Origin: Lachnoanaerobaculum umeaense
GTDB taxonomy: Bacteria > Bacillota > Clostridia > Lachnospirales > Lachnospiraceae
DNA: 64,000 nt
Reading direction: 5' to 3'
Assembly (NCBI RefSeq): GCF_003589745.1
Contig: NZ_CP032364.1
Location: forward strand, 992,001-1,056,000
Positions 1-64,000 of the stretch are shown here, piece after piece (the stretch's first letter is position 1; the number at the start of each line of letters is the position of its first letter). The notes under the pieces are model-generated. The model was not told the origin of the DNA, searched no databases, and saw nothing but the letters and a program-made list of their open reading frames with translations. Made by a program: the position numbers and the translations under genes.

Positions 1-886
1 GGGTGAGACTTCTACACTTTTTAGAAATGAAGATTCAGGAGAGATGCATGGACTTACAAGAGTGAGACAGTTTACTATTTCAGAGGGTCACAATGTAATT
101 AGACCTGATCAGGCTGAAGAAGAGTTGCAAAACTGCTTAAATCTTGCAATATATGTACTTGATACTTTAGGTCTTAGAGATGATGTTACATTCAGACTTT
201 CAAAATGGGATAAGAATAATAAGGAGAAATACCTTGGAGATGAGGCATATTGGGAAGGTACACAGGGTGCACTCAGAAATATCCTCATAGAGAAGGGGCT
301 TCCATTTACAGAGGCTGATGGTGAGGCTGCATTCTATGGTCCAAAGATAGATATCCAGGCAAAGAATGTATATGGCAAAGAAGATACAATGATCACAATC
401 CAGCTTGATGCCGCTATTGCAGAGAACTTTGATCTTTACTATATCGATCAAAACGGAGCTAAGGTAAGACCTTATATAGTTCATAGAACATCTCTCGGTT
501 GCTATGAGAGAACTCTTGCATGGCTTATTGAAAAGTATGCAGGTAAGTTCCCTACATGGTTATGTGCCGAGCAGGTAAGAATTCTTCCTATATCAGATAA
601 GTATGCAGACTATGCAAACTCTGTTTTGAAAGAACTTAAGAAAAACGGTGTGGATGCTACACTTGATACAAGAACAGAGAAGATTGGATTTAAGATAAGA
701 GATGCAAGACTTTCAAGACTTCCATATATGCTTGTGGTAGGTGAGAAGGAAGAGGCAGAAGGAACTGTATCAGTAAGAAGTAGATTTGCCGGAGATGAGG
801 GCAGCAAAAAGCTTTCAGACTTTGTAGATATGATTTGTAAAGAGATAAGAACTAAGGAAATAAGAAAAGAAGAGGTTGTAGAATAA
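1..886 (+). CDS. thrS: Threonyl-tRNA synthetase, C-terminal part
   Basis: This is the 3' part of a class II threonyl-tRNA synthetase, which charges tRNA-Thr in the cytoplasm. The reading frame is already open at base 2, so the gene begins before the window. Visible are the catalytic-core stretch RNEDSGEMHGLTRVRQF near the left edge, the motif-3-like SLGCYERTLAWLIE, and the start of the anticodon-binding domain at WLCAEQVRILPISDKY. The protein ends in a charged Lys/Glu tail. A hairpin terminator follows directly. Family identity is secure; the editing and TGS domains lie outside the window and cannot be judged. Confidence 0.95.
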   Translation, partial: GETSTLFRNEDSGEMHGLTRVRQFTISEGHNVIRPDQAEEELQNCLNLAIYVLDTLGLRDDVTFRLSKWDKNNKEKYLGDEAYWEGTQGALRNILIEKGLPFTEADGEAAFYGPKIDIQAKNVYGKEDTMITIQLDAAIAENFDLYYIDQNGAKVRPYIVHRTSLGCYERTLAWLIEKYAGKFPTWLCAEQVRILPISDKYADYANSVLKELKKNGVDATLDTRTEKIGFKIRDARLSRLPYMLVVGEKEEAEGTVSVRSRFAGDEGSKKLSDFVDMICKEIRTKEIRKEEVVE

Positions 887-1012
887 ATATTAACAGGGGC
901 TGATGGCTGATATAGTTATCAGCTTCTTCCGGATTGAGATAAAAACAGTACTTTTGGGTACTGTTTTTTTATTTAGAAAATGTTAGACTAATCTTAATTA
1001 TTTACTATGGTT
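886..1012. repeat. 127-bp direct repeat, left copy (IS target duplication)
   Basis: Bases 886-1012 are identical to 3001-3127. The two copies exactly bracket the IS element at 1013-3000: the base before each copy and the base after each copy differ. The repeat starts in the last base of the thrS stop codon and contains the thrS terminator hairpins. I read it as a very long target-site duplication made by the IS1634-type transposase. Confidence 0.9.
906..971 (+). terminator. Tandem-hairpin terminator after thrS
   Basis: Two hairpins follow the thrS stop. The first pairs GCTGATA (906-912) with TATCAGC (917-923). The second pairs CAGTAC with GTACTG around a TTTTGG loop, preceded by an A-run and followed by seven T residues, the form of a rho-independent terminator. 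The same pair occurs in the second repeat copy (3021-3086) and, slightly changed, after the transglutaminase-like gene (5945-6016). Confidence 0.85.
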
Positions 1013-3000
1013 CCTGACTTCCGTCGTTTCTCTCAAAACCTAGTACTCTAGGTATACAAGAGCATGCAGTTTTGAAAGAAATTGTCGACTTCAGCTTTGG
1101 TTAAATAGAGGGCATCAAGGTTACTAAAACCAACCAGTTTTTTAACCTTTTCGTTAACGGCCTGGTTTCTTGATATATTGATATATGTATCATCACCTTT
1201 ATTTACCACCCTAAAATCACGCATAAAGTTGATCAAGTCATAAGAGTTTATTTTATTCTTGAAACACTTGATTTCTAATACTCTTAAAAGAAACAAGCTA
1301 AGGTAGCATATCAAAAAATGCCCATAGATTGTTTCTTTTTTCTGTAAATAAACGGGTCTTGCATCCAGGTATGATTTTGTAAGTCTAAAAGATTCTTCGA
1401 TCTTCCATAGGCTATGGTATGTTTTATATACCTGTAATGGCTCCATATCTATTTCGGATGTCACTAAAAGATTATATCCTGCATATTTAAGATCTTCATC
1501 AATCTTAGATTTATTTAAATCTATTATAGGCTTTATTGTCTTGCCTGTACTATCTTTAGTTATAATGTCTACATATTTAGCACAATCTCCAAGTTCATCT
1601 TTAGCGATATTTTTGTATGTAGAAAACTTTGAAGCTTTATCGACCATTTTCATTATTTCAAGCCTTTGTTTCTTTGCAAGGTTAGGATTATAAGAGACGA
1701 TACGCTTTTCTTTTACAGAAAACCTTGTAACACTCTCTTTTCCTGTTTCCGGATCAATCTCTTTAAAACTGTAATCAAAGCTGTCAATACAGGATTTAAG
1801 ACGAAAAGATATATTACCTCTTTCATCAGTGTAATTAGAAAAGACATTTGTATCATTCTCAAGTAGAACCCATTTCTTTTCCTTTTCACTTAGATTCTTA
1901 CCATGTATTGATTTTGAAAATATATAGCCGTCACTAGCTTCTTTAACTGCAGCATAAATATTTCTTGCACAATTAAGGCCTTTATCAGCCACCTGAATTG
2001 TCTTGCCTGATACGCTGTGTCGTTGCTTCATTTCTTCAATAACTTTTCTAATATATGGCTTTTCCGATTCATTTCCGGGATACATTTGCATGGAGACAGG
2101 TACTAGATCAGCATCTAAAAGTAAAGCCTGCCCTATTATCGGAGAGTGCCTATTCTCTTTTGAAGGTCCCTTTTGCTTGTCATCGCTAGGAAGATCAATT
2201 TCAAAGTAATAATTAGTACAATCGAAAAATACATTGCTTAAATCTCTTTTAAAATACTTTTCATAAGAGTGATTAAACAAATCAATGTACTTCTTATAAG
2301 ACTCTCCTATGAAAGAACACCCGTCATATACTTGGTCTTCAGAGATTGTAGAGCTGCCGTAAATGTATGGAAAGACATGAGAGGCTGTCTTTGACTTAGA
2401 GCATGGTGATATAACCCTTGCATAAATAAGTTGTGTAATTAAGTCAAATACAGAGAACTGAAAACGCATTTGAGAAGCAAGTATATCAATAGTTTCCTTA
2501 ACATCAAGCTCATCAATCAATGAGTAGAGCAAGAAGTGTCCTATATTAAGTTCAACAGGAGTGGAAAATGCACGAGGACGGGATTCTTCAGAAAGAACTT
2601 TTGTTCTATTCTCATTTTGCTCTTTTACATAATCGCTATAAAATTTAATCGGATCCGGAATCTCATCTGAAGTCAGATCTTCAACGTAACCAAAAGATTT
2701 TACATTTCTTGTTCTTGGTTGCTTTTTATCCTTATCCCAAAATGATTCATACATCTGAAGATAAGTACCTTTTTTCTTCTTTTCTTTTCTCAAAAAATAA
2801 GCCATAAACACCTCTAAAAGTAAAGTACTATGAAGTACTATGATTATAACATGCTGTAAAAATTTTTTCAATTTTTTCAAATTATTTTTTATGTAAGAAA
2901 AGCCTTTAAAATAAAGGGTTTAAAAGAATTGTATAAAATTAAATAGTTTGCTAAAAATTTGAAACGTCGGAAATTTCATAGTACTTCGACGGAAGACGGG
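1013..3000 (-). mobile_element. IS1634-family (IS4 superfamily) insertion sequence
   Basis: The element is 1988 bp long with one transposase gene. Its ends are imperfect inverted repeats: CCTGACTTCCGTCG at the left and the complement of CCCGTCTTCCGTCG at the right, 12 of 14 matching. It is bracketed by identical 127-bp direct repeats. IS1634 from Mycoplasma mycoides is known for long, variable-length duplications, which fits. The reading frame and ends are intact, so the copy looks recent and possibly active. Confidence 0.9.
1048..2805 (-). CDS. IS1634-family DDE transposase
   Basis: The transposase is about 585 residues. The start at 2805 (MAYFLRKEKKKKG) is chosen because an AGAGGTG ribosome site sits just upstream; an in-frame ATG at 2880 has none. 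Candidate catalytic acidic residues lie in FFDCTNYYFE, QVADKGLNCARN and the C-terminal SLWKIEESFRLTKSYL, the usual order of D, D and E in IS4-superfamily enzymes. The C-terminal half has a hydrophobic stretch typical of this family. No frameshift or stop interrupts it. The 5' region holds a short AAGTACTATG direct repeat (2824-2840) of unknown use. Confidence 0.9.
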   Translation of the reverse strand: MAYFLRKEKKKKGTYLQMYESFWDKDKKQPRTRNVKSFGYVEDLTSDEIPDPIKFYSDYVKEQNENRTKVLSEESRPRAFSTPVELNIGHFLLYSLIDELDVKETIDILASQMRFQFSVFDLITQLIYARVISPCSKSKTASHVFPYIYGSSTISEDQVYDGCSFIGESYKKYIDLFNHSYEKYFKRDLSNVFFDCTNYYFEIDLPSDDKQKGPSKENRHSPIIGQALLLDADLVPVSMQMYPGNESEKPYIRKVIEEMKQRHSVSGKTIQVADKGLNCARNIYAAVKEASDGYIFSKSIHGKNLSEKEKKWVLLENDTNVFSNYTDERGNISFRLKSCIDSFDYSFKEIDPETGKESVTRFSVKEKRIVSYNPNLAKKQRLEIMKMVDKASKFSTYKNIAKDELGDCAKYVDIITKDSTGKTIKPIIDLNKSKIDEDLKYAGYNLLVTSEIDMEPLQVYKTYHSLWKIEESFRLTKSYLDARPVYLQKKETIYGHFLICYLSLFLLRVLEIKCFKNKINSYDLINFMRDFRVVNKGDDTYINISRNQAVNEKVKKLVGFSNLDALYLTKAEVDNFFQNCMLLYT

Positions 3001-3127
3001 AATATTAACAGGGGCTGATGGCTGATATAGTTATCAGCTTCTTCCGGATTGAGATAAAAACAGTACTTTTGGGTACTGTTTTTTTATTTAGAAAATGTTA
3101 GACTAATCTTAATTATTTACTATGGTT
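3001..3127. repeat. 127-bp direct repeat, right copy (IS target duplication)
   Basis: This is the second copy of the sequence at 886-1012, with no mismatch. It carries a duplicate of the thrS terminator, so transcripts leaving the IS toward the right should also end here. After it, sequence unique to the original thrS downstream region resumes (from 3128). Confidence 0.9.
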
Positions 3128-3261
3128 GTAATAAAAAATAAGGTTTAAGGGGGGTAAGCACTAATTTTATAAGCAAATATAAGAAAGAAGACAGTTTGGA
3201 GATTTATAGTTTGTATGGCTATAAAAAATGATTGAAAATTATATTAAAGGAATGGTGTTTT

Positions 3262-5868
3262 ATGAGAAAGATGATGACAAAGGCGTTGGCAGTTATGCTT
3301 ACAGTTTGCATGTTGCCTTTGCCTAATGCGACAATACTTGCATATGGAGATACCGGTGCAAGAGGGTATGAAATGGATGGGGACATCATACCCAGTGGAT
3401 ATGTAAGTGAAGATTTTAATGAAGATGATTTTGAAATAGCAACCTTGTCAGATGCTATCAGTACTCCGGGTTATCAGGGAAATCGTTATCAAAGTAAGAA
3501 ACTGACATCTATCTATGATACAGATATGGTACTTACAGAAGATGAAATTGAAAATGGTGTAGATATTCCGTTAAATGGTGAAGAATTACTTAATAAATTA
3601 CTAGAGGGTGACGTTGTAGTAGAAAAAGGTGAAGAATTAAGCTTTGATGATGACATGTCATATTTGGATTATCTTTTTGAAAACCATATAGATGGAATGG
3701 AGTATCCAGAGATAGATCCGGATCTTATAAGAACACAGGCAGTAAACACAACTAGTGTTGAAGATATTATCAATGAAGCATATGAGGCAGTTGTAGTCAA
3801 AGGTGAGAAGAGAATTTCTTCGGTATATGATCATAAGACTAAGAGAAGACTGAGAAAGCTTATTATGGGAGGCAGTCCACTGGTAAGATATTTGGCAGAT
3901 CAAATGACTTTTGGTATTACTCCTATATATGTTACGGGAAATTATAGTGAAGAGGAATTGAAATCGGCATTTAGTGAAGCAAATTGGCAAAATCAGATGA
4001 TCTTAGAAGAAGATTTTCCGGAATATAACTATACTTATTGGAATACTAATAATTGGGGAGAAAAAATATATAGAATAAATGTCAATTATGAATTTCCTAA
4101 TCCTGAGGAAAGAAAGAATTTGCAGATAGAGATGCTGGATAAGGCAGAGTCAATAATAGATCATATAGGTTTATATACAAATGGCCAATATATACAAGAA
4201 CTTTATGCTATAAATGATTATTTAATTGACAATGGAAGTTATGCTACTGAAGTAGCGTCCAGGAAAATTGAAAATACTATGCAAAGAAAGGCTTATGGTA
4301 TTTTGGTGGAAGAAAGTGGTGTTTGTACATCGTATGCAAGAGCATTCCAGTTGGTATCTAGAATGGCAGGTTTTATATGCGTAGTTGATGGTGGCATTGT
4401 TGTTGATTCCAACAGAGAGGAAGGAAGGCATGCTTGGAATTTAGTATGTACAGAAGTGAATAATAATGTTTATCGTAATTGGCTGTTGGTAGATCCAACA
4501 TGGAATGATGATGAAAATGAATTCGGTCAACCAAGAAATACTTACCTTATGATTCCAAAGGTTGCAAGTAGAAGAAACAGAGTAAGTAATAATGCTAAAT
4601 TTTCAACAAGAGGAGATTTCTCAAATATATATCAATCTTTTATGAGTTTTGATTTTGACTATATGAAATATTCAGGTCATTCTGCAACTAGGTCAAGTGA
4701 GTTTATTGACGATTTGTGTGAATATATTCGTAGAGGCTATGTACCATTATATTACAGATGTGAATGGGAGCTGTCATCAATAAATATGAATTATGTGTGT
4801 GATGAGGTGTATAGAAGAACTAATGTTAGTTTATCTATGAGAACAACCGGTGTTGATGCATATATAGTTAACATTGAATGCCTAAGTAATGGCAGTTCAC
4901 ATGACTTAACATATACTGCAAAGGGCCTTAATGAACTAAAAGAGGTTAACGGAAGATATGTTGAATCTCCACTTGAGTATCCTGCATATATGCATTGTAC
5001 CAAGCCTGATCCGGAGCCTGAGATAACTGAAGATGAAAGAAGAGCTGACGAGGAAGAGGCAAGAAGAATACAGGAAGAGGAAGCAGAAAGAAGGAGACAG
5101 GAAGAGGAAGCAGAAAGAAGGAGGCAGGAAGCAGCAGAAAAGAAGAGGCAGGAAGCAGAAAAGAAGAGACAGGAAGCAGAAAAGAAGAGACAAGAAGAAG
5201 AAAAGAAGAGACAGGAAGAGGAAGAAAGAAAGAAACAGGAAGAAGAAAGAAGAAAGCAAAACCAGAATAACTCAAAGAGTGGCGGTTCCGGTGGTGGAGG
5301 CGGCTCAAAGAGTGGCGGTTCCGGTGGTGGAGGCGGCTCAAAGAGTGGCGGTTCCGGTGGTGGAGGCGGCTCAAAGAGTGGTGGCTCCGGTGGCGGAGGC
5401 GGCTCAAAGAGTGGCGGTTCCGGCGGAGGCGGTGGCTCAAAGAGTGGCGGTTCCGGTGGCGGCGGTGGCTCAAAGTCACAGAATAACAATGGTAAGTCAA
5501 GTTCAGCATCAGGATGGAAGCAGGATGCACATGGCTGGTGGTATCAGAATGCTAACGGTTCATATCCAAGAAATGCTTGGAGTCAAATCGGCGGTGCATG
5601 GTATTTGTTTAATGCATCAGGTTATATGACTACAGGATGGCAACATTCAAATGGTGCGTGGTACTATCTTGGATCAAATGGAGCAATGCTTACAAACTGG
5701 GTAAATCATGGTGGTAGATGGTATTTTATGAACGGCAGCGGAATAATGATGGCAAACTCTTGGGTACAGAGTGGTGGCAAATGGTACTACATGGGTGCAG
5801 ACGGTGCAATGCTTGTAAATACCAGGACACCTGACGGTTATATGGTAAAGGCAGACGGATCTTTATAA
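3262..5868 (+). CDS. Secreted transglutaminase-like protein with Gly/Ser linker and cell-wall-binding repeats
   Basis: The product is about 868 residues. The start at 3262 has an AAAGGA ribosome site and begins a signal peptide (MRKMMTKALAVMLTVCML). A transglutaminase-like core shows Cys355 in GVCTSYARAF, His390 in RHAWN and Asp411 in LLVDPTWND, the expected catalytic triad. Residues ~590-669 are an E/K/R/Q-rich probable coiled coil. Six near-perfect 11-residue units of SKSGGSGGGGG follow. The C-terminus carries tandem aromatic repeats (GWWYQNANG, GAWYYLGSNG, GKWYYMGADG) of the choline/cell-wall-binding type and ends in TPDGYMVKADGSL. It is probably exported, wall-bound and acts on protein or peptidoglycan cross-links; the substrate is unknown. 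Confidence 0.85.
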   Translation: MRKMMTKALAVMLTVCMLPLPNATILAYGDTGARGYEMDGDIIPSGYVSEDFNEDDFEIATLSDAISTPGYQGNRYQSKKLTSIYDTDMVLTEDEIENGVDIPLNGEELLNKLLEGDVVVEKGEELSFDDDMSYLDYLFENHIDGMEYPEIDPDLIRTQAVNTTSVEDIINEAYEAVVVKGEKRISSVYDHKTKRRLRKLIMGGSPLVRYLADQMTFGITPIYVTGNYSEEELKSAFSEANWQNQMILEEDFPEYNYTYWNTNNWGEKIYRINVNYEFPNPEERKNLQIEMLDKAESIIDHIGLYTNGQYIQELYAINDYLIDNGSYATEVASRKIENTMQRKAYGILVEESGVCTSYARAFQLVSRMAGFICVVDGGIVVDSNREEGRHAWNLVCTEVNNNVYRNWLLVDPTWNDDENEFGQPRNTYLMIPKVASRRNRVSNNAKFSTRGDFSNIYQSFMSFDFDYMKYSGHSATRSSEFIDDLCEYIRRGYVPLYYRCEWELSSINMNYVCDEVYRRTNVSLSMRTTGVDAYIVNIECLSNGSSHDLTYTAKGLNELKEVNGRYVESPLEYPAYMHCTKPDPEPEITEDERRADEEEARRIQEEEAERRRQEEEAERRRQEAAEKKRQEAEKKRQEAEKKRQEEEKKRQEEEERKKQEEERRKQNQNNSKSGGSGGGGGSKSGGSGGGGGSKSGGSGGGGGSKSGGSGGGGGSKSGGSGGGGGSKSGGSGGGGGSKSQNNNGKSSSASGWKQDAHGWWYQNANGSYPRNAWSQIGGAWYLFNASGYMTTGWQHSNGAWYYLGSNGAMLTNWVNHGGRWYFMNGSGIMMANSWVQSGGKWYYMGADGAMLVNTRTPDGYMVKADGSL
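5272..5469 (+). repeat. Six tandem 33-bp Gly/Ser-linker repeats
   Basis: Six head-to-tail 33-bp units begin at 5272, 5305, 5338, 5371, 5404 and 5437. Each encodes SKSGGSGGGGG. Differences are only synonymous GGT/GGC/GGA changes, mostly in the last three units, so the array looks recently expanded while the protein sequence is kept exact. The run is clearly more GC-rich than its surroundings. Confidence 0.95.
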
Positions 5869-5944
5869 ATATTGTATGTTTTGATAAATACCAAAATAAT
5901 GAGATAAAAGCCTTGGCTATAAAATAGAAAGTAAGTAAAATTGC

Positions 5945-6016
5945 AAGAGCTGATAACTGAATATCAGCTCTTGTTCTAGTAAGTAAATAACAAAACAGTA
6001 CTTTTGGGCACTGTTT
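5945..6016 (+). terminator. Tandem-hairpin terminator after the transglutaminase-like gene
   Basis: An 11-bp perfect stem (5945-5955 with 5962-5972, loop ACTGAA) is followed by a second hairpin, CAGTAC paired with GCACTG (one mismatch) and a T-run. Order, spacing and even the downstream AT-rich tail resemble the thrS terminator, so the two belong to one intergenic repeat family. Confidence 0.75.
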
Positions 6017-6148
6017 TTGTGTTAAAAAATATTAAACTAAATTAAGTATTGCACAAAAAAGAACTTGAAAAGTGATATCAGATTTTATGTAAATTGTTGT
6101 TTTGTAAGGTATAACAGCAATGATTAAAAAAATTAAAGGAGGAATGAA

Positions 6149-7192
6149 ATGAAAAAAATTCAAAGAATAGTAGCAGGTTTGGTAGTATTTACAATGATAT
6201 TCGGTTTGGCTGCATGTTCAGGAAAGAAAGACAGTGAGGATAAGGCACCGGATAAAAAGATAGAAAAGAAGGCGGACAAGAAAGATAGAGATGATAAGAC
6301 ATCAGACAAAAAGAAAGAAAAGAAGGTAGGCAAGAAAGACAAAAAGGATAAGACATCAGATAAAAAGAAGGATGAGTCTGAGTTTAAAGGTGAGGGAGAG
6401 GTAATATTTACTAAGCCACAAAAAGATGATGATGCCAGACCAATGAGGAGGGTAAGGATATATAAATATAAAGATAATAAAATCATATCTTTGGAAGATA
6501 AGGCATCTATAAGGCTTCAGCCGGAAGGAACGGAAGTAACACCAGAAAATAGGGAGATTGCTCAGGAGGTATATATTGATGAACGTGCAGATGTAATAAA
6601 GCAAGTTAACGGTATTGATATTGAAACATATTTAGGAGATGAAAGATATGAACAGACTACAATATATGATTATACAGTGCTTGATTTTGATGAATATGAT
6701 AAAGTAATAAAAGAACTTGGTATGGAACCGGTTGATGATGAAGAAAAATTACTTCAAATGGATATAAAAGCTAAGGCCTTACTGGAAAATGGCTATACTA
6801 AAATAAGCGAGAGTGATTTTAAAGGAAAAGGAGAAAAGACTTATATGGATAAAGAAGGTGGTAAATTCTTCAGTTTTTCATATGATGATAATAGAATTAC
6901 AAAGATTACTCTCAGCGTTGAAATTGCATATTCAGATACAGAATATTCTTCTAAAGAAGAGGCAAGAGAAGGAATAGAAAATACAATAGCAGAATTGCCA
7001 CAGATAAAGGGAGTAGAGTATAGTGCAGAGTATGAAGACAGCTATTTCATATTTACAAAGAGCTGGGATTTTGTAAAGGGCAGTTTTGAAGAATTTGAGG
7101 AAGAAGATCCTGACTTTGCATTTATCGAAGAAGATATGTATATGACACGTATGGCAGGCAGAGCTATTTATAGAGGTTGGATCGAAAAATAA
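6149..7192 (+). CDS. Putative lipoprotein with Lys/Asp-rich linker
   Basis: The protein has 347 residues and a strong ribosome site (AAAGGAGG). Its N-terminus is a type II signal peptide with lipobox GLAAC, so Cys23 should be lipidated and the protein held on the outer face of the membrane. Residues ~24-75 are almost only Lys, Asp, Glu and Ser (KKDSEDKAPDKK type repeats), probably a flexible spacer. The remaining ~270 residues are acidic, with two related halves containing ESEFKGEGE and ESDFKGKGEK, which suggests an internal duplication. I do not recognise a named domain. It resembles the many small Firmicutes lipoproteins of unknown role. Confidence 0.75.
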   Translation: MKKIQRIVAGLVVFTMIFGLAACSGKKDSEDKAPDKKIEKKADKKDRDDKTSDKKKEKKVGKKDKKDKTSDKKKDESEFKGEGEVIFTKPQKDDDARPMRRVRIYKYKDNKIISLEDKASIRLQPEGTEVTPENREIAQEVYIDERADVIKQVNGIDIETYLGDERYEQTTIYDYTVLDFDEYDKVIKELGMEPVDDEEKLLQMDIKAKALLENGYTKISESDFKGKGEKTYMDKEGGKFFSFSYDDNRITKITLSVEIAYSDTEYSSKEEAREGIENTIAELPQIKGVEYSAEYEDSYFIFTKSWDFVKGSFEEFEEEDPDFAFIEEDMYMTRMAGRAIYRGWIEK

Positions 7193-7240
7193 TATAAAAA
7201 GCACTGATTTATATATACTGTAATTATAAAAATAAGTGAT

Positions 7241-7269
7241 TTGACAACTGATTTAAAGATTTCTTAAAA
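7241..7269 (+). promoter_or_regulatory. Candidate sigma-A promoter for the sensor cluster
   Basis: TTGACA (7241-7246) lies 17 bp from TTAAAA (7264-7269), about 80 bp before the first gene of the three-gene sensory cluster. The -35 is consensus, the -10 is weak. It would drive the following three genes, which are closely spaced. Confidence 0.4.
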
Positions 7270-7346
7270 ATAAGTTTACAAAATCGACTATTCTATGTAA
7301 TATGGTGATTAATAAAACTATAAATTTTGATAAGTGGAGTGATATT

Positions 7347-9083
7347 ATGAAGCCGTATTATAAACAACTGTTTTATATCGGTATAGCCTTTATAACATTA
7401 GTGATTGCATCTTTTTTTCTCTTTCAAATAGAGAATCAGAGTGCCAGATTCAAGATTTATCCTGAATTCTTAGGTGGGAGAGCCGGAGTAATGAAGGATA
7501 TGGCAATGGCTATAATTGTTTTCGTACTATATTTGTTTTGCTTAAGTATATGGTGGAACTCTATAAGGATTAGGGTTATACAAATAGGAGTTCGCATGTA
7601 TTTATTTATGATACATGCGATTATGCTTTTTTATATAATTCACTTTTTTTTGATAATAGGAATATATGATACAAATATATTATTGCTTAGAATAAGTGGT
7701 TATTTCGTGAGTATACCATTTTTCTTTATTCCTATTTTTGGATACTATGCTTCACTTTATTTAGGTAAAGAGAGTGTAAAATTCACTTGGAAAGAGTATA
7801 TACTACTTATTCCTGCAATAATATTTACAATACTGTTTCTAAGTAGTGAGGCTCATGAGTTGTTATTTATAAAAATACCCGGCGAAAAGCAGCCTAATTT
7901 GCAGTTCCATACCACGATTTTGACAGGATTTGTATTTGTTTGGATATTCATTATGGAAACAATGAAATCATGGCATATATACAAAATCAGTGGAGGTGCA
8001 AAGAGACTAAAATTTTTTAGAATGCTCCCTTTTTTCATTGTATTGATGGATGGATTATACATACTTCCCATGTATATAAACTCATTGGTGGTACAATATG
8101 AAGTTATAGAGGGAATGTGTAGCTTTTTTCTTATGGAAATACTGGTTTGGGAAAGTTGTATTGCAATGGGAATGGTGCAGGTGAACAGCTATCACAAAGA
8201 AGTGTTTGATATTTCAACAGTATCGATGCAGATAACAGATGATAATGGTGATTTATTTAGAGTATCAAGAGGTGCCAAGCCTATTTCAAAGGAAGATTTT
8301 GTTGATCTGAAAAAGTATGATGTTATATACGAGAACAATGTAATTGAAAAACATATAAGCAAATTGAGTACAGGTTATCTGATATGGCAAAAGGATGTAA
8401 GAGAACTAAATTACTACATTCATGAACTTGAGGAAATTCAAAAGAAATTGCACAATGAGTATGAAATAAAAAGGCTTGAAAACGATGTAACCATAGAGCA
8501 GGCTAAGATCAAGGAAAGAGAAAGAATCTATAATGTTTTGAGAATGAGACTTTCTAGCCAAAGCGAATTTGTAAGAGAAAAACTTAAGGAACTTTATGGG
8601 AAAAAGCAATCAGACTTAAAGGATAATCTGGGTAAAATTATATTGGCAGTAACATATATAAAAAGATATGGTAATTTGTACTTGTTAACAGAAAATAGTG
8701 AGTATATATATGTTGCAGAACTTAAGCTGTGTTTTGCAGAGATAAAACAGGCTTTGGATGAGCTTAATATAACAACTGATTTAGTCTTTAATATTCCTGA
8801 AAATGAAAATATCCTCAGTAGTTTTTGTTTGGAATGTTGTAATATTTGGCAGCATGCAATCGAGTATCTGGATTTTAAAATGTCTGAGGTTTTGTTTTTG
8901 ATAAATCCAAACGGAATGGGGAATAATAGAGGTCTATATTTTATTATAAGTATTATAAAGGGTATGGACATGTGTGGCAAAAGCTTTGTAGAGTATATAA
9001 ATAACAAAATTGGAAGAAATGATTTTTTGGTTTATGAAACGAGTGAAGGTCTGGTGATTGAACTGGAGTATATTTATTCGTAG
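7347..9083 (+). CDS. Multi-pass membrane sensor protein, kinase-like without ATPase motifs
   Basis: The protein has about 578 residues. The start at 7347 has a GTGGAGTG ribosome site; an upstream ATG (7302) has none. The N-terminal ~280 residues hold about seven hydrophobic segments, as in 7TM sensor histidine kinases. Next come a PAS-like stretch (VSMQITDDNGDLFRVS) and a long charged coiled coil ending in KERERIYNVLRMRL, where a dimerisation helix would sit. The C-terminal ~140 residues lie where a HATPase domain belongs but lack the N-box and the GxG boxes. It is followed 20 bp later by a true kinase. I infer a sensor or pseudokinase partner of the next two genes. Confidence 0.65.
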   Translation: MKPYYKQLFYIGIAFITLVIASFFLFQIENQSARFKIYPEFLGGRAGVMKDMAMAIIVFVLYLFCLSIWWNSIRIRVIQIGVRMYLFMIHAIMLFYIIHFFLIIGIYDTNILLLRISGYFVSIPFFFIPIFGYYASLYLGKESVKFTWKEYILLIPAIIFTILFLSSEAHELLFIKIPGEKQPNLQFHTTILTGFVFVWIFIMETMKSWHIYKISGGAKRLKFFRMLPFFIVLMDGLYILPMYINSLVVQYEVIEGMCSFFLMEILVWESCIAMGMVQVNSYHKEVFDISTVSMQITDDNGDLFRVSRGAKPISKEDFVDLKKYDVIYENNVIEKHISKLSTGYLIWQKDVRELNYYIHELEEIQKKLHNEYEIKRLENDVTIEQAKIKERERIYNVLRMRLSSQSEFVREKLKELYGKKQSDLKDNLGKIILAVTYIKRYGNLYLLTENSEYIYVAELKLCFAEIKQALDELNITTDLVFNIPENENILSSFCLECCNIWQHAIEYLDFKMSEVLFLINPNGMGNNRGLYFIISIIKGMDMCGKSFVEYINNKIGRNDFLVYETSEGLVIELEYIYS

Positions 9084-9103
9084 CAGTTAGAATGTGGTGA
9101 AAT

Positions 9104-10381
9104 ATGCAGTGGAATTTAATATATGCATATGAAATAGTGCTTTTTATAGTACCAACATTTATTTTGGTATGGGGAAGCTATAATATTTCAATATTAAAGT
9201 CATATAATGAATCATTGAGTAAATACCGGTCATATTTTGTGCTTTCAATACTTTGTATAGTAGATATGTATGTATATGGATGCTTTTTTAGATTGAAAAA
9301 CATATATGGAGATAGCTATAATTTGATTTCAAAGCAAATGATATTTGTAGCATTAATTTTAGCCTGCGTATATTATGTTCAAAGCAATAATAAAAATAAG
9401 AGAGATCTTAGTTATGCAAGTATTGTTGAAGCAGTAGATGAATTTCCCGGTGGTCTTGGTTTTGCAGATAATAATGGTGTACCTATATTGATCAATAAAA
9501 AAATGCATGAACTTATTTATGAAATTTTGAATATTCCATGCATTGATGTAAATCATATATGGGATTTATTGACTGAAAAAGCTAAAAAAGATAGTTATAG
9601 ACCGATTTTTTTGGGTGTTGTAGACAGCACGAATGGGATATATTATAAGCTAAAAGGTGAAAGTATATGGTGTTTTAGAAAGAGTATATTGAAAGATGAA
9701 AGTGATAGCTTTGTCCAGATAGAAGCAGTGGATGTAAGTGATCTTGCCGGTATTGCAAATGAAATAAGTTGGGATAATGAGGAACTAAAAAATCAAAATA
9801 AAAGAATACAGCAAGCGAGCATTGAACTTGAAAATATAAATATAGAAAAGGAAAGGTATTCTGCAAAAGTAGCTGTACATGGTGAATTTGGAGAATATAT
9901 ACTTTGGCTAAAACAATTTTTGAGAGAAGACTTTGACAATGGAATCAGTGAATCTAACATAAAAGGTTTGGAAGAGAGATGGAATAGAGCTGTTGATATG
10001 GTCAAGGGTATAGGTACATTTTCTGAGAATGCCGATATTGAAAAGGAACTTTTGAAGGTAGGAGAGCTGATAGGATGTAAGATTTTCTTCCCTAAAAGAA
10101 AACCATATAAAAAATACGGGAAATTGTATTACAGTGCAGTAAGAGAAGCCATGACAAATGCTGTAAGACATGGTAAAGCTAATGAACTATATGTTGAAAT
10201 AGAAGAAGAGTGGAGTCAACAAAAAGTAACTATATGGGATAATGGTACTGAAGAGATAAAATTTCAGGGAGAAGGTAATGGACTTACATCTCTTAGAAAA
10301 CTTATGAAAAAAGAAGATGCTATAATGGAGATTATAACGGAAGAAGTATTTAAAATGGTAATTACATTTCCATATAAATAG
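9104..10381 (+). CDS. Sensor histidine kinase
   Basis: The product is 425 residues. Three hydrophobic segments (residues ~5-90) are followed by a PAS-like region (GGLGFADNNGVPILINKK), a coiled-coil linker and a HATPase_c domain. The N-box REAMTNAVRHGKA (from residue 347), the G1 box IWDNG and the G2 box GEGNGLTSLRKL are all present. The phospho-acceptor is probably the His in AVHGEFGEY. The domain form resembles kinases that pair with NarL/LuxR-type regulators, and such a regulator begins 10 bp downstream. The signal is unknown; the upstream seven-helix protein may supply it. Confidence 0.8.
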   Translation: MQWNLIYAYEIVLFIVPTFILVWGSYNISILKSYNESLSKYRSYFVLSILCIVDMYVYGCFFRLKNIYGDSYNLISKQMIFVALILACVYYVQSNNKNKRDLSYASIVEAVDEFPGGLGFADNNGVPILINKKMHELIYEILNIPCIDVNHIWDLLTEKAKKDSYRPIFLGVVDSTNGIYYKLKGESIWCFRKSILKDESDSFVQIEAVDVSDLAGIANEISWDNEELKNQNKRIQQASIELENINIEKERYSAKVAVHGEFGEYILWLKQFLREDFDNGISESNIKGLEERWNRAVDMVKGIGTFSENADIEKELLKVGELIGCKIFFPKRKPYKKYGKLYYSAVREAMTNAVRHGKANELYVEIEEEWSQQKVTIWDNGTEEIKFQGEGNGLTSLRKLMKKEDAIMEIITEEVFKMVITFPYK

Positions 10382-10390
10382 GGGGAGTTT

Positions 10391-11014
10391 ATGATAAATG
10401 TACTTATTGTGGATGATTCAAGAATTGCTAGAAAAATGATGGAATACGAGCTTGAGAGTATGAGTGGGTATAATATATTAACATTTATAGAAGATGCTCA
10501 AAATGCTATGCCTATATGTATGAAGTGTCAGGTGGATCTGATATTGATGGACGTATGTACTGCCGGAGACTCATCGGGTTTAGTGGCAGCGGACGAGATT
10601 AAAAAAAGATTTCCACAAATAAAGATTATTATTACAACATCAATGCCTGAATATACATTTATAGAGAAAGCAAAGCAAGCAGGTTGTGAAAGCTTTTGGT
10701 ATAAGGATTATGGGAATGTAAGTTTGAAGGATGTCATAGAAAAAACTATGGCCGGAGAGAATGTATACCCTGATAAGACTCCAGATGTAGATATTTATGG
10801 GGTGCCAATAAGTAAATTTACACCGGCACAGCTTAGAGTACTTAGGGAACTGGCAATGGGACTTTCACAAGAGGAGGTTGCAAAGAAACTCTGTTTGTCG
10901 AGAAGCGTGATAAAAGGACATATAAGCCATATGTGTGATAAGACAAACACAAGCAAGACATTACAACTTGTGACTGAAGCCATTGAAAAAAGAGTGATAT
11001 TGCCCAAATATTAG
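10391..11014 (+). CDS. NarL/LuxR-family response regulator
   Basis: The 207-residue protein has a receiver domain with acidic pocket VDDS and phospho-acceptor Asp54 in LILMDVCTAGD, and a C-terminal LuxR-type helix-turn-helix (FTPAQLRVLRELAMGLSQEE then VAKKLCLSRSVIKGHISHM). It follows the kinase by 10 bp with a GGGGGAG ribosome site and ends the cluster. It should bind DNA when phosphorylated by the preceding kinase. Targets cannot be read from the window; flanking wall-protein genes are possible. Confidence 0.88.
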   Translation: MINVLIVDDSRIARKMMEYELESMSGYNILTFIEDAQNAMPICMKCQVDLILMDVCTAGDSSGLVAADEIKKRFPQIKIIITTSMPEYTFIEKAKQAGCESFWYKDYGNVSLKDVIEKTMAGENVYPDKTPDVDIYGVPISKFTPAQLRVLRELAMGLSQEEVAKKLCLSRSVIKGHISHMCDKTNTSKTLQLVTEAIEKRVILPKY

Positions 11015-11045
11015 GTGAAAAACTTTGTTAGATATGGAGTTTAAA

Positions 11046-11092
11046 CTGTCGCATAAAGTGATATTTATGCGACAGTAATTTTTTATTTTTTT
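11046..11092. terminator. Terminator between convergent genes
   Basis: A 12-bp perfect stem (11046-11057 with 11064-11075) with a six-base loop is followed by a T-rich run on the plus strand. It ends the sensor cluster. The convergent RNHCP gene ends inside the T-run at 11083, so the same hairpin probably serves both strands. Confidence 0.85.
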
Positions 11093-11559
11093 ATAAAACT
11101 TTCTAATAGATGTAGAGGAAATGGTGGTGAAGCTAAAGGTCTTACAGCCATTGACATCAAAAGTAGAGGATTGTCATCTGCTGCGATTCTGTTGGTATTA
11201 ATTTTTCCACATTTTTTACATCTATGTATGATGGCCCATTCTCCTTTATCCTTTACCCAAATAGATATAGCTTCCATAATGCCTTTGCAATCACTCTTTC
11301 TATCGCCGGGCTCAATATCAACATGGATAGAGGAGAGACAGTGGGGACAATGATTCCTATGATGAGTACCTGCTCCCTCAGGTAAGATCATTTTTCCACA
11401 GTTAGCACATGGAAAAGAATCATTACATGCTTCATATCGGTAGTCAGGTTCTATTTTTACAGGATTTTTCTTCTTTATAGTACCATTTCTTTTTTGCACT
11501 GTAGGATTATCATTCAGTTTTTTTAGAGCCTCCTCTAAATCAAATTTTTCTTGACTCAT
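11083..11559 (-). CDS. RNHCP-domain zinc-ribbon protein
   Basis: The protein is 158 residues, counted from ATG 11559 (MSQEKFDLEEALKK), which has an AAAGGA ribosome site. It contains CANCGKMI, HHRNHCPHC and HRCKKCGK. The RNHCP string names a small family of unknown function, and the Cys/His pairs suggest at least two zinc sites. The N-terminal ~45 residues are charged and likely unstructured. It stands alone and is convergent with the response regulator. The molecular role is unknown. Confidence 0.75.
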   Translation of the reverse strand: MSQEKFDLEEALKKLNDNPTVQKRNGTIKKKNPVKIEPDYRYEACNDSFPCANCGKMILPEGAGTHHRNHCPHCLSSIHVDIEPGDRKSDCKGIMEAISIWVKDKGEWAIIHRCKKCGKINTNRIAADDNPLLLMSMAVRPLASPPFPLHLLESFIKK

Positions 11560-11778
11560 ATTTTCCTTTCCATTGTATATTTCTAACAATTTGCTTGGTT
11601 TAAATCTAATAAACAGATGCTTTAAAAAGTGTAAACTATCTAGTATAATTATATTGTACAAAAGCCATATAAGTATTTGCTGTTTGTATTATACATAAGA
11701 AAATGATAACTGTAAAATATATTTTATGACTGAACTGTTGCCTGTTTTAAGGATTTTTATTGAGTTATAGGAGGAAAA

Positions 11779-12585
11779 ATGAAAAAGGGAATATTTGTTT
11801 TAGCTACAGTTCTATCAATGAGTATGGGATTATCTATGGCTTCATATGCAGGAAGCTGGGAGCATGACTCAAAGGGCTGGTGGTATTTGACAGATGAATA
11901 TAAGTATCCTGTTTCACAGTGGAAAAATATTAAGGATAACTGGTATTATTTTAATTCTAGAGGTTATGCATTGATAGGATGGCAGTGGCTGGACGGTAAG
12001 GCATATTTTTTTAATGATGGAAGCAATAAAAGCTTTCCATATGCTGCAATGTTAAAGAATACCAAGTCACCTGATGGATATGATCTAAATGGTGAGGGTG
12101 CCTGGACACAGAATGGAGTTGTGATGACAAAGTCAGGTCAGGCAGGTCTTGCTGTTGCTCAAGTTATTGGTGGAGAGAATCCGGGTGAAAGAGCAGATTT
12201 ATTTCTTAGATTGAATGAGTACAGGAGAAGCAAGGGATTGCCGGAGATGGTAGTAAGTAATGAACTTATGGCTGCAGCACAGCTAAGAGCCGGTGAGAGT
12301 GCAGTTTCATTCGCACATACCAGACCTGATGGTCAGGATTTTTATACAGTTTCTAATATAACAGATCATTATGTCGGAGTATCAGAGATATTGACAATGG
12401 ACAATACATCTTCTACAGAGATTAAGATTACATCATTCAAGAATTCACCTAAACACAATGAGCTTATGCTACAGAGTGAAAACTTTATCGAAAATCTTCC
12501 GGCTTCTACAATATATGCAGGAGTAGGATATTATTACAGCAATGGATATTATTATGTGGCAATGTTGTTTGGACATCAAAAATAG
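11779..12585 (+). CDS. Secreted CAP-domain protein with N-terminal cell-wall-binding repeats
   Basis: The product is 268 residues with a clear GGAGG ribosome site. It has a signal peptide cut near ASYA-GS, then aromatic wall-binding repeats (SKGWWYLTDEYKYP, DNWYYFNSRGYALIGW). The block ends in a SPDGYDLNGEGAW motif like the tail of the transglutaminase-like protein at 3262. Residues ~137-268 are a CAP/SCP-PR1 domain: LFLRLNEYRRSKGLPEMV, the FAHTRPDG signature and a C-terminal GVGYYYSNGYYYVAMLFG. CAP proteins are secreted and of varied or unknown activity. Sharing repeats with 3262 suggests both dock on the same wall polymer. Confidence 0.85.
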   Translation: MKKGIFVLATVLSMSMGLSMASYAGSWEHDSKGWWYLTDEYKYPVSQWKNIKDNWYYFNSRGYALIGWQWLDGKAYFFNDGSNKSFPYAAMLKNTKSPDGYDLNGEGAWTQNGVVMTKSGQAGLAVAQVIGGENPGERADLFLRLNEYRRSKGLPEMVVSNELMAAAQLRAGESAVSFAHTRPDGQDFYTVSNITDHYVGVSEILTMDNTSSTEIKITSFKNSPKHNELMLQSENFIENLPASTIYAGVGYYYSNGYYYVAMLFGHQK

Positions 12586-12597
12586 GTGATATACTAA

Positions 12598-12643
12598 GGC
12601 TGTTACAACAAACGAATATATTTGTTTATTGTAACAGCCTGTT
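12598..12643. terminator. Bidirectional terminator
   Basis: GGCTGTTACAA (from 12598) pairs with TTGTAACAGCC (to 12639), with a further partly paired interior. T-rich sequence lies on both sides. It separates the CAP gene from the convergent aroA gene. Confidence 0.8.
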
Positions 12644-12647
12644 TTAA

Positions 12648-13898
12648 TTATATATTTATATTTTTTAAATCACAGAAAAATCCCGGATAGGAGATTTCCA
12701 CACATTTACTATTATTAAGCTTTATCTCTCCATCAGATATTAAATTAAGTATAGCAAAAGTCATGGCAATCCTATGGTCATCATGTGTATCTATAGTGAC
12801 ATTTCCGGATAGCCTGTCAGTACCAATAATTTCCATACCATCATCAGTTTCCAATACCTTTACACCAAGTTTACTTAACTCCTCACACATTACTTTGATT
12901 CGATTGGACTCCTTTACCTTAAGCTCCTGTGCATCTTTTATAATAGTTTTACCTTCAGCCATAGTAGCCACAGCTGCAAGAAGTGGTAGTTCATCTATAA
13001 GCGTAGGAATAAGTTCTCCACTAATAGTAGTTGAGTGTAGTTTTGAATAACATACTTTTATATCTGCTACAGGCTCAAATGTATTTGATGGATTTATAAT
13101 CTCAATATCAGCACCCATAGACTTTAACACCCTTATTATACCGTCTCTAGTAGGGTTTATGCCTACATTTTCAAGTATTAGCTCTGAACCCAGTACAAGT
13201 ATAGCGGCAGCCATAAAAAATGCAGCAGAAGATATATCAGAAGGCACCTCTATATCACTTGCAAAAAGCTCAGTGGTAGGACTTATGGTTACAGTATTTT
13301 TATCTGTAATTAAATTTGCACCAAATTTTCTAAGCATTAGTTCTGTGTGATCTCTTGATTTGGCAGGCTCTGTTACAGTGGTTTTTGAATCTGCATAAAG
13401 ACCTGCAAGAAGTATTGCTGATTTTACTTGTGCACTTGCTACAGGAGAATTGTACTCTATGCCATGCAAAGAGCTGCCTGTAATAGTAAGTGGTGCAAAA
13501 CCCACATTGCTCTCTATATTGGCACCCATCAAGGAAAGTGGATTTATTATTCTGTTCATAGGTCTTTTTTGTATAGACTTATCACCTGTAAGTATAGATG
13601 TAAAGTTTTGTGCAGACAATATACCACTTACAAGCCTGGTTGTAGTACCACTATTACCACAATCCAGTATACTGTCAGGTCTTTTCAATCCATGTAGTCC
13701 GTTACCTTTGACTATAACTGAAGTTCCATTCATTTCAATATCTATTCCCATTTTTTTAAAAATTGAAATAGTCGAAATACAGTCGGCACCGTTTAAAAAT
13801 CCTGTTATTCTTGTAATTCCCTTTGATATAGATCCAAACATCACAGCTCTATGGGAGATGGATTTATCTCCGGGAACTCTTAATCTACCCTTTATCAT
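12648..13898 (-). CDS. aroA: 3-phosphoshikimate 1-carboxyvinyltransferase (EPSP synthase)
   Basis: This 416-residue enzyme joins shikimate-3-phosphate and phosphoenolpyruvate in the chorismate pathway. Seen are the N-terminal substrate motif VPGDKSISHRA, the LDCGNSGTTTRL loop, KSRDHTELMLRKFGA, and the C-terminal VKESNRIKVMCEELSKLG and DTHDDHRIAMTFAI. Length is normal. The gene starts 13 bp after tyrA on the same strand, with a GGAGG site in the gap, so the two form an aromatic-biosynthesis operon. Confidence 0.96.
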   Translation of the reverse strand: MIKGRLRVPGDKSISHRAVMFGSISKGITRITGFLNGADCISTISIFKKMGIDIEMNGTSVIVKGNGLHGLKRPDSILDCGNSGTTTRLVSGILSAQNFTSILTGDKSIQKRPMNRIINPLSLMGANIESNVGFAPLTITGSSLHGIEYNSPVASAQVKSAILLAGLYADSKTTVTEPAKSRDHTELMLRKFGANLITDKNTVTISPTTELFASDIEVPSDISSAAFFMAAAILVLGSELILENVGINPTRDGIIRVLKSMGADIEIINPSNTFEPVADIKVCYSKLHSTTISGELIPTLIDELPLLAAVATMAEGKTIIKDAQELKVKESNRIKVMCEELSKLGVKVLETDDGMEIIGTDRLSGNVTIDTHDDHRIAMTFAILNLISDGEIKLNNSKCVEISYPGFFCDLKNINI

Positions 13899-13911
13899 TT
13901 TTCCTCCAATA

Positions 13912-15021
13912 TTAGATTACTCTATAATTATATTCTTTCAACAATTTACTTGCCATTTCACATGAGTCTGCATCATAGAATGAGATATTGAGTGCACCCT
14001 CACCCTTTTCTCTATTATGATTGATACCTATATTCTTGATACTGATAGAGTTTGCAGCCAGTATTGCAGAGATTATAGATATTGCTCCGGGTTTATCCTG
14101 TATATGCACACTTATATCATGCTTTGAAATAAGGACTCCTCTACTGTTTGAATCAAAAGAATTTCTGTATTCTCCTGATTTTTCAAACATATTATTTATA
14201 TAAATACCTGATCTGCTTGTAAGTTGTGAATGCACCTCTTTTAGCATATCTATATATTTGAGAAGCATTGCATCTATAGGTTCGGCATTAACTATGCAAA
14301 TCTGCTCCCACATAATTGGAGATGCTGAGGCGATTCTTGTTATATCTTTAAAGCCGCCGGCAGCAACTCTTTTCATTACCTCATCTTCATAGTCATTGTC
14401 CTTTACAAGGTTTACCAAAGTGGCTGCAAGTATATGTGGCAGATGACTTACTGTTGCTACAACCTTATCATGTTTTTGATAATCTATTATAAATGGAATG
14501 GATTTTATCATTTCAATAATACTCTTTAATGCTTCCAGCTTCTTATTACAAGTTTTAGATGATGGAGTAATCATATAATAGGCATTTTCTAAAAGTAGAG
14601 CATCAGAAGCCTCATAGCCGGTTTTTTCTGAGCCTGCCATAGGATGCCCACCTATAAATATATCATCAAGATCAAGCTCTTTTGCTAAATTATGTATGGA
14701 TGATTTGGTAGAGCCTACATCGGTGATTATGGAGTCTTTTCTTATAAAGGGCTTTATTTTTGCAAGATATTCCTCGTTAAATTCCACAGGTGCACATAAA
14801 AATATGATATCACATTCAGTAAGACTATCATCAATTTCTTTTAAGATAATATCAATAACTCCATCATTTTTCCCTTTTAGCAGCTGAGAAGTATTATTTG
14901 CATATGCATATATTTTTGATTCCGGTTTATATTTTCTGATTGCTCTGGCAATAGAACCACCTATTAGTCCAAAACCTATAAAAGCTATATTATTATAATG
15001 CATGCTCCTCCATTCCGACAT
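13912..15021 (-). CDS. tyrA: Prephenate dehydrogenase with C-terminal ACT domain
   Basis: The product is 363-369 residues. It oxidises prephenate to 4-hydroxyphenylpyruvate for tyrosine. The NAD-binding GFGLIGGS lies at the N-terminus. The catalytic region includes DVGSTKSSI, GGHPMAGSEKTGYEAS and VSHLPHILAATLV. The last ~75 residues (ISVHIQDKPGAISIISAIL) form an ACT domain, usually the tyrosine feedback site. Two starts are possible: ATG 15021 with a weak site, or ATG 15003 directly after GGAGGAGC. The gene is first in a tyrA-aroA operon. Confidence 0.93.
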   Translation of the reverse strand: MSEWRSMHYNNIAFIGFGLIGGSIARAIRKYKPESKIYAYANNTSQLLKGKNDGVIDIILKEIDDSLTECDIIFLCAPVEFNEEYLAKIKPFIRKDSIITDVGSTKSSIHNLAKELDLDDIFIGGHPMAGSEKTGYEASDALLLENAYYMITPSSKTCNKKLEALKSIIEMIKSIPFIIDYQKHDKVVATVSHLPHILAATLVNLVKDNDYEDEVMKRVAAGGFKDITRIASASPIMWEQICIVNAEPIDAMLLKYIDMLKEVHSQLTSRSGIYINNMFEKSGEYRNSFDSNSRGVLISKHDISVHIQDKPGAISIISAILAANSISIKNIGINHNREKGEGALNISFYDADSCEMASKLLKEYNYRVI

Positions 15022-15232
15022 AAGCCCTGATTAAATATAAAAAGTCTAGTACATTTATTTGTATTAGTCAAATACTTTTGCTTTAACGGTTTAAAGCGAC
15101 ACAGAAAGCAATATTGAAACATACTATTTATCTTTACTAAAACTGTCTATTTATACAAAAATATTATAAAAAATACTAACGATTTAATCATAAAAAAGAT
15201 GTAAATTACATTGTATAAATTGAATATAAAAC

Positions 15233-15261
15233 TTGAAATTTTAGCTTATGTTTAGTAAAAT
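15233..15261 (+). promoter_or_regulatory. Promoter of the EF-G-like gene
   Basis: TTGAAA (15233-15238) and TAAAAT (15256-15261) are 17 bp apart and 45 bp before the EF-G-like start codon. The rest of the ~280-bp divergent region between tyrA and this gene is AT-rich, and I see no other structured element in it. Confidence 0.6.
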
Positions 15262-15305
15262 ATCTTTATTATAAAGTCTATTGACTAAAAAGGAGGGATT
15301 CTCTT

Positions 15306-17408
15306 ATGAAAGTTTATGAAACTAAACAGATTCGTAATGTTGCATTACTTGGCCATGGAGGCTCGGGTAAGACTACGGTGGCAGAGGCTATGAGCTTTGT
15401 TGCAGGAAATATTTCCAAGATGGGAAGCATTTCAAGCGGAAATACCATCAGCGACTATGACAAGGAAGAGATAAAAAGAGGCTTTTCCATAAGTACTTCT
15501 TTAGTTCCGGTAGAATATGAAGGTGAAACCGGAAGTGTAAAGATAAATCTTTTGGATACTCCGGGATATTTCGATTTTGTTGGTGAGGTAGAGGAAGCTA
15601 TATCTGCAGCAGATGCTGCCATTATAGTAGTCAACTGCAAGGCGGGAATCGAAGTAGGTACAGTCAAGGCATGGGAGTTGTGTGAAGAGTATGGATTGCC
15701 TAGACTGTTCTTTGTAACAAATATGGATGATGATAAGGCGAGCTATCGTGAACTGCTTTTGAAGCTTGAAACACGCTTTGGAAGAAAAGTGGCTCCATTC
15801 CATCTTCCAATAAGAGAGAATGAAAAATTCGTAGGATTTGTAAATGTTGTAAAGATGAAGGGTAGAAGATTTACAAATCTTTCAGACTATGTAGAGTGTG
15901 AAATACCTGACTATGTTGAAGCTAACCTTAAAATTGCAAGGGAAGCTCTTATGGAAGCAGTAGCCGAGACAAGTGAAGAGTATATGGAGAGATATCTCTC
16001 AGGAGAAGAGTTCACTGATGAAGAGGTAGCAACAGCACTCAAAGAGAATATTTGTAATGGAGATATTGTGCCGGTAATGATGGGTTCAGGTGTAGATGCA
16101 CAGGGATTTAAGGCACTTATGATGGCTATTGAAAAGTATTTCCCATCTCCGGATTACAAAGAGTGTGTTGGTGTTGATGTAAGCAACGGAGAGCATTTTA
16201 CAGCAAAATATAATAAAGAAGTATCACTTTCTGCAAGAGTATTTAAGACAATCGTAGATCCGTTTATAGGCAAGTATTCACTTGTTAAGGTTTGTACAGG
16301 TACTTTAAAGCCTGATAGTGCAATCTATAATGTTGGTAAGGAAACAGACGAAAAGTCCGGGAAAATATATGTACTTAGAGGAAAGAGTGCTATAGAAGTG
16401 CCGGAGCTTGTAGCAGGTGATATAGGTGCTATGGCAAAACTCAGTGTAACAACTACAGGAGATACTATTGCGCTTAAGAATGCACCTATACTCTATCATG
16501 GACCTAAGATCTCATCACCATATACTTGTATGAGATATAAGATAGTAAACAAGGGCGAGGAGGATAAACTCTCATCAGGTTTATCAAGACTTATGGAAGA
16601 GGATTTAACTCTAAAACATGTGAATGATACATCAAACAGACAGACTCTTCTATACGGAATAGGCGATCAACAGCTTGAAGTTGTAGTAAGCAAGCTTTTA
16701 GATAGATATAAAGTAAAGATAGAACTTTCAAGACCTAAAGTAGCTTTCAAAGAGACTATCAGACAGAAAGTAGAGGCTGCAGGAAGATATAAGAAGCAAT
16801 CAGGTGGACATGGTCAATTTGGTGATGTTAAGATGAGCTTTGAGCCTTCAGGAGATCTTGAGAAAGCATATGTATTTGAGGAGACTGTATTTGGTGGTTC
16901 AGTACCGAAGAACTATTTCCCGGCAGTAGAAAAGGGAGTGGCAGAGTGCTGTATTAAGGGGCCTTTAGCTGCATATCCTGTAGTAGGTGTTAAGGCTGTG
17001 CTTCTTGACGGTTCATACCACCCGGTTGACTCATCTGAGATGGCATTTAAGATGGCAGCTACTATTGCATTCAAAGACGGATTTATGAAGGCTGCTCCTG
17101 TACTATTAGAGCCTATTTACACAGTAAGTGTTATAGTACCTGATAAGTTTACAGGTGATGTTATGGGAGATCTTAATAAGAGACGCGGTAGAGTTCTGGG
17201 AATGGAGTCTATCAATCATGGTAAGCAAATCATAAAGGCAGATGTGCCTATGTTGGAACTTTTCGGATATAATACAGAGCTTCGTTCTATGACAGGAGGT
17301 ATGGGAGTATTCAGCTATGAATTTGCCAGATATGAGCAGACTCCGGGTGATATTCAGAAGAAGGAAGTTGAAGCCAGAGCAAGCAAATTGGATGGTGATA
17401 TTGATTAA
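15306..17408 (+). CDS. Elongation factor G-like GTPase (EF-G paralogue)
   Basis: The protein has 700 residues, the full length of EF-G. GTPase motifs are G1 GHGGSGKTT, G3 DTPGYFDF and a G4 position reading TNMDDD rather than NKxD. Domains II-V follow, including the domain IV stretch QSGGHGQFGDVKMSFEPSG. The P-loop form GHGGSGKT marks the EF-G-like group often present beside canonical fusA in Clostridia, and no rpsL-rpsG-fusA context is present. It may act in translocation, recycling or under stress; the exact role is not known from sequence. It has a GGAGGG ribosome site and stands as a single gene. Confidence 0.88.
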   Translation: MKVYETKQIRNVALLGHGGSGKTTVAEAMSFVAGNISKMGSISSGNTISDYDKEEIKRGFSISTSLVPVEYEGETGSVKINLLDTPGYFDFVGEVEEAISAADAAIIVVNCKAGIEVGTVKAWELCEEYGLPRLFFVTNMDDDKASYRELLLKLETRFGRKVAPFHLPIRENEKFVGFVNVVKMKGRRFTNLSDYVECEIPDYVEANLKIAREALMEAVAETSEEYMERYLSGEEFTDEEVATALKENICNGDIVPVMMGSGVDAQGFKALMMAIEKYFPSPDYKECVGVDVSNGEHFTAKYNKEVSLSARVFKTIVDPFIGKYSLVKVCTGTLKPDSAIYNVGKETDEKSGKIYVLRGKSAIEVPELVAGDIGAMAKLSVTTTGDTIALKNAPILYHGPKISSPYTCMRYKIVNKGEEDKLSSGLSRLMEEDLTLKHVNDTSNRQTLLYGIGDQQLEVVVSKLLDRYKVKIELSRPKVAFKETIRQKVEAAGRYKKQSGGHGQFGDVKMSFEPSGDLEKAYVFEETVFGGSVPKNYFPAVEKGVAECCIKGPLAAYPVVGVKAVLLDGSYHPVDSSEMAFKMAATIAFKDGFMKAAPVLLEPIYTVSVIVPDKFTGDVMGDLNKRRGRVLGMESINHGKQIIKADVPMLELFGYNTELRSMTGGMGVFSYEFARYEQTPGDIQKKEVEARASKLDGDID

Positions 17409-17552
17409 CAAAAGTATTAAATAAATATGTAGCATTATTGTAAGGAATCTTACTATAATGTTACATATTGAATAAAGTACTTGAAAAAAATTTCATGTAG
17501 GGATATATTAGGGACAACTTAAAAAACTTATATGAAAAGGAGATATCATATC

Positions 17553-18227
17553 ATGCATTTATCATCACTCAAAAAAGCAATATTAACATTAGGTTTAACC
17601 CTAGGGGTAGTTTCAGGAAGCATCGTTGCTTTTGGCGCTCCATCACAGATAGTAATACCGGGAAAGGCTGCTGCTGTAGAATCTGTTAAAAATGATATAA
17701 ATATTGAAACCCCATCAAAGATAGTAGTAGAGGAAAAGACTGATGCTGTGGAGGAGAATAATACATATTTTAAAACTCCATCACAGATAGTAATACCGGG
17801 AAAGACTGTTATTGTAGAGCCTGTTAAAAAGGCTACAGCTTCTACTGCAACACCATCTGCTGCAACACCATCTATTGCAACTCGTTCAACTGCATCAAAA
17901 TCTTCAAGCGGTTCAGGGTCATCATATGGAGGCGGAAGTGTAAGATCTGTTACAACGTCTAACACAAATACAAACCCTGCAAACACTACAACACAGGGAC
18001 CTGGAAGCAATGTAACAAATGCAAATCCTTCTAATACTAACAATGTAGCACCGGCAAATACAAACAACAATGGTGCAACAAAGGCGGATGTAACAGGTGC
18101 TAACCGTGGTAAGTTAAATGTTCCAAAGACAGCTGATGCTTCAGCAATGGGACTTTATACAGCATTACTTGGACTTTCAACTATAGGTGGTGCATTTGTA
18201 GTAGCTACAAAGAAAAAAGAGAACTAA
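17553..18227 (+). CDS. Wall-anchored Thr/Ser/Asn-rich surface protein
   Basis: The protein is about 224 residues. The start at 17553 is preferred because AAAAGGAG lies 10 bp before it. A signal peptide (LSSLKKAILTLGLTLGVVSG) is followed by three related segments, PSQIVIPGKAAAVESVK, PSKIVVEEKTDAVEEN and PSQIVIPGKTVIVEPVKK, then a low-complexity region rich in Thr, Ser, Asn and Pro. The C-terminus has VPKTADAS, a hydrophobic helix and KKKEN, the layout of a sortase signal, although VPKTAD departs from LPxTG. It is probably a surface stalk or matrix protein. No enzyme domain is visible. Confidence 0.75.
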   Translation: MHLSSLKKAILTLGLTLGVVSGSIVAFGAPSQIVIPGKAAAVESVKNDINIETPSKIVVEEKTDAVEENNTYFKTPSQIVIPGKTVIVEPVKKATASTATPSAATPSIATRSTASKSSSGSGSSYGGGSVRSVTTSNTNTNPANTTTQGPGSNVTNANPSNTNNVAPANTNNNGATKADVTGANRGKLNVPKTADASAMGLYTALLGLSTIGGAFVVATKKKEN

Positions 18228-18254
18228 TTGATTGGTAAATCTTAAATGATATTG

Positions 18255-18284
18255 AGGCAGACTGTACAGTCTGCCTTTTTTTGT
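18255..18284 (+). terminator. Terminator after the surface-protein gene
   Basis: AGGCAGACTG (18255-18264) pairs with CAGTCTGCCT (18267-18276), followed by seven T residues. It is a strong rho-independent form. Confidence 0.88.
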
Positions 18285-18441
18285 ACTTATTTGCAGACAT
18301 TTTTGACTGTTCCTTATAAAAAACAACAAATTGCCAAAAAAATAACATACTCATCTTTATTTTATTTTTCAAATATAGTAGAATATTATTGCTCAGTATA
18401 GAATTATTCTATAAAGGTTTGTTTTTTAGTGGAGGAATATT

Positions 18442-19965
18442 GTGAGAGGTGTTGAAACAAGAATTCAGGAAATAAGACACAGAATTTTTAGAGAAGTTGC
18501 CAGAATGGCATACCACACAGAGTGGCCTGTGGATAAGAGAATAGAGGAGTTACCTTATAAGATTATTCCGGGAGAGGTAGGAAACTTTAGAAATAATGTG
18601 TTCCTTGAAAGAGCTATAGTAGGAGAAAGATTAAGACTTGCTATGGGATTGCCTTATAGAAGTGCTGCAAATCATGCACCTTTGTCAGAGGGCATAGAAA
18701 TGGCTGATAAGGCTGAAACATATTATACACCACCATTGATTAATATAATAAAGTTTGCCTGTCATGGTTGTGTTGAAAAAAGAGTATTTGTAACTAATGG
18801 TTGCCAAGGATGTTTGGCTCATCCATGTGCGGAGGTTTGTCCTACAGGCGCTGTAAGCATTGATAAAGAGAGCGGATTTTCAAGTATAAATCAGGAAAAA
18901 TGTATTAAATGTGGAAGATGTGCAAATGTTTGTGAGTACAATGCCATTATAGTACAGACAAGACCTTGTGCTGCTTCATGTGGTATGGATGCAATATCTT
19001 CAGATGAAAATGGTAAGGCTGACATAGACTACGATAAATGTGTATCCTGTGGACAATGCCTTGTAAATTGTCCATTTGGTGCTATTTCAGATAAGTCACA
19101 GATATTTCAGACTATCAGAGCAATTCAGTCAGGTGATAGAGTTTATGCTGCTATTGCACCTGCATTTGTAGGACAGTTTGGACCTAAGGTTACACCTGGA
19201 AAACTTCGTGCCGCTATGAAAGCTCTTGGATTTGCCGACGTATTTGAGGTAGCTATAGGTGCAGATTTATGTGCTACTCAAGAGGCTTTTGACTTCCTTG
19301 ATGAGGTACCTGAGAAATTGCCTTTCATGGGTACATCATGTTGTCCGTCATGGTCATTGATGGCAAAGAAGCTATTCCCTGATCAGGCAGAGTGTATATC
19401 AATGGCACTTACACCTATGACACTTACTGCAAGACTTATAAAGAAACAGCATCCGGAAGGAAAGGTGGTATTTATAGGGCCATGTTCTGCAAAGAAGCTT
19501 GAGGCTATGTGGACCGATGTAAGAAGTGAGGTAGACTTTGTATTGACATTTGAAGAGATGGCAGGAATATTTGATGCAAAGCATATTGATATTGAAAATA
19601 TTCAAGAAGATCCGAATGGTGTCAATGATGCATCGACAGACGGAAGAAATTTTGCAGTATCAGGAGGAGTTGCAAAGGCAGTTGTAGGAGTTATTAAAAA
19701 TCAATATCCTGATAAGGAAGTAAAGATAATGAATGCGGAAGGCCTTTCAGAGTGTAGAAAGATGATGACTATGGCAAAGGCAGGAAAGTATCCGGGTTAT
19801 CTGCTTGAGGGTATGGCATGTCCGGGAGGTTGTGTAGCAGGACCGGGAACAATGCAAAATATCAAAAAATCTCAAGGTGCTGTAAATCAGTATGCAGCTA
19901 AGGCAACACATAGCATTGCTATTGATACAGAGTCTGTAAAAGAGTTGGATAAGCTGGTTGAATAA
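18442..19965 (+). CDS. Monomeric [FeFe] hydrogenase, group B-like
   Basis: The 507-residue protein starts at GTG 18442 behind GGAGGA. A Cys-rich N-terminal half has ferredoxin-type motifs (CQGCLAHPCAEVCP, CIKCGRCANVC, CVSCGQCLVNC) for several 4Fe-4S clusters. The H-cluster region shows L1 TSCCPSW, L2 GPCSAKK and L3 EGMACPGGCVAGPG. L2 has Gly where many enzymes have Met, which fits the group B / ferredoxin-linked class rather than bifurcating group A. It likely passes electrons between ferredoxin and protons in the cytoplasm. No maturation genes lie nearby. Confidence 0.88.
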   Translation: MRGVETRIQEIRHRIFREVARMAYHTEWPVDKRIEELPYKIIPGEVGNFRNNVFLERAIVGERLRLAMGLPYRSAANHAPLSEGIEMADKAETYYTPPLINIIKFACHGCVEKRVFVTNGCQGCLAHPCAEVCPTGAVSIDKESGFSSINQEKCIKCGRCANVCEYNAIIVQTRPCAASCGMDAISSDENGKADIDYDKCVSCGQCLVNCPFGAISDKSQIFQTIRAIQSGDRVYAAIAPAFVGQFGPKVTPGKLRAAMKALGFADVFEVAIGADLCATQEAFDFLDEVPEKLPFMGTSCCPSWSLMAKKLFPDQAECISMALTPMTLTARLIKKQHPEGKVVFIGPCSAKKLEAMWTDVRSEVDFVLTFEEMAGIFDAKHIDIENIQEDPNGVNDASTDGRNFAVSGGVAKAVVGVIKNQYPDKEVKIMNAEGLSECRKMMTMAKAGKYPGYLLEGMACPGGCVAGPGTMQNIKKSQGAVNQYAAKATHSIAIDTESVKELDKLVE

Positions 19966-19990
19966 AAATTTGAATATAAAGAAAAATATT

Positions 19991-20024
19991 ATTGGCACTC
20001 AAGTTACTCGAGTGCCAATTTTTG
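19991..20024 (+). terminator. Terminator after the hydrogenase gene
   Basis: TTGGCACTC (from 19992) pairs with GAGTGCCAA (20010-20018), followed by TTTTTG. The htpG promoter begins directly after it. Confidence 0.85.
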
Positions 20025-20052
20025 TTGACATTTATTTTTTGATGGTTATAAT
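20025..20052 (+). promoter_or_regulatory. htpG promoter
   Basis: TTGACA (20025-20030) and TATAAT (20047-20052) are 16 bp apart, both consensus. The start codon is 55 bp downstream. I see no CIRCE-type or CtsR-type heat-shock repeat around it. Confidence 0.75.
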
Positions 20053-20106
20053 AGTTATATCAATGCAAATAAGAATCATTTGTAAATTTATTTAAGAGGT
20101 GATGAA

Positions 20107-22155
20107 ATGAAAAAGGGGAATTTATCAATAAATAGTGAAAATATATTTCCAATAATAAAAAAATGGCTGTATTCAGACCATGATATATTTGTGAGAGAGT
20201 TGATTTCAAATGCAACTGATGCTATAACCAAATTAAAGAAGCTTAGTCTTGCCGGAGAGTTTACAAAGCCGGAGGGAGAAGAATATAAGATAAATGTCGA
20301 AGTCAGTCCTAAGCAAAAACTTATACGTTTTATAGACAATGGTATCGGTATGACTGAAGAAGAGGTAGAAAAGTATATAAATCAAATAGCATTCTCAGGT
20401 GCTGTAGATTTTATAGAAAAATATAAGGATAAGACTAATGAGGAGCAGATAATAGGCCATTTCGGTCTTGGATTTTACTCTGCATTTATGGTAGCTGATA
20501 AAGTAAGTATTGATACTCTATCATATAAAGAAGGTGCAAAGCCTATACACTGGGTAAGTGACGGTGGTCTTGAGTTTGAGATGGGAGAAGGCAATAGAGC
20601 TTCAAGAGGAACTGCTATTACATTATATCTTAATGACAACTGTCATGAGTTCGCAAATGAATTCAGAGTGAGAGAGATACTTAATAAATACTGTTCATTT
20701 ATGCCGGTAGAAATCTTTTTAAAGGATATAGATGCGGAGGAAGCGACTGAAATCATAGAAAAAGATGAGCTTTTAGAAAGTGATACAGTAATAGAGACTA
20801 TAATAGAGCCTGCAAAGACAGAGGAAAAAGAAAAAGAAGACGGCACTAAGGAAGAGGTTGAGGTAGAGCCTGCAAAGGAAAAGATAAAGATCAAAAAGCG
20901 TCCTGTAGCTTTAAATGATATACATCCTCTTTGGACTAAGCATCCAAATGAGTGCAGTGATGAGGAATATATAGAGTTTTATAGAAAAGTATTTATGGAT
21001 TATAAGGAGCCGCTCTTCTGGATTCATTTAAACATGGATTATCCTTTTAATCTAAAAGGAATTTTATACTTCCCAAAGATAAATACAGAATATGATTCTA
21101 TAGAGGGAACAATAAAGCTTTATAACAATCAAGTATTTATTGCAGATAATATAAAAGAGGTTATTCCGGAGTTTTTATTACTTTTAAAGGGTGTAATAGA
21201 CAGTGCAGATATTCCTCTTAATGTTTCAAGATCTGCATTGCAAAATGACGGTTCTGTAAGAAAAATCTCAGAGTATATTGCTAAGAAGGTTGCAGATAAG
21301 CTTTCAGGTATGTGTAAGACAGAGAGAGATAAGTATGAGAAATATTGGGATGATATTGCACCATTTATAAAATACGGTTATCTTAAAGACGAGAAGTTTG
21401 GTAAGAAGGTGGAAGATTATATATTATTTAAAAATATAAATGATAAGTACCTTACATTAAACGAGCTTGTCGATGAAAGTAAAAATTCCGAGGATAAGTT
21501 AGAAAATTCTTCTGATGAAACCCAGGAAAACTCTGAAGAGAAAAAAGAGGTTGAAAAAACTCAGATATTCTATGTAAATGATGTAAAAGAGCAGAGCCAA
21601 TATGTAAATATATTCAAATCTGCGGGTAAGGATGCTGTAGTTCTTCCTCATAGTATTGACGTACCTTTTATCTCAACTCTTGAGATGAAAAGAGACAATG
21701 TAAAATTCCTTAGAATAGATTCTGATATGACAGATGATATGAGAAGTGAGGAGGTAGCTGAAGACAGTAAGGCTTCATATGATGCATTATCTGAAAAAGT
21801 AAAGACCGCACTTCACAATGATAGATTAAAAGTTTCTGTACAGCCTTTAAAGAGTGATGAGATTTCATCAGTGATCACAATATCTGAAGAGAGCAGAAGA
21901 ATGCAGGAGATGATGAAGCAGTATGGAATGATGGGAATGGATCCTTCAATGTTTGGAGGTGAGGGTGAGACTTTGGTTCTCAATGCAAATCATCCACTTG
22001 TAAAGGAGCTTTTGGAAAACAGTCATGAAGAATGCTTTGATATGATCTGTGAACATCTATATGATATGGCTTCAATATCACATAGCCCACTTTCACCTGA
22101 GAGAATGAGTGCGTTTATAAAGAGAAGTAATGAGCTTATGTTGAAATTAAAATAA
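20107..22155 (+). CDS. htpG: HSP90-family chaperone HtpG
   Basis: The 682-residue ATP-dependent cytosolic chaperone has the GHKL ATPase site in ELISNATDAITKL, IDNGIGMTEEEVEKYI and GHFGLGFYSAFMVADKV. A long acidic/lysine linker (residues ~230-262, KTEEKEKEDGTKEEVEVE) joins it to the middle domain, with PLNVSRSALQND containing the conserved Arg. A second acidic insert, rich in Glu and Ser, lies at residues ~453-485. Length is a little above the bacterial norm because of these inserts. The gene is monocistronic between two terminators. Confidence 0.95.
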   Translation: MKKGNLSINSENIFPIIKKWLYSDHDIFVRELISNATDAITKLKKLSLAGEFTKPEGEEYKINVEVSPKQKLIRFIDNGIGMTEEEVEKYINQIAFSGAVDFIEKYKDKTNEEQIIGHFGLGFYSAFMVADKVSIDTLSYKEGAKPIHWVSDGGLEFEMGEGNRASRGTAITLYLNDNCHEFANEFRVREILNKYCSFMPVEIFLKDIDAEEATEIIEKDELLESDTVIETIIEPAKTEEKEKEDGTKEEVEVEPAKEKIKIKKRPVALNDIHPLWTKHPNECSDEEYIEFYRKVFMDYKEPLFWIHLNMDYPFNLKGILYFPKINTEYDSIEGTIKLYNNQVFIADNIKEVIPEFLLLLKGVIDSADIPLNVSRSALQNDGSVRKISEYIAKKVADKLSGMCKTERDKYEKYWDDIAPFIKYGYLKDEKFGKKVEDYILFKNINDKYLTLNELVDESKNSEDKLENSSDETQENSEEKKEVEKTQIFYVNDVKEQSQYVNIFKSAGKDAVVLPHSIDVPFISTLEMKRDNVKFLRIDSDMTDDMRSEEVAEDSKASYDALSEKVKTALHNDRLKVSVQPLKSDEISSVITISEESRRMQEMMKQYGMMGMDPSMFGGEGETLVLNANHPLVKELLENSHEECFDMICEHLYDMASISHSPLSPERMSAFIKRSNELMLKLK

Positions 22156-22168
22156 TAAGGTAAAAAAG

Positions 22169-22212
22169 AACTGCCACTTAAAGATTAAAAAATCTTAAGG
22201 GCAGTCTTTTTG
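22169..22212. terminator. Bidirectional terminator after htpG
   Basis: ACTGCC (22170-22175) pairs with GGCAGT (22199-22204), continued by CTTAAAGATT against AATCTTAAG with one bulged A. T residues follow on the plus strand. The convergent TOBE gene ends just beyond it. Confidence 0.8.
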
Positions 22213-22223
22213 ATTAAAGTATT

Positions 22224-22637
22224 TTATTCGATGCCTACCATTACTGAAGTAGCCTTGATAATAGCATAAGCCTCTTTTCCCACAGAGAGTTCAAGCTCTT
22301 TTACAGCATTCTTTGAAATTGTAGCGGAAACTACACCAAGCTTTGTCTCAATAGCTACAATATCGTTAACAGCACCTTCATCAATGCTCTTTATAACACC
22401 TTGGAACTTGTTTCTTGCAGAAATCTTTGGAAGCTCTGTAGCAACCATAACTTCCGTAGCCTTGATAATGGCGATTGCAGAAGCTCCGTCCTTTAATCCC
22501 AATTCTTTGATTGCGTTGAGTGAAATAGTTGCTGAAACAGCTTCACCATTCACTTCAATGGTAACAATGCCGTTTACAGTACCTTCATTAACATTCTTTA
22601 CAATTCCTTTGAATTGATTTCTTGCACTTAATTTCAT
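22224..22637 (-). CDS. Tandem TOBE (molybdopterin-binding-like, Mop) protein
   Basis: The product is 137 residues. The start at 22637 (MKLSARNQFKG) has a GGAGG site; a longer frame to 22820 lacks one and would cover noncoding sequence. Two copies of a ~68-residue domain are visible: SARNQFKGIVKNVNEGTVNG...VEVNGEAVSATIS and SARNKFQGVIKSIDEGAVND...TKLGVVSATIS, each ending in AIIKATxVMV. This is the di-Mop/TOBE form known from molbindins, which bind molybdate or tungstate in the cytoplasm. No molybdate transporter is adjacent. Confidence 0.85.
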   Translation of the reverse strand: MKLSARNQFKGIVKNVNEGTVNGIVTIEVNGEAVSATISLNAIKELGLKDGASAIAIIKATEVMVATELPKISARNKFQGVIKSIDEGAVNDIVAIETKLGVVSATISKNAVKELELSVGKEAYAIIKATSVMVGIE

Positions 22638-22828
22638 TGTGTAAAAACCTCCGGTCAAAAATATTTTGCCTAAAAACTTAAGCAATACTACAGATTCTAT
22701 CATAAAATAAAAATATAGCAAGCGGTATTTATTGAAAAAAGAAGATTTAAAAAACGGTGGAAGTACTGGATGGAGTAATGGATAAGTTGCATTAGGAGAA
22801 TAAGTGTTTGTTAAACTCACGTGTATAC

Positions 22829-22880
22829 TTGACTTATATTGTGTATATACTTATAATGAATGTAGTTTTAAAAACTACAT
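22829..22880 (+). promoter_or_regulatory. degV promoter with downstream palindrome
   Basis: TTGACT (22829-22834) and TATAAT (22852-22857) are 17 bp apart. At the expected transcription start a dyad TGTAGTTT-taa-AAACTACA (22861-22879) follows. It could be an operator or a 5' mRNA hairpin; there is no T-run to make it a terminator. Confidence 0.65.
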
Positions 22881-22898
22881 TAAACGGAGTTAGAAAAT

Positions 22899-23741
22899 AT
22901 GACATATAGATTGATTGGAGACAGTTGTACAGATTTAGATGAGAATCTAAAGAGAGATGATAATGTTCGCATTGTCCCACTTACCCTTGAAATTGGAGAT
23001 TATCAGGTAATAGATGATAATAAATTTAATCAAAAAGATTTTATAAAGAGAATGGCAGAATCAAAAATAGGTGCAAAGAGTGCATGTCCGTCACCTGAGG
23101 CTTTTAAGGAAGCTATGGAATGTGATGTGGATATGGTATTTGTGGTAACTCTTTCTGAACATTTGAGTGGAAGCTATCAGAGTGCTGAGATTGGCAAAAA
23201 GCTTTATGAAGAAGAGCATGATAGTAAAAATATTTTGGTACTTTCTTCAAAATCTGCTTCTGCAGGTCAATACAGATTGATGTTAGAACTTGATGCCTTA
23301 TGCAAGCAGGGACTTAAGTTTGAAGAGATATCAAAGCGAATAATTGAGTTAAGAGATGATATGAAGACATATTTCGTTTTGGAATCATTAGATACCTTAA
23401 GGAAAAACGGAAGACTTTCAGCAGTTAAGGCACTTATAGCATCAGCTCTTAATATTAAGCCTATAATGGGTGCAATAAATGGTGTGATAGTGAAAAAGGA
23501 TCAACAAAGAGGTATTCAAAAAGCATTGTCAAGGATGGTGGAGCTGGCTATCAATGAAGCCGGAGAGAACTCAAAAGATAAAATTGTTTGTATAACTCAT
23601 ATAAATAATGAAGAACGAGGAGAGTCTGTTGCTAAACTTTTCCGTAAAAGCAATAGATTCAAAGATGTAAAACTTGTAAATGGTGCAGGAGTTGCTACAA
23701 TGTATGCCGGAGATGGTGGTATCGTATTGGCAATAGGATAA
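22899..23741 (+). CDS. DegV-family (fatty-acid-binding, FakB-like) protein
   Basis: The 280-residue protein has the DegV N-terminal DSCTDL, a middle TLSEHLSGSYQSAEIGKK ligand loop and a C-terminal domain beginning near LRKNGRLSAVKALIASALNI KPI. DegV proteins bind a fatty acid and present it to the kinase FakA for phospholipid synthesis or turnover. No fakA lies in the window. The gene is single and ends at its own terminator. Confidence 0.9.
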   Translation: MTYRLIGDSCTDLDENLKRDDNVRIVPLTLEIGDYQVIDDNKFNQKDFIKRMAESKIGAKSACPSPEAFKEAMECDVDMVFVVTLSEHLSGSYQSAEIGKKLYEEEHDSKNILVLSSKSASAGQYRLMLELDALCKQGLKFEEISKRIIELRDDMKTYFVLESLDTLRKNGRLSAVKALIASALNIKPIMGAINGVIVKKDQQRGIQKALSRMVELAINEAGENSKDKIVCITHINNEERGESVAKLFRKSNRFKDVKLVNGAGVATMYAGDGGIVLAIG

Positions 23742-23753
23742 TAAATATATCAG

Positions 23754-23786
23754 AGTACACAATAATAAATTGTGTACTTTTTTTTG
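23754..23786 (+). terminator. Terminator after degV
   Basis: AGTACACAAT (23754-23763) pairs with ATTGTGTACT (23769-23778) around AATAA, followed by eight T residues. Confidence 0.88.
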
Positions 23787-23868
23787 ATTTATGATAAACT
23801 AATTTTAGAAAGCATAGATTGGTTTTATAAGATTTATGTCTGTTTTATTAAATATAAGCGAGGGTTAT

Positions 23869-25155
23869 ATGAATTTACTTGAGACAAAGAATCTATTGGA
23901 AAATAATGGACAGAAATTATTGGAAGAGCTTTATGGCAAAGCTGGAATAAGTGATAATCTAAAAAGATATAAAGGTATTCTGGATGGTTTTGAAAAACAG
24001 TTTGGACAAAGGGATGTTAGCCTGTTTTCATCTCCGGGAAGAACAGAAATTTCCGGAAACCATACAGACCATAACAATGGCAAGGTACTTGGAGGAAGTA
24101 TAAATCTGGATTGTATAGCTGTAGCAGCTGTGAATGATTCGGATCAAGTAAATATTGTAAGTGAGTCATTTTCACAAAAATTCAAGGTTAATATAAATGA
24201 TATTGAACCCGGAGTTGATAAGATAGGCACTGTTGAACTTTTAAAAGGTATATTGGCAGGATTTAGAGAAAGAGGAGCAAATATAGGAGGTTTTGATGCA
24301 TATATTACCAGCAATGTAATATCGAGTGCCGGTGTAAGTTCATCAGCTGCATTTGAAACTTTGATATGTCAGATTATAAATACTTTATTTAATGAGGGTA
24401 AGCTATCAAAAACTGATTATGCATATATAGGAAAGTATGCAGAGAACAATTATTGGGATAAGGCAAGTGGATTGCTTGACCAGATGTGCTGTGCCTATGG
24501 CGGACTTATTAGTATAGATTTTAAGAATCCCGATGTACCAAAAGTGGAGGGGATAGATTTTGATTTTGCAGCTGCTGCACATGATCTAATTATAGTACAG
24601 ACCGGAAGAGGGCATGCAGATCTTTCGGCAGATTATTCATCAATACCCAATGAAATGAAAAAAGTAGCAAAATACTTTGATAAGGCTACATTGTCTGAGG
24701 TAGATGAGGAAGAGTTTTATAAAAATTTATCCAAAATAAGAAAGTTTGCCGGTGACAGGGCAATACTTAGGAGTATACATTTTTTTGATGAAAACAGGAG
24801 AGTTGAGAATGAAGTAAGTGCATTGGCAAGCAATGACTTTGACACATTCTTAAAAAATATAACAGATAGCGGTAACTCATCATGGAAATATCTTCAAAAT
24901 GTATATACAAATGCTGCACCAAACGAACAGGGGATTACAGTAGCACTGGCATTGTCAGAGAGATTTCTTAAAGAAAAGCAGGTGGGTGCTACCAGAGTCC
25001 ATGGTGGAGGATTTGCAGGGGTTATTATGGCAATGATTCCTGAAAGTTATAGTGATGAATATATTACATATATGGATAAGTTCCTAGGTAAGGGCTCATG
25101 CTATAAGATGAAAATAAGACCATATGGATCTATATGCCTGAATGATTTAATATAA
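23869..25155 (+). CDS. galK: Galactokinase
   Basis: The 428-residue enzyme phosphorylates galactose at C1 (Leloir pathway). The start at 23869 has a GAGGG site; an upstream ATG at 23836 has none. Motifs are the galactokinase signature SPGRTEISGNHTDHNNG, the GHMP ATP loop SSAGVSSSAAFE and the C-terminal RVHGGGFAGVIMAMI. It is longer than E. coli GalK through N-terminal residues, as in other Clostridia. galT and galE are not adjacent. A small membrane gene follows after 9 bp, so the two may be co-transcribed. Confidence 0.92.
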   Translation: MNLLETKNLLENNGQKLLEELYGKAGISDNLKRYKGILDGFEKQFGQRDVSLFSSPGRTEISGNHTDHNNGKVLGGSINLDCIAVAAVNDSDQVNIVSESFSQKFKVNINDIEPGVDKIGTVELLKGILAGFRERGANIGGFDAYITSNVISSAGVSSSAAFETLICQIINTLFNEGKLSKTDYAYIGKYAENNYWDKASGLLDQMCCAYGGLISIDFKNPDVPKVEGIDFDFAAAAHDLIIVQTGRGHADLSADYSSIPNEMKKVAKYFDKATLSEVDEEEFYKNLSKIRKFAGDRAILRSIHFFDENRRVENEVSALASNDFDTFLKNITDSGNSSWKYLQNVYTNAAPNEQGITVALALSERFLKEKQVGATRVHGGGFAGVIMAMIPESYSDEYITYMDKFLGKGSCYKMKIRPYGSICLNDLI

Positions 25156-25164
25156 GGGGGATAG

Positions 25165-25521
25165 ATGAAAGAGGAACAATTCTCATTAGCTTGTTTGATT
25201 GTAGGAATAATGAGCTGTGTACTGTGCTGTATATGCCTTGGACTTCCACTTGGAATAGTTGGTGTAGTGCTGTTTATTCTTTCAACCGGAGGTGGAAATG
25301 GTGTAAACTCAACGGCAGCTTTAGGATTGGCACTTTCGATAGTCGGATTTATACTTTCCATCATATCCATAATACTTTTTATAATATTTATTGGCAATGT
25401 AAACAATTCGATTTTTTATAGGCCTTATTTTGATTATAATTCACATGAATATAATGATGATAAGCAAGAGCATTATAATTTGCCATATTATTTTGAAAAT
25501 AAAGATATTGACGAACTTTAA
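25165..25521 (+). CDS. DUF4190-like small membrane protein
   Basis: The 118-residue protein has two hydrophobic hairpins (ACLIVGIMSCVLCCICLGLP and LGLALSIVGFILSIISIILF) joined by a Gly/Asn loop, then a polar Tyr/Asp-rich C-terminal tail. The pattern matches DUF4190-type two-helix proteins of unknown role. It lies between galK and nrdR with short gaps and a GGGGG ribosome site. Confidence 0.7.
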   Translation: MKEEQFSLACLIVGIMSCVLCCICLGLPLGIVGVVLFILSTGGGNGVNSTAALGLALSIVGFILSIISIILFIIFIGNVNNSIFYRPYFDYNSHEYNDDKQEHYNLPYYFENKDIDEL

Positions 25522-25535
25522 AAAAGGATGAACTT

Positions 25536-25988
25536 ATGAAATGCCCATTTTGCCAAGCACAGGATACAAAAGTTATAGACTCTCGTCCTGCAGAGGATAA
25601 TTCTTCTATAAGACGAAGAAGACAATGTGAGAGTTGTAATAAAAGATTTACCACATATGAAAAACTTGAGACTATACCTCTTATGGTGATAAAAAAGGAT
25701 GATACTAGAGAAAATTATGATAGATCAAAGATAGAGGCTGGTATCATTCAGAGTTGTCATAAGAGGCCGGTTTCTACTGTAGTTATAAGAAAGACTGTAG
25801 ACGATATAGAGAATCAGATCTATGCCATGGAAATAAGTGAGATACCTACCAGAAAGATAGGTGAACTTGTTATGGAAAAACTGAAGGATTTAGATGAGGT
25901 TGCCTATGTCAGATTTGCATCTGTATATAGAGAATTCAAGGATGTGAATACCTTTATGGATGAAATTGCAAAGTTATTAAAGAAATGA
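25536..25988 (+). CDS. nrdR: Ribonucleotide reductase regulator NrdR
   Basis: The 150-residue repressor has an N-terminal zinc ribbon (CPFCQAQDTKVIDSRP and CESCNKRFTTYE) and an ATP-cone (VIKKDDTRENYDRSKIEAGI). It binds NrdR boxes upstream of nrd operons according to dATP/ATP level. Length and motifs are canonical. It opens a tightly packed run with yqeG-like, aroE and aroQ. Confidence 0.96.
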   Translation: MKCPFCQAQDTKVIDSRPAEDNSSIRRRRQCESCNKRFTTYEKLETIPLMVIKKDDTRENYDRSKIEAGIIQSCHKRPVSTVVIRKTVDDIENQIYAMEISEIPTRKIGELVMEKLKDLDEVAYVRFASVYREFKDVNTFMDEIAKLLKK

Positions 25989-25992
25989 TTTT

Positions 25993-26502
25993 ATGAATAA
26001 ACTTTTCCCGAAATTATACAAGAAAGATATTTATGATATAGACTATAAGGATCTATATAGTAGAGGTTTTAGAGCAATACTTTTTGATATAGATAATACT
26101 CTGACCACACATGGAAGTAAGGCGGATCGTTCAAATATAAATTTTTTTAAATCACTGAGAGATATAGGATTTAAAACTTGTTTGATCTCAAATAATAAAG
26201 AGAAGAGAGTATCACCATTTGCAAAAATGGTATCATCACCATATATATATAAGGCAAATAAGCCATCAAAAAAAGGCTATCTGAAAGCCATTAATATTTT
26301 GAATGTAACAAAGGAACAAACATTGTTTGTAGGTGATCAGATTTTTACAGATATATGGGGAGCAAACAATGCAGGTATTTATTCGATATTGGTGGATCCG
26401 ATAAGTCCAAAAGAAGAAATTCAGATTGTTTTGAAGAGATACCTTGAAAGAATTGTACTGTTCTTTTATAAAATTAAAGAAGAAAAAAGGAAGAAAAGAT
26501 GA
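25993..26502 (+). CDS. YqeG-family HAD-IIIA phosphatase
   Basis: The 169-residue protein has HAD motif I FDIDNTLTTHG, motif II SNN, the Lys in YKANKPSKKGY and motif III VGDQIFTDIWGANNAG. YqeG proteins are small phosphatases widespread in Firmicutes, with poorly defined substrates. It begins 4 bp after nrdR and overlaps aroE by 4 bp, so it is translationally coupled. The C-terminus is a Lys/Arg-rich tail. Confidence 0.88.
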   Translation: MNKLFPKLYKKDIYDIDYKDLYSRGFRAILFDIDNTLTTHGSKADRSNINFFKSLRDIGFKTCLISNNKEKRVSPFAKMVSSPYIYKANKPSKKGYLKAINILNVTKEQTLFVGDQIFTDIWGANNAGIYSILVDPISPKEEIQIVLKRYLERIVLFFYKIKEEKRKKR

Positions 26503-27368
26503 TAAGTGCAAACACAAAGGTATATGGTATTGTAGGAAATCCTATATCTCACAGTCTTTCCCCACTATTACAAAATGCTCTAGCAAAGGAAATGAACATA
26601 GACATGAAGTATGTAGCATTTCATGTAAATGAAAATATTAAAGAGGCAATAAAAGGAGCATTTTTCCTAGGTATACAGGGCTTTAATGTGACTATCCCTT
26701 TTAAAAAGGATATGTTGGAGATCGTGAGTGAGATTGATGACAGAGCCAAAAACATTGGTGCAATAAATACACTAATAAGAGTTGCAAATGGGTATAAGGG
26801 TTATAATACCGATATTCTGGGACTTGGAATGAGCCTTGAAAATAATAGATTTAATATAAAAGATAAGAATATAATTCTTTTAGGAGCAGGAGGTGCTGCA
26901 AAAGCAGCTCTATATCTTGCAATAGAAAAGAGTGCCAAGTCTATCACTATTATCAATAGAAATAAGAAAAAAGCAGATGAATTGAGAGCAGAAGTTGACT
27001 TTAGTGATATATCTACCATTTCTTTGGAGGAGCTAAAGGCTGATATAAATTTGTTGGAGTATGATAATTATTTTGTATTTCAAACTACAAATGTCGGAAT
27101 GCATCCAAATATAGAGGATTGTATAATAGATAATGAGAATTTCTATAAAAAATGTGAAGCAGGTATTGATCTTATATATACTCCTTTTGAAACAGAGTTT
27201 ATAAAGAATATGAAGAAAAATAATAAAGACTGTATCAATGGATTGGATATGCTTATATTACAGGGGGTAGCAAGTTTTGAAATATGGAATGGAGTAAAGA
27301 TTGATAAAGATATAATTGATAAAGTGAAATTGTTATTGGTAGAAGAGCTAAGAGAGAGAATGCAATGA
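26499..27368 (+). CDS. aroE: Shikimate dehydrogenase
   Basis: The 289-residue enzyme reduces 3-dehydroshikimate with NADPH. Seen are the shikimate-binding GNPISHSLSP, catalytic-Lys segment NVTIPFKKDM, NTD in YNTDILG, nucleotide loop LGAGGAAKAALY and NRNKKKAD, which favours NADPH. The ATGA overlaps at both ends (26499 and 27365) indicate translational coupling with yqeG-like and aroQ. Confidence 0.95.
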   Translation: MISANTKVYGIVGNPISHSLSPLLQNALAKEMNIDMKYVAFHVNENIKEAIKGAFFLGIQGFNVTIPFKKDMLEIVSEIDDRAKNIGAINTLIRVANGYKGYNTDILGLGMSLENNRFNIKDKNIILLGAGGAAKAALYLAIEKSAKSITIINRNKKKADELRAEVDFSDISTISLEELKADINLLEYDNYFVFQTTNVGMHPNIEDCIIDNENFYKKCEAGIDLIYTPFETEFIKNMKKNNKDCINGLDMLILQGVASFEIWNGVKIDKDIIDKVKLLLVEELRERMQ

Positions 27369-27802
27369 AAATTTTAGTAATAAATGGTGTGAATATGAAT
27401 TTCCTTGGAATAAGAAATAAGGAAGTCTATGGAAACAAGGGCTATAATTATCTTTTGGAAATGATTGAGAATAAAGCAAAAGAGCTTGGAGTAGAGGTGG
27501 AATGCTTTCAAAGTAATCATGAAGGATATATAGTTGATAAGTTGCAGGAAGCATACTTTGAAAAGCCGGTTGGAATAGTGATAAATCCGGCAGCTTTTAC
27601 TCATACAAGTGTGGCTATAAGAGATGCTCTGGAGAGCCTTGAATGTATAAAGGTAGAGGTGCATATATCAAATATTTCAGATAGAGAAGAGTTTAGACAC
27701 AAATCACTTACACAGCCGGTATGCACAGGTCAAATTGCAGGACTTGGATTACATGGATATACTTTGGCAATGGAGTATATAATAGAACAAACAAAGTCTT
27801 GA
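27365..27802 (+). CDS. aroQ: Type II 3-dehydroquinate dehydratase
   Basis: The 145-residue protein dehydrates 3-dehydroquinate, the step before AroE. It has the flexible-lid region NGVNMNFLGIRNKEVYGN with the catalytic Tyr, QSNHEGYIVDKLQEA, NPAAFTHTSVAIRDAL and VEVHISNISDREEFRHKS with the conserved His. It is small and of standard length for the dodecameric type II class. The first GPNLNLLG-type motif reads GVNMNFLG here. Confidence 0.94.
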   Translation: MKILVINGVNMNFLGIRNKEVYGNKGYNYLLEMIENKAKELGVEVECFQSNHEGYIVDKLQEAYFEKPVGIVINPAAFTHTSVAIRDALESLECIKVEVHISNISDREEFRHKSLTQPVCTGQIAGLGLHGYTLAMEYIIEQTKS

Positions 27803-27866
27803 TTTGATATCAAAATTGTTATAAAATAGTTCAAGTATCGCATGAAAGTTTTAGGAGGAAATATTA

Positions 27867-28427
27867 ATGATTTCAGCAGGTGATTTTAAAAATGGTTTGA
27901 CATTAGAGATTGAGGAAGGTCAGGTTTTTCAGATTCTTGAGTTCCAGCATGTTAAGCCAGGAAAGGGAGCTGCATTCGTTCGTACAAAAATCAAGAATGT
28001 AATTACAGGTAGCGTTGTTGAAAGAACTTTCCGACCTACTGAGAAATTCCCACAGGCAAGAATAGATAGAGCAGATATGCAGTATTTATATTCAGACGGA
28101 GATATGTTCAACTTTATGAATGTTGAGACATATGATCAGATCGCACTCAATGCAGAAAAGGTTGGAGATGCATTGAAGTTTGTAAAAGAGAATGAGATGG
28201 TTAAGATATGTTCATTTAATGGCAATGTATTCTCTGTAGAGCCACCTTTATTTGTAGAGTTGGAAATTACAGATACAGAGCCGGGATTTGCAGGAAATAC
28301 AGCACAGGGTGCTACAAAGCCGGCAACAGTGGAAACAGGGGCAGTTGTATATGTTCCACTATTTGTAAATCTTGGTGATAAGATCAAGATTGATACAAGA
28401 TCAGGCGAGTATTTATCTAGAGTTTAA
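27867..28427 (+). CDS. efp: Elongation factor P
   Basis: The 186-residue factor relieves ribosome stalling at polyproline. Three OB-like domains are seen: the KOW N-terminal [20 protein letters not shown], the loop [19 protein letters not shown] with Lys at the tip, and the C-terminal [21 protein letters not shown]. It has an AGGAGG site, begins 64 bp after aroQ and ends at a strong terminator. Confidence 0.97.
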
Positions 28428-28441
28428 AAATTCGAATGTTT

Positions 28442-28467
28442 GGCGGTCATCCTGACCGTCATTTTTT
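28442..28467 (+). terminator. Terminator after efp
   Basis: GGCGGTCA (28442-28449) pairs with TGACCGTC (28453-28460, one G-T pair) and is followed by six T residues. Confidence 0.9.
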
Positions 28468-28512
28468 GTAACAGACTTTAAATTTATTCGATAAAATATA
28501 GAATGGAGATAT

Positions 28513-30282
28513 ATGAAAACAATTATAGAATTGATTTCTGATGAATTAAAATCCGCTTTTGTAAAATTGTCATATGATGAAAAATATGGCAAAGCCAATT
28601 TGTCTAATAGACCGGATTTATGTGAATATCAATGCAATGGAGCAATGGCAGCAGCAAAGGAATATAAGAAAAAACCTATCGATATTGCAAATGAAGTTGT
28701 AGATCTTCTAAAGGCGAGTGAGAGCTTTGAAAAAATAGAAGCTATTATGCCGGGATTTATAAATATAAATATAAGCAATGCTTTTATTGAAAAATATATC
28801 ATAGATATGTCAAATTCACAGAAGTATGGTATAGAGCTTGATAATCCGACTAAGAAAATAATAATTGATTATGGTGGTGCAAATGTTGCAAAGCCGCTTC
28901 ATATAGGACATTTGCGTTCAGCAATCATAGGTGAGAGTCTAAAAAGAATGGGAAGATTCTTTGGAAATGAAGTAATATCGGATGTACATCTGGGAGACTG
29001 GGGCTTACAGATGGGACTTATAATAGAAGAACTTAGAGAGAGAAAGCCTGATCTGGCATATTTTAAGAAAGACTATGACGGAGAGTTTCCAAATGAGGCT
29101 CCATTTAGCTTAAATGATCTTGAAGAAATATATCCTGCGGCTTCTCAAAAATCAAAGACAGATGAAACTTTCAAACAGAGAGCACAGGAAGCTACTTTGG
29201 AACTTCAAAGAGGATATAGACCATATAGAGAGATATGGAAACATATAATAGATGTATCTGTAGAGGATCTAAAGAAGAACTACTCTAAATTACTTGTAGA
29301 CTTTGACCTCTGGAAGGGAGAATCTGATGCAGATCCTTATATACCGGATTTAATAAAGGATCTGGAGGAGAGGAAAATTGCGAGAGTATCAGAGGGTGCA
29401 TTGGTGGTAGATATAGCTATGGAGGGTGATAAAAAGGAATTACCTCCATGCATTATAAGAAAATCAGATGGTGCTGCACTCTATGCAACCTCAGATCTTG
29501 GTACTTTGGTAGAAAGAGAGAAACTATATTCACCTGATGAATATATTTATATTGCAGATAAGAGACAGGAACTTCATTATACACAGTTCTTTAGAGTTGC
29601 TAGAATAGCAGATATTGTTCCGGCATCACATGAGCTTAAGTATATAGGTTTTGGCACAATAAATGGAAAAGATGGTAAGCCGCTAAAGACCAGAGATGGC
29701 GGAGTAGTTCGTCTTGAAACTGTAATAAAAGATATTGAGGATGCGGTATTTTCAAAGATAAAGGAATCTAGAGATGTATCTGATGAAGAAGCAAGAAGTA
29801 CTGCAAAGATTGTAGGAATTGCCGCTATTAAATATGCAGATCTAAGCAATCAGGCAGCTAAGGACTATATATTTGATATAGATAGATTCACCTCATTTGA
29901 AGGAAATACAGGACCATATATTCTTTATACAATAGTAAGAATAAAGTCTATTTTGGAAAAGTATTATGAGAGCAGCTCACAAAAGCTTGACTTTGATGAT
30001 TTGACAGTACCAAAAGAAGATATACATAAAAAACTTTATATGGAATTATCTCAATATAATGAAGTTATGAAATCTGCCTGGAGTGAGTTGGCACCACATA
30101 AAATATGTCAGTTCATTTATTCGGTTTCAAATACATTTAATTCATTCTATCATGAGATAAAAATTCTATCAGAAAGTGATGAAACAAAAAGAAGGGGTTA
30201 CTTGGCAACCATACTTCTCACAAAAAATATATTGGAATCTGCGATAAGCTTACTTGGAATAGAAGCACCGGATAAAATGTAA
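28513..30282 (+). CDS. argS: Arginyl-tRNA synthetase
   Basis: The 589-residue class I synthetase has the N-terminal Add-1 domain, the HIGH motif in NVAKPLHIGHLRSAIIGES, and the KMSKS position replaced by GKPLKTRDGGVVRL, a form common in ArgRS. The C-terminal DALR anticodon-binding domain ends at LLGIEAPDKM. Length is standard. It lies between two terminators. No T-box is seen upstream. Confidence 0.96.
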   Translation: MKTIIELISDELKSAFVKLSYDEKYGKANLSNRPDLCEYQCNGAMAAAKEYKKKPIDIANEVVDLLKASESFEKIEAIMPGFININISNAFIEKYIIDMSNSQKYGIELDNPTKKIIIDYGGANVAKPLHIGHLRSAIIGESLKRMGRFFGNEVISDVHLGDWGLQMGLIIEELRERKPDLAYFKKDYDGEFPNEAPFSLNDLEEIYPAASQKSKTDETFKQRAQEATLELQRGYRPYREIWKHIIDVSVEDLKKNYSKLLVDFDLWKGESDADPYIPDLIKDLEERKIARVSEGALVVDIAMEGDKKELPPCIIRKSDGAALYATSDLGTLVEREKLYSPDEYIYIADKRQELHYTQFFRVARIADIVPASHELKYIGFGTINGKDGKPLKTRDGGVVRLETVIKDIEDAVFSKIKESRDVSDEEARSTAKIVGIAAIKYADLSNQAAKDYIFDIDRFTSFEGNTGPYILYTIVRIKSILEKYYESSSQKLDFDDLTVPKEDIHKKLYMELSQYNEVMKSAWSELAPHKICQFIYSVSNTFNSFYHEIKILSESDETKRRGYLATILLTKNILESAISLLGIEAPDKM

Positions 30283-30288
30283 AATTTG

Positions 30289-30323
30289 CTCCTACTAAAT
30301 CATGTATTTAGTAGGAGTTTTTT
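30289..30323 (+). terminator. Terminator after argS
   Basis: CTCCTACTAAAT (30289-30300) pairs perfectly with ATTTAGTAGGAG (30306-30317), with six T residues after it. Confidence 0.92.
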
Positions 30324-30513
30324 ATAAAAAAATAATTTTTAAGATATTATTTTTATTTAGATTGAAATTATGTATAAAAGATTATAGACTTAATATAGCA
30401 TATTAAAGCAGATATAAAGATTTATATTACATATTATTCTGTAAAAGATACATTTTATCCTGGTCGTAAGAGAATGTATTCAAAAAAATGCAATATAAAT
30501 TTTGAAAATCTTC

Positions 30514-30744
30514 TTTAAGTTTGTACAAATATGGTATAATAGAAAGAAATGTAGGTGAAAAGATGCTTTAAATAGCAGTATACCAAATGACTAAGAATTT
30601 TCTTGTTTCTTGGTTTATTTGTGTTTTTCCGGATTATGTAGTGCTTCAAGAATAGTCCGACATTTGACAATATTATTGACATTATTAAACACAATAGCTG
30701 CACTATTTTTACGTTTATTTGCCTAGACAGAAGAGGAGAAAAAT
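30514..30744 (+). promoter_or_regulatory. rnf promoter and 5' leader
   Basis: An extended -10, TGGTATAAT (30532-30540), gives a ~200-base leader before rnfC. The leader contains an 8-bp stem (30630-30637 with 30652-30659, one G-U pair), two TTGACA-TATTA-like direct repeats (30664 and 30676) and an imperfect dyad TTG-N3-TTA-N-TAA-N3-CAA at 30676-30694. The dyad faintly resembles a Rex site; this is inference. The sequence from the argS terminator to 30513 is AT-rich, and I see nothing in it. Confidence 0.5.
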
Positions 30745-32091
30745 ATGGGATTAGCTACATTTATTGGTGGTGTACATCCTTTTGAGGGCAAAGAGCTTTC
30801 AATGGAACACCCTATAACAGTGCTACAACCAAAGGGTGTTGAAATGGTATTTCCACTAAGCCAGCATATTGGAGCACCTGCAAAGCCTTTGGTAGCTGTT
30901 GGAGATGAAGTGCTAGTCGGACAAATCATTGCAGAGGCAGGTGGATTTATATCAGCCAATGTAGTAAGCTCAGTGTCCGGAAAAGTAAAAAAAATCGAAC
31001 CACGAAGAGTTGCAAATGGTTCAATGGTGAATTCTATTATTATTGATGATGATAAGGAATATCGTGCCATAGAGGGGTTCGGAGAAAAAAGAGACTATAC
31101 CAAGCTTTCAAAAGATGAGATTAGAAGTATTGTAAAAGCTGCAGGTATAGTAGGACTTGGTGGAGCCGGATTCCCTACACATGTAAAACTTTCGCCAAAG
31201 AATGAAAATGAGATTGACTACATTATTGTAAACGGTGCGGAGTGTGAGCCATACCTTACAAGCGACTATAGACTTATGTTGGAAGAGCCTGAGAAGATAG
31301 TCGGAGGGCTGAAGGTTATTTTACAGCTTTTCCCAAATGCTAAAGGTATCATTGGTATTGAGAACAATAAGCCAAAGGCAATAGAAAAATTAAAAGAACT
31401 TGTAAAAAATGAGCCAAAGATAGATGTTGTGGAATTGTATACCAAATATCCACAAGGTGGTGAGCGCTCACTCATTTTTGCATGTACAGGAAGAAAGTTA
31501 AACTCAAGTCTTTTGCCTGCAGATGTTGGTTGTATCGTTGACAACACAGATACCGTTATTTCTATTTATAATGCAGTAGTAGAGTCTAAACCTCTTATAA
31601 GAAGGATCGTAACCATTACAGGTGATGCAATCACCAATCCACAGAACTTTAAGATTAGAACCGGAGCTAATTACCAGGAACTTATTGAAGCTGCCGGTGG
31701 TTTTAAAAAGGAACCTAAGAAAGTACTTTCAGGTGGTCCTATGATGGGACAGGCATTGTTTACATTAGATATTCCTGTAACCAAGGCTTCATCTTCAATA
31801 ACAACATTTACAGATGATGAAGTTGAGAATAATCCTGAAACACCATGTATCAAATGCGGAAGATGTGTTGATGTATGTCCAAGTTATCTCGTGCCGGTGC
31901 TTATGATGGATAAGGCATTGAATGATGATACAGAAGGATTTGAAAAACTTAACGGTATGGAATGCGTAGAATGTGGTTCTTGTGCCTTTGTATGTCCGGC
32001 AAAGAGACCGCTTACTCAAGGATTTAAATATATGCGACAGGCTGTAGCGGCAAAGAGAAGAGCTGAAGCAGCAAAGAAGGAGGGGAAATAA
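30745..32091 (+). CDS. rnfC: Rnf complex subunit C
   Basis: The 448-residue peripheral subunit binds FMN/NADH and passes electrons in the ferredoxin:NAD+ oxidoreductase. Features are an N-terminal barrel-sandwich region (TFIGGVHPFEGKELS), the NADH/FMN site GIVGLGGAGFPTHVKLSP, the NGAECEPYLTSDYRL stretch and two C-terminal 4Fe-4S motifs, CIKCGRCVDVCPSYLVP and CVECGSCAFVCPAKRPL. It opens the six-gene rnfCDGEAB operon and overlaps rnfD by one base. Confidence 0.96.
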   Translation: MGLATFIGGVHPFEGKELSMEHPITVLQPKGVEMVFPLSQHIGAPAKPLVAVGDEVLVGQIIAEAGGFISANVVSSVSGKVKKIEPRRVANGSMVNSIIIDDDKEYRAIEGFGEKRDYTKLSKDEIRSIVKAAGIVGLGGAGFPTHVKLSPKNENEIDYIIVNGAECEPYLTSDYRLMLEEPEKIVGGLKVILQLFPNAKGIIGIENNKPKAIEKLKELVKNEPKIDVVELYTKYPQGGERSLIFACTGRKLNSSLLPADVGCIVDNTDTVISIYNAVVESKPLIRRIVTITGDAITNPQNFKIRTGANYQELIEAAGGFKKEPKKVLSGGPMMGQALFTLDIPVTKASSSITTFTDDEVENNPETPCIKCGRCVDVCPSYLVPVLMMDKALNDDTEGFEKLNGMECVECGSCAFVCPAKRPLTQGFKYMRQAVAAKRRAEAAKKEGK

Positions 32092-33050
32092 TGGCAGGCA
32101 AATTTAATGTTTCATCATCTCCTCATGTAAGGGATAACTCATCCACATCGAATATAATGAAGGATGTTTGTATTGCAATGATTCCAACATTGGCTTTTGG
32201 ATGTTTTCAATTTGGTCTATCTGCACTTATAGTTGTTATAGGTACAGTTCTTGCATGTGTACTTGCTGAATATTTATACGAAAAATTTATGAAAAAGCCT
32301 ATAACTATAGGAGATTTTTCTGCAGTAGTTACAGGACTTATATTAGCCTTGAATATGCCACCGGAAATTCCGGTATGGATGCCTATACTTGGTGGAGTTT
32401 TTGCAATAATTGTTGTAAAGCAGCTTTATGGTGGTCTGGGACAAAACTTTATGAACCCGGCACTTGCTGCAAGATGTTTCTTGCTTATCTCATTTGCAGG
32501 AAGTATGACAAGATTTAGTTCGGTAGCAATGAAGTATGATTCATCATCAACACCTACACCACTTGCTTTTTTAAAGGCAAAGGGTATAACAGATGCACTT
32601 GGACAGTATGATCTTATGAATATGTTCCTTGGTAGAATACCGGGAACAATAGGTGAGGTTTCAACTATTGCGTTACTTATAGGTGCTGTTTATCTAGTTG
32701 TAAGAAAGGTTATATCACTTAGAATACCTCTCATATATATTGCAACAGTAGCTATATTTGTATTTGTATTTGGCGATCACAATCCTACGACTGTTTTATA
32801 CCATATTTTTGGTGGTGGCCTTATTTTTGGTGCATTTTTTATGGCGACAGATTATGTTAGTAGTCCGGTAACAAAGATGGGACAAGTATATTTTGCAATA
32901 TTTATAGGTATACTCACAGGTTTGTTTAGATTGTTTGGTGGTAATGCAGAGGGAGTTTCATATGCTATTATTATTGGTAATATAGTAGCTCCTCTATTAG
33001 AGAAGGCAACACTACCAAAGGCATTTGGAAGGGAGGCAAAGAAGGCATGA
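32091..33050 (+). CDS. rnfD: Rnf complex subunit D
   Basis: The 319-residue integral membrane subunit has about nine hydrophobic segments. It includes the flavinylation region around TPTPLAFLKAKG, where a Thr would carry FMN attached by ApbE, and FMATDYVSSPVTKMGQ typical of RnfD/NqrB. It works in ion translocation. It overlaps rnfG by 4 bp. Confidence 0.94.
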   Translation: MAGKFNVSSSPHVRDNSSTSNIMKDVCIAMIPTLAFGCFQFGLSALIVVIGTVLACVLAEYLYEKFMKKPITIGDFSAVVTGLILALNMPPEIPVWMPILGGVFAIIVVKQLYGGLGQNFMNPALAARCFLLISFAGSMTRFSSVAMKYDSSSTPTPLAFLKAKGITDALGQYDLMNMFLGRIPGTIGEVSTIALLIGAVYLVVRKVISLRIPLIYIATVAIFVFVFGDHNPTTVLYHIFGGGLIFGAFFMATDYVSSPVTKMGQVYFAIFIGILTGLFRLFGGNAEGVSYAIIIGNIVAPLLEKATLPKAFGREAKKA

Positions 33051-33658
33051 AAAAACAATCAGGATTTGTAAAAGATGCGATTATTTTATTTGCTATAACC
33101 CTTATTTCAGGTCTTGTACTGGGCTTTGTATATGATGTAACTAAGGCACCTATAGCAGCTGCGGCAAAAGCGGCAAAGAATGAGGCGTATGCAGTAGTTT
33201 TCCCGGAAGCTAAGGATTTTGCAGAGAACGAGTCTGAAACTGCAAAAATAGCAGAGACTGCAGAAGAAATTGCAGGCAAAGGCTTTGGGCATGTAAGTAT
33301 TAATGAGGTTGTAGATGCAAAGGATGAAACCGGAAATGATGTTGGAAGAGTTATAACATCTACATCTAAGGATGGATACAATGGTACTGTACAGATTTCA
33401 GTAGGTATCAAATCAGATGGTACAGTAGTAGGAATAACTTTCCTTACTCTTGAAGAGACACCGGGGCTTGGTATGAGAGCAGGAGAAGAAAGCTTCTATG
33501 GTCAATATGCAAACAAAAACACAAAAGAATTTAAGCTTGTAAAGGGTGCAGCAGGTGCTGATGATGAGATAGCTGCAATAAGCGGTTCTACTATCACAAG
33601 TAATGCTGTTACAAATGCTGTAAATGCAGCACTTTACTTTAATTCAATATTGGAATAA
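33047..33658 (+). CDS. rnfG: Rnf complex subunit G (FMN-binding)
   Basis: The 203-residue subunit has one N-terminal membrane helix (DAIILFAITLISGLVLGFVY) followed by an extracytoplasmic FMN-binding domain. The covalent FMN site is the Thr in the SGSTITSNAVTNAV motif near the C-terminus. ETPGLGMRAGEESFYGQY is the other family signature. It sits between rnfD and rnfE in the usual order. Confidence 0.94.
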   Translation: MKKQSGFVKDAIILFAITLISGLVLGFVYDVTKAPIAAAAKAAKNEAYAVVFPEAKDFAENESETAKIAETAEEIAGKGFGHVSINEVVDAKDETGNDVGRVITSTSKDGYNGTVQISVGIKSDGTVVGITFLTLEETPGLGMRAGEESFYGQYANKNTKEFKLVKGAAGADDEIAAISGSTITSNAVTNAVNAALYFNSILE

Positions 33659-33667
33659 GGAGGAAAT

Positions 33668-34492
33668 ATGAACAAGAATTTTGAGCGTTTATATAACGGT
33701 ATAATCAAAGAAAATCCTACCTTTGTTCTGATGCTTGGTATGTGTCCTACACTTGCTGTTACAACATCTGTAGTGAATGCTATAGGTATGGGACTTTCTA
33801 CAACAGCCGTTTTGATGTTTTCAAATTTAATTATTTCTGCAATGAGAAATATAATACCGGACAGAGTAAGAATTCCGGCATTTATAGTAATAGTTGCTTC
33901 ACTGGTTACAGTGGTACAGCTTTTGATGGAGGGTTATACACCTGCACTTTATAAGTCGCTGGGTATCTATATTCCTTTGATAGTTGTTAACTGTATTATT
34001 CTTGGTAGAGCTGAGAGCTATGCATCAAAGAATTCAGCAATCCTTTCATTCTTTGATGGTATAGGAATGGGACTTGGATTTACTATTGCTCTATCATGTA
34101 TAGGTTTTGTAAGAGAGCTTCTTGGTAGCGGTACTATCTTAAAAGGTGTATTGCCCGCAGCATCTTTCCCAAACGGTATAGTAGCTATCCCTGAGGGATT
34201 TAGAATATCTATTTTTGTACTTGCACCCGGTGCATTCTTTGTGCTTGCATTTCTGTCAGCATTACAGAATTATTTTAAGGCACCAAGTGCTACAAATACG
34301 GGTAAAACCTCTGAAATAGCATGTGGTGGCAACTGTGCGGCATGCTTTGGAGAAAGTAAAGTGGAAAATCATAATGCTATAGATAAGGATATAGCAGAAA
34401 AAGAACTTGAAGCAAAGAGAAAGAAAGAAGAGGCTGTTGCAAAGGCAAAGGCCGCAAAAGAGAATGCAGCTAATGCAGGGGAGGGTAAATAA
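33668..34492 (+). CDS. rnfE: Rnf complex subunit E with C-terminal extension
   Basis: The 274-residue protein has six hydrophobic segments matching RnfE, including NPTFVLMLGMCPTLAVTTS and LGIYIPLIVVNCIILGRAES, where the conserved Cys residues contribute to the intramembrane iron-sulfur site shared with RnfA. Beyond residue ~212 it has an unusual tail: a Cys-containing CGGNCAACFG segment and a Lys/Glu/Ala-rich helix (KRKKEEAVAKAKAAKENAAN). RnfE is normally about 200 residues, so the tail adds ~60. A one-base overlap couples it to rnfA. Confidence 0.93.
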   Translation: MNKNFERLYNGIIKENPTFVLMLGMCPTLAVTTSVVNAIGMGLSTTAVLMFSNLIISAMRNIIPDRVRIPAFIVIVASLVTVVQLLMEGYTPALYKSLGIYIPLIVVNCIILGRAESYASKNSAILSFFDGIGMGLGFTIALSCIGFVRELLGSGTILKGVLPAASFPNGIVAIPEGFRISIFVLAPGAFFVLAFLSALQNYFKAPSATNTGKTSEIACGGNCAACFGESKVENHNAIDKDIAEKELEAKRKKEEAVAKAKAAKENAANAGEGK

Positions 34493-35067
34493 TGACTCAA
34501 CTGATTTTACTTTTAATTAGTGCAGCACTGGTAAACAATGTAGTGCTAAGTAGATTTTTGGGACTATGTCCTTTCCTCGGTGTATCAAAAAAGACTGAAA
34601 CCTCTGTAGGTATGGGTGCAGCGGTTATATTCGTTATCACTCTGTCGAGTATGGCAGCCAGTCTTATTTATACAAATATTTTGATACCACTAAAGTTGGA
34701 ATATTTACAGACAATAGTATTTATATTGGTTATAGCAGCTTTGGTACAGTTCGTTGAGATGGTTTTAAAGAAGAACATGCCATCACTCTATGAGGCACTT
34801 GGTGTATACCTTCCTCTTATTACAACTAACTGTGCAGTTCTTGGTGTAGCACTTGATAATGTTGCAAAAGAATATAACTTTGCACAGAGTTTGGTATATG
34901 GTGTTGGTACTGCCAGCGGTTTTGCTTTGGCAATAGTATTGCTTTCAGGTGTGAGAGAGAAGATCGAAAATAATGATATACCTCATACTGTAGAAGGTAT
35001 GCCTATTGTTTTGATTACAGCAGGTCTTATGGCAATAGCATTTACAGGTTTCTCAGGACTTATTTAG
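34492..35067 (+). CDS. rnfA: Rnf complex subunit A
   Basis: The 191-residue membrane subunit has six hydrophobic segments. LVNNVVLSRFLGLCPFLGVSKK and LGVYLPLITTNCAVLGVALD are the two pseudo-symmetric motifs with conserved Cys. It pairs with RnfE to bind the intramembrane cluster. It is followed 11 bp later by rnfB. Confidence 0.96.
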   Translation: MTQLILLLISAALVNNVVLSRFLGLCPFLGVSKKTETSVGMGAAVIFVITLSSMAASLIYTNILIPLKLEYLQTIVFILVIAALVQFVEMVLKKNMPSLYEALGVYLPLITTNCAVLGVALDNVAKEYNFAQSLVYGVGTASGFALAIVLLSGVREKIENNDIPHTVEGMPIVLITAGLMAIAFTGFSGLI

Positions 35068-35078
35068 GAGGATAGAAT

Positions 35079-35894
35079 ATGAGTGGAGTAATTATTGCAG
35101 CAGCAGTAGTTGGTATAGTCGGTATTCTTATTGGTCTCCTACTTGGAGTTGCCAGTGAGAAGTTTAAAGTAGAAGTAGATGAAAAAGAAATAGCAGTTAG
35201 AGAAGCGTTGCCCGGAAATAACTGTGGTGGTTGTGGATATCCCGGTTGTGACGGTCTAGCAAAGGCTATTGCAGCAGGAGAAGCTCCTGTAAATAAATGT
35301 CCTGTAGGTGGACCTCCGGTAGCAGCCATTATCGGAGAGATAATGGGAGTAAGTGCAGGAGAGGCTGTTAAGCAGGTTGCATTTGTTAAATGTAAGGGAA
35401 CTTGTGATAAGGCAAAGCAGAACTTTACATATTTTGGAATTACAGATTGTAATTCTGCTATGAATGTTCCGGGTCAGGGCGGTAAAGCCTGCGGCTATGG
35501 TTGTATGGGATTTGGTTCATGTGTGAAGGCATGTGAGTTTGATGCTATTCATATAGTAGACGGTATAGCACTGGTAGATAGTGATAAATGTGTGGCTTGT
35601 GGTAAATGTGTGGAAGCTTGCCCTAAGAAACTTATTGATCTGGTACCTTATGAGACTTATACTTTTGTACAATGTAATTCTCAGGATAAGGGTAAGGCTG
35701 TTAAAGAAGTATGTGAGGTAGGCTGCATTGCATGTACTATGTGTGTAAAGGCATGTGAGAGCGATGCAATACATATGAATGGGAATGTAGCACTTATTGA
35801 CTATTCAAAATGTATAAATTGTGGAAAGTGTGCTGCAAAGTGTCCAACTAAGGTTATTAAAGTTGTTGATGGAAAGATGGCAATGACAGCATAA
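35079..35894 (+). CDS. rnfB: Rnf complex subunit B (ferredoxin-oxidising)
   Basis: The 271-residue subunit has an N-terminal membrane helix, the Fe-S motif NNCGGCGYPGCDGLAKAI, and further Cys groups: CGYGCMGFGSCVKACEF, CVACGKCVEACPKKL, CIACTMCVKACES and CINCGKCAAKCPTKV. It takes electrons from reduced ferredoxin into the complex. It is last in the operon and ends at a terminator. Position last is typical of Clostridia. Confidence 0.96.
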   Translation: MSGVIIAAAVVGIVGILIGLLLGVASEKFKVEVDEKEIAVREALPGNNCGGCGYPGCDGLAKAIAAGEAPVNKCPVGGPPVAAIIGEIMGVSAGEAVKQVAFVKCKGTCDKAKQNFTYFGITDCNSAMNVPGQGGKACGYGCMGFGSCVKACEFDAIHIVDGIALVDSDKCVACGKCVEACPKKLIDLVPYETYTFVQCNSQDKGKAVKEVCEVGCIACTMCVKACESDAIHMNGNVALIDYSKCINCGKCAAKCPTKVIKVVDGKMAMTA

Positions 35895-35906
35895 TATATC
35901 TTTAAA

Positions 35907-35940
35907 AGGGGAGCTTACGAGTGTAAGCTCCTCTTTTTTA
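35907..35940 (+). terminator. Terminator of the rnf operon
   Basis: GGAGCTTAC (from 35909) pairs with GTAAGCTCC (to 35931), followed by a run of six T residues, 15 bases after the rnfB stop. Confidence 0.85.
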
Positions 35941-36014
35941 TTATACTCTTGAGAATTCTGAAAATAATTTCAATATTTATGGTTATATCTTATGATAAAA
36001 CAGCTATCTTTAGT

Positions 36015-36175
36015 GTTTCAAGTACAAAAAAACCACCCGGGAAAAGGTGGTTTAATATTTTTAGGGGGGCCGGACAGTTAAACTGTCCGGTATGAGTATG
36101 AAAAAGCTTTGTAGTTCCAGTAATTCTGAAACCTGCACTAGCTATTGCTAATGCTCTTATAATATAAAAAATAAT
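36015..36175 (-). ncRNA. Candidate small RNA on the minus strand
   Basis: Read on the minus strand, a perfect 10-bp hairpin (36070-36090, CCGGACAGTT arms) is followed by a hairpin with AAACCACC/GGTGGTTT arms (36030-36053) and a run of eight T residues, a good rho-independent terminator. A weak upstream promoter (TAGACA and a TATTAT-like box near 36165-36185) is possible. No ORF with a ribosome site is seen. The local GC-rich patch stands out in an ~600-bp AT-rich gap (35941-36485) that otherwise shows nothing. Confidence 0.3.
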
Positions 36176-36485
36176 TATGTCTATAATATGGAAAAAATAT
36201 AAAAAAAATATAAAGAAAGAAAATAAAAAATAAAAAAGAAAATATATATGTTTATAAAAAATTTAGGTTACAAAAACACGGATTTTATACAAAAATTTCT
36301 GTTTAAAATTCAGAAAAAATGGAATGAAGTCTATAACAAAAATGCATAGGATAATATAACAGTTGCATTAGACATATTTATTAATTTACATTAACATAAT
36401 AGAATATAATTCTTTAGATTTTAAAATGATAAATACTGTTATACCATTTTGCTTATACAAAAACTGAATTATTGTTTCCATAGCA

Positions 36486-36514
36486 TTGACATAATATATA
36501 CTAGTGTTTATAAT
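36486..36514 (+). promoter_or_regulatory. ileS promoter
   Basis: TTGACA (36486-36491) and TATAAT (36509-36514) are both perfect consensus with a 17-bp spacer. Transcription would start near 36521, at the 5' edge of the T-box leader. Confidence 0.9.
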
Positions 36515-36520
36515 ATCCAT

Positions 36521-36750
36521 TAGTCATAAAATAAAGACAGAGATGGAGAGAGTAGTCCTTGACAGAAGTTTTAGCGAGTCGGTGGTGGTGTGAGACCGGT
36601 ATGGAGCTATGGATGAAGATCACTCCTGAGTCGCAATCTGAAATAATAGTAGGATTTGCCGGTTTCCCCGTTACAGGAGCACATATGATGGTATGTTGTA
36701 AAGGTGGTATATAAGTTTTGGCTTGTCCTGTTACAGGGCAGGCTTTTTTT
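36521..36750 (+). promoter_or_regulatory. T-box leader, isoleucine-specific
   Basis: The leader has the Stem I features GAGAGTAGT and GTGTGAGACCGG, a specifier loop GAAGATCAC with the Ile codon ATC at 36619-36621, and the T-box AAGGTGGTAT (36701-36710), whose TGGT pairs with the uncharged tRNA 3' end. A terminator follows (GCTTGTCCTG against CAGGGCAGGC, then seven T residues, 36721-36750). Uncharged tRNA-Ile should favour read-through into ileS, which begins 29 bases later. Confidence 0.92.
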
Positions 36751-36778
36751 ATAGCCATCTTACAAAGAAAGGATTTTT

Positions 36779-39700
36779 ATGTATAAGAAAGTGCCTACAG
36801 ATCTGAAATTTGTAGAGAGAGAAAGAGAAGTTGAAAAGTTTTGGCGTGAAAACCATATTTTTGAGAAGAGTATTGAGGAGAGAAAAGATGCTCCAACATA
36901 TATGTTCTATGATGGACCGCCTACAGCAAATGGAAAGCCACATATCGGACATGCATTGACCAGAGTTATCAAGGATATGATTCCAAGATACAGAACCATG
37001 AAGGGATACAAAGTTCCAAGAAAAGCAGGTTGGGATACACATGGACTTCCGGTAGAGATAGAAGTGGAAAAAGAGCTTGGAATCAACGGAAAAGAGCAGA
37101 TAGAAAAGTATGGATTGGCACCATTTATTGAGAAATGTAAAGAATCAGTATGGAAATATAAGGGCATGTGGGAGGAGTTTTCAGATGTTATAGGTTTCTG
37201 GGCTGATATGAATGATCCGTATGTTACATATCATGATTCATATATAGAGTCAGAGTGGTGGGCTCTAAAGCAGATCTGGGATAAAGGACTTCTTTATAAG
37301 GGATTTAAGGTAGTACCATATTGTCCTAGATGTGGGACACCTCTTTCAAGCCATGAGGTAGCACAAGGATATAAGGATGTAAAAGAAAGATCAGCTATTG
37401 TAAGATTTAAGAAAAAGGATGAGGATGTTTATTTCTTAGCTTGGACAACAACACCTTGGACTTTACCAAGTAATGTGGCTCTTTGTGTAAATCCTGACGA
37501 AGATTATGTTAAGGTAAAGCAGAGAGATTATACATATATTCTTGCAAGTGCATTGGTTGAAACTGTTTTAAAAGAGGACTATACTGTACTAGAAACCTAT
37601 AAGGGTAAGGATCTTGAAGGTATTGAATATGAGCCACTTTGGGGTGGGCTGAATATAAAAAGTAAAGCATGGTTTGTAGTATGTGACAACTATGTTACCT
37701 TGACAGATGGTACAGGTATAGTACATATCGCACCGGCATTTGGTGAGGATGACTCTAGGATAGGTAGAAACTACGATCTTCCATTTCTACAGTTTGTAGA
37801 TGCACAGGGTAATCTCACAAAGGAAACAAAGTGGGAAGGTGTATTTGTAAAGGATGCTGACAAGCTTGTACTAAGAGATCTTGATGAAAACGGAAAGCTA
37901 TTTGATGCACCCGTATTTGAGCATAGTTACCCACATTGCTGGAGATGTAATACACCGCTTATCTACTATGCAAGAGAATCTTGGTATATTAAGATGACTG
38001 CGGTTAAAGAAGATATAATAAGAAATAATAATACTATAAACTGGATTCCTGAGAGTATCGGAAAAGGCAGATTTGGTGACTGGCTTGAGAATATTCAGGA
38101 CTGGGCAGTATCAAGAAATAGATATTGGGGAACACCTCTTAATGTATGGGTATGTGACTGCGGACATATGCATAGTATAGGAAGTGTTGAAGAGTTAAAG
38201 TCTATGTCAAATAACTGTCCTGACAATATAGAACTTCACAGACCATACATTGATGAAGTTACTATTCCATGTCCTGAGTGTGGTAAGGAGATGAGAAGGA
38301 CTCCTGAAGTACTTGATGCATGGTTTGATTCAGGTTCTATGCCATTTGCACAGCACCACTATCCATTTGAAAATCAGGAGAAGTTTGAAGCACAGTTTCC
38401 GGCTGACTTTATTTCAGAGGCGGTAGATCAGACAAGAGGCTGGTTCTATTCACTTCTTGCTATATCTACTCTGATATTTAATAAAGCACCATACAAGAAT
38501 GTTATTGTAATGGGACATGTGCAAGATGAAGACGGTCAAAAGATGAGTAAGTCAAAGGGAAATGCCGTAGATCCTATGGATGCACTCAACAAGTTCGGTG
38601 CAGATGCTATCAGATGGTATTTCTATGTAAACTCAGCGCCATGGCTTCCAAACAGATTCCATGATAAGGCTGTTGAGGAAGGACAGAGAAAGTTCCTAGG
38701 TACACTTTGGAATACTTATGCTTTCTATGTACTTTATGCCGATATTGACAGTTTCGATCCTACAAAGTATAGCTTAGAGTACGATAGACTTAGTGTAATG
38801 GATAAGTGGCTTTTATCAAAGCTTAATACATTGGTAAAGACAGTTGACGACTATTTGAACAATTATAAGATAACAGAGACTGCAAGAGCACTTCAGAGCT
38901 TCACAGATGATATGAGTAACTGGTATGTAAGAAGATGCAGAGAGAGATTCTGGGCAAAGGGAATGGAACAGGATAAGATAAATGCTTACATGACTTTGTA
39001 TACAGCTCTTATTACTCTTTCAAAGATAGCTGCACCTATGATACCTTTTATGACAGAAGAAATTTATCAAAATCTTGTAAGAAGTGTAGATAAGAATGCT
39101 CCTGAAAGTATCCACTTAACAGACTTCCCGGCTGTTAATGAAGAGTTTATAGATAAGGACCTTGAGGTAAGTATGGACGAGGTACTTGACATAGTAGTAC
39201 TTGGTAGAGCAGCAAGAAATTCAGCTAATATAAAGAACCGTCAGCCGATAGGAAATATGTATGTTAAGGCTGAGACTGTACTTGATCCATTCTATGTGGA
39301 GATCATAGAGGATGAGCTAAATGTCAAGGCTGTAGAGTTTAAGGATGATGTGGAAGAGTTTGTAAGCTACTCATTCAAGCCACAGCTAAAAACAGTTGGA
39401 CCAAAGTATGGCAAGCTTTTAGGTAAGATAAAAGAGGCACTTGCTTCACTTGATGGCCATACAGCTATGAATTCATTGAATGAAACAGGAAGTCTTGAGT
39501 TTGATTTTGATGGTGAGAAAGTAAGTCTGGGAAGAGAAGACTTGCTTATAGAAACTGCAAAGAATGAAGACTTTGTAACAGAAACTGATAATAAGACTAC
39601 AGTTGTACTTGATATAAGACTTGATGAAGCACTTATTGAAGAGGGTTTTGTGAGAGAACTGATTTCTAAAGTACAGACTATGAGAAAGGAAGCAGGATTT

Positions 39701-39892
39701 GAGGTAGTTGATCATATTTTGCTTTCACAAACAGGAAATGAGAGAATTGCTGAAATAATCAAGAAAAATGAAGCAGTAATCAAGAACGACACATTGGCAG
39801 ATGAGATAGTATATAACAATGTAGAGGGATACACAAAAGATTGGAACTTGAACGGAGAGAACACATCCCTTGGAGTTAGTAAGAAAGGTTAG
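36779..39892 (+). CDS. ileS: Isoleucyl-tRNA synthetase, eukaryote-like (type 2)
   Basis: The 1037-residue class I enzyme starts FVEREREVEKFWRENHIFEK and has GPPTANGKPHIGHALT (HIGH) and GQKMSKSKGNAVDP (KMSKS), the CP1 editing domain (WTTTPWTLPSNVALCV) and Cys pairs CPRCGTPL and CWRCNTPL. Its length and N-terminal form match the IleRS2 class, which is related to eukaryotic enzymes and often naturally less sensitive to mupirocin; that last point is family knowledge, not seen here. The HIGH motif is canonical. The C-terminal domain ends in VVLDIRLDEAL-type sequence. The T-box regulates it. Confidence 0.94.
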   Translation: MYKKVPTDLKFVEREREVEKFWRENHIFEKSIEERKDAPTYMFYDGPPTANGKPHIGHALTRVIKDMIPRYRTMKGYKVPRKAGWDTHGLPVEIEVEKELGINGKEQIEKYGLAPFIEKCKESVWKYKGMWEEFSDVIGFWADMNDPYVTYHDSYIESEWWALKQIWDKGLLYKGFKVVPYCPRCGTPLSSHEVAQGYKDVKERSAIVRFKKKDEDVYFLAWTTTPWTLPSNVALCVNPDEDYVKVKQRDYTYILASALVETVLKEDYTVLETYKGKDLEGIEYEPLWGGLNIKSKAWFVVCDNYVTLTDGTGIVHIAPAFGEDDSRIGRNYDLPFLQFVDAQGNLTKETKWEGVFVKDADKLVLRDLDENGKLFDAPVFEHSYPHCWRCNTPLIYYARESWYIKMTAVKEDIIRNNNTINWIPESIGKGRFGDWLENIQDWAVSRNRYWGTPLNVWVCDCGHMHSIGSVEELKSMSNNCPDNIELHRPYIDEVTIPCPECGKEMRRTPEVLDAWFDSGSMPFAQHHYPFENQEKFEAQFPADFISEAVDQTRGWFYSLLAISTLIFNKAPYKNVIVMGHVQDEDGQKMSKSKGNAVDPMDALNKFGADAIRWYFYVNSAPWLPNRFHDKAVEEGQRKFLGTLWNTYAFYVLYADIDSFDPTKYSLEYDRLSVMDKWLLSKLNTLVKTVDDYLNNYKITETARALQSFTDDMSNWYVRRCRERFWAKGMEQDKINAYMTLYTALITLSKIAAPMIPFMTEEIYQNLVRSVDKNAPESIHLTDFPAVNEEFIDKDLEVSMDEVLDIVVLGRAARNSANIKNRQPIGNMYVKAETVLDPFYVEIIEDELNVKAVEFKDDVEEFVSYSFKPQLKTVGPKYGKLLGKIKEALASLDGHTAMNSLNETGSLEFDFDGEKVSLGREDLLIETAKNEDFVTETDNKTTVVLDIRLDEALIEEGFVRELISKVQTMRKEAGFEVVDHILLSQTGNERIAEIIKKNEAVIKNDTLADEIVYNNVEGYTKDWNLNGENTSLGVSKKG

Positions 39893-39903
39893 ATGTACTT
39901 ACA

Positions 39904-42360
39904 ATGATGAACGCTAAGGAATTAAAAAAAGCTATAGAAGATAATGTAAAGGTATTATACAGAAAGACTATAGATGAGGCTAGTAAAGAGCAGGTTTTTT
40001 ATGCTCTTTCCTATGCCATCAAAGACACCATCATAGATGAGTGGATTGCAACACATAAGGCATATGATGCTCAGGATGCAAAGATCTTATATTATTTATC
40101 AATGGAGTTTTTGATAGGTAGAGCACTTGGCAACAATATCATAAACCTTGGTGCAAGAAAAGAAGTAGCAGAGGTTATGGAGGAGCTTGGATTTGATCTT
40201 ACAGATATAGAGGATCAGGAGAGCGATCCGGCCCTTGGAAACGGTGGTCTTGGTAGGCTTGCAGCATGTTTCCTTGATTCACTTGCAACTCTAAATTATC
40301 CTGCATATGGATGTGGTATAAGATATCGCTATGGTATGTTCAAACAAAAAATAGATAATGGATATCAAAAGGAAGTTCCGGATAACTGGATCAAGAACGG
40401 ATATCCATTTGAGATAAAGAGAAGTGAATACTCATATATAGTTAAATTTGGCGGAAATGTCAGAGTAGAAAATTTAAATGGTAAAGAAAAGTTTATACAT
40501 GAAAACTATGGTTCTGTAAGAGCAATTCCTTATGATATGCCTGTACTCGGATATGAGAACGGAATGGTAAACACACTTCGTATCTGGGATGCCGAGGCTA
40601 TTACAAACTTCAGTCTTGAGCAGTTTGACAAGGGAGATTATCAAAAGGCTCTTGAGCAGGAGAATCTTGCAAAGACATTGGTAGAGGTACTTTATCCAAA
40701 CGATAATCACTATGCAGGTAAAGAACTTAGATTAAAGCAGCAGTATTTCTTTATTTCAGCCAGCCTTCAAAGAGCGCTTGACAAGTTTAAAGAAAATCAC
40801 AGCGATATACATGATTTACCGAAGAAGGTGGTATTCCAGTTAAACGATACTCATCCTACAGTAGCAATACCTGAGCTTATGAGACTCCTCTTAGATGAGG
40901 AAGGGTTAAGCTGGGATGATGCCTGGAAGATAACTACAGAGTGTATGGCATATACCAATCATACTATAATGGCGGAGGCACTTGAGAAGTGGCCTATCGA
41001 TCTGTTTAAATCACTTCTTCCAAGAGTTTATCAAATCGTAGATGAGATAAACAGAAGATTTGTTGAGCAGATAAGAGCAAGATACCCACATAATTTTGCA
41101 GAAAAAGAAAAGAACATGGCAATACTTTACAACGGCCAGGTAAGAATGGCTTATATGGCTATTGTAGCAGGATTTTCCGTAAACGGTGTTGCAAGACTTC
41201 ATACCGAGATTTTAAAAAATCAGGAGTTGAAAGATTTCTATGAGATGATGCCTGATAAGTTCAACAACAAGACAAACGGTATTACTCAAAGAAGATTCCT
41301 TGTTCATGCAAATCCTCTCTTAACCGATTGGATTACTAAGAAGCTTGGAACAGATAAGTTTATTACTGATTTACCGCTTTTGGCAGGTCTTAAGGATTAT
41401 TTGGATGATGAGACAGCTCTGGCTGAGTTCATGGAGATAAAGTATCAAAATAAATTAAGGCTTGTAAAGTACATTAAGGAGCACAATGGAATAGATATAG
41501 ATCCTAATTCTATCTTTGATGTACAGGTAAAGAGATTACATGAGTACAAGCGTCAGCTTTTGAACATTTTACATGTAATGTATCTTTACAATAAGCTTAA
41601 AAATGATGAGAACTTTGATATGTATCCAAGAACCTTTATATTTGGAGCTAAGGCAGCAGCCGGATATAGAAGAGCAAAGCAGACCATAAAGCTTATCAAC
41701 TCTGTGGCAGATGTTATCAACAATGACAAGAGCATTGATGGTAAGATAAAAGTAGTTTTCATAGAGGATTATAAGGTTTCAAGTGCAGAAATTATCTTTG
41801 CGGCAGCAGATGTAAGTGAGCAGATATCTACTGCAAGTAAAGAGGCTTCAGGTACAGGAAATATGAAGTTTATGTTAAATGGTGCACCTACTATAGGTAC
41901 TATGGATGGTGCAAATGTAGAGATAGTAGAGGAAGTTGGAAAAGAGAATGCATTTATTTTCGGACTTTCTTCTGATGAGGTAATAGCTTTTGAGAAGAAT
42001 CACAACTATGATCCTGTATCTATCTTCAACAATGACAGTGAAATCAGGACAGTACTTATGCAGCTTGTAAACGGATTCTATTCTCCTGAAAACACAGAGG
42101 AATTTAGAGAGATTTATGATTCACTATTAAAGAGCCATGGACATGATAGAGCAGATACATACTTTATCTTAAAGGACTTTAGAAGCTATGCACAGGCACA
42201 TGAAGATGTAGATAAAGCTTATAGAGATAAGAAGAGATGGGCGAAGATGGCACTTACACAGACAGCAAATGTGGGTAAGTTCTCATCAGACAGAACCATT
42301 GAAGAATATGTAAAAGATATTTGGCATTTAAGTAAATTAAGGTTGGATAATGCAAAATAA
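39904..42360 (+). CDS. glgP: Glycogen/starch phosphorylase
   Basis: The 818-residue PLP enzyme releases glucose-1-phosphate from glycogen. Seen are DPALGNGGLGRLAACFLDS, NGITQRRFL, VQVKRLHEYKRQLLNI and the PLP-lysine region SKEASGTGNMKFMLNGA. Length is standard. It starts 11 bp after ileS behind only a weak AAAGG site, so it may depend partly on ileS transcription. No other glycogen genes are adjacent. Confidence 0.96.
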   Translation: MMNAKELKKAIEDNVKVLYRKTIDEASKEQVFYALSYAIKDTIIDEWIATHKAYDAQDAKILYYLSMEFLIGRALGNNIINLGARKEVAEVMEELGFDLTDIEDQESDPALGNGGLGRLAACFLDSLATLNYPAYGCGIRYRYGMFKQKIDNGYQKEVPDNWIKNGYPFEIKRSEYSYIVKFGGNVRVENLNGKEKFIHENYGSVRAIPYDMPVLGYENGMVNTLRIWDAEAITNFSLEQFDKGDYQKALEQENLAKTLVEVLYPNDNHYAGKELRLKQQYFFISASLQRALDKFKENHSDIHDLPKKVVFQLNDTHPTVAIPELMRLLLDEEGLSWDDAWKITTECMAYTNHTIMAEALEKWPIDLFKSLLPRVYQIVDEINRRFVEQIRARYPHNFAEKEKNMAILYNGQVRMAYMAIVAGFSVNGVARLHTEILKNQELKDFYEMMPDKFNNKTNGITQRRFLVHANPLLTDWITKKLGTDKFITDLPLLAGLKDYLDDETALAEFMEIKYQNKLRLVKYIKEHNGIDIDPNSIFDVQVKRLHEYKRQLLNILHVMYLYNKLKNDENFDMYPRTFIFGAKAAAGYRRAKQTIKLINSVADVINNDKSIDGKIKVVFIEDYKVSSAEIIFAAADVSEQISTASKEASGTGNMKFMLNGAPTIGTMDGANVEIVEEVGKENAFIFGLSSDEVIAFEKNHNYDPVSIFNNDSEIRTVLMQLVNGFYSPENTEEFREIYDSLLKSHGHDRADTYFILKDFRSYAQAHEDVDKAYRDKKRWAKMALTQTANVGKFSSDRTIEEYVKDIWHLSKLRLDNAK

Positions 42361-43144
42361 AAAAATTTTTAGTTTTGATATTGATATGACATTGCTTGAC
42401 CACAAGGATTATAAGATTACACCTTCTGCTCTCTTAGCTATAGAAAGCTTAAGAGAACAGGGGCATATCATAGTCCTTGCCACAGGTAGAAATCCTGAGA
42501 ATACTGATAGTAAGCAATTTGTAGATATAGTAAATCCTGATGCAGTGATTGGATTAAACGGAACTTTGGTAAAAGTAGGAGAAGAAAAGATATTCGAACA
42601 TTTCTTTGACAAAGAAGTTCTAAGAGGCTTAGCAAAGTATGTGGAAGGAAAAGAATGTTCTATTGGTTTGACATTGGAAGACAAAGATTATTTTTTTAAT
42701 CCACATATAATAGATGCATATGATTTTAAAAGATGGGGACAACACTTTAGAAATTTCTGTCCTCCTGAGGAATTATTTAATCTTCCGATAAGAACATTGA
42801 CCTATGTAGGTCCAAAGGAATGGGTTAAAGATATAGAAGAAAGGTTTCCTACTTTGAAGCTTCCTCTTTTTGCCGGTATGTTTGGTGCTGATGTTATAGA
42901 AAAAGTTGCAAGCAAGGCTGAAGGCTTAAAGTTATTATGCAAATACTTTAGTATTGATATTAAGGATACTGTTGCCTTTGGAGATTCTATGAATGATAAA
43001 GAAATCTTATATGAGTCCGGATTTGGCATAGCCATGGGTAATTCAATAGAGGAACTAAAACAATATGCAGACTTTGTCACTGATGATATAGCTGATGATG
43101 GAGTTTTTAATGCATTAGAAAAATTTGGCTTTATATATACTTAA
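42350..43144 (+). CDS. Cof-type HAD phosphatase
   Basis: The 264-residue protein has HAD motif I FSFDIDMTLLD, motif II ATGRNPE, a C2-type cap and motif III/IV VAFGDSMNDKEIL. Cof/YbiV-like enzymes dephosphorylate sugar phosphates and related compounds. The gene overlaps the end of glgP by 11 bp, which hints at a role in phosphosugar metabolism. The substrate is unknown. Confidence 0.88.
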   Translation: MQNKKIFSFDIDMTLLDHKDYKITPSALLAIESLREQGHIIVLATGRNPENTDSKQFVDIVNPDAVIGLNGTLVKVGEEKIFEHFFDKEVLRGLAKYVEGKECSIGLTLEDKDYFFNPHIIDAYDFKRWGQHFRNFCPPEELFNLPIRTLTYVGPKEWVKDIEERFPTLKLPLFAGMFGADVIEKVASKAEGLKLLCKYFSIDIKDTVAFGDSMNDKEILYESGFGIAMGNSIEELKQYADFVTDDIADDGVFNALEKFGFIYT

Positions 43145-43158
43145 TAAATATAGGTAAT

Positions 43159-43226
43159 AGCTCTGTAAATAAGGTTATAGGTTGGTATGATACTTACCGG
43201 ATAAACTTAGCTTTTACAGAGCTTTT
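43159..43226 (+). terminator. Long imperfect hairpin before aminopeptidase P gene
   Basis: AGCTCTGTAAA (from 43159) pairs with TTTACAGAGCT (43213-43223). Between them GGTTGGTAT and ATACTTACC pair partly, giving a long interrupted stem. Four T residues follow. It may be a terminator for the HAD gene or an mRNA leader structure of the next gene, whose ribosome site lies 6 bp beyond. Confidence 0.5.
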
Positions 43227-43243
43227 ACAAAAGGAGCATTATT

Positions 43244-45022
43244 ATGAAACAGACGATTGTTGATTTAAGAAGAGTAATGCAAAGAGAGGGGATAGACGCA
43301 TGGATATCCCCTTCTTCTGATGCACATCAAAGTGAATATCCTACAGAATATGATAAATGTAGGAGGTTTCTTAGCGGTTTTACAGGTAGTGCAGGTACAC
43401 TTTTGGTAATGATGGAAGAGGCCTATCTTTGGACTGATGGAAGATATTTTTTGCAGGCAGAGAGTGAGCTTAAAGATTCCGGTATTACACTTATGAAAAT
43501 GGGAGAGCTCGGAGTACCAAGTCTGGATGAGCTTTTGGAAGAAAAGATGAAAAAGGATGAGGTACTTGGATTTAACGGATCACTCCTAAGTTTTTCAGAA
43601 GGAAAGGTTATTGCAAACAAGGTTGTAAAAAAAGGTGTGAAACTGGCAATTGGAAAAGAAATTACTAATGAGGTATGGACTGATAGACCTAAAAGGCCGC
43701 ATACAAAGGTATTTATTTTAGAAGACAAATATGCCGGAAAGTCAGCAAGTAAAAAGATAAGTGAAGTAAGAGAGAGAATGAATGGTAAGGATTTATTAAT
43801 AGTATCATCATTGTCAGATATTGCTTGGCTGACAAACTTGAGAGCTTTTGATATACAGTGTAATCCTTTATTTCTGTCTTATTTTATACTTGAAATGGAT
43901 AAGGCAATATTATTTATTCAAGAAGAGTCTCTAAGTGATGATGTTAGAGAATATCTGAGTAATAACGGTATAGGGATAAAGCCTTATGATGATTTTGATA
44001 AAAGTGTTGCAGCTATTAAGAGTAGGCAAATAATGTTTGATGAGGCGGATGTCAGCTATAAGACATTTATTTCCATAAGTAAAAAAGATAATGCAAACAA
44101 GCTTTATAATGTACTTAGTCCGGTAACATATTTAAAAAACATCAAAAACGATATAGAAGTTTCAAATATGAAAAAATCTCATATCAGAGATGGTGTTTAT
44201 ATGGCTAAGTATATGTATTGGTTAAAGCAGCAGATTAAAAATGGTGCTAAGCTTACAGAAAAGACAGCTTCAGATTATCTTGACGATTTAAGAAGAGGTG
44301 ATGAACTATTTCTTGACTTAAGCTTCCCTACCATATCAGGGTATGCAGAAAATGGTGCAATAGTACATTATGAAGCAGAGTATGATACAGCAAAAGAACT
44401 TGAAGCAAAGGGTCTATATCTTTTTGACTCAGGTGCTACATATATGGATGGTACTACTGATGTTACAAGGACTATTTCTCTTGGAGAAAACACCTATGAA
44501 GAGAGACTCCACTATACTTTAGTAACTATTGGAATGCTGCGACTTTTAAACACTACATTTAAGAGAGGAGCTATAGGTGCCTGCCTTGATATAAAGGCAA
44601 GAGAGGCACTTTGGGAGTATGGACTTGACTACAACCATGGTACAGGTCATGGAGTAGGATTCGTAAATACAGTACATGAGGCACCTACATCTATAAGGAA
44701 TAAGATTAACAAAGATTTATATAGAAATCTTGAGTTTGAGCCCGGTATGATAATGAGTGACGAGCCGGGAGTATATATAAGTGGTAAACATGGTATAAGA
44801 ATGGAAATTTTGATGACCGTAGTAGAAAAACAGGATGGCTTCCTTGGATTTGAAAGTCTTACCATGGCACCTATCGACAATGAGCCGCTCTTAGTGGAAG
44901 TAATGACAAAGAGAGATATAGAGCTTTATAATAAATATCAAAAACAGGTCTATGAGGCTATATCCTATGGACTTAGTGAAGAAGAGAAATTATGGCTGAA
45001 AGAATTAACAAAAGAAATATAA
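43244..45022 (+). CDS. Aminopeptidase P-type (M24B) Xaa-Pro peptidase
   Basis: The 592-residue cytosolic metallopeptidase removes N-terminal residues preceding proline. Two creatinase-type N-terminal domains precede the M24 fold. Likely metal ligands are Asp395 (LFDSGATYMDG), Asp406 (TTDVTRT), His469 (GTGHGVGF), Glu507 (MSDEPGVY) and Glu521 (GIRMEIL). The three-domain length is that of the eukaryote-like APP1 class, also found in Firmicutes. It has an AAAGGAG site. Its last 31 bp overlap the rlmD-like gene. Confidence 0.93.
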   Translation: MKQTIVDLRRVMQREGIDAWISPSSDAHQSEYPTEYDKCRRFLSGFTGSAGTLLVMMEEAYLWTDGRYFLQAESELKDSGITLMKMGELGVPSLDELLEEKMKKDEVLGFNGSLLSFSEGKVIANKVVKKGVKLAIGKEITNEVWTDRPKRPHTKVFILEDKYAGKSASKKISEVRERMNGKDLLIVSSLSDIAWLTNLRAFDIQCNPLFLSYFILEMDKAILFIQEESLSDDVREYLSNNGIGIKPYDDFDKSVAAIKSRQIMFDEADVSYKTFISISKKDNANKLYNVLSPVTYLKNIKNDIEVSNMKKSHIRDGVYMAKYMYWLKQQIKNGAKLTEKTASDYLDDLRRGDELFLDLSFPTISGYAENGAIVHYEAEYDTAKELEAKGLYLFDSGATYMDGTTDVTRTISLGENTYEERLHYTLVTIGMLRLLNTTFKRGAIGACLDIKAREALWEYGLDYNHGTGHGVGFVNTVHEAPTSIRNKINKDLYRNLEFEPGMIMSDEPGVYISGKHGIRMEILMTVVEKQDGFLGFESLTMAPIDNEPLLVEVMTKRDIELYNKYQKQVYEAISYGLSEEEKLWLKELTKEI

Positions 45023-46446
45023 AAGTTTCTAAGGAGCAAAAATGTGCAGTTGCCAAAAAATGTGGCGGATGTGATTATATAAACAGTTCATATAATAAGC
45101 ATGTCAAGGAGAAACTTGATATTGCAAATTCTTTGATAAAAAAATATGGTAAATTTGATGGGATTGTCTCAATGAGCAATCCCTATCATTATAGGAATAA
45201 GGTAAGTGCAGTTTTTGGCTTTGAAAATAAGAAAATTATTGCCGGTACTTATCAGAAGAACTCCCATAGAGTGGTTGATACAAAAAACTGTCTTATTGAA
45301 GATGAGAAAGCAAGCAGTATTATACAGACCATCAAGAAAATGTGTGTATCATTTAAAATCAAGGCATATGATGAAGACAGTGGTTTTGGATTCTTGCGCC
45401 ATGTTCTAATTCGTGTAGGCAAGAAAAGCGGTCAGATTATGGTTGTTTTGGTGACCTCAAATGTAATCTTTCCAAATAAGAATGCTTTTATCAAGGTACT
45501 TAGAGGAGAACATCCGGAAATAACTACCATAGTGCAAAATATAAATAATAAAAACACAAGTATAGTACTTGGCGACAGGGAAATAGTGATGTATGGTAAG
45601 GGTTATATCATAGATGAGCTATGTGGCCTTAATTTTAAGATTTCACCAAAGTCATTCTATCAGGTAAATAGAGAGCAGACAGAAAAGCTTTATTCTCAAG
45701 CAATAGAGTATGCAGACTTAAAAGATGATGAAGTGCTATTGGATGCTTACTCCGGAATAGGAACAATAGGACTGATTGCCTCAAAATCTGTTAAAGAAGT
45801 TATATCCGTAGAACTAAATAAAGATGCCCATAAAGATGCCATCACAAATGCTAAGATAAATAATATAAAGAATGTGAAATTCTATAATGCAGATGCAACA
45901 GCATTTATAAATGATTTGGCAGCAGCCAAAGAAAAAATAGATGTGGTAATCCTTGATCCGCCAAGAACCGGCTCTACAGAAGAGTTTATAGCAGCAGTAG
46001 GTAGGCTGAAGCCAAGGAAGGTGGTATATATCTCCTGCAATCCGGAGACACTTGCAAGAGATCTGGAAAGCTTTAAAAAGCAAAGATATGGGTTTGAGAA
46101 GGGAAAGTTATTTGACTGCTTTTGCCATACGGGTCATGTGGAGGGGGTAGCATTATTGTCCAAACTTGATGTCGATAAGCATATAAGTGTTGAAGTAGAG
46201 CTGGATGAACTTGATTTGACAAGTGCTGAAAGTAAAGCGTCTTATGCACAAATTAAGGAATATATATTAGAAAAATTTGATTTAAAGGTTTCGACACTCT
46301 ATATTGCACAGATTAAAAAGAAGTGTGGAATTGTACTGAGGGAGAATTATAATAAATCGAAAAAAGAGAAACAAGTTATTCCACAGTGTACACCTGAGAA
46401 AGAAGAAGCCATCATGGATGCGTTAAGGCACTTTAAAATGATTTAA
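44992..46446 (+). CDS. rlmD: 23S rRNA (uracil-C5)-methyltransferase RlmD/RlmCD-type
   Basis: The 484-residue SAM-dependent enzyme has N-terminal iron-sulfur Cys (CAVAKKCGGCDY), the SPKSFYQVNREQ segment, SAM motif LDAYSGIGTIGL, DPPRTG and the catalytic Cys in YISCNPETLARDL. After the methyltransferase fold (from residue ~390) a ~95-residue C-terminal domain is added (YAQIKEYILEKFDLKVSTLY, then IAQIKKKCGI and a CTPEKEEAI motif), an extension I have seen in other clostridial members. Its start lies inside the upstream gene, so expression is coupled. Confidence 0.92.
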   Translation: MAERINKRNIKVSKEQKCAVAKKCGGCDYINSSYNKHVKEKLDIANSLIKKYGKFDGIVSMSNPYHYRNKVSAVFGFENKKIIAGTYQKNSHRVVDTKNCLIEDEKASSIIQTIKKMCVSFKIKAYDEDSGFGFLRHVLIRVGKKSGQIMVVLVTSNVIFPNKNAFIKVLRGEHPEITTIVQNINNKNTSIVLGDREIVMYGKGYIIDELCGLNFKISPKSFYQVNREQTEKLYSQAIEYADLKDDEVLLDAYSGIGTIGLIASKSVKEVISVELNKDAHKDAITNAKINNIKNVKFYNADATAFINDLAAAKEKIDVVILDPPRTGSTEEFIAAVGRLKPRKVVYISCNPETLARDLESFKKQRYGFEKGKLFDCFCHTGHVEGVALLSKLDVDKHISVEVELDELDLTSAESKASYAQIKEYILEKFDLKVSTLYIAQIKKKCGIVLRENYNKSKKEKQVIPQCTPEKEEAIMDALRHFKMI

Positions 46447-46465
46447 GAGAAAGGGGATGTATTAT

Positions 46466-46708
46466 ATGAGGTGGATATTAAAGATAATTTTATTTCTAAT
46501 AATATTACTTCTATCAATACTAATTTCTTTTCTAAAATTCATAATCAGTGTTAGTGGAATGATTTTAGGAATATTATCGTTCTTGGTGGTATTAGGTTCA
46601 TTTACAGCACTTATACAAAAAGACGCAACTAAATTTGAATCAAAGAATAGATATGTATTTATCTATTTTGGATTAGTTAAAAAAGTAGTTAGACAACTAG
46701 ATTTTTAA
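46466..46708 (+). CDS. CD1845-like small membrane protein of conjugative elements
   Basis: The ~80-residue protein (MRWILKIILFLIILLLSILI) has two hydrophobic segments and a basic C-terminus. The start at 46466 gives GGGG a 9-bp spacing; the ATG at 46457 directly abuts it. The N-terminal pattern, MRWILKI-hydrophobic-SFLKF-GMILGILSFL, resembles the CD1845-type proteins coded next to antirestriction and mobilisation genes of clostridial ICEs. It marks the left edge of the accessory island. Function is unknown. Confidence 0.5.
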   Translation: MRWILKIILFLIILLLSILISFLKFIISVSGMILGILSFLVVLGSFTALIQKDATKFESKNRYVFIYFGLVKKVVRQLDF

Positions 46709-46718
46709 GGTGAAAATA

Positions 46719-46991
46719 ATGAGTTTATCTGATAAATTATTTAATCAAATAAAGCAACTTTCTACTAATATTACAGAGGAGAATTATTATGCCTGTCACG
46801 AGCAGGGATATGATATTTTGAGTAAAATAAAGGATTTAGGTATCGAACAAGAGTATACATACAACCTGCTTTTTAAGTATTACAATAGTTTAGAGGATGG
46901 CTTGTCTAAAGAGTGGATTGCAGATCTGTTAGATTGTATATGCGGGTGGTGTGCTCCACATAAATACATTTGGGGGAATAGAGAGAAATAG
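46719..46991 (+). CDS. Conserved hypothetical protein
   Basis: The ~90-residue protein has a helical N-terminal region (SDKLFNQIKQLSTNITEENY) and a Cys/Trp-rich end (LLDCICGWCAPHKYIWG). The start at 46719 has AAGGTG six bases upstream; a GTG at 46710 is the alternative. I do not recognise a domain. It follows the small membrane protein by 10 bp and precedes the IS remnant. Confidence 0.5.
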   Translation: MSLSDKLFNQIKQLSTNITEENYYACHEQGYDILSKIKDLGIEQEYTYNLLFKYYNSLEDGLSKEWIADLLDCICGWCAPHKYIWGNREK

Positions 46992-47128
46992 CAACTCTGA
47001 TTTGTTATAACTATTTTGTCGATTTGATCTTATGAGGAATAATATGGATTATATACATGATAGAAACAGCAACATACTATAAAGTGTCAAGTACTTATGT
47101 ACAAAAAATCTTATATAAAAATGTACAA

Positions 47129-47779
47129 TTATTCTGACTTAGTGATATAGTCCTTTACCCTGTATGAGCGACCATTAATACTAATTACATGTGAATGGTG
47201 AAGGACTCTATCCAGTATGGCATTAGCTACCACAGCATCATAAAATACGCTATCTCAATTAGAAAAGTTTATATTTGTAGTTAATATAGTGCTCTTCTTT
47301 TCGTATCTCATATCAATTAATTGAAAGAATAGATTAGAATCCTCTTTATCTATGGGTAAATACCCCAGTTCATCAATAATAAGCAGTTTGTATCTATTAA
47401 GATATTTCAACCTACTATCTAATCTATTTTCTACTTTTGCCCGCTTTAGTTGTTGTAGTAAATCGTGGCACTTAATAAAATATGTACTATACCTCTTTTT
47501 TGCAGCCACTATTCCTAATGATGTAGCGAGGTGTGTTTTTCTCACACCACTGCTATCTAAAAACACTATGTTTTTTAATTCTTCTATGAACTTCAATGAT
47601 GTTAACTCTAATATCTCTTGCTTATTTAGCTTTGGTTGAAAGTCAAAATCGTAGTCCTCTATTGTTTTTATAAATGGAAATGCCGCTGCCTTAATCATTG
47701 ATTTTGACGCTACTTCCACTTTATTATCAAGTTCATAATTGCACAACTTTAATAGACCATCAGAAAATGATAGCTTAGT
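47129..47779 (-). pseudogene. istB: istB (IS21 helper ATPase) remnant
   Basis: The frame encodes AAFPFIKTIEDYDFDFQP, an altered Walker A DSSGVRKTHLA (normally GPxGVGKTHLA), LLIIDELGYLPIDKEDSNLF, then TTNINFSN. There a TGA (47255-47257) replaces the usual TGG codon. The same frame continues to a natural end with VFYDAVVANAILDRVLHHS and GRSYRVKDYI. The N-terminal ~50 residues are missing: an internal deletion fused the end of istA to this frame. It is non-functional. Confidence 0.82.
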
Positions 47780-48940
47780 TTATTATTAGAAATTTGATGT
47801 ACAGTTACAAGGGTTGTGTTATAATAAGCGTGTATGTAGCAATCATACTCCTGTGCTATGAGGGATTTTCCAATATAATCCATTGGTACAGAATACTGAT
47901 TGCCACCATAGTTAATCATACTTGATGAATTAACTTTCAATGGCTTTGTGGCTATTTGATAGGGCTTTCTTATTGATTTCATTGGTAGTGGCAGTAAGGA
48001 AGCTTTTTCTTTATTAAAATACATTACCGGAATAATACCTGTATCCTTTATTACATTAGTATTTACTCTATTATTTATTTTTAACTACAAGTTTGTGTAA
48101 ACCATCGTAGTCTAATGTTACACTATATGCTCGTATTTCATCAAGAATTTTCATAGGTGCCTCTACCTTTGCTTTTGTCCTAGGCCTTCCTGCAATACAT
48201 GGCTTAACTATAAATCCATAATCATCTGCAAACTGTTTAAATTTAGTATTTACTTTGCCGGCAGAATTTTCCGTCCTTGCCTCGCTCATAACAGTACTCA
48301 TGTTATCCGTTAGTATCTCTTTTGGTACACCACCAAATACTTCAAAAGCATCATCTAGAAAGTTAAATAGCACATCCTGGCTCATTGATAGTCTATATAC
48401 TCGAAATCTTGAGTATGAAAGTAAGAGTACAAAAACATTAACAACTATAGTTTCCCCATTTGTAAGCACAAATTTAATGGATTCCTTCCAGTCTAGTTGT
48501 GCTTGCTGTCCTATATCGGTTTCATATCTTAATGTAACTTGATTTACATTTGATGATCTCCTTCGTTTAAAGTAATCCTCAAATTCACTATATTTTTTAA
48601 TATAAGCACAAAAATTCACATAGTTGCCTGTGTAGGAATAGTTATCTACAAGGTACTGCCATAAAATAGATTTATAATAAAAAATACGAGAATCAGACGG
48701 CTCTAGTAGTTCATTTATTATTTCATAGTATGGTGTAATGCAATTATCCTGATCCTTAGATTTAGACTTACTAAATCCCTTTATATATTTATCAACAGTA
48801 CGCCTATCTACCCCCAGTTCCCTACCGATTTGACTTTTATTTATTTTCAACATACCTCCCTCTAGTAGTGGTCTTAGTTTATATAGACTTTTTAGTGAAT
48901 CTATCTTCAAGTCAGTAATGTTATCTGATTTTATAATCAT
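47749..48940 (-). pseudogene. istA: istA (IS21 transposase) remnant, frameshifted
   Basis: The N-terminal piece (48071-48940) has an HTH (SQIGRELGVDRRTVDKYI) and the DDE segments QLDWKE, ILTDNMST and KAKVEAPMK. A frameshift in an A-run near 48080 (five A where four restore the frame) leads to a stop. The continuation (47749-48070) encodes NVIKDTGIIPVMYFNKEKAS and MDYIGKSL before ending abruptly at the deletion junction with istB. Confidence 0.82.
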
Positions 48941-49020
48941 ATGAGCTCCTCCTATTTAGCTCATCTATAATAACATTTGTACATTTTTATTTAATACTAT
49001 TTGTACATAAATAATTATAA

Positions 49021-49190
49021 CTTTATATTCCTAAAATATGTAAAGTTACGTACACCATAATATATTCATTTAAGTACCTTTATCTTATTATTAAACCCTT
49101 CTGTAGGGCCATTTGATATATGTCGATAATTAAGTGAATCTAAGATGTATTTGTATAGGGAAAAAACTCTGATTGTCTTGTTATATGACC
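49021..49190 (-). pseudogene. ISL3-family transposase C-terminal remnant
   Basis: On the minus strand a frame reads KYILDSLNYRHISNGPTEGF then NNKIKVLK, an internal TGA, and IYYGVRNFTYFRNIK. The SNGPTEGFNNKIKVLKR...YG..NF..FRNRI pattern is the C-terminal signature of ISL3 transposases, with a stop in place of Arg. The frame breaks exactly at the right end of the IS21 remnant. Only about 55 codons remain. Confidence 0.6.
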
Positions 49191-49211
49191 AGCTCTTCTT
49201 TTGTTCGAATA

Positions 49212-49252
49212 TTGACTTTTGTTCTTATAAAAACTATAATTTAAGAACAAAA
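49212..49252 (+). promoter_or_regulatory. Promoter and operator-like inverted repeat of the AbiE pair
   Basis: TTGACT (49212-49217) and TATAAT (49235-49240) are 17 bp apart. A perfect 11-bp inverted repeat, TTTTGTTCTTA (49217-49227) with TAAGAACAAAA (49242-49252), covers the spacer and brackets the -10. Inverted repeats bound by the AbiEi antitoxin autoregulate other abiE operons, so this is a likely operator. Confidence 0.75.
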
Positions 49253-49266
49253 AGGCGGTGATAAAA

Positions 49267-49866
49267 ATGAGTAAAAGGGAACTCCTGTTAAAAAAAATAA
49301 AAGAAAATAATGGGATTATAACTACCAAAGAAGCCCTAAATTTTGGTATTCATAAAGATATACTAAAAGAATTAACCATAAAAGAAGAACTTGAAAAAAT
49401 AGCAAATGGACTCTATGCACTTCCGGGTGAGAATATCGATGAGTATCTTTATTTCGCATATAGAATACCCAAAGGTATTTTTTCACACGAAACAGCGGCG
49501 TATTTACAAGGATTATCAACAAGAATGCCTCTTGTTTATGTGATGACTGTAAAGGCAGGAGATAATGTCAGCAGAGTTAAGGCGGCAAGAGATAATATTA
49601 TTTTTAAGTATGTAAAAATAGATTATTACGATATTGGGAAAATAACTATAACCGGTCCTTTTGGCAGAGAAATATCAGTGTATGACAAAGAAAGAACTAT
49701 GCTTGATATTATCAAAGATAAGGACAGAATAGATGCACAAGTATTTAGCGAGTCAATAAAATCTTACTTTGCAAGTAAGGAGAAAAATTTATTAAAACTG
49801 TCGAAATATGCTGTTAAGATGAATATGGAGCAAGCTTTAAAACGATATACGGAGGTGCTGTTATGA
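49267..49866 (+). CDS. abiEi: AbiEi-family antitoxin
   Basis: The ~199-residue protein starts at ATG 49267 with AAGGCGGTG upstream. It has an N-terminal winged-helix region (LLLKKIKENNGIITTKEAL) and LEKIANGLYALPGE, followed by the AbiEi transcriptional-regulator domain with FSHETAAYLQGL, ITGPFGREISVYDKERTMLD and a C-terminal helical part. In AbiE systems this protein represses its own operon and neutralises the toxin. It overlaps the toxin gene by 4 bp (ATGA). Confidence 0.85.
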   Translation: MSKRELLLKKIKENNGIITTKEALNFGIHKDILKELTIKEELEKIANGLYALPGENIDEYLYFAYRIPKGIFSHETAAYLQGLSTRMPLVYVMTVKAGDNVSRVKAARDNIIFKYVKIDYYDIGKITITGPFGREISVYDKERTMLDIIKDKDRIDAQVFSESIKSYFASKEKNLLKLSKYAVKMNMEQALKRYTEVLL

Positions 49867-50624
49867 AAACATCGGAACAGATAAAAGGAGCGATTAGGAA
49901 CATATCTAAGAAAACAGGAGTTAATCCTAACTCTCTGCTTCAGATGTGCTTATTTGAAGGAATACTTGAAAAACTCTCCAAATCAAAATATAGTGAGAAT
50001 TTTATATTAAAAGGAGGACTTCTTATATCCTCTCTCATCGGTGTTGATATGCGCAGTACAATGGATATGGATACTACGATTAGAGGAATTCCACTAAATG
50101 AAGAGTCTATAACAAAAATCTTAAATGAAATATTGGCGATTAAAATTGATGTAGATATTGAATATAATCTGATTAAATTATTGCCAATAAGACAGGAAGA
50201 TGTGTATGAAGATTTTTGTGCAAGCATATCCTGCATTTTTGGGAAAATAAATGCAACCTTAAATATAGATATAACGACAGGAGATGTTATTACTCCAAGA
50301 GAAATGAATTATTCCTATTCAAAAATCTTAGAAGAAGGTACAATACCGATTATGACTTATACCATAGAAACTATACTTGCTGAAAAATTTGAAACCATTT
50401 CAAGCAGAAATATTACCACAACAAGAGCAAGGGATTTCTATGATTTGTATATGATATACAGCATTTATAAAGATAAAATTGATAAAGACATATTAAGAAA
50501 CGCAATAGAAAGAACGAGCAAACACAGATGTTCTCTTGAAACAGCATTACAGTATAAGGAAATAGTAGAGTTGTTCAGAGAAAGTGAAATACTAAAAGAA
50601 CTATGGAAAAAATACACAGAATAA
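49863..50624 (+). CDS. abiEii: AbiEii-family nucleotidyltransferase toxin, frameshifted tail
   Basis: The 253-residue protein has the nucleotidyltransferase motifs FILKGGLLISSL, STMDMDTTIRG (metal-binding Asp pair), ETILAEKFETI and RARDFYDLYMIY. The family blocks growth by modifying tRNA or related targets and gives abortive phage defence. The frame stops after WKKYTE, but bases 50617-50715 read on in the +1 frame as QNNPYAKDVDFLDTISIYEE and beyond. A single extra A near 50616 would explain the loss of ~33 C-terminal residues. Activity is therefore uncertain. Confidence 0.82.
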   Translation: MKTSEQIKGAIRNISKKTGVNPNSLLQMCLFEGILEKLSKSKYSENFILKGGLLISSLIGVDMRSTMDMDTTIRGIPLNEESITKILNEILAIKIDVDIEYNLIKLLPIRQEDVYEDFCASISCIFGKINATLNIDITTGDVITPREMNYSYSKILEEGTIPIMTYTIETILAEKFETISSRNITTTRARDFYDLYMIYSIYKDKIDKDILRNAIERTSKHRCSLETALQYKEIVELFRESEILKELWKKYTE

Positions 50625-50746
50625 CCCTTATGCTAAAGATGTTGATTTCTTAGATACTATATCAATCTATGAAGAAATAGGTTCTGTATTAAATGTGAAT
50701 GACGATAATAAATAGTCTTATGGTTGGTGTGAGCTTTAGGGCTACA

Positions 50747-50899
50747 TCAGATTTTTTTATTTGTATAATCAAGGAGAAAAAAGAGAAGATAAAGATTATC
50801 TCTCCATCCTTTACCCATATAGATTCCATAGTTTTTGCCTATCTTGTAAAGTTCTTCCATTGTGGATTTTGAGGAAGAATGTTCACTCTCTTTTTTCAT
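50747..50899 (-). CDS. Small ORF or gene remnant
   Basis: A 50-codon frame (MKKESEHSSSKSTMEELYKI) has AAAGAGG 13 bases upstream. The frame stays open for ~19 more codons upstream without a good start, which suggests the tail of a lost larger gene. The product shows a basic/aromatic middle (GKNYGIYMGKGWRD). I do not recognise it. It lies in the ~435-bp gap between abiEii and tetR, which otherwise holds only the tetR promoter. Confidence 0.25.
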   Translation of the reverse strand: MKKESEHSSSKSTMEELYKIGKNYGIYMGKGWRDNLYLLFFLLDYTNKKI

Positions 50900-50992
50900 A
50901 TCGACTATGTCCTCTTTGTAGATAACACCGGTAGAATTTTTGAATTTGTTATTAAATTATACCATAAGAACGCCATAATTTCCACATGTAAC

Positions 50993-51038
50993 TTGACAAA
51001 TATTGAATTTTAATTTATTATTAAATATAAATTCAGTA
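50993..51038 (+). promoter_or_regulatory. tetR promoter with TetR-type operator
   Basis: TTGACA (50993-50998) and TATTAT (51016-51021) are 17 bp apart. An inverted repeat, TATTGAATTT (51001-51010) with AAATTCAGTA (51029-51038), overlaps the spacer and -10. Its half-site TAYTGAATT is repeated before the transporter operon at 51687, so the adjacent TetR protein probably controls both. Confidence 0.75.
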
Positions 51039-51060
51039 TTGGGATAGAAAGAGGTGTGCA

Positions 51061-51633
51061 ATGGCACAAGTATTAAAAGAAGAAGTTAGAAATAGAATAC
51101 TCGAAGCAGCAGAAAAAGTATTTTATAAAAGGGATTATAGAGGTGCCAAATTAACAGAAATTGCAAAAGAAGCAGATATTCCTGTAGCACTCATTTATAC
51201 CTATTTCAAAAATAAAGAAGTTTTGTTTGATGCAGTAGTAAGTTCTGTTTATATAAACTTCGAGTCAGCTTTTAATGAGGAAGAATCTTTGGAAAAAGGT
51301 TCTGCTTCTGAAAGGTTTGATGAAGTTGGAGAAAATTATATTCATGAACTTTTAAAAGAGCGTAAGAAGTTAATTATTTTAATGGATAAAAGTTCAGGTA
51401 CAATGCATACAGAAGCAAAACAAAAACTCATATCACAAATGCAGGTTCATATTGAAGTAAGTTTAAAAAGACAATCAAAACAGGAATATGATCCAATGCT
51501 TGCCCATATTTTAGCCAGTAACTTTACAGAGGGGCTTCTTGAAATAGCAAGGCACTACCAAAGTGAAAAGTGGGCAAAAGATATGCTAAAACTTATTGCA
51601 AGGTGTTATTACAAGGGAGTGGAATCACTGTAA
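51061..51633 (+). CDS. TetR-family transcriptional regulator
   Basis: The 190-residue protein has an N-terminal HTH (NRILEAAEKVFYKRDYRGAK, then LTEIAKEADIPVALIYTYFK NKEVLFDAV) and a helical ligand-binding domain. AAAGAGG precedes its ATG. It ends at a terminator (51650) and is followed by the transporter operon it likely represses, judging by the matching palindromes in both promoters. The ligand is unknown; a transporter substrate or a toxic compound is plausible. Confidence 0.88.
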   Translation: MAQVLKEEVRNRILEAAEKVFYKRDYRGAKLTEIAKEADIPVALIYTYFKNKEVLFDAVVSSVYINFESAFNEEESLEKGSASERFDEVGENYIHELLKERKKLIILMDKSSGTMHTEAKQKLISQMQVHIEVSLKRQSKQEYDPMLAHILASNFTEGLLEIARHYQSEKWAKDMLKLIARCYYKGVESL

Positions 51634-51649
51634 TCAGCACTAAAAAATA

Positions 51650-51680
51650 GACTTTGCGTAATCAGCAAAGTCTTACTTTA
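51650..51680 (+). terminator. Terminator after tetR
   Basis: GACTTTGC (51650-51657) pairs with GCAAAGTC (51665-51672), followed by a T-rich stretch. The -35 of the next promoter overlaps its right side. Confidence 0.75.
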
Positions 51681-51710
51681 AACCTTAATACTGAATTATA
51701 ATTCAATATT
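51673..51710 (+). promoter_or_regulatory. Transporter-operon promoter with TetR-type operator
   Basis: TTACTT (51673-51678) and TATAAT (51697-51702) are 18 bp apart. The palindrome AATACTGAATTATAATTCAATATT (arms 51687-51698 and 51699-51710, one mismatch) sits exactly over the -10. Its half-site matches the tetR operator, which supports coordinated repression. Confidence 0.75.
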
Positions 51711-51736
51711 ATTCAATTTTGAAAGGAGAGTTGTTC

Positions 51737-53812
51737 ATGCCGGAAAAAGAATTAAGAAAAAAAGTGATTGGGAAAAATGGTTTAGCGGGTTCACTTCTTG
51801 CTTTAAAAATAGTATTTGATTTGATACCACAAATCTTACTTGTATATTTGATTAGTTCTTTAATCACAAACAATATTAACGAAGGTAATTTAAAGTATAT
51901 ATTCTTGGGAATCTTTATATCGTTTGTATTAAAAGGCGTGTTTTACTATTTTGCAACAAAGGTTGCCCATGAGAAAGCATACGAAAAATTGACAGAACTT
52001 AGGATAGATATTATCGGGCATCTAAAAAAACTAAGTTTGGGATTCTTCAAAGAACATAATACAGGGGAGCTTACGAACATTGTTCAGCATGATGTGGAGC
52101 AAGTGGAAGTATACCTTGCTCATGGTCTTCCTGAAATAATGGTAGTTACGCTTCTGCCTACCATTATTTTCATAGCTATGATTTTTGTAGACTGGCGTCT
52201 TGCTCTTGGAATGATCGCCGGAGTTCCACTCATGTATTTGGTAAAAGTTCTTTCACAGAAAACAATGGATAAGAACTTTGCTATTTACTTTAACCATGAA
52301 AACAAGATGAGAGAAGAATTGATGGAATATGTAAAAAATATCTCTGTGATTAAGGCTTTTGCTAAAGAAGAGGAGATTAGCGAAAGAACATTAAAAACGG
52401 CAAGAGAGTATATTTACTGGGTTAAAAAGAGCATGGGAGCAATTACAATTCCAATGGGACTCATTGACATATTTATGGAAATTGGAGTAGTTATTGTCAT
52501 GATTTTGGGAAGTATATTTCTTTATTATGGAGAAATAACAACACCTAAATTTATACTCGCAATTATTCTATCATCTGCGTTTACAGCATCTATAAGCAAG
52601 ACAGCCACTCTACAACATTTTTCTATTGTGTTTAAGGAGGCATTAAAGGCGATTGGAAAAGTTTTAACAGTTCCACTTCCAAACAAAAAGATAGAACAAG
52701 GTTTAGAATTTGGAAACATAGAATTTAAAAATGTGAATTTTGCATACGGAAAAGATGGATTTGAGCTTAAAAATATCAATTTGACTTTTAAGAAAAATAG
52801 TTTGAATGCCTTTGTAGGGGCAAGCGGTTGTGGGAAAAGTACAGTATCCAATTTGCTTATGGGATTTTGGGATGCAGACGAAGGACAAATACTAATAAAT
52901 GGAAAAGACATAAAAGAATATAGTCAAGAAAATATCTCAATGTTGATTGGTAGTGTCGGGCAAGAAGTCATCCTTTTCGGTTTAAGTATTTTTGACAATA
53001 TTGCCATCGGGAAACTTAATGCGACAAAAGAAGAAGTCATAGAAGCTGCCAAAAAAGCGAGATGTCATGACTTTATTTCAGCATTGCCAAATGGATATGA
53101 AACACGAGTAGGTGAAATGGGAGTTAAGTTATCCGGTGGAGAAAAACAAAGAATCTCTATTGCAAGAATGATACTGAAAAATGCACCGATTTTAATATTA
53201 GATGAGGCAATGGCAGCTGTTGATAGTGAAAATGAAAGACTAATCGGTGAAGCGATTGATGATTTAAGTAAGGATAAAACCATCATTACAATTGCTCATC
53301 ATCTAAATACGATTAGAGGTTCAGACCAAATTATAGTTATGGATAAGGGTGTTGTTCTTGATGCAGGAAGCCATGAAGAGTTGATGAAAAGATGTGATTT
53401 TTATAAGGATATGGTTGATGCACAGAACAAAGTTGATAGATGGAATTTGAAAGACGAAAGTCTTTCACGAGCAAGGAACGGAGTGGATTGCGAGTGTATC
53501 AACGAAAGTCTTTCACGAGCAAGGAACGGAGTGGATTGCGAGTGTATCAACGAAAGTCTTTCACGAGCAAGGAACGGAGTGGATTGCGAGTGTATCAACG
53601 ATAGTCTTTCACGAGCAAGGAACGGAGTGGATTGCGAGTGTATCAACGATAGTCTTTCACGAGCAAGGAACGGAGTGGATTGCGAGTGTATCAACGATAG
53701 TCTTTCACGAGCAAGGAATGGAGTGGATTGCGAGTGTATCAACGATAGTCTTTCACGAGCAAGAAACGAAGTGGATTGCGAGTGTACGGAGGTGGTAACA
53801 GAAAATGTTTAG
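51737..53812 (+). CDS. ABC exporter half-transporter with C-terminal 16-residue repeats
   Basis: The product is about 691 residues from ATG 51737 (GGAGAG site). Six membrane segments are followed by an ATPase domain with Walker A VGASGCGKST, signature LSGGEKQR and Walker B ILILDEAMA. The expected end of such proteins, near NKVDRWNLK (residue ~572), is followed by seven units of ESLSRARNGVDCECIN, coded by 48-bp tandem repeats, then TEVVTENV. Each full unit carries two Cys. It overlaps the second half-transporter by 8 bp, so the two should form a heterodimer. The substrate is unknown. Confidence 0.88.
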   Translation: MPEKELRKKVIGKNGLAGSLLALKIVFDLIPQILLVYLISSLITNNINEGNLKYIFLGIFISFVLKGVFYYFATKVAHEKAYEKLTELRIDIIGHLKKLSLGFFKEHNTGELTNIVQHDVEQVEVYLAHGLPEIMVVTLLPTIIFIAMIFVDWRLALGMIAGVPLMYLVKVLSQKTMDKNFAIYFNHENKMREELMEYVKNISVIKAFAKEEEISERTLKTAREYIYWVKKSMGAITIPMGLIDIFMEIGVVIVMILGSIFLYYGEITTPKFILAIILSSAFTASISKTATLQHFSIVFKEALKAIGKVLTVPLPNKKIEQGLEFGNIEFKNVNFAYGKDGFELKNINLTFKKNSLNAFVGASGCGKSTVSNLLMGFWDADEGQILINGKDIKEYSQENISMLIGSVGQEVILFGLSIFDNIAIGKLNATKEEVIEAAKKARCHDFISALPNGYETRVGEMGVKLSGGEKQRISIARMILKNAPILILDEAMAAVDSENERLIGEAIDDLSKDKTIITIAHHLNTIRGSDQIIVMDKGVVLDAGSHEELMKRCDFYKDMVDAQNKVDRWNLKDESLSRARNGVDCECINESLSRARNGVDCECINESLSRARNGVDCECINDSLSRARNGVDCECINDSLSRARNGVDCECINDSLSRARNGVDCECINDSLSRARNEVDCECTEVVTENV
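53456..53785 (+). repeat. Seven tandem 48-bp repeats at the 3' end of an ABC transporter gene
   Basis: Units start at 53456, 53504, 53552, 53600, 53648, 53696 and 53744; the last is cut at 42 bp by the ribosome site of the next gene. Units 1-3 begin GAA and units 4-7 GAT. Units 6 and 7 carry point changes, the others are otherwise identical. Within each unit CACGAGCAA and TTGCGAGTG form an imperfect dyad. Both strands are open across the array. Confidence 0.97.
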
Positions 53813-55514
53813 AGAAATGTTAAAACTACTTACAAAAACCGGCAAGAGAGATTTGATTATATCAAGTGTCTTCTTTGCCCTTTATGGACTAAGCTCCATA
53901 GCCATGATTGTCATCGTATTTTCTATACTGTTCCAAATCTTTGATGGAACGAGCTTAGCAAGCCTATATAAATATTTTATTGCGATTGGATTACTTGTAG
54001 TCTTCAAAGGTATTTGTAATATGGTCGCAGATATGAAAAAGCATAGTGCAGGTTTTGATATTGTTCAGCAAATCAGAGAACGCATGATTATCAAATTAAA
54101 GAAATTTAGTTTGGGATTTTATACCAATGAAAGACTGGGAGAGATCAATACAATTTTACACAAAGATGTTGATAATATGTCCCTTGTTGTAGGACATATG
54201 TGGTCGAGAATGTTTGGTGATTTTTTGATAGGTGCAGTCGTATTTGTTGGTCTTGCAAGTATTGATTTCAAACTTTCTATTTTTATGGCTTTATCTGTTC
54301 CGATTGCACTTATCTTTCTATATCTGACAATTAAGCAATCCGAAAAAATAGAAAATCAGAACAACTTAAGCCTTCTTGATATGGTTAGCTTATTTGTTGA
54401 ATATGTGAGAGGAATACCTGTATTAAAGAGTTTTGGGGAGAATAAGAGCTTGGATAATGAGCTTATGAATAAAACAAAGAAGTTTGGAGAAACAAGTAAA
54501 TCAGCTTCAAGATTTAAGGCAAAACAATTATCTATATTTGGGTTTTTACTGGATATTGGATATTTAATTCTTTTAATTGCAGGAACAATATTTGTTGTAA
54601 AGGGAAATCTTGATGTACTTAATTTTATTATCTTTGCGGTAATTTCAAAAGAGTTTTATAAGCCGTTCGCTTCTATGGAACAACACTATATGTATTATGT
54701 TTCGGCGGTAGACAGCTATGAGAGACTTTCAAGAATTTTATATGCAGATGTAATCCCGGATAAAGTGAATGGAACTGTTCCGAAAGATAATGATATAGCT
54801 TTTGAAAACATAGATTTTTCTTATGAAAAAGATGAATTTAAAATGGAAAAATTGAGCTTTTCTATTGCTGAAAAACGGGTGACAGCCTTAGTTGGAGAAT
54901 CAGGTAGTGGAAAGACTACTATAACCAACTTGCTTCTAAGATTTTATGATGTGCATAAAGGGAAAATTACACTTGGAGGAGTTGATATAAGGGATATTCC
55001 TTATGATGAACTTTTGGATCGTATCAGCATTGTCATGCAGAATGTTCAACTGTTTGATAACACGATTGAAGAAAATATCAGAGTAGGTAAAAAAGGAGCT
55101 ACAAAAGAAGAAATCATTGAAGCTGCAAAGAAAGCAAGGATACATGATTTCATTATGAGTTTACCAAAAGGTTATGAAACGGATATTGGCGAAAACGGCG
55201 GGCTTCTTTCAGGTGGACAAAGACAAAGAATATCTATTGCAAGAGCCTTTCTGAAAGACGCACCGATTTTAATTCTTGATGAAATGACAAGTAATGTTGA
55301 TCCTGTAAATGAATCTTTGATACAAGATGCTATTACAGAACTTGCAAAGGATAGGACTGTACTTGTAGTGGCTCATCATTTAAAGACAATTCAAAAAGCT
55401 GACCAAATTCTCGTATTTCAAAAAGGCAGTTTACTTGAAAAAGGAAAGCATGGGGAACTTCTTGATAAAAATGGTTACTACACAAAATTATGGAAAGCTC
55501 AGTACGAGGTATAA
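53805..55514 (+). CDS. ABC exporter half-transporter (partner subunit)
   Basis: The 569-residue protein has six membrane segments (FALYGLSSIAMIVIVFSILF first), Walker A VGESGSGKTT, signature LSGGQRQR, Walker B ILILDEMTSNVD and the H-loop AHHLKTI. Walker B is followed by Met rather than Ala/Pro. GGAGG precedes its ATG inside the upstream gene's end. With the previous gene it should make a heterodimeric exporter. The EcfA-type gene begins 2 bp after its stop. Confidence 0.9.
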   Translation: MFREMLKLLTKTGKRDLIISSVFFALYGLSSIAMIVIVFSILFQIFDGTSLASLYKYFIAIGLLVVFKGICNMVADMKKHSAGFDIVQQIRERMIIKLKKFSLGFYTNERLGEINTILHKDVDNMSLVVGHMWSRMFGDFLIGAVVFVGLASIDFKLSIFMALSVPIALIFLYLTIKQSEKIENQNNLSLLDMVSLFVEYVRGIPVLKSFGENKSLDNELMNKTKKFGETSKSASRFKAKQLSIFGFLLDIGYLILLIAGTIFVVKGNLDVLNFIIFAVISKEFYKPFASMEQHYMYYVSAVDSYERLSRILYADVIPDKVNGTVPKDNDIAFENIDFSYEKDEFKMEKLSFSIAEKRVTALVGESGSGKTTITNLLLRFYDVHKGKITLGGVDIRDIPYDELLDRISIVMQNVQLFDNTIEENIRVGKKGATKEEIIEAAKKARIHDFIMSLPKGYETDIGENGGLLSGGQRQRISIARAFLKDAPILILDEMTSNVDPVNESLIQDAITELAKDRTVLVVAHHLKTIQKADQILVFQKGSLLEKGKHGELLDKNGYYTKLWKAQYEV

Positions 55515-55516
55515 TC

Positions 55517-57034
55517 ATGATTTTGTTAAAAGATGTTTCTTATGAATGGGAAGATGGGGAAGTTGCTTTAAAAAATATCAATCTTGAAATTAAAAAAGGT
55601 GAATTTGTTTTAATTTCAGGGAAAAGTGGAAGTGGTAAAAGCACTCTTGGAAGTGTAATGAATGGTCTTATTCCACATTATTATAAAGGCAAAATGCAAG
55701 GAGAAGCCTTTGTGTCAGGAAAAGATATAAGCAAATTATTACTTCATGAAATAGGGCATATTGTAGGGACTGTATTTCAAGATCCAAGAAGTCAGTTTTT
55801 CACGACAACGACAGATGAAGAAATAGCTTTTGGGCTTCAAACTATCTGCAAATCAAGAGATGAAATCAAACAGAGAGTAGAAGAAGTATATGCAGAGTTG
55901 GATATCCCGGAACTGAAAGGAAAATCTGTTTTTGAATTATCAAGCGGACAGAAACAAAAGATAGCTATTGCAAGCATCTATGCGATTAATCCGAAAGTTT
56001 TAATTTTAGATGAACCTTCAGCAAATTTGGATATGAAAGCAACATTTGACCTGTTTTTAATTTTGGAGAAATTAAAGAAAAAAGGAACAACGGTTGTTCT
56101 AATTGAACATCGTTTGTACTATGTAAAGTCTTTATTTGACCGTTTTCTTTTGATGAAAGATGGAGAAATTGCACAGGATTTGAGTCGGGAAGAAGTTATC
56201 CATCTTGAAGGGGAGTTTTGGGATGAAAATGGACTAAGAACTCTTGAATTAGAAGAATACAGGATAAGTGAGAAGAAATATTCTTATCAATTAAATGATG
56301 AAAGTATTAGTGGAAAAGGCTTGAAATTTTGTTACCCAAGTACAACTAAGGTTGGAAATAAGCAAAAACAGTACATCTTAAATTATCTTGATTTCAATAT
56401 GGAGTGCGGAAAAGCCATTGGTCTTATCGGCTTAAATGGTACCGGGAAAACTACCTTTGCAAGAGTGATTTCAGGACTTGAGAAGATAAAAGAGGGAAAA
56501 ATATGGGCAGGAAAAGATAAGTCTCTTAATCATAAAGATTTAATGGATATGTCATATTTTGTCTTTCAAGATTCAGACTATCAGTTGTTTTCGGAAAGTG
56601 TACTTGATGAAATGCTACTTGGTATGGAGGGTAAAGATAAAAAAGAAAATACCCAAAAGGCACAGTTTATTTTGAATGTACTTGGCTTAGACAAATACAT
56701 TGATAAGCATCCGTTTGCTTTATCAAGAGGAGAAAAACAAAGACTTACAATAGCTTGTGGAATGATGAAACAGGCAAAGATTTTCATCTATGATGAACCA
56801 ACATCAGGTTGTGATAAAGACTCAATGCTTTCAGTGGCAAAATTGATTGAAGAACAATTAAAAAATGGGACAACAGTTTTGGTGATAAGTCATGATTTTG
56901 AGTTTTTAGCAAACGCAGTGAGTGAGGTTGCGGTAATGGGAGATGGAAAAATAGAAACTGTTTTAGATATGAGTGAAAGTAATAAATTTCTCATATTAGA
57001 TAAGATGAGAGGAGGTAGAGAGCTTGTCAGATAG
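55517..57034 (+). CDS. ECF transporter ATPase, fused double ABC domains
   Basis: The ~505-residue protein starts at ATG 55517 behind CGAGG. It has two ABC ATPase domains: Walker A SGKSGSGKST with signature LSSGQKQK, and Walker A GLNGTGKTT with signature LSRGEKQR. It thus combines EcfA1 and EcfA2 in one chain. It should power uptake with the T and S proteins encoded next. It overlaps the T-component gene by 11 bp. Confidence 0.9.
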   Translation: MILLKDVSYEWEDGEVALKNINLEIKKGEFVLISGKSGSGKSTLGSVMNGLIPHYYKGKMQGEAFVSGKDISKLLLHEIGHIVGTVFQDPRSQFFTTTTDEEIAFGLQTICKSRDEIKQRVEEVYAELDIPELKGKSVFELSSGQKQKIAIASIYAINPKVLILDEPSANLDMKATFDLFLILEKLKKKGTTVVLIEHRLYYVKSLFDRFLLMKDGEIAQDLSREEVIHLEGEFWDENGLRTLELEEYRISEKKYSYQLNDESISGKGLKFCYPSTTKVGNKQKQYILNYLDFNMECGKAIGLIGLNGTGKTTFARVISGLEKIKEGKIWAGKDKSLNHKDLMDMSYFVFQDSDYQLFSESVLDEMLLGMEGKDKKENTQKAQFILNVLGLDKYIDKHPFALSRGEKQRLTIACGMMKQAKIFIYDEPTSGCDKDSMLSVAKLIEEQLKNGTTVLVISHDFEFLANAVSEVAVMGDGKIETVLDMSESNKFLILDKMRGGRELVR

Positions 57035-57728
57035 AAAAACTATAGATCCGAGAATAAAACTTACTCTACTTCCAATTGCCTCCTTTACGAGCTTTTTTAT
57101 AAGCGATACAATTCTACTTTTCGGACTGATTGCTTTTGCCTTTTCTCTGTATGTATACAGCAGCATGTGGAAAATAGCCTTACGCTTTATTTTGTTTTTT
57201 GTGCTTTTATACTGCATAGAGTTAGGGCTTGGAAAATTCCCGGAAGCAAGTATTGTATTTGCAATATATATGTTTATTTACTTTGCATCAAGAATGACCT
57301 TAATCGCTATGTTTGGTGGATATATAACAAAGACTACAAGTGTAAGTGAAATGCTGGAAGTGTTAAATAGAATGAAAGTACCAAGAAGCATTGGTATACC
57401 TTTTAGTGTTTTGCTTAGGTTTGTACCAACTATAAAAATAGAACTCAAGGCATTAAAAGAGAATATGAAGATTCGAGGAATTGTAACAAGCAGATTTTTC
57501 CCGTTGCTACATCCAATTAAATACATTGAATATACGCTTGTTCCGCTTTTAATGAGAATGATTAAAATTTCAGACGAATTGTCAGCTTCGGCACTTATTA
57601 GAGGACTTGATAGTGATGAGAAGAGGGTAACATTAACAGAATTGCGGTTTAGAAAAACAGACTTAATGATTGGATTATTAGGAGCTTTGATGATTGCTCT
57701 TGTGATAGTAATACAGAAAATTTATTAG
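57024..57728 (+). CDS. ECF transporter transmembrane (T) component
   Basis: The 234-residue membrane protein begins at TTG 57024 after GGAGG. It has DPRIKLTLLPIASFTSFF at the N-terminus and, in the cytoplasmic loop, coupling motifs of the Ala-Arg-Gly type (KENMKIRGI and SASALIRGLDS). It couples the ATPase to the S component. Its start lies within the ATPase gene, so the two are translationally coupled. Confidence 0.87.
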   Translation: MSDRKTIDPRIKLTLLPIASFTSFFISDTILLFGLIAFAFSLYVYSSMWKIALRFILFFVLLYCIELGLGKFPEASIVFAIYMFIYFASRMTLIAMFGGYITKTTSVSEMLEVLNRMKVPRSIGIPFSVLLRFVPTIKIELKALKENMKIRGIVTSRFFPLLHPIKYIEYTLVPLLMRMIKISDELSASALIRGLDSDEKRVTLTELRFRKTDLMIGLLGALMIALVIVIQKIY

Positions 57729-57737
57729 GAGACTTTT

Positions 57738-58322
57738 ATGAAAAACAAATTAAATGGTCGTGATTTTATTACAATCGGAATCTTTAATGCAATTGGAATT
57801 GTCATATACATGGCAGCCAGCTTTGCTATGGCAACAACAATTATTGGAGGATTTATTGCTTCAGGAGTTAGCTTTATGATAGCTGCTAACATTTATATTC
57901 TTATGGCTGTAAAAGTTAAAAAGAAGGGTGTATTTACGATATCAGGAACGCTTCTTGGTTTAATTGCGTTGTCAGGAGGACATTTACCTCATGCAGTCTT
58001 TGCTGTAATCGGTGGAATTATATGTGATTTGATTATAGGAAATTATGAGAGCAAGGGACGAATGATTATTGGATATGGGACATTTGCATTAGCAGATTTT
58101 TTAGGAACAGTAATTCCTGTAATTTTATTCGGAACAGCTTCTTTTGTGGAAAGAGCATCAAAATGGAAAATGAGCGAAGCGGGGATAAATGAAGCATTAT
58201 CTTATTTCAAAGTTTCGTGGGCAGTAGGATTTGGTTTTATAACTTTTATTCTTGCTTGCATAGGAGCATTTGTTGCAACAAGGATACTTAAAAAGCATTT
58301 TGAAAAAGCAGGAGTGATTTAA
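57738..58322 (+). CDS. MptD / Trep_Strep-family ECF substrate-binding (S) component
   Basis: The 194-residue membrane protein has about five hydrophobic segments: ITIGIFNAIGIVIYMAASFA, FIASGVSFMIAANIYILMAV and later ones. The GHLPHAVFAVIGGIICDLI stretch matches the MptD/Trep_Strep group of ECF S proteins, whose substrate is not defined. It ends the operon, which thus encodes a complete importer next to an exporter pair. Confidence 0.82.
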   Translation: MKNKLNGRDFITIGIFNAIGIVIYMAASFAMATTIIGGFIASGVSFMIAANIYILMAVKVKKKGVFTISGTLLGLIALSGGHLPHAVFAVIGGIICDLIIGNYESKGRMIIGYGTFALADFLGTVIPVILFGTASFVERASKWKMSEAGINEALSYFKVSWAVGFGFITFILACIGAFVATRILKKHFEKAGVI

Positions 58323-58372
58323 TCAATCTTTGTTTGTGAGGGAAAAATGGGTTAAACAATGGAGGTATTGCT

Positions 58373-58426
58373 ATGTATTATTTAGGGTCTGTTATTTACA
58401 TAGAAAAAAACAATATACCTTTTTGA
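58373..58426 (+). CDS. Possible 17-residue leader peptide
   Basis: ATG 58373 has a near-perfect GGAGGTATTGCT site but the frame ends after MYYLGSVIYIEKNNIPF. It may be a leader peptide or the stub of a lost ICE gene. It sits 50 bp after the ECF operon and before a terminator-like hairpin. Confidence 0.3.
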   Translation: MYYLGSVIYIEKNNIPF

Positions 58427-58490
58427 TACTGGTAATTATCATAAAAAATCAAATTTAAAATATAGGGAAAGAGCAAGTTTCTTTCATTTT

Positions 58491-58531
58491 AGAGGACTTC
58501 TTATGCTTAGATGCAGGAGTCCTCCTTTTTT
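58491..58531 (+). terminator. Terminator or attenuator before the sigma-like gene
   Basis: GAGGACT (58492-58498) pairs with AGTCCTC (58518-58524) and is followed by six T residues. It lies 40 bp before the sigma-like pseudogene, so it could end the transporter operon or attenuate the next transcript. Confidence 0.75.
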
Positions 58532-58571
58532 GCCTGAAAACAAGCAGACAAAAAAGAATGGAGGAAATAAA

Positions 58572-58981
58572 ATGCCAAAAGAATATTACCTTTATGTCAA
58601 CGGACAAAGGGTTAAAGTCAGCGAGCAGATATATAAAGTCTACTGGCGAGAAAAAGAACACGAAAAGTATTTAGAGCAGGTGGACAAGAAAAAACACTTG
58701 CTCTTTTTTCATCATTGGATCATGACGGACACTTTGTAGATAATATTGTCGATGAAAGTGTTGATGTAGAAAAGATTGTTGAAACACAGATGATGATTGA
58801 AGCCGTTAGAAATGCTATATCAAGACTTAATGCAGAAGAAAGAGATATTATTGAACGCTTGTATTTCAATGATGAAACGGTTCGTTCAGTGGCAAAGCTT
58901 AAAAGTATTACACATCCAGCCTTAATCAAAAGAAGAAACAAAATTCTTGAAAAGCTGAAAAAATTCATCGAAGAACTTTAA
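58572..58981 (+). pseudogene. Sigma-70-like regulator of conjugative elements, frameshifted
   Basis: MPKEYYLYVNGQRVKVSEQI starts behind GGAGG. The frame runs to KHLLFF and then leaves the family pattern (HHWIMTDTL). One base over, LDHDGHFVDNIVDESVDVEK continues to a sigma-70 region 4-like HTH (SRLNAEERDIIERLYF and SVAKLKSITHPALIKRR). The break falls in a run of six T (58694-58699) where seven would restore one ~136-residue gene. Such genes are standard parts of Tn1549-like and related clostridial ICEs. It is either a true pseudogene or a base-calling error. Confidence 0.78.
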
Positions 58982-58987
58982 AACTTC

Positions 58988-59047
58988 GGTAACCAAAGGG
59001 GTCAAATTTTCCTTATGTAAAGTGAAGGGGAGTTTGACCTCCGTTAC
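58988..59047. other. Large hairpin after the sigma-like gene
   Basis: GTAAC (from 58989) and GTTAC (59043-59047) close a stem whose inner arms are GGTCAAA (59000-59006) and TTTGACC (59033-59039) with further CCTT/AAGG pairing. No T-run follows. The rest of the gap to 59258 is AT-rich, with a TTGACA near 59126 and the ribosome site of the next gene. Confidence 0.6.
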
Positions 59048-59258
59048 TTTCTTGGGTAAGAGATATGCCTGCTTATGACAAATAGGAAAATGTAAAGAAA
59101 ACAATCCCTTTCAAATATTGCTCTTTGACAATTTAATAGACCAAGGTAGGACTTTATCATTTATGGCTTATACAAGTAAGTAGGGACTAATTCCAGAGTG
59201 GAAAAATATCCTAAAAGTGCTATAATATATTAAAATATTTTTTTGAAAAGGAGGTATT

Positions 59259-59909
59259 ATGCAGCTTTTAGACATAAAGAGAATGACTCACAGCATTCTT
59301 GAAAATCAAAACATAGAAAGCAGTTTTATCGAATATAAAAAGTCGGCAAATTTTAAAGATAAAATTCTAAAAACTGCTTGTGCCTTTGCCAATAACTATA
59401 TGAACAATGAGATTGGATTGTTGTTTGTTGGAATTGAAGAAGTTGACGATAAAGAAACGGGAGAAAAGGCAATTCCGAAAAGACCGATAGAGGGGATAAA
59501 AGAGTCTAAAGTTGAAGGGATTGAAAATGAATTAAAATCTCTTCTTTCCAATATCCATCCTAAAATAAACTACAATATTATTACGGACAAAATTGATGAT
59601 GAATATTATATTGTCGTTGCGGTAGAGAGTGGTAGTAACGGTCCGTTTCAAACAAGTGAAAGAGCAGAAAAAGATAAAGATATTCGATTAAAGGCAGGAA
59701 GATACATTAGAATCGGTAGAGATTCAAGACTACAAAATCCAACTGAAGAATTTGAGCTTTTGAAGAAATTTGCAAATTTTTCTTTTAGCTCCAATTTGAA
59801 TGATACAGCTACCATAGATGATTTAAGCTATGAATATATCAAGATGAGAACAAACAGCACCAAGAAGCCCATAAATAAAGGGTTTCGAGGTGCTTATTTT
59901 TGTTTTTGA
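59259..59909 (+). CDS. AlbA_2-domain protein, probably truncated
   Basis: The 216-residue protein has an AlbA_2 (Schlafen-type, divergent AAA-4) domain: SSFIEYKKSANFKDKILKTA, FANNYMNNEIGLLFVGIEEV, and KAGRYIRIGRDSRLQNPTEE. Relatives normally continue past the DDLSYEYIK segment into a helical and winged-helix C-terminus. Here the frame turns into KMRTNSTKKPINKGFRGAYF and stops 18 bp from the integrase gene. I infer that integration of the neighbouring element cut the gene. The family's role is poorly known, with regulator and defence functions suggested. Confidence 0.72.
   Translation: MQLLDIKRMTHSILENQNIESSFIEYKKSANFKDKILKTACAFANNYMNNEIGLLFVGIEEVDDKETGEKAIPKRPIEGIKESKVEGIENELKSLLSNIHPKINYNIITDKIDDEYYIVVAVESGSNGPFQTSERAEKDKDIRLKAGRYIRIGRDSRLQNPTEEFELLKKFANFSFSSNLNDTATIDDLSYEYIKMRTNSTKKPINKGFRGAYFCF
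59857..59906. other. Imperfect palindrome at the integrative-element edge (possible attL or terminator)
   Basis: GCACC (59857-59861) pairs with GGTGC (59889-59893), with inner GAA/TTC and CCC/GGG pairs, followed by a T-rich run. It lies between the disrupted AlbA_2 frame and the end of the integrase gene, where an attachment site is expected. It could equally be a terminator for the integrase side or the AlbA_2 gene. No second att copy is in the window. Confidence 0.4.
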
Positions 59910-59927
59910 TAATAAAATGATAATGTT

Positions 59928-60986
59928 TTATAAATTTTCCAACTTTTGGGCAAGTTCTTTTTGCTTGTTTGGGTAAAGGTGTGCATAAGTGTTCAGTGTC
60001 ATTTTAATGTCTGAATGGCCTAACCTGTTAGCGATTAGTAACGGGTTTTCTCCAATCTCAACCAATAAAGCAACATGTGAATGCCTAAAGTCGTGTATTC
60101 TCATGTGTGGCAAGCCTGCCAGCTTTAAATACTTATCTTTTTTATACTCTATGCTTTCCTTCCTGATGTTAAGAAGTGAGGCTGTGGCATCTGTATCAAG
60201 GCAATGTTCTTTATACTCTTTTATTTCATCTATTAGGAAGCTGGGAAGCGTTACAACTCTATTACTTGATTTTGTCTTTGGTGTTGTTGTTACATAGCTA
60301 CCTGCTGCATATCCTTTTGTTTTACTAATATGCAGCAGTTTATTATCAATGTCCACATCTCCAAATGTAAGGGCCATCAGTTCGCCACGCCTCAAACCGG
60401 CAAAGAATAATAAATCAAATATAACCTTATCCCTTATGTCTGTAATGTTAGATTTAAAGGCTTTGTACTGCTCCAGTGTTAAAAATATCTTTTCTTTTTT
60501 TGTATTATCTTTTAGAGCGTCAACCAATTTACAAGGGTTTGAACCTAAGCCGTAGTATTTGCAAGCGTAAGAAAGTATAGCCGATAAATTACGCAGTATA
60601 CCGTTTTTTGTTTCGGTGCTTAATGTGTCCCCTTGTTTCGGTTGTAAATTATTGAGCCATTCTCTTATCATATTGGGGGTAATATCATTTATTTGAGTTT
60701 CCCCAAAATATGGCAGTATATGGGAATGTATATTCTTTTCTTTTATATAATAGCTTGATAGCTTGTATTTAGCCTTGTAATCCTCTAGATATACATCTAA
60801 TAGAGTCTTAAACAATATTGTTGGCTGGTTACTGTAATGCTCCAAGAAATCACGCTCCCAGCTTTGGGCTTCTTTTTTTGTTGTAAAGCCTCTTTTAACC
60901 TTTTGTTTCTTATGACCTAAGTAATCTTTATAGTAGCAGGACACAAACCAAGATCCCTTTTTGTTATTATCTTTATAAACAGGCAT
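59928..60986 (-). CDS. Tyrosine-recombinase integrase
   Basis: The 352-residue integrase has an arm-type DNA-binding N-terminus (SWFVSCYYKDYLGHKKQKVK), a SAM-like core-binding domain and a catalytic domain with Arg in FAGLRRGELMAL, HxxR in IHDFRHSHVALL, His in LGHSDIKMTLNTYAHL and the nucleophile Tyr in TYAHLYP. All catalytic positions are present. It points toward the AlbA_2 gene, as integrases at the edge of prophages and ICEs usually do. Confidence 0.93.
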   Translation of the reverse strand: MPVYKDNNKKGSWFVSCYYKDYLGHKKQKVKRGFTTKKEAQSWERDFLEHYSNQPTILFKTLLDVYLEDYKAKYKLSSYYIKEKNIHSHILPYFGETQINDITPNMIREWLNNLQPKQGDTLSTETKNGILRNLSAILSYACKYYGLGSNPCKLVDALKDNTKKEKIFLTLEQYKAFKSNITDIRDKVIFDLLFFAGLRRGELMALTFGDVDIDNKLLHISKTKGYAAGSYVTTTPKTKSSNRVVTLPSFLIDEIKEYKEHCLDTDATASLLNIRKESIEYKKDKYLKLAGLPHMRIHDFRHSHVALLVEIGENPLLIANRLGHSDIKMTLNTYAHLYPNKQKELAQKLENL

Positions 60987-61432
60987 TTTCTTAATCCTCC
61001 AAAGTTTCCCGGCTATAGAGCTGTTAAGGAAATGCCGTATATAAGCGTATAAGGTCTATACACTTAATAGAACCGTTACAAAGAAAAAGAGTAACGGCAC
61101 TATTAAATATATAGGCTATTTTTTATTCTATGGTGTCTATTTTGAGTTTTAACAGAACAAAGGTATAAAAATAGGGCAGAAACCAAAAGCCGTTACAAAC
61201 GAAAATAAGGGGGTTGTGCGGCGTGGTACTTTAAGCGGACACCACATAAAAGTAGAATCTGCCCTTAAAGATAGTAACCACAGGGGCAGCCTACTAACTT
61301 TGTGAGTACCCTTTTATTCTGTAACGGCAAAATAAAACCAACATTTTCCAACATTTTTGAGGGGGTCGTTTGAAAGGGCAACCACACCATGACCATACTC
61401 TAAATATGGACGTGCTTTTTAGGCACATCCTT
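60987..61432. other. Noncoding region with CCGTTAC repeats and paired arms
   Basis: Four copies of CCGTTAC or its complement occur: 61073-61079 (+), 61091-61097 (-), 61190-61196 (+) and 61321-61327 (-). AGGGCAGA (61173-61180) can pair with TCTGCCCT (61258-61265), enclosing a GTGGT/ACCAC stem. GC content is higher than in neighbouring gaps. No ORF is convincing. It may hold integrase arm sites, attP-type sequence or a structured RNA. Confidence 0.5.
61006..61032. repeat. 27-bp direct repeat, copy 1
   Basis: TTCCCGGCTATAGAG followed by CTGTTAAGGAAA matches 62392-62418 with one mismatch. The two copies lie upstream of the integrase (minus) and upstream of the small DNA-binding gene at 62443. 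TTTCC/GGAAA ends could form a short stem. Confidence 0.8.
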
Positions 61433-62026
61433 TTATTGTTCGTCCGGATCTGTTCCCGGTAACGATATATCTTTGAATTTTAATATCCTATCCTCTATCC
61501 ATAACTTATATAGACTTTCAGGCATTGAACCATTTTCATACAGTGAATATACTTTTTGAAAATCTTCAAAAAAACCAATTATCGCAGAGTTAACGGTTTT
61601 TAAAACTCCTATGCTGTATGTATCATTTTTATTATATGGAGTACCGGCACTATTTGCCATTGTATATATCATTTCTCTTTCTTCAGGATCATTAACACAA
61701 TCTACATATTCTTTAAAAGTAGCTTTATTAATACTCATATTCCATATATTTTCAAGTTCTAATATTGGCACTAATGCCGCTAACATATCAGCATATGTTT
61801 TTATCTTTTTATTTTCGGGGTTTTCAATCCCTAACAACCAATTAGCGGATACATTAAAGCAATTAACTAGCTTATTTATTATAGTAATCGGTGGAGTTCT
61901 TACTCCGTTCTCATAGTATGACAAGGACGAGGGAGTTATCTCTAAGTATTTAGCTAATTCGTTTTGAGATACGTTATTATCAACTCTTATTTTTTTTAAT
62001 CTTTCGCCAAAAGTGATGTTTTCCAT
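61433..62026 (-). CDS. Phage-type repressor (XRE/CI-like)
   Basis: The ~197-residue protein starts at 62026 with AAAGGAGG nine bases upstream. The N-terminal HTH (FGERLKKIRVDNNVSQNELA, then KYLEITPSSLSYYENGVRTP) is followed by a C-terminal region without recognisable peptidase catalytic residues. It is divergent from the Cro-like gene across a 161-bp control region, the layout of a lysogeny switch. Confidence 0.88.
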   Translation of the reverse strand: MENITFGERLKKIRVDNNVSQNELAKYLEITPSSLSYYENGVRTPPITIINKLVNCFNVSANWLLGIENPENKKIKTYADMLAALVPILELENIWNMSINKATFKEYVDCVNDPEEREMIYTMANSAGTPYNKNDTYSIGVLKTVNSAIIGFFEDFQKVYSLYENGSMPESLYKLWIEDRILKFKDISLPGTDPDEQ

Positions 62027-62124
62027 GTAATGCCTCCTTTTATATATGTATATTAACACTTTTACAGAAAAAGAGCAACGAAATCGAATTAATAAACAAA
62101 AATACAATAAATTAACAAAAACGA

Positions 62125-62153
62125 TTGACACCTCATAAAATATATACTATAGT
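62125..62153 (+). promoter_or_regulatory. Early rightward promoter of the integrative element
   Basis: TTGACA (62125-62130) and TATAGT (62148-62153) are 17 bp apart, 35 bp before the Cro-like gene. The intergenic region contains repeated TAAACAAAAA and TTAACAAAAA strings that could be repressor half-sites; this is inference. Confidence 0.7.
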
Positions 62154-62187
62154 GAATATATAAACAAAAAAGAAAGGAGTTAAACAG

Positions 62188-62382
62188 ATGAGAATTGACA
62201 GGATTAAGTTTGCTCATGCTATGGTTGACAAAGATATGAGTGTATCTGTATTGGCAGAGCTTACAGGCTTATCAAGGGGGACTATAAGCGGCATTAAGTG
62301 CGGTAAAAGTTGCCTATATGAGACAGCCGAAAAGATAGCGGAAGTGCTAGGCGTAGAAGTTAAAGACATTAGAGAAAAATAA
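62188..62382 (+). CDS. Cro-like XRE-family regulator
   Basis: The 64-residue protein is almost only an HTH: FAHAMVDKDMSVSVLAELTG then LSRGTISGIKCGKSCLYETA and a short AEVLGVEVKDI tail. A strong AAAGGAG site precedes it. Position, size and divergence from the repressor fit a Cro-type protein. Confidence 0.8.
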   Translation: MRIDRIKFAHAMVDKDMSVSVLAELTGLSRGTISGIKCGKSCLYETAEKIAEVLGVEVKDIREK

Positions 62383-62391
62383 TTAACAGCA

Positions 62392-62418
62392 TTCCCGGCT
62401 ATAGAGTTGTTAAGGAAA
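62392..62418. repeat. 27-bp direct repeat, copy 2
   Basis: This copy of the 61006-61032 sequence has T in place of one C. It lies in the short gap between the Cro-like gene and the next small gene. Confidence 0.8.
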
Positions 62419-62442
62419 AATAAAAAGAAAGGAGCTTACAGA

Positions 62443-62691
62443 ATGGAAGAAAAGCAAAAGCAAGGTGACAGGGTGAGAAGCCAGGCCAATATTGACAGCA
62501 TAAGAGAGCGTACGCACTTAACCGCCGAAGATATAGCGTTTTTACTAAGTCGAAGTAGTAGCGTGGCCTATAAGATATTAAATGACCTAAACGCAGATCT
62601 AAAGTGTAAGGGCTTTTATATCGTAAAGGGCAGAGTACCAAAAAAGTACTTTTGTGATAAATTCGGGATACCTTACGAAAGCGTAAGTTAA
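62443..62691 (+). CDS. Small helix-turn-helix protein (Xis/Cox-like position)
   Basis: The ~82-residue protein starts at ATG 62443 after AAAGGAG. Its core (LTAEDIAFLLSRSSSVAYKI then LNDLNADLKCKGFYIVKGRV) resembles the short HTH proteins that select partner residues by a YKILxxLNxxLKxKG helix and end in VPKKYF. Many such proteins sit in integrative elements as excisionase-like or regulatory factors. The exact role cannot be assigned. Confidence 0.65.
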   Translation: MEEKQKQGDRVRSQANIDSIRERTHLTAEDIAFLLSRSSSVAYKILNDLNADLKCKGFYIVKGRVPKKYFCDKFGIPYESVS

Positions 62692-62703
62692 GAGGGTGAC
62701 AAT

Positions 62704-64000
62704 TTGCAATTAGACGAATTTTTAAGACGCTTTAACGGTGTAAAACGCATTAGTACCGGGAATACTTATAAAGCCCTATGCCCCTGCCATAACGACAGGC
62801 AAGCAAGTTTAGGAATATCAGCCGAAGGCGACAAGATACTAATAAATTGCCTTGCAGGTTGCCATTACAAAGATATATTAGCAGAGGTTGGACTAACTGA
62901 AGCAGATCTATTTAATGACGGCAAGACAAAGCAGGAAGAGAGTTGGCGGGAAAAAATAGAGGGTTGTATAAAGATGCCTATAGAAGCTGTATACGACTAT
63001 AAGGACGCTACAGGCAAATACTTATACAGCAAAATCCGTTTTGTTGGTAAGCATATAAAGTATGCAGTTGTAGACCGTAAGGCCAACAGCTTCACAATGA
63101 GGAAACCTGAAGGCATTAAATCAACTATGTATAATTTGCCTGCTGCCTTAAAAGCAATTAAAAAAGGTTTTCCGGTATATATCACAGAGGGAGAAAAAGA
63201 CGTTGATACACTTAAAAAAATACATTTTACAGCTGTAACGGCTGGCGGTGTAAGTGATTGGCGTTCAGAATTTGCCCACTATTTCACAGGTGCAAGGGTT
63301 GTTATATTGCCGGATAATGATACTCCGGGGCTTGACCTTAAGGACAAAATAATAGCAGATCTAAAGCCGTTTGCACACTCTATAAAATGGGTTGTTACAT
63401 CAAAGGCAGAGCATGGAGATGTAACGGACTATTTAACCAAAGAGGGACACTCTAAAGAGGACTTAAAAAAGCTTATAGAGGAAGTTAAGCCAGTTGCTGC
63501 CCCTTGGATTCAGATAACCGAAAGGAAAGACGGAAGCCAAAAACAGAGTGTTAATCCGGGATTATTAAAGGCCTGCATAAGCGAACATTTAAGTTATAAG
63601 ACGGTGGACGGTAGTTATTACTGGTATGAGAACGGATATTATAAGCGAACGGACAAAAACACCGTTAAGGCTAAAATATCGGCTTATATACCGGATGGAA
63701 TAGCAAACGATAATCTACTGAACAATGTTTATAATTTAATGCTTGCGGATGTTGACCATATGGCAAGAGAGGAGGACTTTAACAATGAAGAAAACTATAT
63801 AAACTTTAAGAATGGTTTATATAACCTTACAACAAGGAAGCTAGAGCCACACAATGAGCATATTCTATATACAAGGCAGATAAACACCGACTATATAGAG
63901 GGTGCAAGCATGGCAGATATAACAAGCACTTTCACACGGTTTATAGGTGATTTATGTAAGGGCGTAGATGGTGCTATTGATTGGCAGAAGTACAAGGCGT
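62704..64000 (+). CDS. Phage-type DNA primase/helicase, 3' end outside window
   Basis: An open frame of 432 codons from TTG 62704 (GAGGGTG upstream) runs to the right edge. It has a CHC2-like zinc region (CPCHNDRQASLGI and INCLAGCHY), a TOPRIM-type nuclease/primase fold (VYITEGEKDVDTLKK and VVILPDNDTPGLDL), then a D5-N-like region (NYINFKNGLYNLTTRKLEPH) that normally precedes a superfamily 3 helicase domain. It would prime and unwind the element's DNA. The helicase motifs lie beyond the window. Confidence 0.82.
   Translation, partial: MQLDEFLRRFNGVKRISTGNTYKALCPCHNDRQASLGISAEGDKILINCLAGCHYKDILAEVGLTEADLFNDGKTKQEESWREKIEGCIKMPIEAVYDYKDATGKYLYSKIRFVGKHIKYAVVDRKANSFTMRKPEGIKSTMYNLPAALKAIKKGFPVYITEGEKDVDTLKKIHFTAVTAGGVSDWRSEFAHYFTGARVVILPDNDTPGLDLKDKIIADLKPFAHSIKWVVTSKAEHGDVTDYLTKEGHSKEDLKKLIEEVKPVAAPWIQITERKDGSQKQSVNPGLLKACISEHLSYKTVDGSYYWYENGYYKRTDKNTVKAKISAYIPDGIANDNLLNNVYNLMLADVDHMAREEDFNNEENYINFKNGLYNLTTRKLEPHNEHILYTRQINTDYIEGASMADITSTFTRFIGDLCKGVDGAIDWQKYKA

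Follow-up and report, generated by a model that had tools for sequence, protein, structure and literature searches.

Evidence for long, variable target duplications and one-sided target choice in an IS1634-family insertion sequence of Lachnoanaerobaculum umeaense

Next to the 3' part of thrS in Lachnoanaerobaculum umeaense, two long and identical direct repeats enclose an insertion sequence (IS), and this locus raises the question of how an IS comes to lie between such repeats. The window, i.e. the whole stretch of DNA analysed, is 64,000 nucleotides long (contig NZ_CP032364.1, positions 992,001 to 1,056,000), and the coordinates below are positions within it. The relevant features are:

44-886, + strand: 3' part of thrS; the listed open reading frame (ORF) starts at 44 and the gene start apparently lies outside the window
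886-1012, no strand: almost certain target duplication, copy at the right (transposase-distal) IS end, identical to 3001-3127; it opens on the final base of the thrS stop codon
941-968, + strand: terminator-like hairpin of thrS, first copy, with an A-run before the stem and possibly two-way
1007-1012, - strand: target motif read outward from the right inverted repeat, AACCAT, one mismatch from TAnYAT
1013-1026, - strand: right inverted repeat (IRR), the end meeting the target motif
1013-3000, - strand: IS1634-family insertion sequence of 1,988 bp, from the repeat boundaries and the transposase family model
1048-2805, - strand: DDE transposase of 585 aa, from NCBIfam and Pfam matches
2843-2871, - strand: candidate transposase promoter, TTGAAA-17-TATAAT, the second hexamer being preceded by TG, a consensus match only
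2987-3000, - strand: left inverted repeat (IRL), the end without the target motif
3001-3127, no strand: almost certain target duplication, copy at the left IS end, identical to 886-1012
3056-3083, + strand: terminator-like hairpin, second copy, attributed to the duplication

As originally described, 886-1012 and 3001-3127 are direct repeats that agree at 127/127 bases, both inverted-repeat ends (CCTGACTTCCGTCG at 1013-1026 and CGACGGAAGACGGG at 2987-3000) touch them with zero gap, and the bases just outside are unequal (a at 885 vs g at 3000; c at 1013 vs g at 3128). For a 127-bp exact repeat adjoining both inverted-repeat ends, a chance match is ruled out. Within the window, the only matches to the IS end pattern (11 bases, at most one mismatch) are the two ends of this element, and the promoter pattern occurs at 7 sites in the region vs 11.6 expected in shuffles.

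The assignment to the IS1634 type is borne out by the NCBIfam model NF033559 transpos_IS1634 (2.6e-93, 313.7 bits, cut-off 100), and the transposase also matches Pfam DDE_Tnp_1 (4.3e-07). Residues D195, D274 and E470, invariant in 22/22 aligned transposase sequences, probably constitute the catalytic triad. Table 1 of PMC2266710 lists for the family (i) elements of 1,500-2,000 bp, (ii) ends of the form C-----YT, and (iii) a 5-6 bp AT-rich target duplication; the paper names IS1634 and IS1549 (long, variable) as exceptions. The window IS fits the first two with 1,988 bp, IRL CCCGTCTT and IRR CCTGACTT, but not the usual 5-6 bp duplication, given 127 bp in the window and 61-1,532 bp in the group of window-like elements. 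The window-like duplications fit the named long-repeat exceptions, one of which is the family's namesake.

Other copies of the element indicate that the repeat accompanies insertion. Full-length copies in Lachnoanaerobaculum are 94.6-97% identical to the window IS, and among Lachnoanaerobaculum and relatives the window-like group comprises 18 paired events (the window included, and 4 of them contig-end pairs of genome G006), each site with a different repeat: 61, 61, 71, 73, 74, 74, 103, 113, 114, 127, 143, 174, 180, 289, 327, 329, 353 and 1,532 bp. Empty alleles from sister species are available for two sites. The 353-bp site is empty in G002 and G004, with a single repeat copy and both flanks adjoining, and the 289-bp site is empty in G003 and G004, again with one copy, of which the first 20 and 11 bp, respectively, are unaligned. 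At the window's own site, thrS is found at 86-90% in 6/6 Lachnoanaerobaculum genomes, yet no 127-bp counterpart is present there; a plasmid search with window positions 600-1012 gave no match, and none of the viral contigs matched the transposase patterns.

IS-IS recombination can generate tandem repeats, and some IS copies have no repeat, so that the repeat might have pre-existed or arisen by recombination between IS copies, with the IS lying in between by accident. Given that the 18 window-like events have differing repeats that each adjoin both IS ends, that the single-copy empty alleles refute a pre-existing repeat at both tested sites, and that the 1,532-bp array starts and finishes with a repeat copy rather than an IS, we consider this explanation to have a negligible chance of being correct. 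BLAST places for locus L043 also show the repeat of this array; the locus holds only part of a 3,615-bp contig. These sequence comparisons make it almost certain that the 127-bp repeat is a target duplication. The original prediction thus held on this point, as it did for a recent insertion, which is supported, and for the two checks it proposed: in other genomes copies of the element have long, variable duplications, and the two empty sites hold one repeat copy, not two.

How regularly does the duplication occur? Of the window-like copies that retain their two ends and two flanks, 14/18 have a duplication; L007, L009 and L016-L019, in which a flank is absent or filled with N, were left out of this count. 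No duplication was found at L011, L022 and L037, all internally deleted or degenerate, or at L079, where a full-length copy lies beside a truncated one. L002 has a doubled right end next to a run of N, most likely an assembly artefact. Duplications were recovered for 11/15 copies in G727 and 5/6 in G441, leaving none in 5/21 together. In a wider set, 14/50 loci, some already counted, have a long repeat adjoining the inverted-repeat ends, and another 20 loci gave 6 accepted long repeats, 3 short ones by eye (from 6 candidates), 1 uncertain case and 10 without a repeat; many of the loci are truncated at contig ends or limited to 1,500-bp flanks. Excluded before counting were the L028/L019 pair (56 bp, 4 mismatches), the weak calls L101, L115, L124 and L125, L272, and the interrupted repeat of L218. 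Overall, 47 duplications were accepted (53-1,825 bp, median 103).

A scan for short repeats gave weak candidates only and no clear case. By eye, L267 (G795, which also carries long-repeat elements) looks like 6 bp and L273 (G818) like 5 bp; in the tree both are distant from the window clade, on long branches of unsure placement. L277, which is related to the 240-bp element, has an apparent 5-bp repeat and the plasmid member L217 one of 14 bp, suggesting that duplication length does not simply follow clade.

The two boundaries of the duplication differ in sequence. Across the window-like events the right junction is TAnYAT exactly in 9/18 and with at most one mismatch in 18/18, the left junction in 0/18 and 3/18, respectively, against a background of 0.48% exact and 5.0% within one mismatch; swapping the labels of right and left junctions matched this difference in 0/20,000 trials. 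With unpaired junctions included, 26/27 distinct right junctions and 3/28 left ones are within one mismatch, and a leave-one-out score exceeds the 95th percentile of background at 17/18 right junctions vs 1/18 left ones. The window's own AACCAT is an imperfect copy of the motif. Among 13 paired events of distant elements the right junctions are AT-rich (swap test, 47/20,000), and for one G727 element (4 copies) the AT-rich side is the left one, suggesting that the identity of the specific end is not universal. The sites also differ in coding context. ORFs of at least 100 aa extend across the right site in 3/36 events and across the left one in 23/36 (Fisher 1.3e-6); an earlier test on 20 events placed 0/20 right sites inside such ORFs, and with ORFs from 60 aa the right site lies inside one in 9/36, of which 3 reach 100 aa. 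The left end joins 53-1,825 bp from the right site, mostly within ORFs. Part of the non-coding location of right sites reflects base composition, because TAnYAT is AT-rich. From these junction sequences, target recognition is very likely one-sided, with the right end far choosier than the left. The original prediction had not noticed this motif.

Such a pattern could arise if the right end targeted native promoters. TAnYAT would then be the -10 box within an open complex, and the moving transcription bubble would set the place where the left end joins. TAnYAT resembles the -10 consensus TATAAT, right sites lie mainly outside ORFs, and by eye the duplications of L008 and L010 contain the start of the downstream gene. 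The consensus has A at position 4, and this position of the motif is a pyrimidine in 19/20 events, which weakens the proposal; moreover, the 12 bp just upstream of the native site are poor in information (the search for a more distant -35 box was by eye only). Where an ORF of at least 100 aa crosses the left site, it points toward the right site rather than away from it in 15/23 events. The IS right end itself has TTGAGA 18 bp before the junction (by eye), so that insertion may build an outward promoter, although this hexamer is not kept in all relatives. Altogether, we regard promoter targeting as improbable.

To account for a duplication with one boundary set by sequence, we suggest, tentatively, that the right end joins first and that DNA synthesis precedes joining of the left end. 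The right end, on the 3' side of the transposase, would be placed at TAnYAT in AT-rich, mostly non-coding DNA and joined onto the 5' side of the motif; the target 3'-OH at the nick would prime strand-displacement synthesis by a host polymerase; and the left end would be captured afterwards on the opposite strand, at a variable distance and with no motif, followed by gap filling. The length synthesised would equal that of the duplication. Synthesis between the joinings would make the outcome a duplication of variable length with one sequence-set boundary, and is perhaps why 0/47 accepted duplications are shorter than 53 bp. Genome sequences display only the products of the reaction, not which end joined first or whether DNA was synthesised in between.

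This lower limit also speaks for a different explanation, in which both ends attack at once on a target whose strands are far apart, either because the DNA loops or wraps about a large complex or because a replication fork, to which the beta clamp tethers the transposase, has already unwound it: an exponential from zero, applied to the 43 lengths below 400, predicts about a third below 53 bp. By GC skew 28/40 copies lie against the leading strand (binomial p 0.017), a modest bias that selection could produce; some of the copies counted have weak skew or lack a duplication. Duplications are richer in AT than their flanks (mean 0.71 vs 0.62; higher in 18/20). PMC4549789 reports binding of the beta clamp or PCNA by transposases of this family, or by peptides from them, in Acidiphilium and Methanosarcina. 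The C-terminal clamp-binding motif expected of such transposases is Q-L-x-L-F. QNCML, a possible clamp motif, stands near the C-terminus of the window transposase, but relatives do not keep its glutamine (the residue is E, K or R in L013, L015 and L021). Simultaneous attack offers no reason for the one-sided sequence choice, and lengths of 853-1,825 bp are difficult to hold within one loop. Helical phasing, expected of a looped target, did not hold up and was not accepted (10.5 bp: p 0.012-0.017 with 28 lengths and 0.047-0.08 with 37, best period 14 bp). We think simultaneous attack rather unlikely. The combination of a long variable duplication, one-sided targeting and synthesis starting from the right end is probably the best explanation as a whole.

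A gene crossing just one junction would remain intact, and where the duplicated stretch exceeds a gene in length, a second copy of that gene would result. Two very long duplications contain entire genes, an oxidoreductase gene in Lachnoanaerobaculum sp. OBRC5-5 and frr plus uppS in G806; on the two-step reading the OBRC5-5 gene was duplicated whole and then amplified, in units of 3,520 bp. The original prediction had also held that copying of the thrS terminator insulates the IS on both sides. The hairpin is indeed duplicated (941-968 and 3056-3083), but in a simple scan only 3/20 duplications hold a terminator, so that its capture looks like a by-product, and we rejected insulation as a purpose.

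It is possible, though we would not yet favor it, that the long-repeat IS1634 clade as a whole uses an asymmetric reaction of two uncoupled steps that spares genes and acts as a one-step gene-duplication machine. One end would be placed by sequence in intergenic DNA, host DNA synthesis would cover between 50 and almost 2,000 bases, and only afterwards would the second end join. A sequence-specific end paired with a free end makes the order of joining testable, and suggests a route by which a mobile element can insert without breaking genes, as well as a single event from which some gene duplicates and IS-linked tandem arrays could have arisen.

IS1634 of Mycoplasma mycoides subsp. mycoides SC, the subject of Vilei et al. 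1999, reportedly has long variable direct repeats, and IS1549 of Mycobacterium smegmatis, the subject of Plikaytis et al. 1998, is said to generate long direct repeats on insertion. The window IS shares with IS1634 the family by model, the size class and the long variable repeats, in a different host, and resembles IS1549, by the description in PMC2266710, in its long repeats. Long variable duplications are thus already published for the family, and the window IS adds a member; the view that they are rarely documented outside Mycoplasma does not stand, given IS1549 (PMC2266710) and the occurrence of such repeats in several Clostridia genomes here. Other elements of the same named family differ from the window IS in having duplications of about 6 bp: ISGka5 (6 bp; PMC8024623), ISPfe2 (6 bp; PMC3281130) and Acidiphilium IS1634-1/2/3, whose three 6-base sequences, called inverted repeats in the legend in PMC4549789, we take as target repeats. 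In M. mycoides PG1, coordinates printed in PMC1798306 place two 13-kb repeats ~1.8 kb apart, roughly one IS1634, a layout like that of a very long duplication; the authors there credit the tandem duplications to the flanking IS elements. Against the 8-514 bp for which IS1634 and IS1549 are cited together in PMC2266710, the longest duplications described here are 1,532 bp (window-like group) and 1,825 bp (a distant relative).

The window contains an IS1634-type element between two perfect 127-bp direct repeats. The original prediction that these repeats abut the element's ends was borne out to the base, and the transposase scores above the NCBIfam IS1634 cut-off. The features are:

886-1012: direct repeat on the right-end side, 127/127 bases the same as 3001-3127
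1013-3000: insertion sequence of 1,988 bp, its ends abutting both repeats
Within 1013-3000, minus strand: transposase of 585 aa, the only long gene of the element
3001-3127: direct repeat on the left-end side, 127/127 bases the same as 886-1012

No further copies of the element's end pattern were found in a pattern search within the window, and the closest IS copies found in a GTDB genome scan are 97% identical and reside in Lachnoanaerobaculum orale. All six Lachnoanaerobaculum genomes compared, none of them from the window's strain, carry thrS at 86-90% identity to the window's fragment; together with the IS match, this makes Lachnoanaerobaculum the probable host genus. Alignment with these six genomes revealed no counterpart of the window's 127 bp downstream of thrS; as judged by eye, a different hairpin lies 3' of the thrS stop codon in the six genomes. 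Beyond the element, window 3262-5868 encodes a protein that combines a transglutaminase-like domain and a charged repeat with choline-binding repeats and approximately six Gly/Ser-rich repeats of 33 bp, and window 53454-53786, inside a 697-aa ORF, is a nearly perfect tandem array in which a 48-bp unit recurs 6.9 times (98% matches).

The proposal that such repeats are target duplications was examined at empty sites of two other copies, each of which holds one repeat copy. The 353-bp repeat of strain OBRC5-5 is single, with contiguous outer flanks, in both L. gingivalis and strain ICM7, at 95-99.5% and 94-96.5% identity, respectively. The 289-bp repeat of L. gingivalis is single in OBRC5-5, where the alignment lacks its first 20 bp, and in ICM7, where it lacks the first 11 bp. 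Because these natural empty sites carry one copy, the sequence comparison shows that insertion generated the 353-bp and 289-bp repeats and, by analogy, the window's 127-bp repeat very probably arose likewise.

Short duplications of fixed length were not the rule in other copies. Sampling 39 loci from one GTDB genome scan together with copies found in six Lachnoanaerobaculum genomes, we obtained 18 window-type events with paired left and right junctions (window included), in which the repeats span 61 to 1,532 bp (median 120.5). Four events were assembled from matching contig ends of a single draft genome; the other 14 have both ends on one contig or scaffold and take in four relatives with 71-75% protein identity (loci L013, L014, L015 and L021). 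Repeats among the 14 are without mismatch except at L004 (5/329 bp) and L061 (1/71 bp). No repeat was found in four further copies having both ends and both flanks, of which L011, L022 and L037 are internally deleted or degenerate and L079 is full-length and adjoins a truncated copy. The L037 copy (3944-4230) is MITE-like: 287 bp, internally deleted, with both IS ends and a right junction reading TAACAT.

The two junctions of an event are unequal. Read outward from the right, transposase-distal IS end, the motif TAnYAT, which was derived from these same sites, is matched with at most one mismatch at 18/18 right junctions (9/18 exactly) and at 3/18 left junctions (0/18 exactly), against a background in flank positions of 5.0% and 0.48%, respectively. 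Counting distinct junctions, unpaired ones included, the figures for at most one mismatch are 26/27 right versus 3/28 left. Two tests dispense with a pre-chosen motif: swapping end labels within events reached the observed difference in 0/20,000 trials, and a leave-one-out score exceeded the 95th percentile of the background at 17/18 right and 1/18 left junctions. In the window, TTGAGA is found at 1031-1036 on the minus strand, 18 bp ahead of the right junction, and insertion at TAnYAT may thus create an outward hybrid promoter.

A similar pattern extends to relatives with as little as ~27% identity at the protein level. Among the 21 copies in two genomes whose chromosomes are single contigs (15 copies, from four elements, in G727 and 6 in G441), 16 are flanked by repeats 61-1,018 bp long; in 13 of those 16, with one element omitted, the right junction is AT-rich and the left junction plain (swap test, 47/20,000). 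In the omitted element (4 copies) the AT-rich side is the left end, and therefore the specific end differs between elements. With further loci added, the accepted repeats number 47, with lengths from 53 to 1,825 bp and a median of 103; 10 exceed 200 bp and none is <53 bp, in scans that used seeds of 11-14 bases and sought shorter repeats beside inverted repeats at some uncalled loci only. By eye, short repeats were seen at L267 (6 bp), L273 (5 bp) and L277 (5 bp), the last being close kin of an element with a 240-bp repeat. An IS1634-family copy on a Ligilactobacillus plasmid (L217, 13966-16022) has a 14-bp repeat starting ATTATA.

As the most likely scenario, we tentatively suggest that (i) the right end would join first at TAnYAT, (ii) the target 3'-OH would prime synthesis, displacing the joined strand, and (iii) the left end would be captured later, on the opposite strand. 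The main rival, in which both ends attack simultaneously on looped or fork DNA, appears somewhat less likely to us. A modest strand bias (28/40 copies against the leading strand, p 0.017) and the clamp binding published for IS1634-family members, according to the available text of PMC4549789, fit either model. A possible clamp motif of the window transposase is not conserved among the relatives compared. A signal for helical phasing of repeat lengths faded as more lengths were added.

Using ORFs rather than curated genes, we found an ORF of ≥100 aa across the right site in 3/36 events and across the left site in 23/36 (Fisher, 1.3e-6); with ORFs from 60 aa, the counts are 9 versus 24 (p 0.0008). 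Because the stretch between both sites is duplicated, a gene crossing the left site alone should be complete in the repeat copy that adjoins the rest of it. For the window's element, the left cut lies within the stop codon of thrS, whose reading frame, as far as shown, has a normal end. The right/left difference probably reflects targeting rather than survival, because a gene crossing either junction alone should survive and selection against damage should hit both ends alike. Part of the difference stems from the motif's own base composition.

The longest repeats contain whole genes. The 1,532-bp repeat of OBRC5-5 includes the complete gene for a 446-aa pyridine nucleotide-disulphide oxidoreductase and lies in an array (L185, 5871-14442; G003:C1:785870-794441) in which two IS copies separate three repeats, all identical, and a repeat copy forms each outer end, a layout as expected if a single insertion had been followed by unequal exchange. 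A separate 3,615-bp contig also carries this unit; therefore, the array may be longer. The five other Lachnoanaerobaculum genomes have one match each to the repeat: in one (G006) the downstream flank follows directly, and in L. gingivalis and ICM7 the upstream flank adjoins the match and the downstream flank is partly rearranged. In genome G806 (L274, 4618-10369), a 2,102-bp IS1634-type element, its end bases matching 14/14, lies between identical 1,825-bp repeats containing part of pyrH and complete frr and uppS (named by reading translations).

In the literature searched, as far as its text was accessible and with the founding IS1634/IS1549 papers outside coverage, we found no statement of one-sided targeting or whole-gene target duplication by the IS1634 family, and an earlier description is possible. 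Long variable repeats are an already known trait of the family: in the portions of the reports available, direct repeats of 8-514 bp are given for IS1549 and IS1634 (PMC2266710), 6-bp duplications for ISGka5 (PMC8024623) and ISPfe2 (PMC3281130), and apparently 6-bp duplications for Acidiphilium copies (PMC4549789). The published members, like the loci analyzed here, include both long and short duplications.
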